Positions 1-45,893 of a stretch of 45,893 nt of DNA are shown here, piece after piece. This stretch comes from a virus. The position numbers and the translations under genes are program-made. The stretch lies in IMG/VR virus record IMGVR_UViG_3300035193_000053, positions 1 to 45,893 of that record. One strand, written 5' to 3'. The first letter of the stretch is position 1. Every line of letters starts with the position of its first letter. Under the pieces are notes generated by a model. The model saw only the letters and a list, made by a program, of their open reading frames with translations, made no database searches and was not told the origin of the DNA.

Positions 1-6
1 GCTAAT

Positions 7-237
7 ATGGCCAAAATAGGGGGGCCTGTACGGGCGGACGGCAAAAAACTAAAGCCAACGAGCTGGCAACCGCCTAATATAAAAGGAGCGATTCAGGGGC
101 TTTTGGAAATGACGAAAAACGGAATAATGATATCACCATTCAAGTGCACAAAATGCGGTTTCACATGGAGCGAAACGAAGACAGAATATGGAACAACATG
201 TCCACGTTGTCAATCAGAATCTGCGGTGACCTTGTAG
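7..237 (+). CDS. Small zinc-ribbon protein, 5' end uncertain
   Basis: This encodes 76 residues ending in a zinc ribbon: CTKCGFTW near residues 47-54, then CPRC near 66-69, a typical four-cysteine pair of knuckles. The reading frame is open back to base 1, so the true start may lie outside the window. A later ATG at about 109 or 127 would leave only the ribbon. It heads a run of small cysteine-rich genes on the + strand. The fold is visible, but the function (DNA, RNA or protein binding) is not. Confidence 0.6.
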   Translation: MAKIGGPVRADGKKLKPTSWQPPNIKGAIQGLLEMTKNGIMISPFKCTKCGFTWSETKTEYGTTCPRCQSESAVTL

Positions 238-251
238 AAAAAAAACAAAAG

Positions 252-270
252 CTGTTAAGAATGTTAACAG
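252..270 (+). repeat. Operator-like palindrome, copy A
   Basis: CTGTTAAGAATGTTAACAG has 7-bp inverted arms around a 5-base centre. It is identical to the reverse complement of copy E (30706-30724). It lies just upstream of the AAGGAG ribosome site (281-286) of the gene starting at 294. It is one of six copies of the consensus nTGTTARnAnTGTTAACAG. Confidence 0.75.
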
Positions 271-293
271 GATTTGACAAAAGGAGAATGATT

Positions 294-674
294 GTGAATA
301 GGTCATGTAATACGTGCATACACCTTTTAGTGTGTAATCTAATGCAAAGTTTTGAATCCAAGTCAATCTATTTTCTTGAATCATCAGAGGGGGAGATATG
401 GCCTCTTGAAAAGATTCGTATTGTAATAGCTGAGTCTTGCAAACATTATGAAGAGAGGGAGGAAACAAAAGAAATACTAAAAAGAGCAGAAAAGTCTTGT
501 GACATATGCAATCTTTTTGATACATGTTCATACAGACTCGGTTTTGAAATACATACTCGTATCGACATCAGAAAGAAATCTTCAGAGAAAATGTCCTTAG
601 GAACAGAACTTCAAGAAGCATGGAGACTCATGGCCAAAGATTGTATGGCTTTTAGAGAAAGAGATTGCACGTGA
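294..674 (+). CDS. Cysteine-rich hypothetical protein
   Basis: The proposed start is GTG at 294, seven bases after AAGGAG (281-286). The in-frame ATG at 288 sits too close to that site. The 126-residue product has two cysteine clusters, CNTC near the N terminus and CDICNLFDTC in the second half, plus a single CKHY between them. This suggests metal binding. The motif style resembles the paralogous pair at 28117-28997, but I cannot show homology by eye. It ends in a GTGA overlap with the next gene. The function is unknown. Confidence 0.6.
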   Translation: MNRSCNTCIHLLVCNLMQSFESKSIYFLESSEGEIWPLEKIRIVIAESCKHYEEREETKEILKRAEKSCDICNLFDTCSYRLGFEIHTRIDIRKKSSEKMSLGTELQEAWRLMAKDCMAFRERDCT

Positions 675-1120
675 TCTACATAATAGTGATTTTAATATCA
701 AGTCTATATCCATCCCCTGAAATGACCTATAATGCAGTTGTTAAAGATCCGAATACGATCTCATTGTTGATTAAGAAATATGAACAGTACACTGGCAGGG
801 TCGGCGTAGGAATACTTTCACAATGGTGGACGTGGAAACATGATCCAAAAGCTGTTGGAGTACGAGGTATTAAGCCTGGACCGTGGCCGAGTTACCCACT
901 GCAGATGGGAGACATCAACCACGATCAACGGGTAGACCTTTTGGACTTTGCGATACTCTCAAGGCGTTATCCAACAGGTGGTATTGCAGGATCATATGTT
1001 CCTGTTGAACCGAACGTTCCACCTCAGCCTGTTATTAGAGAAACATCTGTTGATCCAAATAACTGGTCTCTTGAACAAAAGGGGTTATACATGCAATTGA
1101 TTATATTGTTAGGAGAATAA
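671..1120 (+). CDS. Exported protein with a dockerin-type calcium repeat
   Basis: The chosen start is GTG at 671, which overlaps the upstream TGA (GTGA). A TTG at 665 is the alternative. The 149-residue product starts with a hydrophobic stretch (IYIIVILISSLYP) that looks like a weak signal peptide or anchor. Around residues 78-98 it carries GDINHDQRVDLLDFAIL, the D-x-N-x-D-x-x-x-D calcium loop plus helix of a type I dockerin half-repeat. Only one half-repeat is present, whereas classical dockerins have two. Such motifs are abundant in Planctomycetes and cellulosome proteins and unusual in phages. A role in attaching something to the host surface or virion is inference. Confidence 0.6.
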   Translation: MIYIIVILISSLYPSPEMTYNAVVKDPNTISLLIKKYEQYTGRVGVGILSQWWTWKHDPKAVGVRGIKPGPWPSYPLQMGDINHDQRVDLLDFAILSRRYPTGGIAGSYVPVEPNVPPQPVIRETSVDPNNWSLEQKGLYMQLIILLGE

Positions 1121-1123
1121 CAT

Positions 1124-1453
1124 ATGACAATCGAAGAATACCCTAAATGTGATTGTGTGGACGAACATGGTCCAAACCCGGATTGCGGGAAATGTGGAGG
1201 GGATGGAACGTATGGACCTGTGAAAAACATTGAGATGAAACATTGTCAGTTTTGTGGATCACCTCATTATAATATATCAGTTGATACATTTCATGATGCA
1301 AAAGATCCGATCTTACAGATGGGTACTGTGTGGACAATAAAATGTTTGAAGTGTGGAATAAGAGCCAAAGCCTATACAAGAGATGAGGCAGTTTTAAAAT
1401 GGAATAATTTTAAGTTTGAGGAGAATGAACATGATAAAATTGGACCTCAGTAA
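1124..1453 (+). CDS. Lar-like (restriction-alleviation-type) zinc-ribbon protein
   Basis: The start is ATG 1124 with AGGAG at 1111-1115. The 109 residues fall in two parts. An N-terminal CDC...DCGKCGGDGTYGP resembles a DnaJ-type or zinc-finger repeat. A C-terminal ribbon has CQFCGSPHY, then IKCLKCGIRAKAYTRDEAVLKWNN. The CxFCG...C..CG...T.dEAv..WN pattern is that of the Lar restriction-alleviation family found on phages and prophages. Lar itself modulates type I restriction, and whether this one does is untested. The next gene starts inside its 3' end. Confidence 0.55.
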   Translation: MTIEEYPKCDCVDEHGPNPDCGKCGGDGTYGPVKNIEMKHCQFCGSPHYNISVDTFHDAKDPILQMGTVWTIKCLKCGIRAKAYTRDEAVLKWNNFKFEENEHDKIGPQ

Positions 1454-1721
1454 ATTTAATATATACAAGCACTGCTCCTGTGGGACCGTCTTTCTTGTCC
1501 CAAAAGATGTGCTTCCGCACTGTCCGGCATGTCATTGGATGAGAGACAGTCCTGTTAAATTAAAAGAACTTCCAGCTGAGTTTAGTCAAACCGAACACAA
1601 CCTATGCCCTTTAAAAATCTGTGACCACTCCAACGCTCCAAAGATATTAGGATCACGATGTCCGGATTGTGGAGGAATCTGTGTGCAATGGGAAGATGAT
1701 AAACATAAAAATATGGTTTAA
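1431..1721 (+). CDS. Double zinc-knuckle hypothetical protein
   Basis: The start is ATG 1431, seven bases after a GAGGAG site at 1418-1423, and it overlaps the previous gene by about 23 bases. The 96-residue protein has CSCGTVFLVPKDVLPHCPAC (residues about 14-33) and a second pair in the C-terminal third (CPDCGG). It is probably a structural-zinc protein. No catalytic motif is visible. It is part of the same + strand cassette as its neighbours. Confidence 0.65.
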   Translation: MIKLDLSKFNIYKHCSCGTVFLVPKDVLPHCPACHWMRDSPVKLKELPAEFSQTEHNLCPLKICDHSNAPKILGSRCPDCGGICVQWEDDKHKNMV

Positions 1722-1745
1722 CAACGAAACATAGAAAGGACTATT

Positions 1746-2063
1746 ATGGCATACCTGCATTGTCATTCATGTGGTTGGGAACAGGACGATTTCTACAGTG
1801 TCGATTATTATAATCCGGTCAATTCACTGAAAGACTGGATGTCAGACCTGTGCAACAGAGACATCGATGCGCCATTTACAAATTGTGCATCTTTTATTGC
1901 AGAGAATGGAAACCTTACGCTGCGTGAGGTGATTGCCCGCGAGTTTGAGAAATATGCAGACAATATACGAAATATGAAGTGGGTAACCAGCAAGCAATGG
2001 GAAAGGGACAAAGCGAACGCCGTATGTCCTAAGTGCGGAAGTCGAGAACTGGATGTCGACTGA
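1746..2063 (+). CDS. Zinc-ribbon hypothetical protein
   Basis: ATG 1746 follows an AAAGGA site. The 105-residue product has CHSCGW near residues 6-11 and CPKCGSRELDVD at the very C terminus, so the two knuckles are about 85 residues apart and flank a mostly helical middle. This split-ribbon layout would bring both ends together around one zinc ion. The function is unknown. It is the last gene before the convergent terminator. Confidence 0.65.
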   Translation: MAYLHCHSCGWEQDDFYSVDYYNPVNSLKDWMSDLCNRDIDAPFTNCASFIAENGNLTLREVIAREFEKYADNIRNMKWVTSKQWERDKANAVCPKCGSRELDVD

Positions 2064-2073
2064 GAAATAAAAA

Positions 2074-2101
2074 GGCCGGTCAGGTTCGCACCCTTGCGGC
2101 C
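2074..2101. terminator. Possible bidirectional terminator between convergent operons
   Basis: GGCCG (2074-2078) pairs with CGGCC (2097-2101). It is flanked by AAAAA on the left and TATAATAAT on the right, and sits between the + strand cassette and the leftward spike gene. The 18-base loop makes it moderate rather than strong. Confidence 0.45.
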
Positions 2102-2112
2102 TATAATAATGG

Positions 2113-3714
2113 TTAATTGTCAACCCGGCTCAATTCGATATAGTCATTATCCGCCTGGACATACAATACAAGCACATCATCCAGCGAAGCGGTCCATGCC
2201 GCTGACAGGTTAAAGTTACCTGAATCTGCGATGGTAGAGCTGCTGGTGTTGCTGCCGCCGATAATCGTTATGATCTGTCCGACATAAGGGTTGGACAGAT
2301 CTGTGATCGTCGTTGCCCCGCTATTGGCTGATGTAATAAATATGTTACCAGATGAGACATCGGGCGTGGTATCATCGGCGGCGATCGTTTTGGCACGGTC
2401 AAAATAGCCCAGATTCCCTTCATAGCGTGTACCGGCCGCGGCATCGTTGAGATTGGCCGACGTGCCGGCTCCGACAAGATAGTTATCTTTAATATAGCAA
2501 TTATCGCCCCCTGACAGAATGCGAATCCCGTACACCTGATCCGTCCCCGACGCGAAATAGTTATCGGCGAGGAAGGAGTTATCCCCGCTGCTGCCCACCG
2601 TAATTCCATTATCCGTCCCGCTTCCCGCACCTCCATTGTTTAACAACAGACAGCCTGACACGGAAGTATATGGACCGCTGACATAGATACCCGCTTCATT
2701 ATCATAGATGGTACAATCCGTAATACGAGTATAATCAGCGGCAGTTATGTAGATAGCACGACTGGCACTACTATAGATCGTACAGTTATCAATGCTCGCA
2801 TAATCACAATCCGTGCCTATAGCCACTCCATACCCGGTAGGATCATATACCTTTGTATCTCCGATCTGTAATCCGACCGTATCGGCGACGTCGATCGCAA
2901 TGCCACCGCTTTGATATATTGTACATGTATCTATGACACAATAATCGGAATTTGAGATGTCCAGGCCATTAACACCAGGAGAAACGGACTTACATGCGCT
3001 TATCGTGCAATGGTCTGAATCATGTAAAACATAGCTTCTATCAGCGGCAGAATATGAGGTGCAAAGCGAGAGTGTACATTGATTAGATCCATTATAGAAA
3101 ACTGTATCCTCACGCTTATTTCCCGAAAAATAACAGCCTTCTATGATTCCTTGTTCCACGTCGTTAAAATAGATGCCGTACCCGCTTTGTGCGTCGGCGT
3201 TTCCGACATTATAGATCCTACAGTTTAAGATCCTGATCCGATGACATGTTGTTATAAAATTCATGCCATAATGAAAATTACCCGTGCCGGTTTGATTTGA
3301 CATATTGCCATCGATTGTTACACCCTCTATGGTGACATCAGTGACATTTGTCCCTGTAAACCCTTTTACAACGGCATCACTGCTCGCCGCAAACTGGATG
3401 ATGGCTCCATAGCCGTTAACATGGTCTCCAGAATCAACGGTTAGACCAGTGTTAGCATTGGAAATCGAATAGGTCCCAGGAGCAAGTACAATGTTATCCG
3501 ACGCTGCCAGTGCCAAATTAATTTGTACATGGTCATCCGTGCCATCACACGAAAAATCGGATATGCTCCTGTATTCCTGGGCCGAATCGCTGGCCGCTAC
3601 CATGACATACGGGCCAAGTCGAGGTACAGGGTATGACGTCGACCGCCTCGGAATAACAACGTCGCCCAAACACGTGGACGCCAGTATGAGTAATAACATT
3701 ACAATCTTTTTCAT
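2113..3714 (-). CDS. Right-handed beta-helix tail-spike-like protein with signal peptide
   Basis: The 533-residue product has an AAAGGA ribosome site. It begins MKKIVMLLLILASTCLGDVV, a convincing Sec-type signal peptide, possibly with a lipobox-like cysteine at residue 15. Residues about 45-90 look like the head of a pectate-lyase-type helix (DGTDDHVQINLAL). About 15 turns follow with recurring C-T-I-Y / D-C-T-I / I-x-x-C rungs. The C-terminal part (SGNFNLSAAWTASLDDVLVL and on to IELSRVDN) matches the style of phage tail-spike ends. It is last in the late operon, so a polysaccharide-binding or cleaving spike is likely. The signal peptide is odd for a virion protein. The GC content looks higher than in neighbouring genes, suggesting recent acquisition. 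Confidence 0.7.
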   Translation of the reverse strand: MKKIVMLLLILASTCLGDVVIPRRSTSYPVPRLGPYVMVAASDSAQEYRSISDFSCDGTDDHVQINLALAASDNIVLAPGTYSISNANTGLTVDSGDHVNGYGAIIQFAASSDAVVKGFTGTNVTDVTIEGVTIDGNMSNQTGTGNFHYGMNFITTCHRIRILNCRIYNVGNADAQSGYGIYFNDVEQGIIEGCYFSGNKREDTVFYNGSNQCTLSLCTSYSAADRSYVLHDSDHCTISACKSVSPGVNGLDISNSDYCVIDTCTIYQSGGIAIDVADTVGLQIGDTKVYDPTGYGVAIGTDCDYASIDNCTIYSSASRAIYITAADYTRITDCTIYDNEAGIYVSGPYTSVSGCLLLNNGGAGSGTDNGITVGSSGDNSFLADNYFASGTDQVYGIRILSGGDNCYIKDNYLVGAGTSANLNDAAAGTRYEGNLGYFDRAKTIAADDTTPDVSSGNIFITSANSGATTITDLSNPYVGQIITIIGGSNTSSSTIADSGNFNLSAAWTASLDDVLVLYVQADNDYIELSRVDN

Positions 3715-3734
3715 AATCCTATCCTTTCAAACGA

Positions 3735-6700
3735 TTATCTTTCTGCCCTTTTTCCTGTTAAAAATCTTTGAAACAATTCTGGTGTTGTATAGTCCGACAT
3801 CTCTTTATATCTATCCTTTTCCTCCTCATAAGAACCAAAGACAACATGCTGAAACTTCTCAAGCATTGTTCTATCTGTGTTAAAAGGCTTTCCATGTGTT
3901 CTTTCATAATCTCTATTGAGATCGCTTAACAAAGCATTGTAAAAATTCTCATGCGATGTATCGTTCATATTCTCGTACATCGAGACATAGACATCAACAA
4001 GAGGAATCCACCATTCTAACATTGTCTTATCAACACCTTCTGCAATCTTGTGAGCAGTTTCAACGCTTAGACCATTCCGCTCTATCGTATCAGCGATGTC
4101 GTTAGTAATAAACTCCCATGTCTCCATTGCCTTAGAGAATCCTATGCTTAGAGGCGTGTATCCTACGACAGTGGATTCAAGTGCATAATCTTCTGGATCT
4201 CGATCCCCCATTAGAAAACGAGAAATTTCATGTGCCAGTCTAAGACCAATGAAAAGACCAGCGGCTGTTGTGAGTCCCTGATATATAGTAAGAGCATCTC
4301 CTCTTTTAACACCTCTTCCAAAAGGCTTTGCAGTGTTTTGTACAATTTGATCCACCATTCCTCGAGGATAAACTATGAGGCCTGATAACAATCTTCCTGC
4401 TCTACTTTGTTCAAAGAAGCTTCTTGCTCCTCGAGAGTATTTGAAGAATATATTCTCTGTCTTATACTTCGCGAAGAGATAAGAAAACTGCTCAAGATCG
4501 TTGTCCACGAGAAGTCTCTCAAGCTGGTTGATCTGAACCTCATTAAGATTATCAAGCTTGAGCCTGTTTCTTAGACGATTATAATCATGGGTCTTATTCT
4601 TATACTCATCTGCGTTTCTATAAGCAGCTTCGTGGAAAACAGGAAAAGCTATTCTGCGATCTATATCATCAGAGACAGTTATGATGGTCCCAGCCTTGTC
4701 GAGCATGAGAGATCCCATCGACTTAAAAGTTCCCATTGCTCCGAACTCATGCCCAAGACTCGCCTCTCGAAGAAGCATGAACTCATTCCTCATACTATTC
4801 TTTTGTGTAATGTACATCCAGTTTTCATTCATTGCTTTCGAGAGGAAAGGATTTCCCTTTCCACTGAGAACACGAACACCAGCTCTAAGAAGTTCCTCCT
4901 TTGAGAGGTGTCCGGCAATGTACAGGGGCTGCAAAACGTTTCTCACAAAGAAGTGAGCAGCCTTCTTTATTTGCAAAGGAAAAGATCTCCAGAACAGTTT
5001 ATTGACACCCTCAGCTATGCGAAGAAAAGTTCCTGAGATGTCAGAGCTATTACCTATTAGATTATTGCTCCATTGTGAAAGTCTATCAACGTCAGTCTTT
5101 GTAAGACCGGCCTCGTATGATATAGCCTGTAACCTGATGAAATTTTCCTTTATCTCATTTGCGATGAGCGACTTTTTCAGGTGCGTAAGAACAGCCTGAA
5201 TAACAGGTCTTTGAGCCTCTTTCGTCTGTGCATTCCTTGTATATATCTCAGATATCTTTGTCTCATCAAGAAGAGGAGTTTTCCCTACGACAGTGTTAAG
5301 CTCAGTGGGAGAAAGAATGGACGCTAAGAGCGTTGCTTGAGAAGCCTCTGAGGTAAAATAATATTCCTTTGTCCCAAAGGTCTCTCTTGATATCCAATCT
5401 CGAAGCTTTCCTTTTTCATAAGCATCTCTTCCTTCTTTCAAGATTCTATCAAGTTCATCCTTCTTCAGTCCTTTAGGTTGAAGCTGATTAGCCTCCTTCT
5501 TGAAAGAAGCTCTTACTCTATTGTCTGGATGTGTCTCAGCCATTAGCAAAGCTCTGTTCCATCTCCACCAACGAAGTTCCCTTATTGCATTAGCAGATGG
5601 ACCCTGTAGGATCTCATACATCTTATAATAAAGATCTTGCTGAAAAGGAGTCATCTTAGAAACAATCTTTTTTCTAAGTGCTTCATCCTGCTCATAAAGA
5701 GCTTCATTGATCAATGGTGTCTGAACTTTCTTGGAAGCAAGATCAAGAAGAGACATGCTCTTACCAGTAATTCTACCGGGCCTCTTAAGAACATTTGTAA
5801 CAATACCATAAGCCTCATGTTCTCCATACGTCGCTCCATTTTCTATGCTTTCTATTGTCGTATAAAAGGGAAGACCAGTTAAGACTTCCATCTCTGCTGC
5901 CATGTAACGAATATTTGCAAGATCATTTGTTACATCCTTCCTCTGTTTCTGTTTTTCTATTCTCTTTTCATCTTCAGAGAGTCTCTTGGAAACACGCTTT
6001 ATCCATTCACGATCCCGATCAATGAGCCTCTGTCTCACCTGCTTATCTTTCGTTGTATACCCACCATCAAGATAACGCTTTTTAAGAACAATGGAAGCTG
6101 CTCGATAATCTCCCTCAGCACTGTTAATAAGCCTTGACTTATCTTGAGAAGAGAGCATTAGATCATTGGACAAAGAGTCAAAAACAAATCTTGGATCTTC
6201 GACAAGATCTCCGACCCTGCGAACTTCTTCTGCATACTGATCTATCTCCTCGTCAGTAAGCCATCGCATAGAGTCTTTTCCAAACAGTCTCTGTTTTACA
6301 AGCTTTAGCTCTCCTGGAGACAGTTTAGCTTTTCTCTCCTCCTTGTGAGCATTCTTAAGCTTATCACTTCTTTCCTTTGATATCTTCTGAGGATCTTTCT
6401 TCGAGATGCGATTGTCAAGCTCTTTCTGAGCCTCAAGATCACCAGTATCAGCCATCTCAAGAAGCTTGTCATAAGACATTTTATCATACATAAACTGAAA
6501 GAAACCTTGATCGGAGAGAGGAATATGATCCTTATCTCCACTCCCTTGTTGAGCATATTTTGCAAAGAAGTCGTGACTCGTTTGTCTTGTTTCCTGAGCC
6601 TTTGCAAAAGCCTCGTAGCTCTGGGGAGGAGCTCCACTATCAAGCCATTTATCAAAGAAGTCGAAGAGTGCGATTTCATCTTTAGTTGACCTCTCGCGTA

Positions 6701-9419
6701 TTCTGTTCCAGAGCTCAGAAAGCTTTCTTTTGAGCCTTTGAAAAATATTCTCCATCCTTGTATCACTCAGCTTGTTGATCACATAATTATGAAAGTTTTC
6801 TGCGAACCATTCTACAAAGCTGTTTTCATACAAGATCGTAGGATCAACACCTTTTGCTTCTTGATATAGTTGATGAGCGGGACCGTTTCGATAAATACTC
6901 CTTAGTTCATCAATATCTGCTTCTGATAACAAACGAAACATTCCTTTGTGTCCAAGCTCGTGGATAAACGTAAAAGGATCTCTTGCGTGATATAGACCTA
7001 TGACGTCTGGAAACTCTCCGACACTATCAATCTCTGCATTATAGTCATAGTTTCCAGCAACATGTGGACCAGCTGAGGAAATAGTCTGTTCTTTCGTGAT
7101 AAAGATAGTATTGTTAAAAAAGCTCTCTGGAAGAATGTCTCTCACATCCCACCATAGATCTCTTTCATTACCATTTATAATATTATTCGCATAGAGTTGA
7201 TCTATCGTTTCATTAACAGATGCCTTTGGATTATCCTGCATCCACGTATTGAAGTTTCTAAGATTTTCTCTTGACGCTTCCTGTTGACCGGTAACAAGAC
7301 GTGACTGCTTCTTATAGAAGGAGATGTTTAAAGAGTCTCCAATGCGAGCTCCTTTTTCTGTAAGAACAGGATTCTCTTGTGTCGATTCATCTGTGATAAG
7401 ACCTTGTACTTTAGCCTGTTCAAAAGCAGTCTGAAGCCTATTAGCTCCTGCTTGCATTTTGTTCAGAATAAAACCCTTTAGCCCGTGGGAAAGATCGTAG
7501 AGCAAACGAAGGGTCTGATCCAAGAGAACAGCTTGAACAAGATGAACATCTGGAGCAGTTAGATTGGTGATATCAACAGCACCTATTCCAGCCGAACCAG
7601 TAGGCTCAAGATTCGCTTTTGCTGGTGCAACAGGATCGCTTCCAGCATTGAAGAACTCCATGTTCAAAGCTTCATCTGTCTTGCTTCCGGCTTTTATATT
7701 CTTCTTCTCTTCTTGAGAGACGACTCCCTTCTCTGCAGCTTTCTTTGCTCTTTCCTGTTTTGTCTTTGTTGCAGCAGATTCTATTGTCTTCAGCCTTATC
7801 TGCTCAAGCTTATTCTTTCCTTGATTTATTATCTCAAGCTTCTTCTCTGTGGATTCATTTACGTCAACATCTGTGATCTCTTTCCCTTCCACAACCTGCT
7901 TAATCTGCTCAGGCTTTGCACCATACATTGCAGCGTCAGCAGCTTTGTTAAGATTAACTTTAGACGCTTCTGGATAATCTTCACGAAGAGCGTCTACGAG
8001 ACGAGTTTTCATCATTTTAGAAGAAACTGTTCCGACGGTTCCTTCAAAGAAAAGAGCTATTGGAATAGTGGAAAGACCAATCTCTACCATGTCGTCAACA
8101 CTGATATCCTCCTTGTAAACAGATTGTTCTATTCCATATTGAGCAAGTTCCTCTATGACCTCACCGGCTGCTGTTTTCAAGAGTCTCTTGGTAACAGTCT
8201 TACCTCCACCTTCTTTTAGGATCTTTTCAAGAACGCCTGCCTTTGTGTACTTACCACCGCCTCCTGTTGCAAACTCGACGGCGGCATATGGAACAGATGC
8301 AAGAGCTGCTATTCTACTTGCCTCTTCCTCGTCATATCCCTTGTCCATCAGGGTATTCTTCATTGAATCCCATCCCTGGGCCATGACAACAGAGAAAGCC
8401 CCAACAGGACCAGCTACAGCAGAAGCGGCAATAGAAGCTCCGATCAAAGGTGCTGTTCCTATTCCAAGCTGTGTTATATTACCTCCAAAAGTTTCAGGAA
8501 TTGCTACAAGATCAACGTCTTGAGAAGCAGTGTGATAAGCTCGAGCAAGCTTCCTTGCATTTTCTGCAAGCTCCTTTTGATATGCAACATCTTCCTCTGT
8601 CTTTCCGATAGAGTGTTTTGCGTTCCATGCCCCTATATCATACACAAGACCTTCGACGTTGTGAAGAGATGACATTATATTTCCAACCGCTGACGTTCCC
8701 CAACGAGTAACTTTGCTCTCTCCATAAGGAACAAAGAACTTATCCGCAACCTCTTCAGCACTCTTTCGCATTTCTATGACAGAAGCTCTTGTCTCCGCGT
8801 CCTCAACCTGACGTTTAACACTTGCCTCAACAAAAGCTTTTTTATAATATTCAGGATTCTCAAGACCGTTCCTGAAGTCTGTGATTATTTGTTCTCTAAG
8901 CTTCTCAAGCTCTCTTTCAGGAGGATCTATCATTCCTTCGAGAAGACCTCGAGGATAAAAGTCTTGTCTCCTTCTCCATTCGTCATAAGACAAAGGCTCA
9001 AGAGGTTCTTCCTCGGCATCAACAGTGGGAGGAAGTACTTGCATATCCGAGAAGTGTTGAGGAAAGAACTTGTCTGCTCTTTCTTGTTGTTCTCTCATAA
9101 GAGGCTCTTGTTCTTCCTCGATTGTTGGAGATGAATCAAAAGCTTCTGTTCTTCTGACATGTGCAGCGTACTCTTCGAACATACTCTCTGCCGCCTGTCT
9201 CTTTTCTGGCAGAGACAAAGGAGGAGCGTCCTGTATGCTCTTATCAAACATTGTCAGAACATCTTCTCTCGTATGAGATGCCTCAAAACTTTTTAAGAAC
9301 GTGTCGAGACTAATGCCTATTGGAGCGGCTTTGTTTGCATACACGCGTGCAGCAATCTCAGCATCCGACATGCTATTATAGTCATCAAACTCTCTATAGT
9401 CGTCAAGGATCAAACCCAT
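3735..9419 (-). CDS. Giant virion protein (1894 aa) with gluzincin-like motif
   Basis: This is the largest gene in the window, with AAGGAT seven bases before the ATG. It sits between other probable internal virion proteins and the spike, where short-tailed phages encode ejected proteins. The N-terminal ~150 residues are acidic and helical. Residues about 303-350 form an Ala/Gly-rich hydrophobic stretch suited to membrane insertion. HELGH is at residues 820-824, followed by ENSFVEWFAENF (865-876), giving an HExxH plus downstream Glu arrangement typical of gluzincin peptidases. The remainder is charged helical sequence with a second hydrophobic patch near residues 1660-1680. A large polyvalent protein that is ejected with the DNA and may cleave cell-wall or host proteins is the best reading. 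Peptidase activity is inferred. Confidence 0.75.
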   Translation of the reverse strand: MGLILDDYREFDDYNSMSDAEIAARVYANKAAPIGISLDTFLKSFEASHTREDVLTMFDKSIQDAPPLSLPEKRQAAESMFEEYAAHVRRTEAFDSSPTIEEEQEPLMREQQERADKFFPQHFSDMQVLPPTVDAEEEPLEPLSYDEWRRRQDFYPRGLLEGMIDPPERELEKLREQIITDFRNGLENPEYYKKAFVEASVKRQVEDAETRASVIEMRKSAEEVADKFFVPYGESKVTRWGTSAVGNIMSSLHNVEGLVYDIGAWNAKHSIGKTEEDVAYQKELAENARKLARAYHTASQDVDLVAIPETFGGNITQLGIGTAPLIGASIAASAVAGPVGAFSVVMAQGWDSMKNTLMDKGYDEEEASRIAALASVPYAAVEFATGGGGKYTKAGVLEKILKEGGGKTVTKRLLKTAAGEVIEELAQYGIEQSVYKEDISVDDMVEIGLSTIPIALFFEGTVGTVSSKMMKTRLVDALREDYPEASKVNLNKAADAAMYGAKPEQIKQVVEGKEITDVDVNESTEKKLEIINQGKNKLEQIRLKTIESAATKTKQERAKKAAEKGVVSQEEKKNIKAGSKTDEALNMEFFNAGSDPVAPAKANLEPTGSAGIGAVDITNLTAPDVHLVQAVLLDQTLRLLYDLSHGLKGFILNKMQAGANRLQTAFEQAKVQGLITDESTQENPVLTEKGARIGDSLNISFYKKQSRLVTGQQEASRENLRNFNTWMQDNPKASVNETIDQLYANNIINGNERDLWWDVRDILPESFFNNTIFITKEQTISSAGPHVAGNYDYNAEIDSVGEFPDVIGLYHARDPFTFIHELGHKGMFRLLSEADIDELRSIYRNGPAHQLYQEAKGVDPTILYENSFVEWFAENFHNYVINKLSDTRMENIFQRLKRKLSELWNRIRERSTKDEIALFDFFDKWLDSGAPPQSYEAFAKAQETRQTSHDFFAKYAQQGSGDKDHIPLSDQGFFQFMYDKMSYDKLLEMADTGDLEAQKELDNRISKKDPQKISKERSDKLKNAHKEERKAKLSPGELKLVKQRLFGKDSMRWLTDEEIDQYAEEVRRVGDLVEDPRFVFDSLSNDLMLSSQDKSRLINSAEGDYRAASIVLKKRYLDGGYTTKDKQVRQRLIDRDREWIKRVSKRLSEDEKRIEKQKQRKDVTNDLANIRYMAAEMEVLTGLPFYTTIESIENGATYGEHEAYGIVTNVLKRPGRITGKSMSLLDLASKKVQTPLINEALYEQDEALRKKIVSKMTPFQQDLYYKMYEILQGPSANAIRELRWWRWNRALLMAETHPDNRVRASFKKEANQLQPKGLKKDELDRILKEGRDAYEKGKLRDWISRETFGTKEYYFTSEASQATLLASILSPTELNTVVGKTPLLDETKISEIYTRNAQTKEAQRPVIQAVLTHLKKSLIANEIKENFIRLQAISYEAGLTKTDVDRLSQWSNNLIGNSSDISGTFLRIAEGVNKLFWRSFPLQIKKAAHFFVRNVLQPLYIAGHLSKEELLRAGVRVLSGKGNPFLSKAMNENWMYITQKNSMRNEFMLLREASLGHEFGAMGTFKSMGSLMLDKAGTIITVSDDIDRRIAFPVFHEAAYRNADEYKNKTHDYNRLRNRLKLDNLNEVQINQLERLLVDNDLEQFSYLFAKYKTENIFFKYSRGARSFFEQSRAGRLLSGLIVYPRGMVDQIVQNTAKPFGRGVKRGDALTIYQGLTTAAGLFIGLRLAHEISRFLMGDRDPEDYALESTVVGYTPLSIGFSKAMETWEFITNDIADTIERNGLSVETAHKIAEGVDKTMLEWWIPLVDVYVSMYENMNDTSHENFYNALLSDLNRDYERTHGKPFNTDRTMLEKFQHVVFGSYEEEKDRYKEMSDYTTPELFQRFLTGKRAER

Positions 9420-9428
9420 GTGATATCC

Positions 9429-10427
9429 TTATCTTCCAATACCAGCATCGAGTAACTTTTTCTTTTCCTGTTCAAGTGTCAGAGGAGCTGTTTCACTCTT
9501 TATCTTTTCCTCTATTTTGTTTTGTAGATTTTTCATTCCCCTCGCTTTGTCAAGAGCAACCTTTAACAGCTCTCCAGAGGAACCTTGTTTCTCGGCAATT
9601 TTGTAAAGTTCATTAGCAATATCACTATTCTTTATAACAAGATCTGAGAACGAACTTTGACCGCTTAGAATGATCTCTGTAAGCGTTGGTGCCTGATTGC
9701 CTCCATTGAACCATGTCAAAGGATTAGCAGTTATTCTTTTAGGATCATCTCCCACTCGAACGTCTCTCAAGATGTTGAGATAATCCGGATTCTGTTTTAG
9801 GTAATCAAGGAAAAGAAGATCAGCTGGCTTTGCAGTCTTTCCTCCTTCACCGTCAATGGTGCCTGACGTCATTTGATACATGCGAAAGACCTTGTTCACG
9901 TTCTCTGCATCAAAAGCTGCTCCTCCTTCATCATCAAGCATTCCTGTCATTTTCTTGAGCTCTTCCATTTCCTGCATCAAGTTATCCTTCTGTGAAAAGG
10001 CTGTTATCTGATCAAGAGCCATCTTGCTTGACACCTGATTAGGATCGTAACCTGCTATTTGAGCGTACAAACTTGCAGCGTCTCTTTTAGCTTGTGCAGA
10101 TAGAACAGGATCAATAAGACGAAGGCTATCCCCTGTAGCATCCATAGCTTTAGCCTTGTTTGTCATCTCAACAGTCTGAGCTCTCTTTGCATCCATCTCA
10201 TCCTGAATAGGCTTAATATTGTTGTAGTAAAAGGATAGAGCATCATAATGTCTTGTCTGAGCTTGTCTCACCGGATCAAGCTTAGCGTCAAGAGCTTCTC
10301 GATGCTTAATCTCCTCTGCTTGCATTTCTCTATCTGCAGTAATCTTTCTACTCAAAGAAAAGATCTGCATTAAGTTATCGAATCCAAGATCAGGTTGTCT
10401 TGGAGCTGGAATTACTGTTATAGCCAT
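9429..10427 (-). CDS. Putative internal virion protein
   Basis: The 332-residue product has AAGGAG eight bases before the ATG. It is rich in Ala, Asp, Lys and Gln, and mostly helical. A long coiled region covers residues about 25-120 (ISRKITADREMQ-like heptads), and the C terminus is charged. There is no signal peptide. The start is nine bases from the end of the giant virion protein gene, in the same operon. Size, composition and position match ejection or core proteins of short-tailed phages. I cannot assign it to a named family. Confidence 0.6.
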   Translation of the reverse strand: MAITVIPAPRQPDLGFDNLMQIFSLSRKITADREMQAEEIKHREALDAKLDPVRQAQTRHYDALSFYYNNIKPIQDEMDAKRAQTVEMTNKAKAMDATGDSLRLIDPVLSAQAKRDAASLYAQIAGYDPNQVSSKMALDQITAFSQKDNLMQEMEELKKMTGMLDDEGGAAFDAENVNKVFRMYQMTSGTIDGEGGKTAKPADLLFLDYLKQNPDYLNILRDVRVGDDPKRITANPLTWFNGGNQAPTLTEIILSGQSSFSDLVIKNSDIANELYKIAEKQGSSGELLKVALDKARGMKNLQNKIEEKIKSETAPLTLEQEKKKLLDAGIGR

Positions 10428-10439
10428 TTTAGTTTCTCC

Positions 10440-11318
10440 TTATGTCTTAGAAGTGCCACCTGTAGCTCCAAGAGCAGCTGCAGTCACAAGCCCCTGTATG
10501 CCAGCACCGAGCCAATCTGTTCCTTGTTGCACGTAGTTATCATAAACAGGTTGTGCTCCTGTAGACAATGAAAGAGCCATTTGGACCCAGGGGTTATTTT
10601 CATCCGTTCCTCTAAGGAATCTATTATAAGTATCCGTGAGCTTAGCCTGTTCCTGCTGCTGTATACTACTGGATACAAGATTGTCAGAGGCGAAGAGACC
10701 GCTCTTGATAGACGGAAGAGCAGTGGACATTGAGTATCCTCGATTGAAAGCATTCTCAAGAGACGTTATTCCAGCTTGTCTATCGGCCATCTGACCACTG
10801 TAGAGAGCTGGAAGAATTGTAGATCCGTAAAAGTCACTCTTCTCTTTTGCAACAGCCTGTATAGCTCGAGTGTTGAACATGTTTCCAGAGAACCCTTCTT
10901 CCAGCGTTGGTCTAACCTGACTCTCCCAAGTGGCAAGAGCAGGAGTTGCGAAGGCTGTGTTCCAATAATCAGCAGACTCTTTTTCATTATACGAAAAAGC
11001 AGGTTTCATTGATAGCATCTGATTAACAGCAGACATTAGATTATTGTCAACACCAGAGGAGAAGCTCTTGTAACTCTCAACAGCGTCCAAGAACTCCTGT
11101 GGAATATCAGCAAGAGTTTTTCCTGTATACTCAGTAGCACCTCCAGGAAGTCTTTCTCCTATGTACTTTGCAACCTGATCAAAAAGCTTTGTTTGTGATC
11201 CTGTGAATCTCGATTCTTGTTCCACCTCTCCTCCATCATCGTATCGAGCATGAAAGTCATTTGAGAGGTGACCTCTTCCTGTTTCGTAATCTACGACTAT
11301 ACTTTTTAAAAGCCACAT
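10440..11318 (-). CDS. Putative internal virion protein
   Basis: The start is set at ATG 11318, seven bases after AAGGAG; the frame extends upstream but without a ribosome site. The 292-residue product begins MWLLKSIVVDYETGRG, then has helical, Gln/Ala/Ser-rich segments. It ends with a small-residue hydrophobic stretch (WLGAGIQGLVTAAALGATGG) that could contact a membrane. It lies between the acetyltransferase gene and another internal virion gene. The role is inferred only from position and composition. Confidence 0.6.
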   Translation of the reverse strand: MWLLKSIVVDYETGRGHLSNDFHARYDDGGEVEQESRFTGSQTKLFDQVAKYIGERLPGGATEYTGKTLADIPQEFLDAVESYKSFSSGVDNNLMSAVNQMLSMKPAFSYNEKESADYWNTAFATPALATWESQVRPTLEEGFSGNMFNTRAIQAVAKEKSDFYGSTILPALYSGQMADRQAGITSLENAFNRGYSMSTALPSIKSGLFASDNLVSSSIQQQEQAKLTDTYNRFLRGTDENNPWVQMALSLSTGAQPVYDNYVQQGTDWLGAGIQGLVTAAALGATGGTSKT

Positions 11319-11319
11319 T

Positions 11320-11763
11320 TTATATCTCCTTTTCCAGAATTGTCCTAATAGGCTTAAAGTCATACGCTCTGCACATTGCCTCAGGACGATCTGTTGCAGT
11401 TCTCACGTAATGCTTTTCTTTTCTTAGAGACCAGTCTACGAACATTTCCCACACCATCTTGACACAACAATGCGGAAGCTTTGGTGACGCCCAGGCTGTC
11501 TCAACCCATGAAAAGTTTCTTCCGTCTTTTATATAAGCAAAAAAGAATCCAATGATTTCATCATTCTTTTCTGAAACACATAAGAAGCACTTGTTAGGAG
11601 TCTCTATCAACAGCGTCAACATTTGATGAACCTGGAACATTCTCGAATACGTTGGAGTCTCTCTCAAAAGATCCGCTATTCTCCAAACAATCGTAGGATT
11701 GATGGAAAGATAAGTCTTGATCTCAGAACGACAAGCTACCTGACTTAATGTTTGTTCCATCAT
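11320..11763 (-). CDS. GNAT-family N-acetyltransferase-like protein
   Basis: The start is taken at ATG 11763 (or 11760), with GGAG upstream, overlapping the end of the preceding gene by about 40 bases. The 147-residue protein shows a GNAT-like order: an N-terminal helical part, KNDEIIGFFFAYI (beta strand and acceptor-site region), then VETAWASPKLPHCCVKMVW (acyl-CoA loop and helix region) and a C-terminal AMCRAYDFKPIRTILEK. The family transfers acyl groups from acyl-CoA to amines. Its place inside the tail operon suggests modification of a virion protein or of a host factor, but the substrate is unknown. Confidence 0.6.
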   Translation of the reverse strand: MMEQTLSQVACRSEIKTYLSINPTIVWRIADLLRETPTYSRMFQVHQMLTLLIETPNKCFLCVSEKNDEIIGFFFAYIKDGRNFSWVETAWASPKLPHCCVKMVWEMFVDWSLRKEKHYVRTATDRPEAMCRAYDFKPIRTILEKEI

Positions 11764-12043
11764 TGTATTTAATCTCCAGCTCACCAGAACTGTTCAACCA
11801 TATCACACAACACTTTGAAGGAGGATCTTCTGGAGTAATTGTACTTTCTGCAATGTAATAAGCTCCATCTATAACGTATAAATTATTGTTGATGTATAAA
11901 GATCCCTCTACTATGAAGTCGCCTCTCATAAGCTGTTGAATAACCTTGTCGATAGAATAAAGAGCAGCCTTCAAGTTCTTGACGTCAAAGTCAAGAAGAT
12001 AAGACTTCTGTTCCATTCTATCGAGCTCAGATGAGGACGGCAT
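11723..12043 (-). CDS. Small tail-associated hypothetical protein
   Basis: The 106-residue product starts with AGGGA eight bases upstream. It has a helical N-terminal third (residues 1-40), followed by short beta-rich segments (DFIVEGSLYINNNLYVIDGAYYI) and a C-terminal SSGELEIKYNDGTNIKSG. That last part resembles the small beta domains that present a value string in phage fibre or adaptor proteins. It lies directly after the tail hub gene. The function is unassigned. Confidence 0.55.
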   Translation of the reverse strand: MPSSSELDRMEQKSYLLDFDVKNLKAALYSIDKVIQQLMRGDFIVEGSLYINNNLYVIDGAYYIAESTITPEDPPSKCCVIWLNSSGELEIKYNDGTNIKSGSLSF

Positions 12044-12046
12044 CTT

Positions 12047-14158
12047 TTAATCCCTAACTGTTCCTGGAACATAATGCACTGCAATATCACTTATCTGAAG
12101 ATCGCCATCAGAGGTATTAGAAAAACGAAATCTGATGTTTCTGTAAAGATTCTCGTCATCAACCTCAACAGTATATTCTGTCCAGTCAAAAGAGATTGTA
12201 ACAGGGCTGTCATCCACTGCTGTCCATGTTACTCCACGATCAACAGAAAATTCCACTGTGACCTCGACAGTCGTTGTGGGCTTTCTAACATTAGCAGCAT
12301 TAAACGAAAGCGAATTACATCTAAACTGTTGAAGATCGCTTCCTTTGCTTACAACAAAATCGCCTGTCTCAAGAAAACATTCTATCTCAGTTGTATCATC
12401 CATCCCTGTATTTTCGTCAAGCATGTACACATTTCCATCAGAACTTATCACACAGGGAAATGGATAGGAACCATCGTAGCCAACAGCATTACATGCAAGC
12501 TCTGCATAAGGATCATCATCACAAGCAGCGTCTCCTACCCATTCAGAGTTACAAGCATATTCGATTTCATTCTTAAACTCTGATAGGTCAGTGACAGGAT
12601 AACCAAATCTTCCTCGTTCCCAGGCTGGAGGATTCTGTGAAAGGTTTAAGGAGAAGTATGATTGAGCGTATGTATCACCTCCAGCAACTGCTGGATAGAA
12701 GCAATAGAGCCTTTTGTTAAGCTTATCAAAACCAAAGACGATATTGTCTTTTTGAGAAAATGCTATAGACGATCTTAAAAAAGAATCAATCACGTCATTG
12801 AGATACTCAGGAAAATCAGATCCATTAAAAGAGTAAATCTTTGCATCCGATCCCATGAACAAGTGTCTTCCAATCATGGAATCAACAGCCTTTGCAGATA
12901 TTAAACCAATCTCGTTTAGAGCAGAATCATGTCCATATATTAAAACTCCTCCAAGATATGTCTGAAAGGCAACACTGTCAGAGGCATATAGAACTCTAAG
13001 ATTTCCAAGAGGAATGGATCTTAGAATAGAGCCTCTCAAAAGAGCGAGAAACTTTTCTCCATATGTTCCAGAATCCCATGCACCAGATCCAAAGATATTT
13101 AATTGATCTGTCCACTTCATCTGCTTTTTTCTTGCTGTTCCATCGTTGAAAGCATAAAAGATTAAGTGATCTCCATGAAAGTCAATTTCATCCACTGACA
13201 CGAAACCAGAGAAGTCTGTTATGTAAAACTCTTCAAAGTTTCCTGAACCATCCCAGCAAGTTGGATTAGTTATTTGATCAGACACAACAATGCCAGTTGC
13301 AGAATCCCAAGAAGGAGGTGTTCCGTTATCCATTGCAGAACTCCACGAGATCCTGGTAGGTCTAACAGAGGACGACCCAAAGGCTCTATAAGCTTTTATA
13401 TCGTCAATGTATAGAACAGTTCCATCTACAATAGTCTTACCTGTGTCTGTTCCAAACCATATTGTATCAAGATCATCAAAGGATGAAAAGTCATCATAAA
13501 GAAAAACAAACGTCCAAGTATCTGCGACAAGAGCTATGTCGATCAAGAGATCAGAGGTTGCTGGAGATCCACCGGCGTCGTTTGTGAGAGTAATCTTTAT
13601 CACGCTTGCGTCGATATCAACACTGCTTCTTATCCAAAAGCCTATGCCGTTAAGATCTGTGTTGTTATAAGTTCCTCTTGCTGCTGTCAAGTCATAAGAA
13701 TCCCCAGAGAGATCTATGTCAAATAACTTGGCCGCCGTTATATCAGCAGAAGTTGTAATCTTATTACTATAAGAACCTATTCTAACAGTAGTATCTTCTT
13801 GTGCAACAGCAACATTGGATCCAGCCGTCCAGTTCGTTGTGTCTTCACAATCATCTAATAGAACCTGTTCTGAAATATTATTCCAGAAGTTGTTGGCAGA
13901 ATCATATTTATAACAGAAATAATCAGTAAAGGCAAGATGAAAAGAATCTCCACCACCGTCTATGAAACGAATTGCCTCAAGACCTGTCCCGTACAGGGTA
14001 TTTCCTATTTTCTGAGATCCAAAACGCTTGATAACCTTTGAGTTGCTGACAAACATGTTGAAGCAGTCGATACAGTATCCATCAGGAAGCATTGAAGGGT
14101 GATCCTTCTTATTAATGCCTCGAGAAGAAATTGGAATTGCTTTTAGAAGTTCCTGCAT
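12047..14158 (-). CDS. Tail hub / propeller-type tail protein with inserted jelly-roll-like domain
   Basis: The 703-residue product starts MQELLKAIPISSRGINKKDHP and continues into IKRFGSQKIG, a style seen in the propeller-type tail stabilisation proteins of P22-like phages (gp10). Residues about 95-245 (LLDDCEDTTNWTAGSN to VLYIDDIKAYRAF) look like a separate beta-sandwich, carbohydrate-binding-module-like insertion, because the sequence returns to hub-type repeats afterwards. Later segments (DHLIFYAFND, IGRHLFMGSDAKIYSFNG, KLNKRLYCFYPA, SSDGNVYMLDE) are spaced like propeller blades. The C terminus is another beta domain. It probably joins the portal/adaptor to the spikes. The assignment is by pattern only. 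Confidence 0.6.
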   Translation of the reverse strand: MQELLKAIPISSRGINKKDHPSMLPDGYCIDCFNMFVSNSKVIKRFGSQKIGNTLYGTGLEAIRFIDGGGDSFHLAFTDYFCYKYDSANNFWNNISEQVLLDDCEDTTNWTAGSNVAVAQEDTTVRIGSYSNKITTSADITAAKLFDIDLSGDSYDLTAARGTYNNTDLNGIGFWIRSSVDIDASVIKITLTNDAGGSPATSDLLIDIALVADTWTFVFLYDDFSSFDDLDTIWFGTDTGKTIVDGTVLYIDDIKAYRAFGSSSVRPTRISWSSAMDNGTPPSWDSATGIVVSDQITNPTCWDGSGNFEEFYITDFSGFVSVDEIDFHGDHLIFYAFNDGTARKKQMKWTDQLNIFGSGAWDSGTYGEKFLALLRGSILRSIPLGNLRVLYASDSVAFQTYLGGVLIYGHDSALNEIGLISAKAVDSMIGRHLFMGSDAKIYSFNGSDFPEYLNDVIDSFLRSSIAFSQKDNIVFGFDKLNKRLYCFYPAVAGGDTYAQSYFSLNLSQNPPAWERGRFGYPVTDLSEFKNEIEYACNSEWVGDAACDDDPYAELACNAVGYDGSYPFPCVISSDGNVYMLDENTGMDDTTEIECFLETGDFVVSKGSDLQQFRCNSLSFNAANVRKPTTTVEVTVEFSVDRGVTWTAVDDSPVTISFDWTEYTVEVDDENLYRNIRFRFSNTSDGDLQISDIAVHYVPGTVRD

Positions 14159-14161
14159 CTA

Positions 14162-15190
14162 TTAGCGTCCTACTGCAATAACTTTTACATTGACATTGAA
14201 TGCGTTTGTATTTCTGAAGGTAATATTTGTATTATCAATAGATTCAACCTTAATAGAATACGTATCAAGTCCCTCTGATCCCACAATGGTTTTTACTTGA
14301 CTCACAGCACCAAAACAACGTGTGAGTCCATGTGCTATATCTGTCGTATCACTTACAGCATTACCAACAATAGTTGCATCAAAAACACGAATCTTGAATG
14401 TAGCATTAGTTATCACAAGACTCGCCACGTCGTTATCTCTGGAAGAAACATCTGTAAACTGTCCCCAATGCACAGGATGTCCAGAAGCACTTGCATCAGG
14501 AACATTCGTAATGGTCTGTGAATTCATGTTCACAGACCCATTGAAAGTGGTTGCTCCTGTTATAGCAAGAGCTCCTCCGAGTGTCACTGCCGCCGCTGCG
14601 TCAATAGCAAGAGCCGTCAAAGAAGGAGCATCATTATCATCTCCATCATTAACCTTTATAACAAGCTGCCCTTTTTGATCGTCAGAAGCTCCATCATGAC
14701 TTGCTTCTATAATGGCAAGAGTTGAAAGCTCTCCTCCACTCTGCTCACCTTTGAATCGAATCAAAGATTCTCTTCCACCATCAGCGTCTTCTTCAACACC
14801 ATTATGAAGAATAAGCTCTAATGAAGCCGCGTCGAAGAGATATCTTCCAAGAACTTCCCAAGCGGAGCCGTCCCATCGCTTTAGCACCGGAGGATCATAG
14901 TTGTCATCCAACCACAAACGCCCTCTGTCATAAGCGTTGTCCGCCAGTGCGGTAGCTGCATCTGGCCTATTACTTGGAGCACTCGTTCCCTCATAGCCAA
15001 CAGCTGATCCATTCTTATGAACTCCACCAGTGTACGTGGAATCTCCCACACCATAATCTCCAGCCAACGTGGTGTGCTCAAGATTATTGATATCTTCCAA
15101 TGCCTGTTCAATTTGCCGAAAAGTAACAGGAATATTTTTTATAAGCAATCCATCCACTGGATATGAGTTTGGATTCCATGCAGTTCCCAT
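14162..15190 (-). CDS. Tail fibre / baseplate-type protein
   Basis: The 342-residue product has AGGAG six bases before ATG 15190. It opens with a helix-rich N terminus (IKNIPVTFRQIEQALEDINNL) and a Gly/Ser region. A central part contains LTALAIDAAAAVTLGGALAI followed by TGATTFNGSVNMNSQTITNV, the repeat style of trimeric phage fibres. The C-terminal third (TDIAHGLTRCFGAVSQVKTI) is beta-rich. It sits directly upstream of the tail hub gene. It is likely a fibre or a fibre-attachment protein. An operator-like palindrome (15200-15218) abuts its ribosome site. Confidence 0.65.
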   Translation of the reverse strand: MGTAWNPNSYPVDGLLIKNIPVTFRQIEQALEDINNLEHTTLAGDYGVGDSTYTGGVHKNGSAVGYEGTSAPSNRPDAATALADNAYDRGRLWLDDNYDPPVLKRWDGSAWEVLGRYLFDAASLELILHNGVEEDADGGRESLIRFKGEQSGGELSTLAIIEASHDGASDDQKGQLVIKVNDGDDNDAPSLTALAIDAAAAVTLGGALAITGATTFNGSVNMNSQTITNVPDASASGHPVHWGQFTDVSSRDNDVASLVITNATFKIRVFDATIVGNAVSDTTDIAHGLTRCFGAVSQVKTIVGSEGLDTYSIKVESIDNTNITFRNTNAFNVNVKVIAVGR

Positions 15191-15199
15191 TTTAAACTC

Positions 15200-15218
15200 C
15201 TGTTAGCATTGTTAACAG
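15200..15218 (-). repeat. Operator-like palindrome, copy B
   Basis: On the + strand this reads CTGTTAGCATTGTTAACAG. On the gene strand it runs straight into the AGGAG ribosome site of the fibre gene (start 15190), so anything bound here, on DNA or RNA, would cover translation initiation. Confidence 0.7.
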
Positions 15219-15229
15219 CTTTGTGTTTT

Positions 15230-15940
15230 TTAAGGTGATTGCCATAATCTACCATCGTCTGTGACTATGACATCGTTTCGGTTTCTCAAAAGAAACATGT
15301 CTTTTAAATCATGATCAATATTCAAAAGTTCCTCATCAGCTTTAACAGCCGCAGCAAACTCTCCTCCATCCCAATTTCCATCGTCGATATTCCTCCCAAT
15401 GGCTTTTGTGAACCAGAACTGTGCCATCGGAAGATTTTCGCACATGGCATATACCATAGCTGTTATGTAGTAGACGAGGAAATTGTCAAGAACGTCAACA
15501 GGGCACTCTGTTTCATCTGTTGTAAAGGTTGCATACTTCGTGTATCTAACTCTAAAAGTATAAGCCTCGTTAATGGGACGATCAAGCTCTATTGTAGAAG
15601 AAAATCTACACGCATACTCCGGCCATCCAGACAAGTTGGCTTCTGGAGATCCAACGTGATCTGCATACCACTTATCAGGCTTTAGCTTCAGAACTCTTGC
15701 CCTGTTGGAACTGTCGATCACGACGATTGACAAAATCTTCTTTGCTCCAGAAGGGACAGCTATGCTTGTTTCGTCGATAACACCAACAACATCAGATGTG
15801 TCCCTCTGTTCCTCAAAGTTATGCCTAAGCATTGCACCTTTGAGAATAGTATCACACTGCTCCTCTATAAAGGTATCCTTGTTTCCTTTTCCAGAGTAAC
15901 TTGCGATCTTACTTTTTATCTGAGCTCTTGTAAGTGCCAT
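15230..15940 (-). CDS. Head-tail adaptor / connector-like protein
   Basis: The 236-residue product has AGGGG seven bases before the ATG. It begins MALTRAQIKSKIASYSGKG and has alternating helices and strands, with IAVPSGAKKILSIVVID, the FRVRYTKYATF strand pair and a helical part (VLDNFLVYYITAMVYAMCENLPMAQ split over residues about 150-175). This layout is that of neck proteins which follow the portal (P22 gp4-like or gp6-type adaptors). Its position between capsid and tail genes supports this. The exact family is not certain. Confidence 0.6.
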   Translation of the reverse strand: MALTRAQIKSKIASYSGKGNKDTFIEEQCDTILKGAMLRHNFEEQRDTSDVVGVIDETSIAVPSGAKKILSIVVIDSSNRARVLKLKPDKWYADHVGSPEANLSGWPEYACRFSSTIELDRPINEAYTFRVRYTKYATFTTDETECPVDVLDNFLVYYITAMVYAMCENLPMAQFWFTKAIGRNIDDGNWDGGEFAAAVKADEELLNIDHDLKDMFLLRNRNDVIVTDDGRLWQSP

Positions 15941-15954
15941 GACAACACCCCTTA

Positions 15955-16218
15955 TTACGCATGCATCTTAACAAACGTAGCGGCTACTCCAGCGGTCGGA
16001 GCCACTGTGCATACATATACATGATTGTTTGTGATATCATATGCAAAATCCCCAGTCGCCACAGGGTATGTCGCCTGAGAACCAGCATCAACAGCAGGAA
16101 CACCTTCACTATACCATAAACGCTGTGTGAGGTGTTGTAATGATCTCTTTCCAAGAGCCGTCATTGCTTTCTTCATAAGCTGATCATTATGTGGAGCCTT
16201 GTTCAAATTATCGGCCAT
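15955..16218 (-). CDS. Small virion-region hypothetical protein
   Basis: The 87-residue product has AAAGGGG upstream of ATG 16218. The N-terminal half is helical and basic (residues 10-35). The C-terminal half is beta-rich with VATGDFAYDITNNHVYVCT, a motif seen in small capsid or tail accessory proteins that display a sandwich domain. No enzyme motif is present. It lies between the glycosyltransferase and adaptor genes. Confidence 0.55.
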   Translation of the reverse strand: MADNLNKAPHNDQLMKKAMTALGKRSLQHLTQRLWYSEGVPAVDAGSQATYPVATGDFAYDITNNHVYVCTVAPTAGVAATFVKMHA

Positions 16219-16231
16219 TTTTATTCCCCTT

Positions 16232-16996
16232 TCATGAGTGCTCTACACTCAATCTTTCTCTGACAGTAGTGATCCATTCCATATAAGAATCTTGTACGAT
16301 TTTCTTTGCCTCTTCTGTGAGATCAACCTTTTCAGGATAAATGAGAGAATACATATCATGTAAAAGTCTCCAGTTCTGAGGAGTCACTTTAACACGCTCT
16401 CCAAGATGTGCCGCCGTGACCTCACCATCGACAAACACCTCAAACCCTTTGTTTATGCAATCATCAAAGAACAATACATCTGGCAACAACGTCGTTCCGA
16501 ACTTGTCAACAAACTGATATTTAAAAGGCTTCTCAGGAAGATGTCCAAACACTTCTTTTTTCACGAGACAACAGCCAAAGCATCCTACGACACACTTCAA
16601 GAGTGCATGCTCATTTCCGCCAGGAACATATTCAAACCTCGTAAGAGTATCCTTCTCCACATCAAGCTTCTCAAGAGGAATGGGATAAAAAGGCCAATGT
16701 CTGAAACAATAATAACCTGTTACGATGTCCTTGTCATCCTCAACAAGTCTGTTAAGCGTATCTGCCTCGTATAAATTATCATGCTCAGCAAAGAAATAAT
16801 AATCAGGGTCCACTTTCTTCTTAGCCTCTACGAGCATTTGATTCAACGCTTCATGTTGTTGCACATCTCCTATGTGAAAGATCGCAAGATTAAAATCTTG
16901 TCCCCATTTTGTAAAAGTTCCAACATGGTTTCTATAAGCCTGTGAATCTATAGGCCCATAGGATGTAATCATAAGAGCAATTGTTTTCTTATCCAT
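16232..16996 (-). CDS. GT-A fold glycosyltransferase (GT2-like)
   Basis: The 254-residue product has GGAG seven bases before the ATG. It starts with KKTIALMITSYGPIDSQAYR, the first strand and nucleotide-binding turn of a GT-A fold. The segment DPDYYFFAEHDNLYEADTL around residues 63-81 is the DxD-like metal/nucleotide-sugar region (AEHDN). It is followed by DKDIVTGYYCFRHWPFYPIP, the usual acceptor-side segment, and then GCFGCCLVKKEVF. It would transfer a sugar from a nucleotide-sugar donor. Location between decoration protein and adaptor genes suggests glycosylation of capsid or tail proteins, but this is inference. Confidence 0.7.
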   Translation of the reverse strand: MDKKTIALMITSYGPIDSQAYRNHVGTFTKWGQDFNLAIFHIGDVQQHEALNQMLVEAKKKVDPDYYFFAEHDNLYEADTLNRLVEDDKDIVTGYYCFRHWPFYPIPLEKLDVEKDTLTRFEYVPGGNEHALLKCVVGCFGCCLVKKEVFGHLPEKPFKYQFVDKFGTTLLPDVLFFDDCINKGFEVFVDGEVTAAHLGERVKVTPQNWRLLHDMYSLIYPEKVDLTEEAKKIVQDSYMEWITTVRERLSVEHS

Positions 16997-17017
16997 TCTT
17001 CACTCCAAGAAAAATGT

Positions 17018-17050
17018 GTTGTGGAGATGCGTTTTAAACACCTCCACAAC
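17018..17050 (-). terminator. Terminator or attenuator after the capsid genes
   Basis: A perfect 9-bp stem, GTTGTGGAG (17018-17026) with CTCCACAAC (17042-17050), is followed on the - strand by ACACATTTTTC. It lies between the decoration protein and glycosyltransferase genes, so it would cut read-through from the strongly expressed capsid genes. Confidence 0.6.
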
Positions 17051-17057
17051 GATTGAC

Positions 17058-17567
17058 TTACAACATGCAATCCAAAACAAGAGAAGCGGTTGATGTAACA
17101 CTCGAACTCGCAGCTGATGCTGGAGCAGTGATTAAGCTTCCTCGCAAAGGAACAGCTGCGTCTGATGCAACAGCACTTGCAGCAACACTTGTGAGAGTCT
17201 GAACAGCATTTGCTGGACCAAAGATCTCACCAACAGATCGTGCAATACTTGCTGCAATAACACCAACACCGATTCCTTTACACTGAATCCAACCAAAGTT
17301 AGCTGTTGGAATAGCAGCCATCAAAAGACCGGCAAGATTCGTAAGATGTGTTACAGCTGTAGCAGTAGACGATGGAATAGAGACCTGAGATCTCGTGGCT
17401 CCATAGTAACAACATGCTCCATACTGAGACAGTGTCGTTGAATGTGTATTCTTAATCCAGCGATACACGTTTCCAACATCGTCTCTACGAATACGACCAA
17501 CACCTTCAAGATCGGTTGTCTCAACATCCGTTAACCCAGTTATCCACATTGATTTTTCACCTGACAT
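17058..17567 (-). CDS. Capsid decoration-type protein
   Basis: The 169-residue product has GGAGG eight bases before ATG 17567. It lies directly after the major capsid gene. The sequence is Ala/Ser/Val-rich with VYRWIKNTHSTTLSQYG, LAGLLMAAIPTANFGWIQCKG and a small-residue C-terminal half. The pattern of an exposed strand, a 'Y-G-W-I-Q' turn and an Ala-rich tail is typical of small capsid decoration or head-stabilising proteins. The position supports this, and no enzyme motif is visible. Confidence 0.55.
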   Translation of the reverse strand: MSGEKSMWITGLTDVETTDLEGVGRIRRDDVGNVYRWIKNTHSTTLSQYGACCYYGATRSQVSIPSSTATAVTHLTNLAGLLMAAIPTANFGWIQCKGIGVGVIAASIARSVGEIFGPANAVQTLTSVAASAVASDAAVPLRGSLITAPASAASSSVTSTASLVLDCML

Positions 17568-17584
17568 AATAATTACCTCCTTTC

Positions 17585-18658
17585 TTAGGATGCATCCTTA
17601 GTGGTTGAATTATAGTCAAGCATTCCATGACGACGCGGCTGATCTGTAATCAGTTGCATTGTGCTATAGATGTACATAACACGTTCCAGCTGATTTGCCG
17701 TGTACATCCACTCAGTAGCATCAAAGAAGTAACCAGGATCATAGACAACCTCAATGAAGTCAAGGTTCAAGAAGAACATCTTGCTTGTAGAATCGAGTTT
17801 AGACGACCATGAAATCGGTTTTCCTCTGAACGTGGCAGATTCAAAACCAAGATCCGCAGCAAGATTGTTAAACGCTGTGCGAACCATTTGAATCCTGTCA
17901 CTTGCTTCTTCCATGTAGTACTGATACAGGACACGATCACAGATCATGAAATTCGGTGATTGAACATTGTTGCCGACCTGATTGTAGAAGTCATCCATGT
18001 CTGATAACAAGTTCACCTCAGGACTTGATGCAGCCGTGTCCGTCCCACTGACCTTGCGACGAACAATCTGCCACCAGCTGTTTGTCCTTGAAATGTTACC
18101 AAAATTACCTGCGTCATGTGTAGGTGCATCACCCGTCGGAGTAATGTCAAGATTCGGCAGTCCAGTGGTGCTTGACACAGTGCCCACTGGAACAATGTCC
18201 ATGAGTCCATTCATCTGCGAATCAGCCGCAGCTGCCCACGCAAAGAGATCATCCTCAAGCTTTTGAATGAGATCCTCGTTGGCTCCATTCAAACGCTTGG
18301 CAACATAGTCCTTGATCTTGGTAGGACCACTGTTGATCTGATCATCAATCAACGATCTGTTGACGTCAATGATTGTGTACGCCCAGTTCCACAATGCCAT
18401 TGTCTCTCTCTTAGCGACGCTCTGTGAGAGCACTTTTCCCTTAGAGAGGTTTTGACCGGTTTTCTTCCCATACTTGATGGTACGCGTGATATGTGTACCA
18501 CCAGATTGAGGAGTTAATGATCCCATCTCACGCAGGGCAAGCCAAAATACAGTCGCGTCGAGGATGTTGTCAACAGCCTCAGCACGAATGTCATACCAAG
18601 ATTCGACGAACTGATCGTCAATCGTGGCGGTCTTCGTTGGTAAAGTCGGAAGAGCCAT
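17585..18658 (-). CDS. Major capsid protein, HK97 fold
   Basis: The 357-residue product has AAAGGA upstream. It follows the scaffold gene and precedes the decoration protein, the standard head order. Features include an N-terminal arm and early helix (FVESWYDIRAEAVDNI), a long region with YGKKTGQNLSKG resembling the E-loop, a spine helix (residues about 110-145, ending EDDLFAWAAA), and a C-terminal A domain ending VMYIYSTMQLITDQPRRHG. The separate scaffold gene fits a capsid protein without an N-terminal delta domain. Assignment is by order and sequence style. Confidence 0.8.
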   Translation of the reverse strand: MALPTLPTKTATIDDQFVESWYDIRAEAVDNILDATVFWLALREMGSLTPQSGGTHITRTIKYGKKTGQNLSKGKVLSQSVAKRETMALWNWAYTIIDVNRSLIDDQINSGPTKIKDYVAKRLNGANEDLIQKLEDDLFAWAAAADSQMNGLMDIVPVGTVSSTTGLPNLDITPTGDAPTHDAGNFGNISRTNSWWQIVRRKVSGTDTAASSPEVNLLSDMDDFYNQVGNNVQSPNFMICDRVLYQYYMEEASDRIQMVRTAFNNLAADLGFESATFRGKPISWSSKLDSTSKMFFLNLDFIEVVYDPGYFFDATEWMYTANQLERVMYIYSTMQLITDQPRRHGMLDYNSTTKDAS

Positions 18659-18715
18659 TTTGTCTGTCCTTTCAAATAGATGGTTTAGTTAAATAAAACG
18701 ATAATAGACAAAAGA

Positions 18716-19483
18716 TCACACTCCAAATCTCTCAGCAGTCTTCCTTTCAACAATGTCTTTTAGACGACGATGAACGTCTCCTCTCATAGGACCCTGACGT
18801 TCTTGTCCATCTTCGTCCGAGGCTCTACGTGAAAGATCCAAAGGATCTCGCCCCGGCATTGCTCCAGGTCGTTCAGATTCAAAAGAGTTTGGTGGAGGTG
18901 CACCTTTTGATTTTCTTCCTTTTGCAAGGATATAAGCATCTTCGTAGCTCAACCCTTGTTTGTTCATTATTTCAATAACATCTTCTTTGTAGTACTCGAA
19001 GTCTGAGAACTTTTCTTTCATGTGCATTAGACCAGTGTTCTTGGCTTGTTCCACAAGAAACTGTTCCATCCTTTGTTGTTTGGTTCCAAATTCCGTGAAC
19101 TTTTTATCCAACACACCTGAAACCTCTTTGATAGCAGCTTGCTGAGAACTTCCAACATATTCTTCCACTGACTCAAGCAAAAGACTTACAAGGTCTGAGT
19201 TAGCCATGTTGTTAATCTTGTCCGGATCAAAGATATCCTCTTTCTTTTTACTTGTCAAAGAAGGAGGGTCTTTTTCTTTCGATTCCTTCGATTCGTCTTG
19301 AAACACTACCTTCTTTCCGTCCATGCTTGCTTTCACTGCTAATCTCACGTTCTCGTCCTTCTCCAGTTGCTGAAGCAGCAGGTCCTTCTGCTTGAGTTGT
19401 TCCAGCAGCTCCAGTTCCCTCGGAGACTGTTCCGGAGTTTTCTTCTGATCTTGTTTGTTTTTCTCTAATTCTGGCATCTTCAT
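18716..19483 (-). CDS. Scaffold protein
   Basis: The 255-residue product starts MKMPELEKNKQDQKK after a CAGGAG site. It is highly charged and largely coiled-coil (ELELLEQLKQKDLLLQQLEK at residues 24-43, and RMEQFLVEQAKNTGLMHMKE). It has a Pro/Gly/Ser-rich linker near residues 195-225 and a basic C terminus (RRLKDIVERKTAERF) likely to contact capsid subunits. Its size, composition and place directly before the capsid gene are classical. A second frame stays open through its first 78 codons (see the overlapping ORF). Confidence 0.8.
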   Translation of the reverse strand: MKMPELEKNKQDQKKTPEQSPRELELLEQLKQKDLLLQQLEKDENVRLAVKASMDGKKVVFQDESKESKEKDPPSLTSKKKEDIFDPDKINNMANSDLVSLLLESVEEYVGSSQQAAIKEVSGVLDKKFTEFGTKQQRMEQFLVEQAKNTGLMHMKEKFSDFEYYKEDVIEIMNKQGLSYEDAYILAKGRKSKGAPPPNSFESERPGAMPGRDPLDLSRRASDEDGQERQGPMRGDVHRRLKDIVERKTAERFGV

Positions 19484-19658
19484 TTCTCCTGTTTTCCATG
19501 GCTCGTTTTCGACTGTGCACTCGATATTGAATACTTATCTGTCTAATGATCTTTCTCAAAATAGATGCTGTCACTATTGGCTGAGTTGAAAAAGATACAT
19601 TGAACAGTCCTTCCGGTGACACAGTAACGCGGAGCATTTCTTTTTGTTTTTCAATCAT
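19248..19658 (-). CDS. Small protein overlapping the scaffold start out of frame
   Basis: ATG 19658 has GGAG about nine bases upstream and overlaps the end of the previous gene by 8 bases. The first 57 codons (MIEKQKEMLRVTVSPEGLF...) lie in otherwise unassigned sequence. The frame then stays open for another 235 bases over the scaffold start in a different frame, giving 136 residues ending in a basic, Ser/Gly-rich tail. The upstream part looks coding. Whether the protein continues through the overlap, or shifts frame into scaffold, cannot be decided by eye. Confidence 0.4.
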   Translation of the reverse strand: MIEKQKEMLRVTVSPEGLFNVSFSTQPIVTASILRKIIRQISIQYRVHSRKRAMENRRNEDARIREKQTRSEENSGTVSEGTGAAGTTQAEGPAASATGEGREREISSESKHGRKEGSVSRRIEGIERKRPSFFDK

Positions 19659-19911
19659 TTGGTAAAGCTCCAAGTTCAAGGTTATTCTTGTTCTTGTATT
19701 TCACAAGTTCACTCCTTGTTTTAAAATGAACAGGGTTTAGTTCGACGTTCTTAAGCGTGAGGCCCTCAACCGGAAATCCAAGAATCACTCCACAACATGG
19801 ACGATGCTTCATCTCTTCTCCACAACATATAATAGCTTCATTCCGTCTGCGGAAAAAGACGTCCTTCTTTTCATTCCCACACTTTTCACAATATAGGTCA
19901 TACACCGGCAA
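19651..19911 (-). CDS. FmdB-like zinc-ribbon protein
   Basis: The start is taken at TTG 19911, nine bases after GGGAG, overlapping the last 14 bases of portal. The frame extends further upstream only within portal. The 86-residue product opens LPVYDLYCEKCGN, matching the 'MPxYdyrCxxCG' opening of FmdB-type ribbons. A second pair follows (ICCGEEMKHRPCCG). These small proteins bind zinc and are of uncertain function. Placement between portal and scaffold is unusual. Confidence 0.6.
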   Translation of the reverse strand: MPVYDLYCEKCGNEKKDVFFRRRNEAIICCGEEMKHRPCCGVILGFPVEGLTLKNVELNPVHFKTRSELVKYKNKNNLELGALPND

Positions 19912-21673
19912 GGTATCGGTCTCCCTGTTCTCTTCCACCTCCGCCTCCAAGACCAGGCTGAGGAGGCGTCGAGCCAGCACCTCCACCAGCCGGTTGGAGT
20001 GAAGATAGTATATTAGGATCATTTACGCCAGTGAAAAATCCAGAATAGGATGGGTCATTGGCAGCAATAAGAATATGTTCTTCCATTCTTTGCATGTTCG
20101 CTCCAGGAAACTGAGCAAGAAAAGCAATGTCCTGCATTGCAAGCTTCTTGCGATCCATTCTCGTAAGAAGAGGTTTTTGTGTTAAACATGCAGAATAAAG
20201 ATACTTTCCTATGATATCTGATCCAGTAAACATCTTCCACTCATTCCCCATACACACGGGCCTCGGCGTTGTCCATAGTCGACCTACGATGGACAAGGTT
20301 TTTCTACTTGACTCTGTGTATAGATGAAGAGTACATTTATCCTTAGCAACAGCTCGAGTTTCAGTTCCTTCAAAGACGCGATGAGCTTCGTATGCTGTCC
20401 TTCGAGAGCTTGTATCATACTCACCCATTTGATTACGAGAGAATCCCATTATATCTCTTGTGTTTCTTCTTATTACCTCGACCTCGTTTATGAGATCATA
20501 GTTTTGCCCGGTAGGTATCGGGACAAAAGCATCTCGAAGGCTTTTGTTCATCTTCTTACTCTTAGCAACAGCTCCAACGTCGCCAGAGAAGATCTTTGAA
20601 AGCTCATCATCTGTCATCATTCCATCTTGCATGATAAACTTAAGAACGTTTAATCGACGCTGCTTTCCTATCTGAACAAAGGTATCATATGAATCCTGTT
20701 GATGGCCATAGAGATAAAATGCAAGAGGAGGAGTCCAAAAGTGTCGAGCGGAGTATACAAAGGATGCAGCTATAAAAGGAAATCCACCTATACACTGCAT
20801 TAGAACATTTGGATCATTTCGCAAGAACTTGTCGTGCGTGAAGCAAACGACCTTGATAGTGTTATCCCTTCTATCATAGATCTCCCAAAGCTCATTATAT
20901 AAAAGATCTCCTGTTGAATTAAATCGACTTCTTGTACTAATACTTGGTCTTGTTCTATAAGATCTCGAGCCCATCGTAAGATAGGAGGACACATAGTCTC
21001 GCATTGACATCTGAGGCTCAAGCCTCGAGGTATTCTTGTACTTTGGATCAGCTAATATATGACCTGTTTCTCTGATAACCCTGTGAGCAACCCATTCAGC
21101 GTTGTCAATATTAGGACCTGTTCCCCAGGGAACAAGAAAATCATGCGGAGACACGGCAGTGCACCATGGCATCCCAGGAACAGTGTTCAAGAACTCGATC
21201 CGATTTCCCTTTTTATCAAACTGCGTCTGTGAAATTCCAGATGGGTATTGTAACGATCCCATGTCCCAAGAAGGACTCCATCCAAACTCACTATCGTATC
21301 CAAGCTTTATGATAGCTTTTCCATTGAGATAATTATTTATTTGAGAATGAAATACAACATCGTTCAAACCCATTCGACCTGGTTTTATAAGTCTGTTTAT
21401 CACTCGCTCTGCAACAGGAGCACTTGGAACACTCATATAATCATCCGGATCAAGAAGAATCTCAGCCCTGGAAACCCATGTTCCAGCAAGAAGAGTATCC
21501 CCCTCACTGTAGATAAGGTTTGGACCAACAGACGTGTTAGAGCTCGGATCATTATAGAAACAGTTCTCAAGATCTGCCCAGTGCTTTTCATAAGCATAAG
21601 CCTCTCGATAGTCGAGAGCAGCCTCGAGCTCGTCCAACCAAAAGTTTACAGTGTTTCGATCTCTTTTTTTCAT
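19898..21673 (-). CDS. Portal protein
   Basis: The 591-residue product starts one base after the terL stop. It has the portal layout: a helical N-terminal clip (FWLDELEAALDYREAYAYEKHW), a beta-rich wing (RMGLNDVVFHSQINNYLNGKAI, then IKLGYDSEFGW), and a long stem/crown helix region (residues about 310-450). The C terminus is Gly-rich (PGLGGGGGREQGDRY). A portal forms the dodecameric DNA entry ring and binds terminase. The adjacent terL gene makes the call firm, although the family subtype is not clear. Confidence 0.85.
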   Translation of the reverse strand: MKKRDRNTVNFWLDELEAALDYREAYAYEKHWADLENCFYNDPSSNTSVGPNLIYSEGDTLLAGTWVSRAEILLDPDDYMSVPSAPVAERVINRLIKPGRMGLNDVVFHSQINNYLNGKAIIKLGYDSEFGWSPSWDMGSLQYPSGISQTQFDKKGNRIEFLNTVPGMPWCTAVSPHDFLVPWGTGPNIDNAEWVAHRVIRETGHILADPKYKNTSRLEPQMSMRDYVSSYLTMGSRSYRTRPSISTRSRFNSTGDLLYNELWEIYDRRDNTIKVVCFTHDKFLRNDPNVLMQCIGGFPFIAASFVYSARHFWTPPLAFYLYGHQQDSYDTFVQIGKQRRLNVLKFIMQDGMMTDDELSKIFSGDVGAVAKSKKMNKSLRDAFVPIPTGQNYDLINEVEVIRRNTRDIMGFSRNQMGEYDTSSRRTAYEAHRVFEGTETRAVAKDKCTLHLYTESSRKTLSIVGRLWTTPRPVCMGNEWKMFTGSDIIGKYLYSACLTQKPLLTRMDRKKLAMQDIAFLAQFPGANMQRMEEHILIAANDPSYSGFFTGVNDPNILSSLQPAGGGAGSTPPQPGLGGGGGREQGDRYLAGV

Positions 21674-21674
21674 A

Positions 21675-23315
21675 TTAGTTCACGAATACGTTTCTGGTGA
21701 AAGTCATTCTGTTCTTAGTTCTTACAACTCCACGATCAGCGAGACCTGTTAAACCAAAAGAGTCAAACTTGCTTGGAGGCCCTTTTTGCTGCTCTTTCTG
21801 AATAGAATACAAAAGACTGCTTGCTGTAAAATCTTTAAGATAATCTTCTTTCTTTCTGTCGTCAGAATAGTTTTCTCTTGCTGTAGTTGCCCAATCAGGT
21901 ATCTGCATAGAAAGAGCGTCGATCAAATCATCATGTCTTCCATAAGGAAAGTTGATGAGTTCATTCTCAAGTTCGTTCATCTCCTCGCGAATGAATATTC
22001 TCCTTGCCATGAAATAGGGTTGAAGACCTCGAATGCGAGCCTCTTTAGAAGCAGAATGACTTCTTATCTCTTCAACAGGAAAGAATACTCCAAGCTTTTC
22101 CATTCGCTGATTGAGCCAGTATGCAAGTGTTCTTTGATATCCAATGGCTTCTACTCGAGAGTTTAGGAAGTTGTACTTACGAAAATGCTCAAATAATAGT
22201 TCAACCTGTTCACCCGGATTATACCTTCCTCTGTCGTAGTCAAGAACGTAGATGAGACAGTTGTTGGGATTTATGCCACATGTCAAGATGGTCGTGTAAT
22301 CAGGGTCGGAAGAGCTGTGCTCATCAGCACTTGCCAAGTCCATTGAGGTAAAGCATAGAAGATCGCTCATGTTAACGTTGTTGTAATACGTTATCCACGT
22401 TGGATGGAATAGCATATTTGCCGCCGCTGTAGGACAGTTTAGATAAAGGGTTGCAAACATGTAAGGACCAAGAGCTGCTTGTAGTTGATCAAGAACCTCT
22501 TCATTGAACTTGGGTCTTCCGTCATCAGTCTCAGGCCAAGTGATAGTACCATTTGGATCAGGGAGACCATCAGCTCCTTCTCTAACAGCCCTTTGCATGA
22601 TGGTATAATGCTTCTCATTTTTCATTATCCATTCAAGAAGATCATCTTCAACCCATCGAGTACCTACTACAAGAATAATGCTCTCCGCAGGTTCAACGAG
22701 CAGAGGCGTCGCAAGCTTATGCCAACCTATCGCCTTCTCCACCTGAGCTCTTGTTGGCTGCATCATGATACCAGTCATGTGGTCAAACTCAGGAGCAACA
22801 GTGTCATCTTCAATGATAACGTCATAGTGACGAGAAACAACGTTTGTATTAGTACCAGCTGCTTCAAAAGTGCTTTCAGCATAAGCTTTCTTCCTCTTTA
22901 TACAGAGAGAATCTTTTTGCCACGTGCACGCATTGTCTGGTATGATATCAGGATAGCAAGCACGAAAGAGCTCATTCTCTTCAAAGATCTTCTTGATAGC
23001 TCCAAGCTTCTTAACAGCATTTGCATATGTGTTCTGAACCAGGAGAATCTTTACCTCTGGATTGTTGATAGCAAGCCATATTGGATATGATATAGAGGCA
23101 ATCGTCGTCTTATACCAGTCGCGTGGAAGCATCACAAGACCTCTTTTTGATTCTTTTTGCAGATTTTGAAGCATTTTGCAAAGGGGTCGATGTATCTTTC
23201 TCGTTATCTTGTCATATCCGAGAATGGCTCTTGAGAGGAAGAACAGGCTCTTTTTTCCTCTAAGAGCCCATTCCTTTAGAAGAGAATCATCAAATTTTAC
23301 TTTTTCATCTGACAA
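21675..23315 (-). CDS. terL: Terminase large subunit
   Basis: The start is TTG 23315 with GGAG eight bases upstream. The 546-residue product has an ATPase N-terminal half: an adenine-binding region, a Walker A variant LPRDWYKTT (about residues 63-71), and Walker B DVIIEDD (165-171). The nuclease half has CFTSMDLASADEHSS with Asp326 as a probable metal ligand, and GRHDDLIDALSMQ (459-471) carrying the last acidic cluster. It would pump and cut concatemeric DNA together with terS and portal. All key motifs are present. Confidence 0.93.
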   Translation of the reverse strand: MSDEKVKFDDSLLKEWALRGKKSLFFLSRAILGYDKITRKIHRPLCKMLQNLQKESKRGLVMLPRDWYKTTIASISYPIWLAINNPEVKILLVQNTYANAVKKLGAIKKIFEENELFRACYPDIIPDNACTWQKDSLCIKRKKAYAESTFEAAGTNTNVVSRHYDVIIEDDTVAPEFDHMTGIMMQPTRAQVEKAIGWHKLATPLLVEPAESIILVVGTRWVEDDLLEWIMKNEKHYTIMQRAVREGADGLPDPNGTITWPETDDGRPKFNEEVLDQLQAALGPYMFATLYLNCPTAAANMLFHPTWITYYNNVNMSDLLCFTSMDLASADEHSSSDPDYTTILTCGINPNNCLIYVLDYDRGRYNPGEQVELLFEHFRKYNFLNSRVEAIGYQRTLAYWLNQRMEKLGVFFPVEEIRSHSASKEARIRGLQPYFMARRIFIREEMNELENELINFPYGRHDDLIDALSMQIPDWATTARENYSDDRKKEDYLKDFTASSLLYSIQKEQQKGPPSKFDSFGLTGLADRGVVRTKNRMTFTRNVFVN

Positions 23316-23346
23316 CGTGCAAACTCCATTCGACTGGTACGCAGTG

Positions 23347-23448
23347 CAGGGGTTGGAGCAAGGGCGGAAGTACGCAAGTTATAAAAAGCTGTAGGACGCT
23401 TGCTCCATTTTGCGGCCCCTGAATTCCGCTTATGATCGTCCTACAGCT
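23347..23448. other. Nested inverted repeats between terS and terL (possible pac/cos or structured RNA)
   Basis: Four inverted repeats interleave here: CAGGGG 23347/CCCCTG 23416, GGAGCAAG 23355/CTTGCTCC 23399, GCGGAA 23364/TTCCGC 23424, and a perfect 12-bp pair AGCTGTAGGACG (23387-23398)/CGTCCTACAGCT (23437-23448). On the - strand the 12-bp stem is followed by TTTTTATA, so it could also act as an attenuator. No protein-coding gene covers it. Confidence 0.5.
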
Positions 23449-23456
23449 CGTATTTC

Positions 23457-23475
23457 ATGTTAAGAGTGTTAACAG
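23457..23475 (-). repeat. Operator-like palindrome, copy C
   Basis: The + strand reads ATGTTAAGAGTGTTAACAG. It lies 14 bases after the terS stop and just before the nested inverted repeats that precede terL. Confidence 0.65.
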
Positions 23476-23489
23476 GAACGCGTCAAACG

Positions 23490-23966
23490 TTATGCACACT
23501 CTTTTTCATCAACGTCAAGTTCACGCGTTTTCATGATACGTTCAGCGGTTTCAGCGTCTACCATGAGAACACTCGTTTTATTCCTATTCTCGTTCTTCGT
23601 AACGCGGGCTATGCCGACGCGGTCGAGGATGTCATTGGCCGCCTTCGCCCGTTCTTTGGAATCTCCGCATAGAAGCTGTTCAACAAGGATGCCAGAGGCA
23701 AGTTCTGATGCTTCGTCGAGCATTCGTCGGGCGGTTTCAAGACAATCTCTATCCACAATTTCCGCCATACAGTCCGTTTGCTCTTGCAGCTTTTTCTTCC
23801 TGACGGCAAGCATATGTTGTATCCTCGGCTGAGCGAGAACACGAGAAACCGTTGATGGAGCCAAACCACATTCGCGAGCGATTTCCTGTCGATCCCAGCC
23901 CATTACTGCAAGGTCGAGGATCTGATGGTGTCTCGGCATTATCTTTTCGAGAAGTTCGTTAGGCAT
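23490..23966 (-). CDS. terS: Terminase small subunit
   Basis: The 158-residue product has GAGAGGA before the ATG. Residues about 15-45 form a helix-turn-helix (ILDLAVMGWDRQEIARECGL then APSTVSRVLAQPRI), the DNA-recognition part of small terminases. A helical oligomerisation region follows (residues 55-115, including DRDCLETARRMLDEASELA), then an acidic C terminus (MKTRELDVDEKECA). It would recognise the packaging site and hand DNA to terL, whose gene follows after a structured gap. Confidence 0.75.
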   Translation of the reverse strand: MPNELLEKIMPRHHQILDLAVMGWDRQEIARECGLAPSTVSRVLAQPRIQHMLAVRKKKLQEQTDCMAEIVDRDCLETARRMLDEASELASGILVEQLLCGDSKERAKAANDILDRVGIARVTKNENRNKTSVLMVDAETAERIMKTRELDVDEKECA

Positions 23967-23981
23967 CTTTTCCTCTCGATC

Positions 23982-24623
23982 TTAGAAAAATTTACCTATT
24001 AGCTTTGCATCACAATCAGCTGTTGAACAGAGAGCAACGATTGTGTCTGCTCCCTCAAGGTCTATATAGAGCTCAGCAACCTCATTTGAGGTACTTCCTG
24101 GGGATCTCTCTATGTAAATATCTCCAGTCCTCGTGGGAGTATAAGAGATTGAATCACAGAAGTTGTATCCTGTAAGATGAGAAACCTGGGTTCCGAGAAT
24201 GCATGTCAATGTTCCAAGATGAACAAGAGAGCAATCGTTGTCGTTTCCAAGAGTTCCAGTGTATAGTTCATAAACGATATCGTCACTGTCACTTCCAGAG
24301 CCAAGAACCCGGAGCTTTAGAACATTTGCCTTCGTAATCGCTCTGGTTGCAACAATGTCTCGGCAAATGGAAATCTCATCATCTCCACTCGAGGCGGCCT
24401 CAATAGCCGCTTCAACGGTGAGAAGCGTTCTTTCTCCAACGGCAAGAGCGGTCGGCTCTGTGCCTGTCGATGTTGTGGAGTCAAGAACGAAGAAGGGAGA
24501 AATAAGGGTCTCAAGCTCCTCGGCGTTTACAGTGTTCTCCGGGCCTGGAGTTATTAAGCAAACGAAAACGGCAAGGGCATAGAAACATAAAAAGACAACG
24601 AAAAAACGCTCACAGGGTTTCAT
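23982..24623 (-). CDS. Exported late protein of unknown function
   Basis: ATG 24623 overlaps the upstream TGA (ATGA), with AAGGAG eight bases before. The 213-residue product has a clear signal peptide: MKPCERFFVVFLCFYALAVF, then VCLITPGPENTVNAEE. The mature part is beta-rich with several cysteines (ISICRDIV, DCSLVHLGTLTCILG, ALCSTADCDAKL) that could form disulfides outside the cytoplasm. It is paired with a membrane coiled-coil gene. A role in envelope interaction, lysis or surface modification is possible. No known family was recognised. Confidence 0.65.
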   Translation of the reverse strand: MKPCERFFVVFLCFYALAVFVCLITPGPENTVNAEELETLISPFFVLDSTTSTGTEPTALAVGERTLLTVEAAIEAASSGDDEISICRDIVATRAITKANVLKLRVLGSGSDSDDIVYELYTGTLGNDNDCSLVHLGTLTCILGTQVSHLTGYNFCDSISYTPTRTGDIYIERSPGSTSNEVAELYIDLEGADTIVALCSTADCDAKLIGKFF

Positions 24624-24997
24624 TTCAAAGGCTCCTTTTCTGGCACGTCAGCCAGGATAACAGAGGGCATGGCAGATCTCTTCGACAGCTCTATTTTTAT
24701 ATCAACGACATTGTTCTTTATCTCCTTGACATCCCCCCTTGTCTCCTCAAGCGTCTTGGATATCTGCTCAAGTTCCTTTGCATATTGAACCTGTTGAAGG
24801 TCAAGAGAGGACATTCGCATCGCAGATGAATCATAGACAGAGATAAGATCACACACTCGCTTCTCGAGCTCTGATATCCGATAACCGTTTACCGACCAAG
24901 CTCCCGCGATTGTGGCGAAAACGGCAAGGATGGAAAGGATCTCCACGAATAAACGCAAAGAAAAGGTGTTAGTATTGTTAACAGCATTGTTTGACAA
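24620..24997 (-). CDS. Membrane-anchored coiled-coil protein (spanin- or holin-like topology)
   Basis: The reading frame runs back to 25363, but the upstream part crosses promoter sequence. I place the start at TTG 24997, nine bases after AAAAGG. ATG 25006 is in frame but directly abuts that site. The ~125-residue product has one membrane segment (residues about 15-40: LFVEILSILAVFATIAGAW), then a coiled coil of about 75 residues (ISELEKRVCDLI to IKIELSKRSAM). One N-terminal membrane helix plus coiled coil is the i-spanin layout, but no endolysin lies beside it, so the role is open. It is the first gene of the late operon. Confidence 0.6.
   Translation of the reverse strand: MSNNAVNNTNTFSLRLFVEILSILAVFATIAGAWSVNGYRISELEKRVCDLISVYDSSAMRMSSLDLQQVQYAKELEQISKTLEETRGDVKEIKNNVVDIKIELSKRSAMPSVILADVPEKEPLK
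24966..24984 (-). repeat. Operator-like palindrome, copy D
   Basis: The + strand reads GTGTTAGTATTGTTAACAG. If translation starts at 24997, the site falls on codons 5 to 11 of the first late gene, downstream of the leftward promoter candidate at 25074. Confidence 0.65.
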
Positions 24998-25073
24998 GGT
25001 AAGCATCCTTTTGTTTTCACAAGAACGACAGGGCGACAACCGATGAACGACAAGCGACAAAGAACCATAAACA

Positions 25074-25097
25074 TATACGATATAGCGACAAATAAAT
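25074..25097 (-). promoter_or_regulatory. Leftward promoter candidate for late genes
   Basis: Read on the - strand, the block ends in GCTATATCGTATA and shares TATATCGTATA exactly with the rightward promoter at 26457-26480. The CGTATA -10 is clear. At 16-17 bases upstream the -35 is only GTAAAA/TAAAAT, weaker than in the other copies. It lies about 77 bases before the first late gene. Confidence 0.5.
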
Positions 25098-25331
25098 TTT
25101 ACACAAAATGAAAAAAGACAAAGGCTATCCTTTTTAAGGGGTATATTTGAAAATGATAAGAAATATGGGAGGTCATTCTCCCCCGTCGCGAGGCCCCCGT
25201 GGGGGATGCCGACAATTATTAGAGGTTTTGTCGACAATCGAGAGAAAAAGACAAGGATCGTCCTGTTCGCAGGCTGTTCGGAATACAAGCAAAAAAGTTT
25301 TTTATTTTTTCTTATTGTTTTTCTTTTTCTT
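25098..25331. other. Non-coding divergent control region
   Basis: No gene is supported here. It holds short hairpins, GGGAG/CTCCC (25167-25182) and CCCC-CGTG-GGGG (25194-25205), a palindrome TTGTCGACAA (25228-25237), and a T-rich run (25291-25330). It lies between the leftward and rightward promoters, so it may bind regulators of both arms. Confidence 0.5.
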
Positions 25332-25360
25332 ACGAACATTTTTTCTTGAACGTTCGTATA
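25332..25360 (+). promoter_or_regulatory. Rightward ECF-like promoter P2
   Basis: ACGAAC (25332-25337), a 17-base spacer and CGTATA (25355-25360), about 100 bases before the gene at 25464. The arms TACGAAC (25331-25337) and GTTCGTA (25352-25358) are inverted, and GAACGTTC (25348-25355) is a palindrome, so a regulator could bind over it. Confidence 0.55.
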
Positions 25361-25463
25361 CATGGTAGAAGGCTATTTTACAAGTGAATAAAGAATCGTT
25401 TCCTTTTTCGTATGTTGTAAAGAGAACAAGAACAAAAGAAAAAACTTTTTGAAAGGTAGAATC

Positions 25464-25994
25464 ATGGAAACTTTGAACACGAACACAAAGAACGAAAACA
25501 AGGAAACAAAGCTGACACAGGAACAGGTAGTGGAAAGGATCAAAGCCGCAAGGTCTTTTGCCCTTGTCTTTGATGAAGACATTCCCTTGACGGCGACGGA
25601 GTTTTCGATATCCGACGCGACGTGCAGGAAACTCGGCTTCGACGCTTTGAAGGCGGATGAACTTCGACCTGCTTATCACAAGGAAAAAGACGGTGTTCGT
25701 CAAAATGGTCTTTTCCTTGTAAACAACCATTGCCCTAAGCCTGAAACGCTTGAACAGGCAGAAAGGGTTTACGCTGTTCTTGCGAAAGATGCCAACGTTC
25801 TTGAGAAAGTTCAGGCGGATATTGCCAGGCTTTTTCAAAACAAGGCCAGGGTCCTTTTGTCAGCTCCAGTCGAAAGTGCCTCGCAACAGCGTCGGGCCGT
25901 TAAACTCTCGAAAGCCGAGACGTTGAAAGCAGCGTTTGCGGCGGGAGAGCTTACGGCGGAAGAACTTGTGGAAAAGATGACAAGCTTGTTGTAG
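25464..25994 (+). CDS. Monocistronic early protein of unknown function
   Basis: The start is ATG 25464 with AAAGG eight bases upstream; an in-frame TTG at 25449 lacks a ribosome site. The 176-residue protein begins with a polar, Asn/Lys/Glu-rich tail (residues 1-20). A mixed alpha/beta centre follows, with FALVFDEDIPLTATEFSISD and a long helix (KPETLEQAERVYAVLAKDAN). It ends in a Lys/Ala-rich helical tail (KLSKAETLKAAFAAGELTAE) like an assembly or protein-binding motif. It has its own promoter and a strong terminator, so it is expressed alone and perhaps very highly. I do not recognise a family. Confidence 0.7.
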   Translation: METLNTNTKNENKETKLTQEQVVERIKAARSFALVFDEDIPLTATEFSISDATCRKLGFDALKADELRPAYHKEKDGVRQNGLFLVNNHCPKPETLEQAERVYAVLAKDANVLEKVQADIARLFQNKARVLLSAPVESASQQRRAVKLSKAETLKAAFAAGELTAEELVEKMTSLL

Positions 25995-26016
25995 TTTGTT
26001 GTTTGTTTCTTGACAC

Positions 26017-26055
26017 AAAAAGGCCCTGTTTCGTTACGGCGAGCAGGGCCTTTTT
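26017..26055. terminator. Strong bidirectional rho-independent terminator
   Basis: AAAAAGGCCCTG (26017-26028) pairs perfectly with CAGGGCCTTTTT (26044-26055) across a 15-base loop. It ends the single-gene unit at 25464-25994 and insulates it from the origin region that follows. Confidence 0.9.
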
Positions 26056-26085
26056 CCTTGTTCTTTCCTCCCCCTTGTTATCCTG

Positions 26086-26347
26086 TGTAACCTACGACTA
26101 CACTATCGGTTTCAGATAGCCTCGATTTCCAAAAGGGGAAAAAGACCTTTTTTGTCTTCTTTTGTGAGGATGCAAAAATTTTCGCTCATGTCAATATTCT
26201 GGATATTTTTTATATATTTTTATTATATATATATAATATATAGTTATATACAAAAAGAACATCTTTACAATCATCAATAAACAAGACAATTTTTCTCTTT
26301 TTCCCTTTTTTGCCTATCTGAAACCACTTTCGTAGTCTTAGGTTACA
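26086..26347. other. Candidate replication origin (inverted arms around AT-rich core)
   Basis: No gene is supported between 25995 and 26574. Left arm 26086-26121 and right arm 26312-26347 are inverted copies, 29 of 36 bases identical. Each has two conserved blocks, TGTAACCTAnGACTAC and GGTTTCAGATAG. Between them lies an extremely AT-rich stretch (about 26195-26252) with a perfect 18-bp palindrome TATTATATATATATAATA at 26221-26238. Paired protein-binding arms flanking an easily melted core is the layout of an initiator-dependent origin. It sits between the divergent arms and near the early promoters. Function is inferred. Confidence 0.55.
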
Positions 26348-26452
26348 TATCGTTTGTTGTCTGTGTGCCTGTCCCTTTTCTCTCATGTCCCTTGTCAAGA
26401 TGTCCCTTTTCTCGACACCCGAAAAATTTTTTACTATTTTTTCTTTTTTTAT

Positions 26453-26480
26453 TCGAACTTTTTGTTCTTTATATCGTATA
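26453..26480 (+). promoter_or_regulatory. Rightward ECF-like promoter P3
   Basis: TCGAAC (26453-26458), a 16-base spacer and CGTATA (26475-26480), about 95 bases before the gene at 26575. It shares ACTTTTTG followed eight bases later by ATCGTATA with the promoter at 34734-34761, in identical register. Confidence 0.6.
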
Positions 26481-26574
26481 GGTTATGGGTACTTGTTTTT
26501 TTTCGTGTTTCTCGTTTTTCATTTATCACGTATCAACATGCATACAGACAAAAGAAAGAGAAAGGAGTGCTAAA

Positions 26575-26802
26575 ATGTACATTGAAAAGATTACCTGTCA
26601 GGGCCTTAACAGTCTTGAAGGCTGTCACAGGAAAGAAGAGCAAAGGATAACTGAGGAAGAACTATATCAGCTTCTCAAAAAGGGATGGAAGGCAACAGTG
26701 AACCATAACATTAATGGAGTGGTTGGTTGCTATATCCATGTCTCTGAATTGGGTTGTAATGGATGGGCGAATTGTCCAGGCGGTTGTAATTCGATTTCAT
26801 GA
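26575..26802 (+). CDS. Small cysteine-rich early protein
   Basis: ATG 26575 has AAGGAG eight bases upstream. The frame extends further up but across the promoter. The 75-residue product has an N-terminal strand (MYIEKITCQGLNSLEGC), a helical middle (ITEEELYQLLKKGW) and a C-terminal cysteine cluster (VVGCYIHVSELGCNGWANC ... CNS). It begins the first early operon. The role is unknown; the cysteines suggest metal binding. Confidence 0.65.
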   Translation: MYIEKITCQGLNSLEGCHRKEEQRITEEELYQLLKKGWKATVNHNINGVVGCYIHVSELGCNGWANCPGGCNSIS

Positions 26803-26812
26803 GCTTTGAAAA

Positions 26813-26830
26813 AAAGAAAGAGAGGCTTTT
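26813..26830 (+). repeat. Repeated gene leader, copy 1
   Basis: AAAGAAAGAGAGGCTTTT occurs here and at 27824-27841, just before the ATGs at 26835 and 27847. The shorter AAAGAAAGAGAGG precedes the gene at 27479 (27461-27473). It supplies the ribosome site, and supports ATG 26835 over the upstream in-frame ATG 26799. Confidence 0.7.
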
Positions 26831-26834
26831 TACC

Positions 26835-27137
26835 ATGAACAAACAAGCCGTTTTGAAAATGACGGAATCAGAGATGTTGGAACACAGAATTGAGCTCGAC
26901 GTCCCTGAATGTTTTCTATGTGATAGATGTAAGAACTGTAAGCAGTGTTACGGATGTCTGGATTGCATTAACTGTCTCTGTTGTAACGCCTGCAATCGTT
27001 GTGTTGATTGTATAAATTGTTTTCGTTGTTCAGACTGCTTCGGTTGTAATAATCAAAGAGATAAGCAATTCATGATATTTGACGTGCAGTTGACGAAAGA
27101 GGAATATAGACAAAAGATGAAAGATTGGAGTGTGTAA
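26835..27137 (+). CDS. Cysteine-ladder (CXX)16 protein
   Basis: The start is ATG 26835 on the repeated leader. The 100-residue protein has a short helical N terminus. From residues 26 to 71 there are 16 cysteines at exact three-residue spacing (26, 29, 32 ... 71), plus an extra one at 49. Most intervening residues are polar or aromatic (D, N, R, Y, F, L). The C-terminal tail is acidic and basic mixed (FDVQLTKEEYRQKMKDW). A period of three with one cysteine each would put all thiols on one face of a solenoid, or make a multi-metal cluster. I know no function for it. It is not a ribbon: there is no second ligand class. Confidence 0.75.
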   Translation: MNKQAVLKMTESEMLEHRIELDVPECFLCDRCKNCKQCYGCLDCINCLCCNACNRCVDCINCFRCSDCFGCNNQRDKQFMIFDVQLTKEEYRQKMKDWSV

Positions 27138-27139
27138 GA

Positions 27140-27436
27140 ATGAAACAGTTAACAAAAGAACAGGCCATTAAGTTTGCAGAAGATCGTCTATGGCTCAACA
27201 TGTCTCTTCGACAAAGAGCAGAGTTTCAGGCTGTACAAAAGCGTCTTTGCATGCCTTTTGACATTTTCCACGAGGCTGTTGAGAACACGCTCGGCCGTCC
27301 AGTGTTCACACATGAATTTGGCCTAAACATGGATGGAATCAAGAAAGAGCTCTTTGAGGACGCGAGGGCTCCTACTTTTGAGGAGATCCTTGGAATGATT
27401 CCAGAGGACAAAAGAGTTATTCTCTTACGTTTGTGA
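27140..27436 (+). CDS. Hypothetical early protein
   Basis: ATG 27140 follows GGAG by nine bases and lies two bases after the previous stop. The 98-residue product is mainly helical (QAIKFAEDRLWLNMSLRQRA, FEEILGMIPEDKRVILL) with no cysteine cluster, membrane segment or known motif. It is cotranscribed with the CXX protein. Confidence 0.6.
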   Translation: MKQLTKEQAIKFAEDRLWLNMSLRQRAEFQAVQKRLCMPFDIFHEAVENTLGRPVFTHEFGLNMDGIKKELFEDARAPTFEEILGMIPEDKRVILLRL

Positions 27437-27478
27437 TCGTTTCATTGATCGTTAAACGTTAAAGAAAGAGAGGAAAAA

Positions 27479-27814
27479 ATGAAAATAGATGACCTAATAG
27501 AAACAGCCCTGTCTCTTGAAGTCGCGAACGTTCCATACTGTTGTTATGCCGACGACGATGACGATATATATGGAAAACCTTCTGGTCATTGGAGTGGAAC
27601 AAAAGAGGAGATGGAAAACTATCTTCGTCGTCCCTTGATCCCAATAGAGCTTGAGTGCTTGTCTCTTTCTCGTTATTTTGGTCCACATGAAAGAAAGGAT
27701 ATCATGAAAGCTCTTTGGCCAGAAGGGAATGAGACAGGTCGCTGGATGTCCTGGAGAGATCTTGCAGATGAACTTTGTCACTTTCGTAAAATGGTACGTG
27801 ACCGTTTCGTTTAA
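27479..27814 (+). CDS. Hypothetical early protein
   Basis: The 111-residue product has the AAAGAAAGAGAGG leader. It includes an acidic run (YADDDDDIYGKPSGHW) near residues 23-38, then a helical C-terminal half (RKDIMKALWPEGNE, MSWRDLADELCHFRKM). No catalytic motif was recognised. It is a member of the early cassette. Confidence 0.6.
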   Translation: MKIDDLIETALSLEVANVPYCCYADDDDDIYGKPSGHWSGTKEEMENYLRRPLIPIELECLSLSRYFGPHERKDIMKALWPEGNETGRWMSWRDLADELCHFRKMVRDRFV

Positions 27815-27823
27815 CGTTAGAGA

Positions 27824-27841
27824 AAAGAAAGAGAGGCTTTT
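27824..27841 (+). repeat. Repeated gene leader, copy 2
   Basis: This is an exact 18-base copy of the leader at 26813-26830, directly upstream of ATG 27847, with a related CGTT-rich segment before it. Confidence 0.7.
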
Positions 27842-27846
27842 GAAAA

Positions 27847-28062
27847 ATGATAAGGCTAAACGTGTCTAAGAAATCTCTATGTGCCGACGGAAAAACTCGT
27901 TATTGTCATCTTTTCGCATGCGAGTTTGATCTTCCCTTTTATGCTCGAAAAGCTTTTGATGAGCTATCTTCTCGCTTTGAGGAACCTGAATACATGATAA
28001 CAATCACAAGGTGGGAATCTTCTGGAACGGTGATCTCGAGAGAAATTCTTGAACATTTGTGA
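27847..28062 (+). CDS. Small hypothetical protein
   Basis: The 71-residue product sits directly after the repeated leader. It has a beta-rich start (MIRLNVSKKSLC), then ACEFDLPFYARKAFDELSSRF and a strand-rich end (ISREILEHL). No motif or family was recognised. Confidence 0.55.
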   Translation: MIRLNVSKKSLCADGKTRYCHLFACEFDLPFYARKAFDELSSRFEEPEYMITITRWESSGTVISREILEHL

Positions 28063-28116
28063 CGATTGTAGACAGTCGTTAAAGAAAAAGAGAACAAAGA
28101 AGAACTAATAGCATTA

Positions 28117-28533
28117 TTGAAAGACCTCAACGCTTGCTCGGAGTCAATAGAATGGTGTGAAGATTCACAATCCAAAAGTGCTCAAGAGTTATGGGAAGAA
28201 TGTGACAATGTTCTATGGCTCATATGGTTTGCTTCGCGTTTGATAGAACATAATAACAAATCTGAGGATAGAAGTCACTTGACAAGTTTTATACATAGAT
28301 CTACAAAAGCTAATGACATCAGAAAACAATGGCCTTCCGTTGATTCTCTCATAAAAGCAAAAAGAGCGAGAAAGTGCATCAATTGTGAACTGTTTAAGTT
28401 CTTTGATGGAACAATGGGATCTTGTCTTAGCGAACACAGAATTCCTTGTTGGAAAAGCTACAGAGTCGGACCCAATTACTGGTGTCGGTATTTTTCAAAA
28501 GCACAAGAGAAAGGAGCTCCTGAAAAACCATGA
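28117..28533 (+). CDS. Cysteine-rich paralog 1, start uncertain
   Basis: Together with the next gene this is a tandem duplicate. Shared positions include A-C...W-C near the N terminus, Q-x-L-W-E-x-C, D-I-x-x-x-W-P, R-x-C-x-x-C and a final W-C-x-x-F. The annotated TTG 28117 gives 138 residues. However, homology with the neighbour continues upstream for about ten codons (28090-28116, reading E-N-K-E-E-L-I-A-L) where no ATG, GTG or TTG exists. Either a rarer start codon is used or the start has decayed. The ~35-residue C-terminal part has a CxxC...C...W-C zinc-type arrangement. Function unknown. Confidence 0.5.
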   Translation: MKDLNACSESIEWCEDSQSKSAQELWEECDNVLWLIWFASRLIEHNNKSEDRSHLTSFIHRSTKANDIRKQWPSVDSLIKAKRARKCINCELFKFFDGTMGSCLSEHRIPCWKSYRVGPNYWCRYFSKAQEKGAPEKP

Positions 28534-28997
28534 AAAAGAAAGACGTTCTTAAATTTTTAGAAGATTCTGAAGCCTGCATACCTGGCTTTCTCTGGTGCAA
28601 AGAGTCAGAGGCCATGACTTCACAGGATCTCTGGGAAAAATGCGTGATTGAATCATGGGCTCTTTGGATTTTGGACAAGATCATTGATCAACATCCAGAA
28701 TCTTTGCATAGAGGAAGATTGTGTGATCTTCTTGAGATGCATCCTTGTCTATACACCATAGACGATATCAAAGAGCTCTGGCCAAACATTGATCTTTTAC
28801 TTGGAATAAGAGGAAATCGTCGATGCAAAAGATGTAAGAACTATGAGCCAAGAAAAAGTCCATTAGTAAATGATGGATGGTGCCCTGTTCTGAGAGAACC
28901 AGTTTACGCAACGATGTGGTGTTCTCTCTTCAAACAGGGAAGAAAGAGCGTAGAGAAGAGAATTGATAAAAAGCTTGCTGAATGGAGAAACAAATGA
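28530..28997 (+). CDS. Cysteine-rich paralog 2
   Basis: The start is ATG 28530, overlapping the previous stop (ATGA), with AAAGGAG about 13 bases upstream. The 155-residue product is the intact member of the pair, with DSEACIPGFLWCKESEAMTS near the start, SQDLWEKCVIESWALW, then IDDIKELWPNIDLLL and a C-terminal zinc-like part (RRCKRCKNYE, WCPV, WCSLF). It ends in a basic tail (EKRIDKKLAEWRNK). No enzyme motif was found. A DNA- or protein-binding role is possible. Confidence 0.6.
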   Translation: MKKKDVLKFLEDSEACIPGFLWCKESEAMTSQDLWEKCVIESWALWILDKIIDQHPESLHRGRLCDLLEMHPCLYTIDDIKELWPNIDLLLGIRGNRRCKRCKNYEPRKSPLVNDGWCPVLREPVYATMWCSLFKQGRKSVEKRIDKKLAEWRNK

Positions 28998-29173
28998 AAA
29001 AGAGTAGAAAAGAGAGAACAAGGACAACGTCAGGGACAAAAGACAAATGCTCTTGTGGCGGCCTATGCACAGGTCCCTGTCGCGAGGAACATCTCCACGA
29101 AGAGTGGCGTTTACGAGTGTCTCGAGGAAAAAGTGACCTGTGTCCCTGTTTCTTGGGCGTGAAACGTTTTTGA
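28994..29173 (+). CDS. Very small basic Cys-rich protein
   Basis: ATG 28994 has GGAG six bases upstream and overlaps the previous stop. The 59-residue product is basic at the N terminus (MKKSRKERTRTTSG) and contains CSCGGLCTGPC and CPC, with an extra HLHEEW. It is likely a metal-binding mini-protein. The function is unknown. Confidence 0.55.
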   Translation: MKKSRKERTRTTSGTKDKCSCGGLCTGPCREEHLHEEWRLRVSRGKSDLCPCFLGVKRF

Positions 29174-29207
29174 ACTTTTTGAAAAAATCCGAAAGAAAGG
29201 AGACAAC

Positions 29208-29369
29208 ATGTTAGCAACGATAACAAAAACCACTCTCGCTTTTCTTCTTCTCGGAGCCTCGCTCATTGGTTGCATTATGATGTTCATAAGAACAGGTGAA
29301 ATAGAGGATGATGAGTTCGATGAAGATGAACATTATCAAAGGAGACAAGACAAGAACTGGCCCTCATAG
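29208..29369 (+). CDS. Small membrane protein, 53 aa
   Basis: This short reading frame starts at ATG 29208 behind AAAGGAG. It has one hydrophobic helix (residues about 9-26: TLAFLLLGASLIGCIMMF) followed by an acidic cytoplasmic or external tail (EIEDDEFDEDEHYQ). The ribosome site and topology are good. It sits between two early genes. A role in signalling or host membrane modification is unknown. Confidence 0.6.
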   Translation: MLATITKTTLAFLLLGASLIGCIMMFIRTGEIEDDEFDEDEHYQRRQDKNWPS

Positions 29370-29409
29370 CGTTGATGTTCTTGAGAAAAAATGGAAAGGA
29401 CGAACAAAA

Positions 29410-36090: not shown

Positions 36091-36997
36091 AGTTTTTGAT
36101 ATCAAGTATGTTTCCCCCACAGGTCTTGATTCCTTCTCACGTTGTCCCGCACACTTCTTATTTTCAAAAATCCTCAGACTCACGAATCCAGAGAGTAAGG
36201 ATCTTCCTCTAATTTTTGGTAAGTGCATCCACGCCTGTATCTACAAGGCATATGATAGCGTTCCAGATGCTATGAAAATATTCAAACAGTTCTGGGATGC
36301 CGAGAATCGAGAAGGGGATGACAAGAGAAACCCAGAAAGAGCGGAGGCGATGCTTACAGATTTTCATGAAGCAAGAAGATCCACGCCTATATATGAACCT
36401 CTTGATCCACCAGAGGGCATTATCAACAGTACAGAAAAGTACTGCGACGTAGAAAGTCCTTTCCTCATCGACTTTGGTGGAGCCTTTCCTGTTTATGGAA
36501 AAGTAGACAGGTTTGTAAAGTGGGGATCTCACATCTGGCCTCTTGACTACAAGACGGCATCAGAGATTTCTGGAAGGTCACAAGGAAATCTCGAAATGTG
36601 TTCTCAGACCATGATCTACACAATAGCAGGAAGTCTTCTGTATGGATCAAGGCAAAAAGGCATTTTGTATGAGCTCTTGAGAGTCTCGAAAAAGAATACA
36701 GAAACGGCTGTACATCCATGCTATGTTCGAGAGAACTGGTTTAAGAGAGGCGTCGTATGGGTTGCATCCAAGACAATCGCCATTCAAAAGTGTAATGAAC
36801 AAAAGGCATGGCCCTGTGAACCATCCGCTTGTGCTCCCTATGGACAGTTTGGTATGTATGGTTACCAATGTCCTTACATGTCCCTTTGTAATGCAGATAA
36901 TTGGGAAGATGCCACAAGGTTTTACACACAGAGAGACTTTGATCCTTTAAAAGGAATTGACGAAAAAGCCCTGAAAGGAGATGTTAACGATGCCTGA
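36074..36997 (+). CDS. RecB/Cas4-type PD-(D/E)XK nuclease
   Basis: ATG 36074 overlaps the sigma gene end. The 307-residue product has His53 in GKCIHACIY, Asp145 in YGKVDRF, and Asp158-x-Lys160 in PLDYKT, the RecB-family nuclease core. Cysteine 24 (SRCPAHF) and cysteines 253, 266 and 272 (SAC ... YQCPYMSLC) could form the Fe-S cluster seen in Cas4/AddB nucleases. It lies with a RecD-like helicase and a Sak4-like ATPase, so a recombination or end-processing role is likely. Confidence 0.8.
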   Translation: MIKTSEVFDIKYVSPTGLDSFSRCPAHFLFSKILRLTNPESKDLPLIFGKCIHACIYKAYDSVPDAMKIFKQFWDAENREGDDKRNPERAEAMLTDFHEARRSTPIYEPLDPPEGIINSTEKYCDVESPFLIDFGGAFPVYGKVDRFVKWGSHIWPLDYKTASEISGRSQGNLEMCSQTMIYTIAGSLLYGSRQKGILYELLRVSKKNTETAVHPCYVRENWFKRGVVWVASKTIAIQKCNEQKAWPCEPSACAPYGQFGMYGYQCPYMSLCNADNWEDATRFYTQRDFDPLKGIDEKALKGDVNDA

Positions 36998-38138
36998 TGG
37001 AACTCTTATTCTAACAGATCAGCAGAAAGAGGCAGTGGAGAAAGCTGTTTCTTTCGTATGTGAATTTGATGAAGATTTTGACGATGCTTTCTTTTCCATA
37101 TCTGGATATGCTGGAACAGGAAAGACCACCGTTTTGAAAGAGATCATAAAGGAGCTTGAGAAGAAGAAACTCTACGCTCTTCCATGTGCTTTCACAGGAA
37201 AGGCCGCCCTGAGAATGAGACAAAAAGGTGTCTCTGATGCGAACACGATCCATTCTTCTATCTATAACTATAGTAAGTATACTAATACTTATCATTTAAG
37301 AAATGCTGTAGAAGGGGATTATTTCCTCATAGATGAAGCAAGCATGATAAGTAAAGATCTATGGGAAGATATCCTAACCTTTTGTCTTCCAATCGTACTC
37401 GTAGGTGACGGTGGCCAACTTGAACCTGTTGGAGATGATCCAAAGCTTATGAGAAAAGCAGACATTGTCCTTGATAAGATTCATCGACAGGCAGAAAAAA
37501 GCGAGATCATTCAATTTGCGACGTCTGTGAGGTTGAAAAATCCCAAATCCTTTGCTCGAAATCGATATGTGAAAGATGTTATTCTCATGAGAGGATCTTT
37601 TTCTCACGATAAGATGCATAAGGCGGATATCATCATTTGCGGCTACAACGACACAAGGATAGAAACCAACAATGAGATGAGATCCTTCTACGGATATGAT
37701 GGTCTTCTTGTTCCTGGAGAAAAGATAATCTGTCTCATGAACAACCAGTCAAAAGGTTTCTTCAATGGACAGATTCTCACTGTATCTGAAATCCTTGAAG
37801 ACAAAGAAGAGACTCTTGAGGTAAAGGTAAAGGATGATCTCGACAACGAAACCACTGTTCTCCTCTGGAAGGCTCAGTTCAATAACAAGAAACTTTTGGC
37901 AAGAGGAAAAAAGAAGGTTACACAGAATGGAAAGGAACGATGGGTTCCTTTGATTCCTAAGCCGGATAGATATCTCTTCTGTGACTATGGCTATTGCATA
38001 ACTTGTCACAAGTCACAAGGATCAGAATGGGACAAGGTTCTTGTGATTGATGAGCAATGTCCCAAGCTATGGGAGAGTGCAAGATGGCGTTACACTGCAA
38101 TAACAAGAGCAGCAAAGGAGCTTTATTATGTCTTGTGA
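36990..38138 (+). CDS. RecD/Dda-type SF1 helicase
   Basis: The start is ATG 36990, nine bases after AAGGAG; the earlier ATG 36981 abuts that site. The 382-residue product has Walker A GYAGTGKT (39-46), LIDEASM (113-119), the GDGGQLEPVGD motif, and C-terminal CITCHKSQGSEWDKVLVIDE with RWRYTAITRA, all the SF1B order of RecD2/Dda helicases. It unwinds DNA 5'-3' using ATP. It is grouped with the nuclease, ATPase and polymerase genes. Confidence 0.9.
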   Translation: MPDGTLILTDQQKEAVEKAVSFVCEFDEDFDDAFFSISGYAGTGKTTVLKEIIKELEKKKLYALPCAFTGKAALRMRQKGVSDANTIHSSIYNYSKYTNTYHLRNAVEGDYFLIDEASMISKDLWEDILTFCLPIVLVGDGGQLEPVGDDPKLMRKADIVLDKIHRQAEKSEIIQFATSVRLKNPKSFARNRYVKDVILMRGSFSHDKMHKADIIICGYNDTRIETNNEMRSFYGYDGLLVPGEKIICLMNNQSKGFFNGQILTVSEILEDKEETLEVKVKDDLDNETTVLLWKAQFNNKKLLARGKKKVTQNGKERWVPLIPKPDRYLFCDYGYCITCHKSQGSEWDKVLVIDEQCPKLWESARWRYTAITRAAKELYYVL

Positions 38139-38322
38139 AGATGAAAGAGAAAGTGATCGTTTGTTCTCCCTCCTGGCAGAGATCTTTGATCTTACATGTT
38201 ACAAGGGCGTAGACTTCAACGATATAATGAACAGCGTATCTCTCGAAGAGGCTCTAACAGACCTTCGAGATTGGCTAAAAGAAAACGTGGAAAGGAAAGA
38301 AGATGAGAGTACAGGATCTTAG
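38128..38322 (+). CDS. Small acidic protein
   Basis: ATG 38128 overlaps the helicase stop. The 64-residue product is acidic and helical (EDERESDRLFSLLAEIFDLT, SLEEALTDLRDWLKENVERK) with no known motif. It may be an accessory of the neighbouring replication genes. Confidence 0.5.
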   Translation: MSCEDERESDRLFSLLAEIFDLTCYKGVDFNDIMNSVSLEEALTDLRDWLKENVERKEDESTGS

Positions 38323-39073
38323 AAAAACACGTCCTCCAAAAATTCTAATCTATGGACCTCCAGGAACAGGAAAGACGGGCCTTGTGACGCAGGCAAGTGG
38401 AGGTTATATGATTGACACTGATGGAGGTATGCTAACAGCTCTTAACCTTGTGGACAAGTTTACAAAGTATCGACACAATATTGAGTTCGATACTTTTGTG
38501 GACGATGATCCTCGATATGCAAAAGCGTGGATAAAGATGAAGGAAAAGATCTTCAAGATAGGAAGGGAATGTCGAGGAGGAACATGGAAATATGATTGCC
38601 TCTGTATCGATAGCCTCACGCAAATGGGAATCTCTTGCTATAGACAAATAATGTCCATGTCTGGAGGCATTAACTCAAAACCAAAAATTCAGCATTGGGG
38701 GGACATGGTACATGACATGAGGAACCTGCTCCACCTGGTAACGACGCTTCCGATTCCTGTTCTTGTATGCACACATGAACAGCCTTTTGAGATTGATGAG
38801 GGATCAATTTTCATGAAGCCAAAGACGATAGGCAACAAGCTTTGTGACGAAGTTGTGTGCATGTTCGACGAAGTATGGTATACACAGATAAACAAGAAAC
38901 CTCCGTCACAGGGTCACGCAGACTTTGAAGTTTCTTGGATACCATCGAGTGCTCGAGAGACAAGGACGAGAAGTGGTAAGCTTCAAAAGTTTTCTATGAA
39001 AGAGTATGGCCTCAGAGATCTTTTCAAAGAAGTTGGTTATGAGTATAAACATGAACCAGAGAATGTTTTGTAA
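38303..39073 (+). CDS. Sak4-like RecA-type ATPase
   Basis: The 256-residue product has AAAGGAAAG upstream and overlaps the previous gene. Walker A GPPGTGKT is at residues 18-25; the Walker B-type segment YDCLCIDSLT carries Asp103. The middle and C-terminal parts match the style of phage Sak4/AAA_24 recombinases. It would load on ssDNA and promote annealing or strand exchange, with the DUF669-like ssDNA-binding protein encoded next. Confidence 0.85.
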   Translation: MRVQDLRKTRPPKILIYGPPGTGKTGLVTQASGGYMIDTDGGMLTALNLVDKFTKYRHNIEFDTFVDDDPRYAKAWIKMKEKIFKIGRECRGGTWKYDCLCIDSLTQMGISCYRQIMSMSGGINSKPKIQHWGDMVHDMRNLLHLVTTLPIPVLVCTHEQPFEIDEGSIFMKPKTIGNKLCDEVVCMFDEVWYTQINKKPPSQGHADFEVSWIPSSARETRTRSGKLQKFSMKEYGLRDLFKEVGYEYKHEPENVL

Positions 39074-39099
39074 CGTTACAATGATTGAAAGGAAAAACA

Positions 39100-39534
39100 A
39101 TGGCTAAAGTGCAATTCTCAAAAGAGAGGCAAGAAGAATGTGTAAAGAATTTTCCAGTTCTTGAACCTGGAAACTACGAATGCACAGTGTCGACTCGTCC
39201 AAAGCTTGTGACAGCATCGACTGGGGCTAAGATGTTCGAGATCGAGCTTGAGACAATTCACCCTGAATCAGGAGAGACAACAAAGATTTTTGACAATCTC
39301 GTCATGACAGAGAAGTCCGAGTTCAAGATCATTCAGTTCCTTCGTTCTTGTGGTTATACACAAGAAGAAATTGACGAGGGAATTGACATGGACGATTGCT
39401 ACGAGCTTTCCTGTACTGTGAAGACAACACAGGAGATCTACGAAGGAGAGCCGAAGCATAAGGTGAAGCGTTATCTCTATGAAAGTGACGCGAAGCATGA
39501 AGAGTCTCAGAATGGAGACCAGTCGACATTCTAA
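39100..39534 (+). CDS. ssDNA-binding protein, DUF669-like
   Basis: ATG 39100 follows AAAGGA. The 144-residue product has VLEPGNYECTVSTRPKLVTA at residues 19-38 and FEIELETIHPESGETTKIFD, as in DUF669-type OB-fold proteins coupled to Sak4. The C terminus is acidic (EESQNGDQSTF), as SSB tails often are. It likely coats ssDNA during replication and recombination. A palindrome, TGTAACGTTACA (39069-39080), precedes it. Confidence 0.7.
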   Translation: MAKVQFSKERQEECVKNFPVLEPGNYECTVSTRPKLVTASTGAKMFEIELETIHPESGETTKIFDNLVMTEKSEFKIIQFLRSCGYTQEEIDEGIDMDDCYELSCTVKTTQEIYEGEPKHKVKRYLYESDAKHEESQNGDQSTF

Positions 39535-39553
39535 AAACACTTCCTTTCCTAAC

Positions 39554-39587
39554 AGCGGAGTTCCTGCTTAGCCCACAGGACTCCGCT
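39554..39587 (+). terminator. Terminator after the ssDNA-binding gene
   Basis: AGCGGAG-T-TCCTG (39554-39566) pairs with CAGGA-CTCCGCT (39576-39587), a 12-bp stem with one bulged T, followed by CTTTATTTAC. It separates the recombination genes from the next transcription unit. Confidence 0.75.
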
Positions 39588-39627
39588 CTTTATTTACTAT
39601 CGTCATCAACAAAGAAGGAGAACAAAA

Positions 39628-40014
39628 ATGGCCAAGAACGAGGCGAGGCTTAAACCAATGCTTGGAAGATATCCCATCACAGACTTCTATTGCATTGATG
39701 AAAACAGAAAGCTATGGATAGGAAAGGTTGCTTATCCTACGAATATACCAGAGGGAATGGAGAACAGCCTTTTTGTATTCTCGAGATCCTATGACAGGAT
39801 CAATAACACCGTTGACCAAATGCTCGAGGAGTTTGAGATTCCTGAAAACACAACGTTCATGGACGAGAGAACGAAGAAAAGGGAACCCATGTTCTCCAAG
39901 ACAATCCTTCTTATCCCAAAGGAAAAGATCCTCTTTGCGTATTTCCCTGCGTGTGATATCATAATTCCAACAGGTGACTTTGGGAGAAACGCCAGAAGGA
40001 GGCCGATTCAATGA
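39628..40014 (+). CDS. Hypothetical protein
   Basis: ATG 39628 follows AAGGAG. The 128-residue product is a mixed alpha/beta protein (LGRYPITDFYCIDENRKLWI then SYDRINNTVDQMLEEFEI) with a strand-rich, basic C-terminal part. No motif was found. The methyltransferase start overlaps its end. Confidence 0.5.
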   Translation: MAKNEARLKPMLGRYPITDFYCIDENRKLWIGKVAYPTNIPEGMENSLFVFSRSYDRINNTVDQMLEEFEIPENTTFMDERTKKREPMFSKTILLIPKEKILFAYFPACDIIIPTGDFGRNARRRPIQ

Positions 40015-41312
40015 AGATGCTAAAGCTCACAGAGATAAAAGAAGGAAAAAGAGGAAGAAAGGATTATGGAAATCTCGATGAGCTCATCGAGAGTATACAA
40101 AAGTATGGTATCATACAACCAATAGTCGTTAGAGAGCTTGAAGGAGATTCAAAGTATTCTCATGAGCTAATAGCCGGTGGCAGACGATTACGAGCCTGCA
40201 CTCTTGCTTGCATTCCAGAGGTTCCATGTGTTCTTAGAGATGAATGTTCGGATATCGAGCTCAAAGAACTTGAGCTTGAAGAAAATATTCAAAGGAGAAA
40301 CCTTGCGTGGAGCGAAATAGTAGACATGAAGCTTGAGCTCGACAATCTAATGCAGGAAAAGTATGAGCTCAAGAGAAGAGAAGTTCTTGGAACAGGCGTA
40401 AAGGTGCAAAAACCGGGCGTTCGAGAACTTGCCACAGCTCTCGATGAATCAATCTGCTCTGTGTCAAACGACATTCGTCTTGCAAAGGCTATGAGAGAAG
40501 ATCCGGAGCTAAAGAAGAAACTTGAAAAGATGCCAAAGAGCATTGCTTTCAAGAAGCTTCAACAGATTGAAGAAAGAAAAAAGAGAGAGGAGGAATTTGA
40601 AAAGCTTGGTGGTGTTCCTGACGTTGATCTTCGACATGGAAATTGTTTGACGCTTATAAAAGATATTCCAGACAGCTCTATCAACCTCATCATAACAGAT
40701 CCTCCATATGCGGTGGAGAAGATAGATGAAGCGAAAGGATCTTACAATGACCTCTCTCAGGAAAGCGATAATAGCAATAAAGAAACAATGCAAGAACTCT
40801 ACAAAGCTCTCTTCCCAGAACTCTTCCGAGTTCTCCAACAGGGAGCTCACACGTATATCTTTTACGCTTCCGAATGGTATAGATTCCTTTTCGATTGTGC
40901 AACAAACGCAGGATTCATTGTTGATCCAGTTCCACTCATCTGGTACAAAGAATGCACAACGGCCCCTTTTCGAGGCTATGGTTACCAGCCAACCTATGAG
41001 CCAATCCTGTTCATGCAAAAACCCCCAAGAGAAAAAAGACAGCTTAGAACCGCAAAAGGAAACCTTCTCTCTTACAAGCAGATTGAACGAGGTCTCAAGA
41101 GACACCCATATCACAAACCTCCCGAGCTCCTGCGTTTATTCATCGAACAATCTTCGTGCAAAGGAGAATCCGTTCTCGATCCCTTTACCGGCTCCGGTGA
41201 AACGATCAAACAAGTTCTTGGGTCTTTTCGACATGGGATAGGATTCGAGCTTGATAAAGGTAATTATCTAAAAGCACTGGAGTACTTGTCTAATGAAGAT
41301 AAAGATTTATAA
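40011..41312 (+). CDS. ParB-domain / DNA methyltransferase fusion
   Basis: ATG 40011 (AGGAGG upstream) overlaps the previous stop. The 433-residue protein has a ParB/sulfiredoxin-like N-terminal domain (KYGIIQPIVVRELEG, then AGGRRLRACTLA at about 55-66) and a helical linker to about 200. The C-terminal amino-methyltransferase has DPPY at residues 230-233 and the SAM-binding DPFTGSGET at 390-398, the beta-class order. There is no restriction partner in the window, so it is likely an orphan enzyme that protects or marks phage DNA. The ParB part may position it on DNA. Confidence 0.88.
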   Translation: MKMLKLTEIKEGKRGRKDYGNLDELIESIQKYGIIQPIVVRELEGDSKYSHELIAGGRRLRACTLACIPEVPCVLRDECSDIELKELELEENIQRRNLAWSEIVDMKLELDNLMQEKYELKRREVLGTGVKVQKPGVRELATALDESICSVSNDIRLAKAMREDPELKKKLEKMPKSIAFKKLQQIEERKKREEEFEKLGGVPDVDLRHGNCLTLIKDIPDSSINLIITDPPYAVEKIDEAKGSYNDLSQESDNSNKETMQELYKALFPELFRVLQQGAHTYIFYASEWYRFLFDCATNAGFIVDPVPLIWYKECTTAPFRGYGYQPTYEPILFMQKPPREKRQLRTAKGNLLSYKQIERGLKRHPYHKPPELLRLFIEQSSCKGESVLDPFTGSGETIKQVLGSFRHGIGFELDKGNYLKALEYLSNEDKDL

Positions 41313-41613
41313 ACATAATGAATATAATCATCTATACATCTTTCATCCTGGAACGGAAATAAAGACTAAGCTCATTATTCATCCGAACAGAGTGTCTGTG
41401 CAGTTGTTGAATGACGATAGGGACATTCTCCATACATTTCGCATTCCAGACTTCTTTGAAATGCTCTTCCCTGCTATAATGCTAAAGAATGGTGAACAAG
41501 GAATCTTTGAGATCCTTCCTTTGAAAGATGACAATGGATATGCTATTCTAAGAGAAAAGAAGGAGGTTGTCCATGAGACCTCGCAAAATTGTGCAAGATA
41601 TAGGACCTCTTGA
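41293..41613 (+). CDS. Hypothetical protein
   Basis: The start is ATG 41293, overlapping the methyltransferase end. The 106-residue product is beta-rich (YNHLYIFHPGTEIKTKLIIH, HPNRVSVQLLNDDRDIL) with a small basic C terminus. It lies between the methyltransferase and the polymerase; the function is unassigned. Confidence 0.5.
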   Translation: MKIKIYKHNEYNHLYIFHPGTEIKTKLIIHPNRVSVQLLNDDRDILHTFRIPDFFEMLFPAIMLKNGEQGIFEILPLKDDNGYAILREKKEVVHETSQNCARYRTS

Positions 41614-44008
41614 TGCTAAGATAATGCTCGTAGGAGAAGCTCCTGGAGCACAAGAGGAAGAGCAAGGAATTCCATTCGTTGGAAAAGCTGGTGGTATGCT
41701 AAAGGCGATGCTTTACGAAGCAGGGATTGATTTCTCAAAATGCTATGTGACCAACGTTGTGGATTCAAGACCACCTCATAATGACTTCTCGATCTTTTAT
41801 GAAGACAAAAAGAGAACAAAAGCAAAAGAGGAGCTGTTAAAATATCAACAGGACCTTAGAGAAAAGATTCTAAGGCTCAGGCCCAACATCGTCATTCTCC
41901 TGGGCAAAGAAGCCTTGAGAGCTGTCCTCAACAAACCCGGAATAACAGAATGGAGAGGAAGCATTTGTCTCTTCCATGACATAAAGTGTCTTCCAACGTT
42001 TCATCCAGCGAGCATCCTTAGAATGTACGAGAACAGGGTCATAGCTGAGATGGACCTTAGAAAAGCTTTTAAGGAAAGCTCTTATCCAGAGTACTATGAC
42101 CCCACAGATAACCTCAGCCTTGAGCTAATGCCTACCTTTGGAAGGACCTTGTTATTTTTAACAGAGCTTTTGGAAAAGAAGCCTGAACGGATATCCTTTG
42201 ACCTTGAGACTACATATGAAACACAAATGATTCGCCTTTGTGGTATAGCGTATCGAGATGGAAAAGAGACAAAGGCAATCTCCATTCCATTCTCTGCCTC
42301 TGTATCGAGGAAGAATTCTACAGATCTTTCCAAGAACATCGTCGCATTTCCAAAAGGAACAGGTTACACTTCATATTTCTCAACAACTCAAGAGATTGCT
42401 GTTCTCGATCTCCTTGCTCGAATATTCAAAGACCCTGAAATCAAGAAGGTAGGACAGAACAGTGTAGCGTTTGACCAACCGATTCTCGAGAAACAATTCG
42501 GAATGCGTTTTTGTAATCACTACATGGATACAATGCACGCTCATCACCTATGCTATCTCGAGTTTCCAAAGTCTCTGAACTTCATGACAACCATGTACAC
42601 AGACTATGGAAACTATTGGAGTGAGAAGATTGTTGAGGACGACCTTTCTTATAGCAAGTACAATGCTATGGACTGCGTGGTTACTCTTGACTGTTCCTAT
42701 GCCCTCGACAGTGAGCTTAAAGAACTTGAAATGTATGACTTCTTCCATGAGCACATAATGCCTCTTGCTTTTGTAACTGCTCGAATGTCTGAACATGGAA
42801 TTCTCTTCAACGTTGCGGAAGGAAAAAAGCTCAGTGAAGAGTATCAAGCAGAGATGGACGAAATAACAAAGCGTGTGTCAGCAATCGCAGGTCGTGAAAT
42901 AAACATAGATTCTCCCCTACAATTAAAGGAACTTCTTTATGAGAAACAAAAATTTCCAAAACAGTTTAACAAAGGCGGATCTCTTACAACAGACGCTGAG
43001 GCCCTCAAGAAGCTTGTTCAGAAATACCCGGAGAGCAAAGTTTTACAAGAGATACTTAGATATCGTAAAATCTCTAAACTCGTCGGAACCTACCTCACCC
43101 CTAAACTTGACGCCGATGGAGTTATGCGAACGTCTTTCGATGTTAGCGGAACTGACACGGGAAGGCTTTCATCTTCTTCTACAGCAAGAGGAACAGGTGG
43201 AAATTTGCAAAATATCCCTGAGGGTATTCGATATTTATACCATACTCCAAAAGGAACTGTCCTTGTTAAGTTCGATCTCTCCCAAGCTGAGGCTCTTGCT
43301 GTCGCAGAACTACTCGCCAAACATGGAGACAGAACTCTCGTTGAGAGATATGAGGATCCTACATTCGATATCCACGTTTGGGGAGCAGAAGGAATCTTTG
43401 AATGCAAAAGAGAAGACGTTGGAGAAGAAGAACGAGACGTTGGAAAGCTTGGAAACCATAGCGGAAACTACGGAGCAGGGCCACAGGTGCTCGTGTCAAG
43501 GAGTATCAAACAAGAGCTTAAGTACAAAGGAGGAGTTGGAATCCCGCTCAGAATGGCAAGAAAGATTCTTGAAAAAAGACACAAAATGATTCCAGGACTA
43601 AAGATCTGGTGGAGAGCTGTCGAGAAAGAGTTGAGAGATTCAAGAATGTTAAAGACATGTTTTGGAAGAAAAAGATTCTTCTTTGGAAGGCTTGACGAGA
43701 CCACATATAGATCTGCATACGCCTTCGAGCCTCAAAGCACTGTTGGAGATTTGACAAATGCTATCTTAATAAAGATCGAAAGACTCCTTCCAAAAGATGT
43801 TCACATTGTTCTTCAGGTCCATGACGAGGGTGACTTTGAAGTTCCTCTTGACAAGGTGGACGAAGTTGTATCTCTCATAAAAGAATGTTCAAAGATCCCA
43901 TTACAGCTATGTCCTGGACGACCTCCACTTATTATCCCTGTAGAAATAAAGGTAGGTGAAACATGGGGAACAATGAAGGAGTATGTAGAAAATGGCAAGG
44001 AGACTTAA
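41573..44008 (+). CDS. Uracil-DNA glycosylase / family A DNA polymerase fusion
   Basis: ATG 41573 follows AAGGAGG by six bases. The 811-residue product has an N-terminal family-4-like UDG domain: GEAPG at residues 21-25, PFVGKAGGML, VTNVVDS, and PTFHPAS with His144. Next is a 3'-5' exonuclease: FDLETT with Asp210/Glu212, GQNSVAFD and YNAMDC. The PolA part has motif A FDLSQAE (Asp568), motif B RDVGKLGNHSGNYG and motif C VHDE (749-752). The residue at the usual Phe/Tyr762 position is His629. It would replicate DNA and could excise uracil beforehand. Confidence 0.9.
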   Translation: MRPRKIVQDIGPLDAKIMLVGEAPGAQEEEQGIPFVGKAGGMLKAMLYEAGIDFSKCYVTNVVDSRPPHNDFSIFYEDKKRTKAKEELLKYQQDLREKILRLRPNIVILLGKEALRAVLNKPGITEWRGSICLFHDIKCLPTFHPASILRMYENRVIAEMDLRKAFKESSYPEYYDPTDNLSLELMPTFGRTLLFLTELLEKKPERISFDLETTYETQMIRLCGIAYRDGKETKAISIPFSASVSRKNSTDLSKNIVAFPKGTGYTSYFSTTQEIAVLDLLARIFKDPEIKKVGQNSVAFDQPILEKQFGMRFCNHYMDTMHAHHLCYLEFPKSLNFMTTMYTDYGNYWSEKIVEDDLSYSKYNAMDCVVTLDCSYALDSELKELEMYDFFHEHIMPLAFVTARMSEHGILFNVAEGKKLSEEYQAEMDEITKRVSAIAGREINIDSPLQLKELLYEKQKFPKQFNKGGSLTTDAEALKKLVQKYPESKVLQEILRYRKISKLVGTYLTPKLDADGVMRTSFDVSGTDTGRLSSSSTARGTGGNLQNIPEGIRYLYHTPKGTVLVKFDLSQAEALAVAELLAKHGDRTLVERYEDPTFDIHVWGAEGIFECKREDVGEEERDVGKLGNHSGNYGAGPQVLVSRSIKQELKYKGGVGIPLRMARKILEKRHKMIPGLKIWWRAVEKELRDSRMLKTCFGRKRFFFGRLDETTYRSAYAFEPQSTVGDLTNAILIKIERLLPKDVHIVLQVHDEGDFEVPLDKVDEVVSLIKECSKIPLQLCPGRPPLIIPVEIKVGETWGTMKEYVENGKET

Positions 44009-45239
44009 AGATGGAATCCTCAAAGCATTTCTTGACTATACGAGAAAGACAGAGGTTCCAGTTCTCTATGCATTATGGTCCGGAATTGCTACGATTTCCA
44101 CGGCGTTAGGAAGAGATTGCTTTATAGACATGGGACATTACACCGTGTATCCAAACCTGTTCATTGTCTTCATAGCAGGAAGTGGAAAGTGTAAGAAGAG
44201 TACGTCGATAGGAATAGCGGAAAGTTTTATTCGGAATATCAATCCTCGAGTACAAGTGTTCATGCAAAAAGGTACTCCAGAGGCTTTGATACAAACACTT
44301 GCTGGAATAAAGCTTGATGAAGAGGAGAATACTGTTCGAGCTTGTGCAGAAGGTATCTTGATAGCAGATGAATTTGCCACTCTTATAAATAAGAATAGTG
44401 AGAGAAATGGAATGACAGAGCTTCTCACGGTTCTTTGGGATTCAAAGGATGAGTTTACATATGAAACAAGATCTCATGGGAAAGAGACAATAAGAAACAG
44501 CTGTGTATCTCTTCTTGCAGGATCAACAATTGCCTGGGTAAAAGAAGCCATTGGTCTTTCGGCAATCTCAGGAGGATTTACGGCAAGGATCATATTCGTC
44601 TACAAAGAGAATCCAGACAAGTTTGTGTTAAGAACACCGAGAGATCCAGTTATAGAGAGCTTGGGAAAGGATATACAAAATGATCTTAACATCATTGCAA
44701 AGATGCGAGGAGGTTTTAAGATACCAGAAGACTCCTGGAAAGTACTCGAGCAGGGGTACAAGAAGTTTATGACAAGTAGCAAGATGCATGATAACAAATA
44801 TCTATCTGGATATGCGAATAAAAGGACGAGTAATCTTCTCAAGATTTGCATGATTGTATCAGCGTCCTTGAGAGATGATATGATAATAACTGTTCAAGAC
44901 ATTGCAACGGCGACGGGCATTATTGAAAACGCTGAACAGTTCATGCCAAAGGTTATGCTCGCAATAGCGGCGGATGACACGGGGATTGACACTGGATATG
45001 TGATGGAGATCATAGAAGTTAAGAAGAGAATTGAAAGAAAGACTCTTCTTAATATTGTTCATCATAGAATGAATGCAAACAAGCTTGATGATTGCCTCGA
45101 TACTCTTGAACAAAGTGGAAGAGTGAACAGGATTATCAGTGGCAAGAGTCATTTGATAACACTTGTCCAAGATACTATAGAGAGAAATGTTGTTAACGAA
45201 TCATTCACAGAAAGAATTCTTAAAGGAGAGATTAAATGA
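43992..45239 (+). CDS. DUF3987-type replicative helicase/primase ATPase
   Basis: ATG 43992 overlaps the polymerase gene end. The 415-residue product has ALWSGIATISTALGRDCFID near residues 28-47, then FIAGSGKCKKSTS (Walker A, about 61-73), EGILIADEFATL (Walker B-like), and a C-terminal helical domain. This is the layout of DUF3987 phage ATPases that act as replication helicases or helicase-primases. It follows the polymerase directly, which supports that role. Confidence 0.75.
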   Translation: MARRLKDGILKAFLDYTRKTEVPVLYALWSGIATISTALGRDCFIDMGHYTVYPNLFIVFIAGSGKCKKSTSIGIAESFIRNINPRVQVFMQKGTPEALIQTLAGIKLDEEENTVRACAEGILIADEFATLINKNSERNGMTELLTVLWDSKDEFTYETRSHGKETIRNSCVSLLAGSTIAWVKEAIGLSAISGGFTARIIFVYKENPDKFVLRTPRDPVIESLGKDIQNDLNIIAKMRGGFKIPEDSWKVLEQGYKKFMTSSKMHDNKYLSGYANKRTSNLLKICMIVSASLRDDMIITVQDIATATGIIENAEQFMPKVMLAIAADDTGIDTGYVMEIIEVKKRIERKTLLNIVHHRMNANKLDDCLDTLEQSGRVNRIISGKSHLITLVQDTIERNVVNESFTERILKGEIK

Positions 45240-45245
45240 CTTTAT

Positions 45246-45299
45246 CAACCTGGAGTCGATGCCAGGTTGTAGACAGGGAGCTGACTCGTAGTCAGCTCC
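45246..45299 (+). terminator. Tandem-hairpin terminator after the helicase
   Basis: The first hairpin is CAACCTGG (45246-45253)/CCAGGTTG (45262-45269). The second is GGAGCTGACT-cgt-AGTCAGCTCC (45277-45299) with a following TCTTTTTC. It is a clear rho-independent end of the replication operon. Confidence 0.85.
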
Positions 45300-45330
45300 T
45301 CTTTTTCTCTCAAAAAAGAAGGGAAGTAAA

Positions 45331-45663
45331 ATGGATAAAGAAAAAGTATCTCAGAACATTGTTTTAATGGAACCATGTACACTGTGTAACAATGGAACAA
45401 TTCGATATAAAAAGAATCCTCATTATGGAGTAACGCCAGGGAACATTCCTCTTCTTGGAGATTGTTCCTCATGTAAGAAGCATTTTGAAAAGAGGAGACC
45501 TAAGAAAGCGGAGAAAGGAAGAGAGAAAAAGGAAAAGTTCCTAATGCATAGCACTTTCTGCTATGACTGTTTTCACACTCAATATGAAAGGATTCCATCT
45601 TATAAGTGTAAAAGATGTCAATCTACAAATGTGAACTGTTCAGAGGAAAGGAAAAAACAATGA
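45331..45663 (+). CDS. Two-ribbon zinc protein
   Basis: The 110-residue product has GGGAAG upstream. It has CTLCNNGTIRY near residues 16-26, CSSCKKHFEKRRP near 45-57, then a Lys/Glu linker, and CYDCFHTQYERIPSYKCKRC near 77-96. Three or four cysteine pairs suggest two zinc sites. It may bind nucleic acid. It is linked by an ATGA overlap to the next gene. Confidence 0.55.
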   Translation: MDKEKVSQNIVLMEPCTLCNNGTIRYKKNPHYGVTPGNIPLLGDCSSCKKHFEKRRPKKAEKGREKKEKFLMHSTFCYDCFHTQYERIPSYKCKRCQSTNVNCSEERKKQ

Positions 45664-45893
45664 GCTTGACAAATGCACAGGCACAAATAACGGTGTTCCA
45701 TGAAAACGTTTGTGGTTTATCGACATATCGTTATCCAAGATTTTTACCAAACGATAGAGCTAATCTTAGAGCCTCTCTCATAATAGAGGAGTCGGGAGAG
45801 ATGGTTCAGGCTTTGTTGAAAGATGACATGGTTGGTATTGTAGACGGAGCATGTGACCTAATAGTTGTGGCTCTTGGCACAATATGCGAAATG
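45660..45893 (+). CDS. MazG-like nucleotide pyrophosphohydrolase, truncated by window edge
   Basis: ATG 45660 overlaps the upstream stop. The visible 78 residues include QITVFHENVCGL, then LIIEESGEMVQALLKDD and VDGACDLIVVALGT. This EExxE plus D-x-x-x-D pattern belongs to the MazG/HisE all-alpha NTP pyrophosphohydrolase family. It would cleave NTPs or dNTPs to monophosphates; the substrate cannot be told. The remainder lies beyond the window. Confidence 0.75.
   Translation, partial: MSLTNAQAQITVFHENVCGLSTYRYPRFLPNDRANLRASLIIEESGEMVQALLKDDMVGIVDGACDLIVVALGTICEM

What the first reader, a model, noticed from the sequence alone, without database searches (positions are those of the whole stretch)
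26835..27137. Sixteen-step CXX cysteine ladder
Residues 26-71 of this 100-residue protein have a cysteine every third position, 16 in an unbroken run. That is far too regular for a zinc finger. It suggests a triangular solenoid with a stacked thiol face or a multi-metal cluster. It lies in the first early operon behind an ECF-like promoter, so it acts early.
Basis: partly seen in the sequence, partly recalled or inferred. Interest (0 to 1): 0.72.

Follow-up and report, generated by a model that had tools for sequence, protein, structure and literature searches.

The report
Cysteine-ladder solenoid protein of phages
A small phage protein with a cysteine at every third residue belongs to an uncharacterised group of phage proteins in which a cysteine ladder sits where other phages carry well-known beta-helix repeats, so it is probably a rigid rod with a cysteine core whose job is still unknown.

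Summary
In detail: 16 cysteines at exact three-residue spacing in an intact 100-aa gene, far beyond chance. It is not a freak. Of 14 aligned relatives of the window protein, 13 share its C-cap motif and 11 its N-cap motif. Two lines suggest a beta-solenoid. The ladder profile's best match among solved structures is beetle antifreeze protein 1EZG, a beta-helix whose inward residues are every third one. In sister families the C-terminal domain after the ladder also ends hexapeptide and pentapeptide-repeat proteins of other phages. Ladder positions are under purifying selection in Campylobacter phage orthologues (0 of 28 change residue, 10 of 28 vary silently). Against this, AlphaFold2 did not fold the ladder with confidence, and units per turn are undetermined. 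I read it as a rigid solenoid with a thiol core, an accessory, probably early protein that binds a host partner through its outer residues; that function is inferred. A metal-thiolate core is not excluded. Sigma-70-like promoter sites are at chance level; ECF promoters were not tested.

The parts
26835..27137 (+). CXX-ladder gene, 100 aa (alternative in-frame start at 26799 gives 112 aa)
   Evidence: translation without a break, ORF list
26820..26825 (+). ribosome-binding-site-like GAGAGG, 9 bases before the ATG
   Evidence: read in the sequence
26835..26909 (+). N-terminal cap with the helix motif [KR]xx[IV][LV], found in 11 of 14 aligned relatives
   Evidence: alignment A3, recount; AlphaFold2 helices 3-8 and 11-20, pLDDT block means 89 and 73
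26910..27047 (+). CXX ladder: 16 Cys (residues 26-71)
   Evidence: PHROG 15341 match over residues 25-73, E 1.7e-8
27069..27119 (+). C-terminal cap F-M-I-F-D-V-Q-L-T-K-E-E-Y-R-Q-K-M: short strands plus helix; motif in 13 of 14 aligned relatives
   Evidence: alignment A3, recount; AlphaFold2 helix 88-99, pLDDT block means 81 and 74

Best explanation
The protein is a small capped beta-solenoid. A helical N-cap starts the coil; the CXX run winds into a rod in which every third residue, the Cys, points into the core and the two X residues lie on the surface; a short C-cap closes it. The number of CXX units per turn is not settled; four, as in beetle antifreeze protein, is the nearest solved case. 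The phage makes it as an accessory, probably early protein, and its varied outer faces bind a host molecule, as pentapeptide-repeat solenoids act on gyrase. Shown here: the ladder, a family with shared caps, selection on the ladder positions (in sister orthologues), and shared C-terminal domains with known solenoids (in sister families). Inferred: the fold of the window protein itself. Guessed: the binding function. I put about 0.7 on the fold and about 0.3 on the function; the figure given is for the fold with an intracellular binding or scaffold role.
For: Profile A3 (window plus 14 relatives) has 1EZG as best hit among 177,635 distinct PDB sequences, E 0.0032, next 0.082. 0 of 1000 full shuffles and 3 of 1000 shuffles with Cys fixed reach its score; read every third residue it gives C-A-C-S repeats. 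The inward residues of this repeat are C2, S5, C8 and A11, as described for the homologue DhbAFP6 modelled on 1EZG (PMC8038014, passages). Sister families: profile A4 of the domain after CXX ladders finds two proteins of genome G097 at E 1.4e-14 and 1.5e-14, both over Pfam's cut-off for YdcK beta-solenoid repeats. Of 66 phage records matched by one such domain at E <= 10 I read 10 (E 2e-6 to 7e-2): by Pfam, 4 are over cut-off for YdcK or hexapeptide repeats, 4 for pentapeptide repeats, phiKSUM is below cut-off for YdcK, Pd_22F has no hit. Foldseek of the sister L145 model in BFVD: 9 hits at E <= 0.001, 5 of them named as solenoid types. Ladder positions that are not Cys: 20 of 2442 in 91 non-redundant capped proteins if single breaks are allowed, mainly S (12) and L (5); L132 alternates C and S. 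Orthologues in 8 Campylobacter phage records (5 distinct sequences): ladder 0 of 28 columns residue-changing and 10 of 28 silent only, X positions 7 and 5 of 54, Fisher p 0.005.
Against: AlphaFold2 gives the ladder pLDDT block means of 39-55 in the window protein and 28-48 in the sister L145, although AF2 is reported to over-predict confident beta-solenoids on repeat sequences (PMC11795689, passages). Foldseek of the window model in PDB: 0 hits; it was not run in BFVD. The window-type caps were confirmed only on CXX ladders (15 of 109 candidate stretches, 5 of 172; the rest were not seen), so the domain-swap evidence comes from sister families, linked by the ladder itself. Most of the 1EZG score comes from Cys spacing (Cys-fixed shuffles average 12.6 bits against 19.7). 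No turn length shows: over 88 ladders lag 1 has z 3.9, lag 4 z 2.4, the rest below 2, and multiples of four units are if anything rare (14 of 88). A core of nearly all Cys is stricter than packing alone should need. Two of the 10 proteins read lack a Pfam repeat hit over cut-off. No function was tested.
Confidence: 0.45

Rival explanations
1. Metal-thiolate protein: the ladder binds a row of Zn, Cu(I) or Fe ions, either as a flexible metallothionein-like chain or inside a solenoid, buffering metal or redox stress during infection.
For: Cys is nearly absolute at ladder positions (2422 of 2442 with single breaks allowed), stricter than in 1EZG, where half are S or A; AlphaFold2, which does not model metals (general knowledge), fails on the ladder.
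Against: Ser and Leu are tolerated and no His replaces Cys in the capped set; unbroken ladder length varies from 10 to 54 without steps; the sister C-domain also ends solenoids without a Cys ladder; the window protein has no metal-related Pfam or NCBIfam hit.
Confidence: 0.27
2. Precursor of a modified peptide, as in the heterocycloanthracin type with repeated Cys-Xaa-Xaa, or a radical-SAM-modified peptide.
For: Same Cys-Xaa-Xaa repetition in a small protein (PMC2674419, part 1 of 2 of the text). Two of 9 ladder proteins (L092, L108) have matches far below cut-off to the His-Xaa-Ser repeat protein HxsA4 (E 0.002 and 0.0081; 19 and 17 bits, cut-off 55). CPt10 has a radical SAM gene three genes downstream of its ladder gene, and radical SAM is over cut-off in 6 of 32 ladder-bearing records.
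Against: No YcaO in the window (0 of 1) or in 32 ladder-bearing records (0 of 32; 5 of 14 control genomes positive). No radical SAM gene in the window and none over cut-off in 26 of 32 records, many of them fragments; CP220 and CPt10 carry 11 each, so the pairing is not specific. No ladder protein matched the heterocycloanthracin model in the NCBIfam scan. A conserved C-cap follows the ladder. Host-encoded enzymes cannot be excluded.
Confidence: 0.04
3. Disordered Cys-rich chain, or a by-product of repeat slippage without a fold.
For: Low AlphaFold2 confidence; equal XX pairs are identical in DNA in 90-96% of cases, so ladders grow by unit duplication; one relative shows an apparent frame change in its ladder (L288) and CP20 carries a stop.
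Against: Conserved caps on both sides and purifying selection on ladder positions in orthologues; the window ladder is diverged, with a unit entropy of 3.77 bits and its only repeated pair spelled with different codons.
Confidence: 0.14
4. Ice-binding protein like the beetle antifreeze proteins.
For: Best solved match is 1EZG.
Against: The beetle ice face uses aligned Thr residues at positions 1 and 3 of each turn (PMC8038014, passages); the window ladder has no Thr at X positions.
Confidence: 0.01

Closest known systems
PHROG 15341 (phage proteins of unknown function; Campylobacter phages CP220, CPt10 and relatives)
   Same: CXX ladder; window matches at E 1.7e-8 over residues 25-73; CP220 and CPt10 proteins at 2.8e-53 and 1.8e-70
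   Different: their N-cap WxDxNNNxW...EEA...S.SLxNC is absent from the window protein; no shared C-cap
Beetle hyperactive antifreeze protein TmAFP (1EZG; the Pfam name PF02420 is taken from the CPt10 annotation)
   Same: inward residue at every third position; profile match E 0.0032
   Different: C-A-C-S ladder with disulfides and a Thr ice face (PMC8038014, passages); common ancestry not tested and not claimed
Phage hexapeptide (YdcK beta-solenoid, PF18836) and pentapeptide-repeat (PF00805) proteins
   Same: N-cap, solenoid, C-domain architecture; same C-terminal domain as sister CXX families
   Different: other repeat units without a Cys ladder; the window protein lacks this C-domain
Heterocycloanthracin bacteriocin precursors (TIGR03601; PMC2674419, part 1 of 2)
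   Same: repeated Cys-Xaa-Xaa in a small protein
   Different: no YcaO found, no match to the model, ladder is internal and capped

Membership tests
PHROG 15341 | match over most of the profile | tested here: not met
   window matches profile positions 35-89 of 276 only, i.e. the ladder
Window family (alignment A3) | CXX ladder with C-cap [VT][QE][FL]T[KE]xEY | tested here: met
   window and 13 of 14 aligned relatives; L138 departs
Window family (alignment A3) | N-cap motif [KR]xx[IV][LV] | tested here: met
   window and 11 of 14 relatives (L132 loosely); L129 and L133 lack it, L138 is cut at its 5' end
Beta-solenoid (TmAFP-like) | inward residue at every third position, in a confirmed beta-helix fold | tested here: inconclusive
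   spacing met; substitutions mainly S and L; fold not confirmed, AF2 low confidence
Phage solenoid proteins with the IGSR...GCFxGxxxEF C-domain | that C-terminal domain | tested here: not met
   absent from the window protein by reading; present in sister CXX families
Heterocycloanthracin / thiazole-modified precursors | YcaO cyclodehydratase in the genome and match to the precursor model | tested here: not met
   YcaO 0 of 1 and 0 of 32 records; no match in NCBIfam; host genes not testable
Metallothionein-like metal protein | bound metal | not testable with these tools
   needs ICP-MS; no family hit for the window protein
Zinc finger | match to a zinc-finger model | tested here: not met
   the only Pfam match is ENTH, E 0.0053, below cut-off

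The most novel reading that the evidence does not exclude
CXX ladders are a third class of phage solenoid, with a tripeptide repeat and an almost all-Cys core that holds a continuous row of metal ions or reactive thiols: a protein rod of adjustable length with a thiolate or metal wire inside, to which phages attach the same end domains that they put on hexapeptide and pentapeptide rods.
Probability: 0.2. Interest if true: 0.88.

Novelty: new variant of a known kind. Interest (0 to 1): 0.6.

Why it matters
If true, phages use a tripeptide repeat, the shortest of the three, as an interchangeable alternative to hexapeptide and pentapeptide beta-solenoids, with a core made almost only of Cys. It would give a natural, length-variable scaffold for protein design, a test case on which AlphaFold2 is not confident, and a concrete question (why nearly only Cys?) answerable with one purified 100-residue protein.

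Tried and rejected
Nothing found: P0001 as a single query in IMG/VR gave no confirmed relative; phmmer of the single protein in PDB gave only scytovirin at E 0.077; Foldseek and VIA on the window model found no chain; Foldseek of the sister model in PDB gave 242 weak matches, none at E <= 0.001. One sister C-domain gave no phage match at E <= 1e-5; another needed a limit of 10. [quoted passage not shown] No match of the CP220 protein in plasmids at E <= 1e-4. Papers: no listed title or abstract of searches (20 of 77 listed; 15 of 385 listed; 10 of 92 listed) is about CXX ladders in phages; one search found PMC2674419. In the held main text of PMC2853527 and PMC3322345 the word cysteine does not occur.

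Rejected: a 15-residue turn. A first set of 55 ladders showed a lag-5 peak (z 4.6), which fell to z 1.5 in a stricter set of 88. Rejected: G292/L283; its E 2.6e-4 match lies in a 251-aa ORF that looks like a metallo-beta-lactamase-fold protein (by eye). Dropped rows: of 117 ladder ORFs read from bacterial genomes, 99 of low unit diversity were set aside; of the other 18, 3 (L213, L235, L266) clearly carry the caps and many of the rest look like other frames of repeats. Of the loci, 46 ORFs with diverse units were kept; some (e.g. L028, L117) also look like other frames. Counts of non-Cys at ladder positions depend on the rule: 25 of 1198 in a loose set that included such ORFs, with 3 R and 1 H; 13 of 1859 in 72 capped proteins; in 91 capped proteins 20 of 2442, 32 of 2504 and 53 of 2532 if runs of one, two or three non-Cys are allowed, the last two including R, N, T and others.

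Full report
WHAT IS THERE. Window 26835-27137 on the plus strand encodes an intact 100-residue protein whose residues 26 to 71 carry Cys at every third position, 16 in all, plus one extra Cys. The pattern is absent from 100 shuffles of the window, and Cys is only 1.2% of residues in 12 long ORFs (89 of 7472). It is not a DNA repeat: units differ, both Cys codons are used (13 TGT, 3 TGC), and the two Ile-Asn units have different codons. The record is a 45,893-base virus record with terminase, major head protein, Dda-like helicase, a ParB/methyltransferase-like gene and a DNA polymerase (10 ORFs scanned). The gene lies near the start of the plus-strand block, after an ORF at 25449-25994 and a small Cys-containing ORF that ends at 26802, and before a DUF7736 gene. 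Sigma-70-like sites in the region are no more than chance (3 against 3.1 expected); ECF promoters were not tested.

IT IS ONE OF MANY. Reading 121 loci (these and the window's own), I kept 46 ORFs with diverse units. Many share an architecture: N-cap, ladder, C-cap. A profile search with the window type confirmed 15 loci among 109 candidate stretches. Of 14 relatives aligned with the window protein, 13 have the C-cap motif [VT][QE][FL]T[KE]xEY and 11 the N-cap motif [KR]xx[IV][LV]. In 13 caps given to a second alignment (window included; L136 and L138 not given) T, E and Y are invariant. Other families pair the ladder with an N-cap WxDxNNNxW...EEA...S.SLxNC and with several C-terminal domains. 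Campylobacter phages carry them: 17 records, some of them duplicates, match the CP220 protein, 13 of the 17 at 2-3 places. The F379 record notes two of them as 'cysteine rich', and an old annotation of CPt10 lists insect-antifreeze hits. No function is recorded: the PHROG matches are of unknown function, and Pfam and NCBIfam gave only matches below cut-off, among them ENTH for the window protein and HxsA4 for two relatives.

CELLS. Of 117 ladder ORFs read from them, 99 were of low diversity; of the other 18, 3 in Erysipelotrichales clearly have the caps. Two of those three genomes hold two copies. Whether these are prophages was not tested.

WHAT THE LADDER IS. (1) Profile A3 searched against 177,635 distinct PDB sequences has 1EZG, the beetle antifreeze protein, as best hit (E 0.0032; next 0.082). 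None of 1000 full shuffles of the 1EZG stretch and 3 of 1000 shuffles that keep its Cys in place reach its score (19.7 bits; means -9.1 and 12.6), so most of the signal is the Cys spacing and part is the residues between. [quoted passage not shown] (2) In sister families the domain after the ladder (A4, 11 rows) is not confined to ladders. In 296 genomes of the class of G001, 3 have a match: G001 itself (CXX), G097 with two proteins at E 1.4e-14 and 1.5e-14, and G292, which I take as chance. Both G097 proteins are over Pfam's cut-off for YdcK beta-solenoid repeats. In phage records, tblastn with one such domain matched 66 records at E <= 10 (40 listed). I chose and read 10 (E 2e-6 to 7e-2; one matches over only 45% of the query). 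By Pfam, BF766P1 and phiRM10 are over cut-off for YdcK repeats, phiAGATE and MA9V-2 for hexapeptide repeats, LWP01, EBPR1, LMTA-57 and B025 for pentapeptide repeats; phiKSUM matches YdcK below cut-off, and Pd_22F has no hit though it reads like a degenerate hexapeptide protein. Foldseek of the sister AlphaFold2 model in BFVD gives 9 hits at E <= 0.001, of which 5 are named as hexapeptide, pentapeptide, YdcK, polymer-forming or beta-solenoid proteins; the other 4 have other or no names. So phages put the same end domain on three kinds of repeat, two of which are well-established beta-solenoids (general knowledge). The simplest reading is that the third, CXX, is a solenoid too. The window protein itself lacks this domain; its link to the sisters is the ladder.

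SELECTION. In orthologues of CPt10_1641 from 8 records (5 distinct sequences), 0 of 28 ladder positions (26 Cys, 2 Ser) change residue and 10 of 28 vary silently; X positions 7 and 5 of 54; caps 15 and 13 of 59. Fisher p 0.005 against X positions, 0.0013 against all the rest. Across 91 non-redundant capped proteins, 20 of 2442 ladder positions are not Cys if single breaks are allowed (12 S, 5 L, 1 each M, G, Y), 32 of 2504 and 53 of 2532 if runs of two or three are allowed.

AGAINST. AlphaFold2 gives confident caps and no confident ladder, in the window protein (mean pLDDT 60) and in the sister L145 (63). AF2 is reported to produce confident beta-solenoids even for random repeats (PMC11795689, passages), so its failure here is a real negative, though metal or unusual Cys packing might explain it. 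Window-type caps were confirmed only on ladders. Turn length is not seen: over 88 non-redundant ladders (10-54 units, median 24) lag 1 has z 3.9, lag 4 z 2.4, the rest below 2; multiples of four are if anything rare (14 of 88); and equal units are identical in DNA in 90-96% of cases, so ladders grow by duplication and autocorrelation says little about structure.

FUNCTION. Not shown. The gene looks accessory: in 11 loci that encode a relative of its downstream neighbour, 10 hold no run of five spaced Cys in the DNA held and L301 shows only a poly-C frame (some flanks are short). The ladder's outer residues in the window are 4 acidic and 5 basic, so a DNA-mimic charge is not seen here. Pentapeptide-repeat proteins, which protect gyrase from quinolones (PMC12864828, start of abstract in a listing), are the model for a binding role. 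A metal or redox role remains open because Cys is nearly absolute. A modified-peptide role, suggested by the bacteriocins of PMC2674419 (part 1 of 2 of the text), is unlikely: no YcaO in the window or in 32 ladder-bearing records; radical SAM genes are absent from the window and over cut-off in 6 of the 32 records, with 11 matches each in CP220 and CPt10, one of them three genes downstream of a ladder gene.

VERDICT. Observation confirmed; interpretation partly supported. A new variant of a known kind (phage beta-solenoid protein) with an unusual, almost all-Cys core; no paper on it appeared in the listings of my searches, which cover open-licence PMC papers only.

Noticed in passing
L122:5852-6196 (Flavobacterium phage FL-1): The annotated gene APZ82901.1 reads APVAPI... 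in a frame other than that of a 36-unit CXX ladder with a C-terminal domain beyond its annotated end; the annotation is probably of the wrong frame.
   Followed up: partly
L288:1195-1575: A relative of the window family whose ladder seems to change frame: a VIIVII run, which looks like the shifted reading of CXX codons, passes into CYNC units. Slippage, phase variation or assembly error.
   Followed up: no
L311:501-710 (Campylobacter phage CP20): A stop codon interrupts the ladder behind the portal gene; at this place the longest unbroken ladder is 12 in CP20, 27 in CP220, 40 in WX1, 43 in F379 and CC_R7, 45 in IBB_35.
   Followed up: partly
L011, L039, L088, L154: Several different ladder paralogues in one phage contig, 4 each in L011 and L039, 2 each in L088 and L154.
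   Followed up: no
window 40011-41312: One ORF matches ParB-like proteins in its N-terminal half and DNA methyltransferases in its C-terminal half.
   Followed up: no
window 31110-31589: Pyrimidine dimer DNA glycosylase family (PF03013, E 1.7e-18) in the plus-strand block.
   Followed up: no
L137:3422-4132: A ladder protein with a long Lys-Thr repeat just before its N-cap.
   Followed up: no
L212:1601-1852: An 11-unit ladder in a Nanohalarchaeota contig without the known caps; possibly from an archaeal virus.
   Followed up: no
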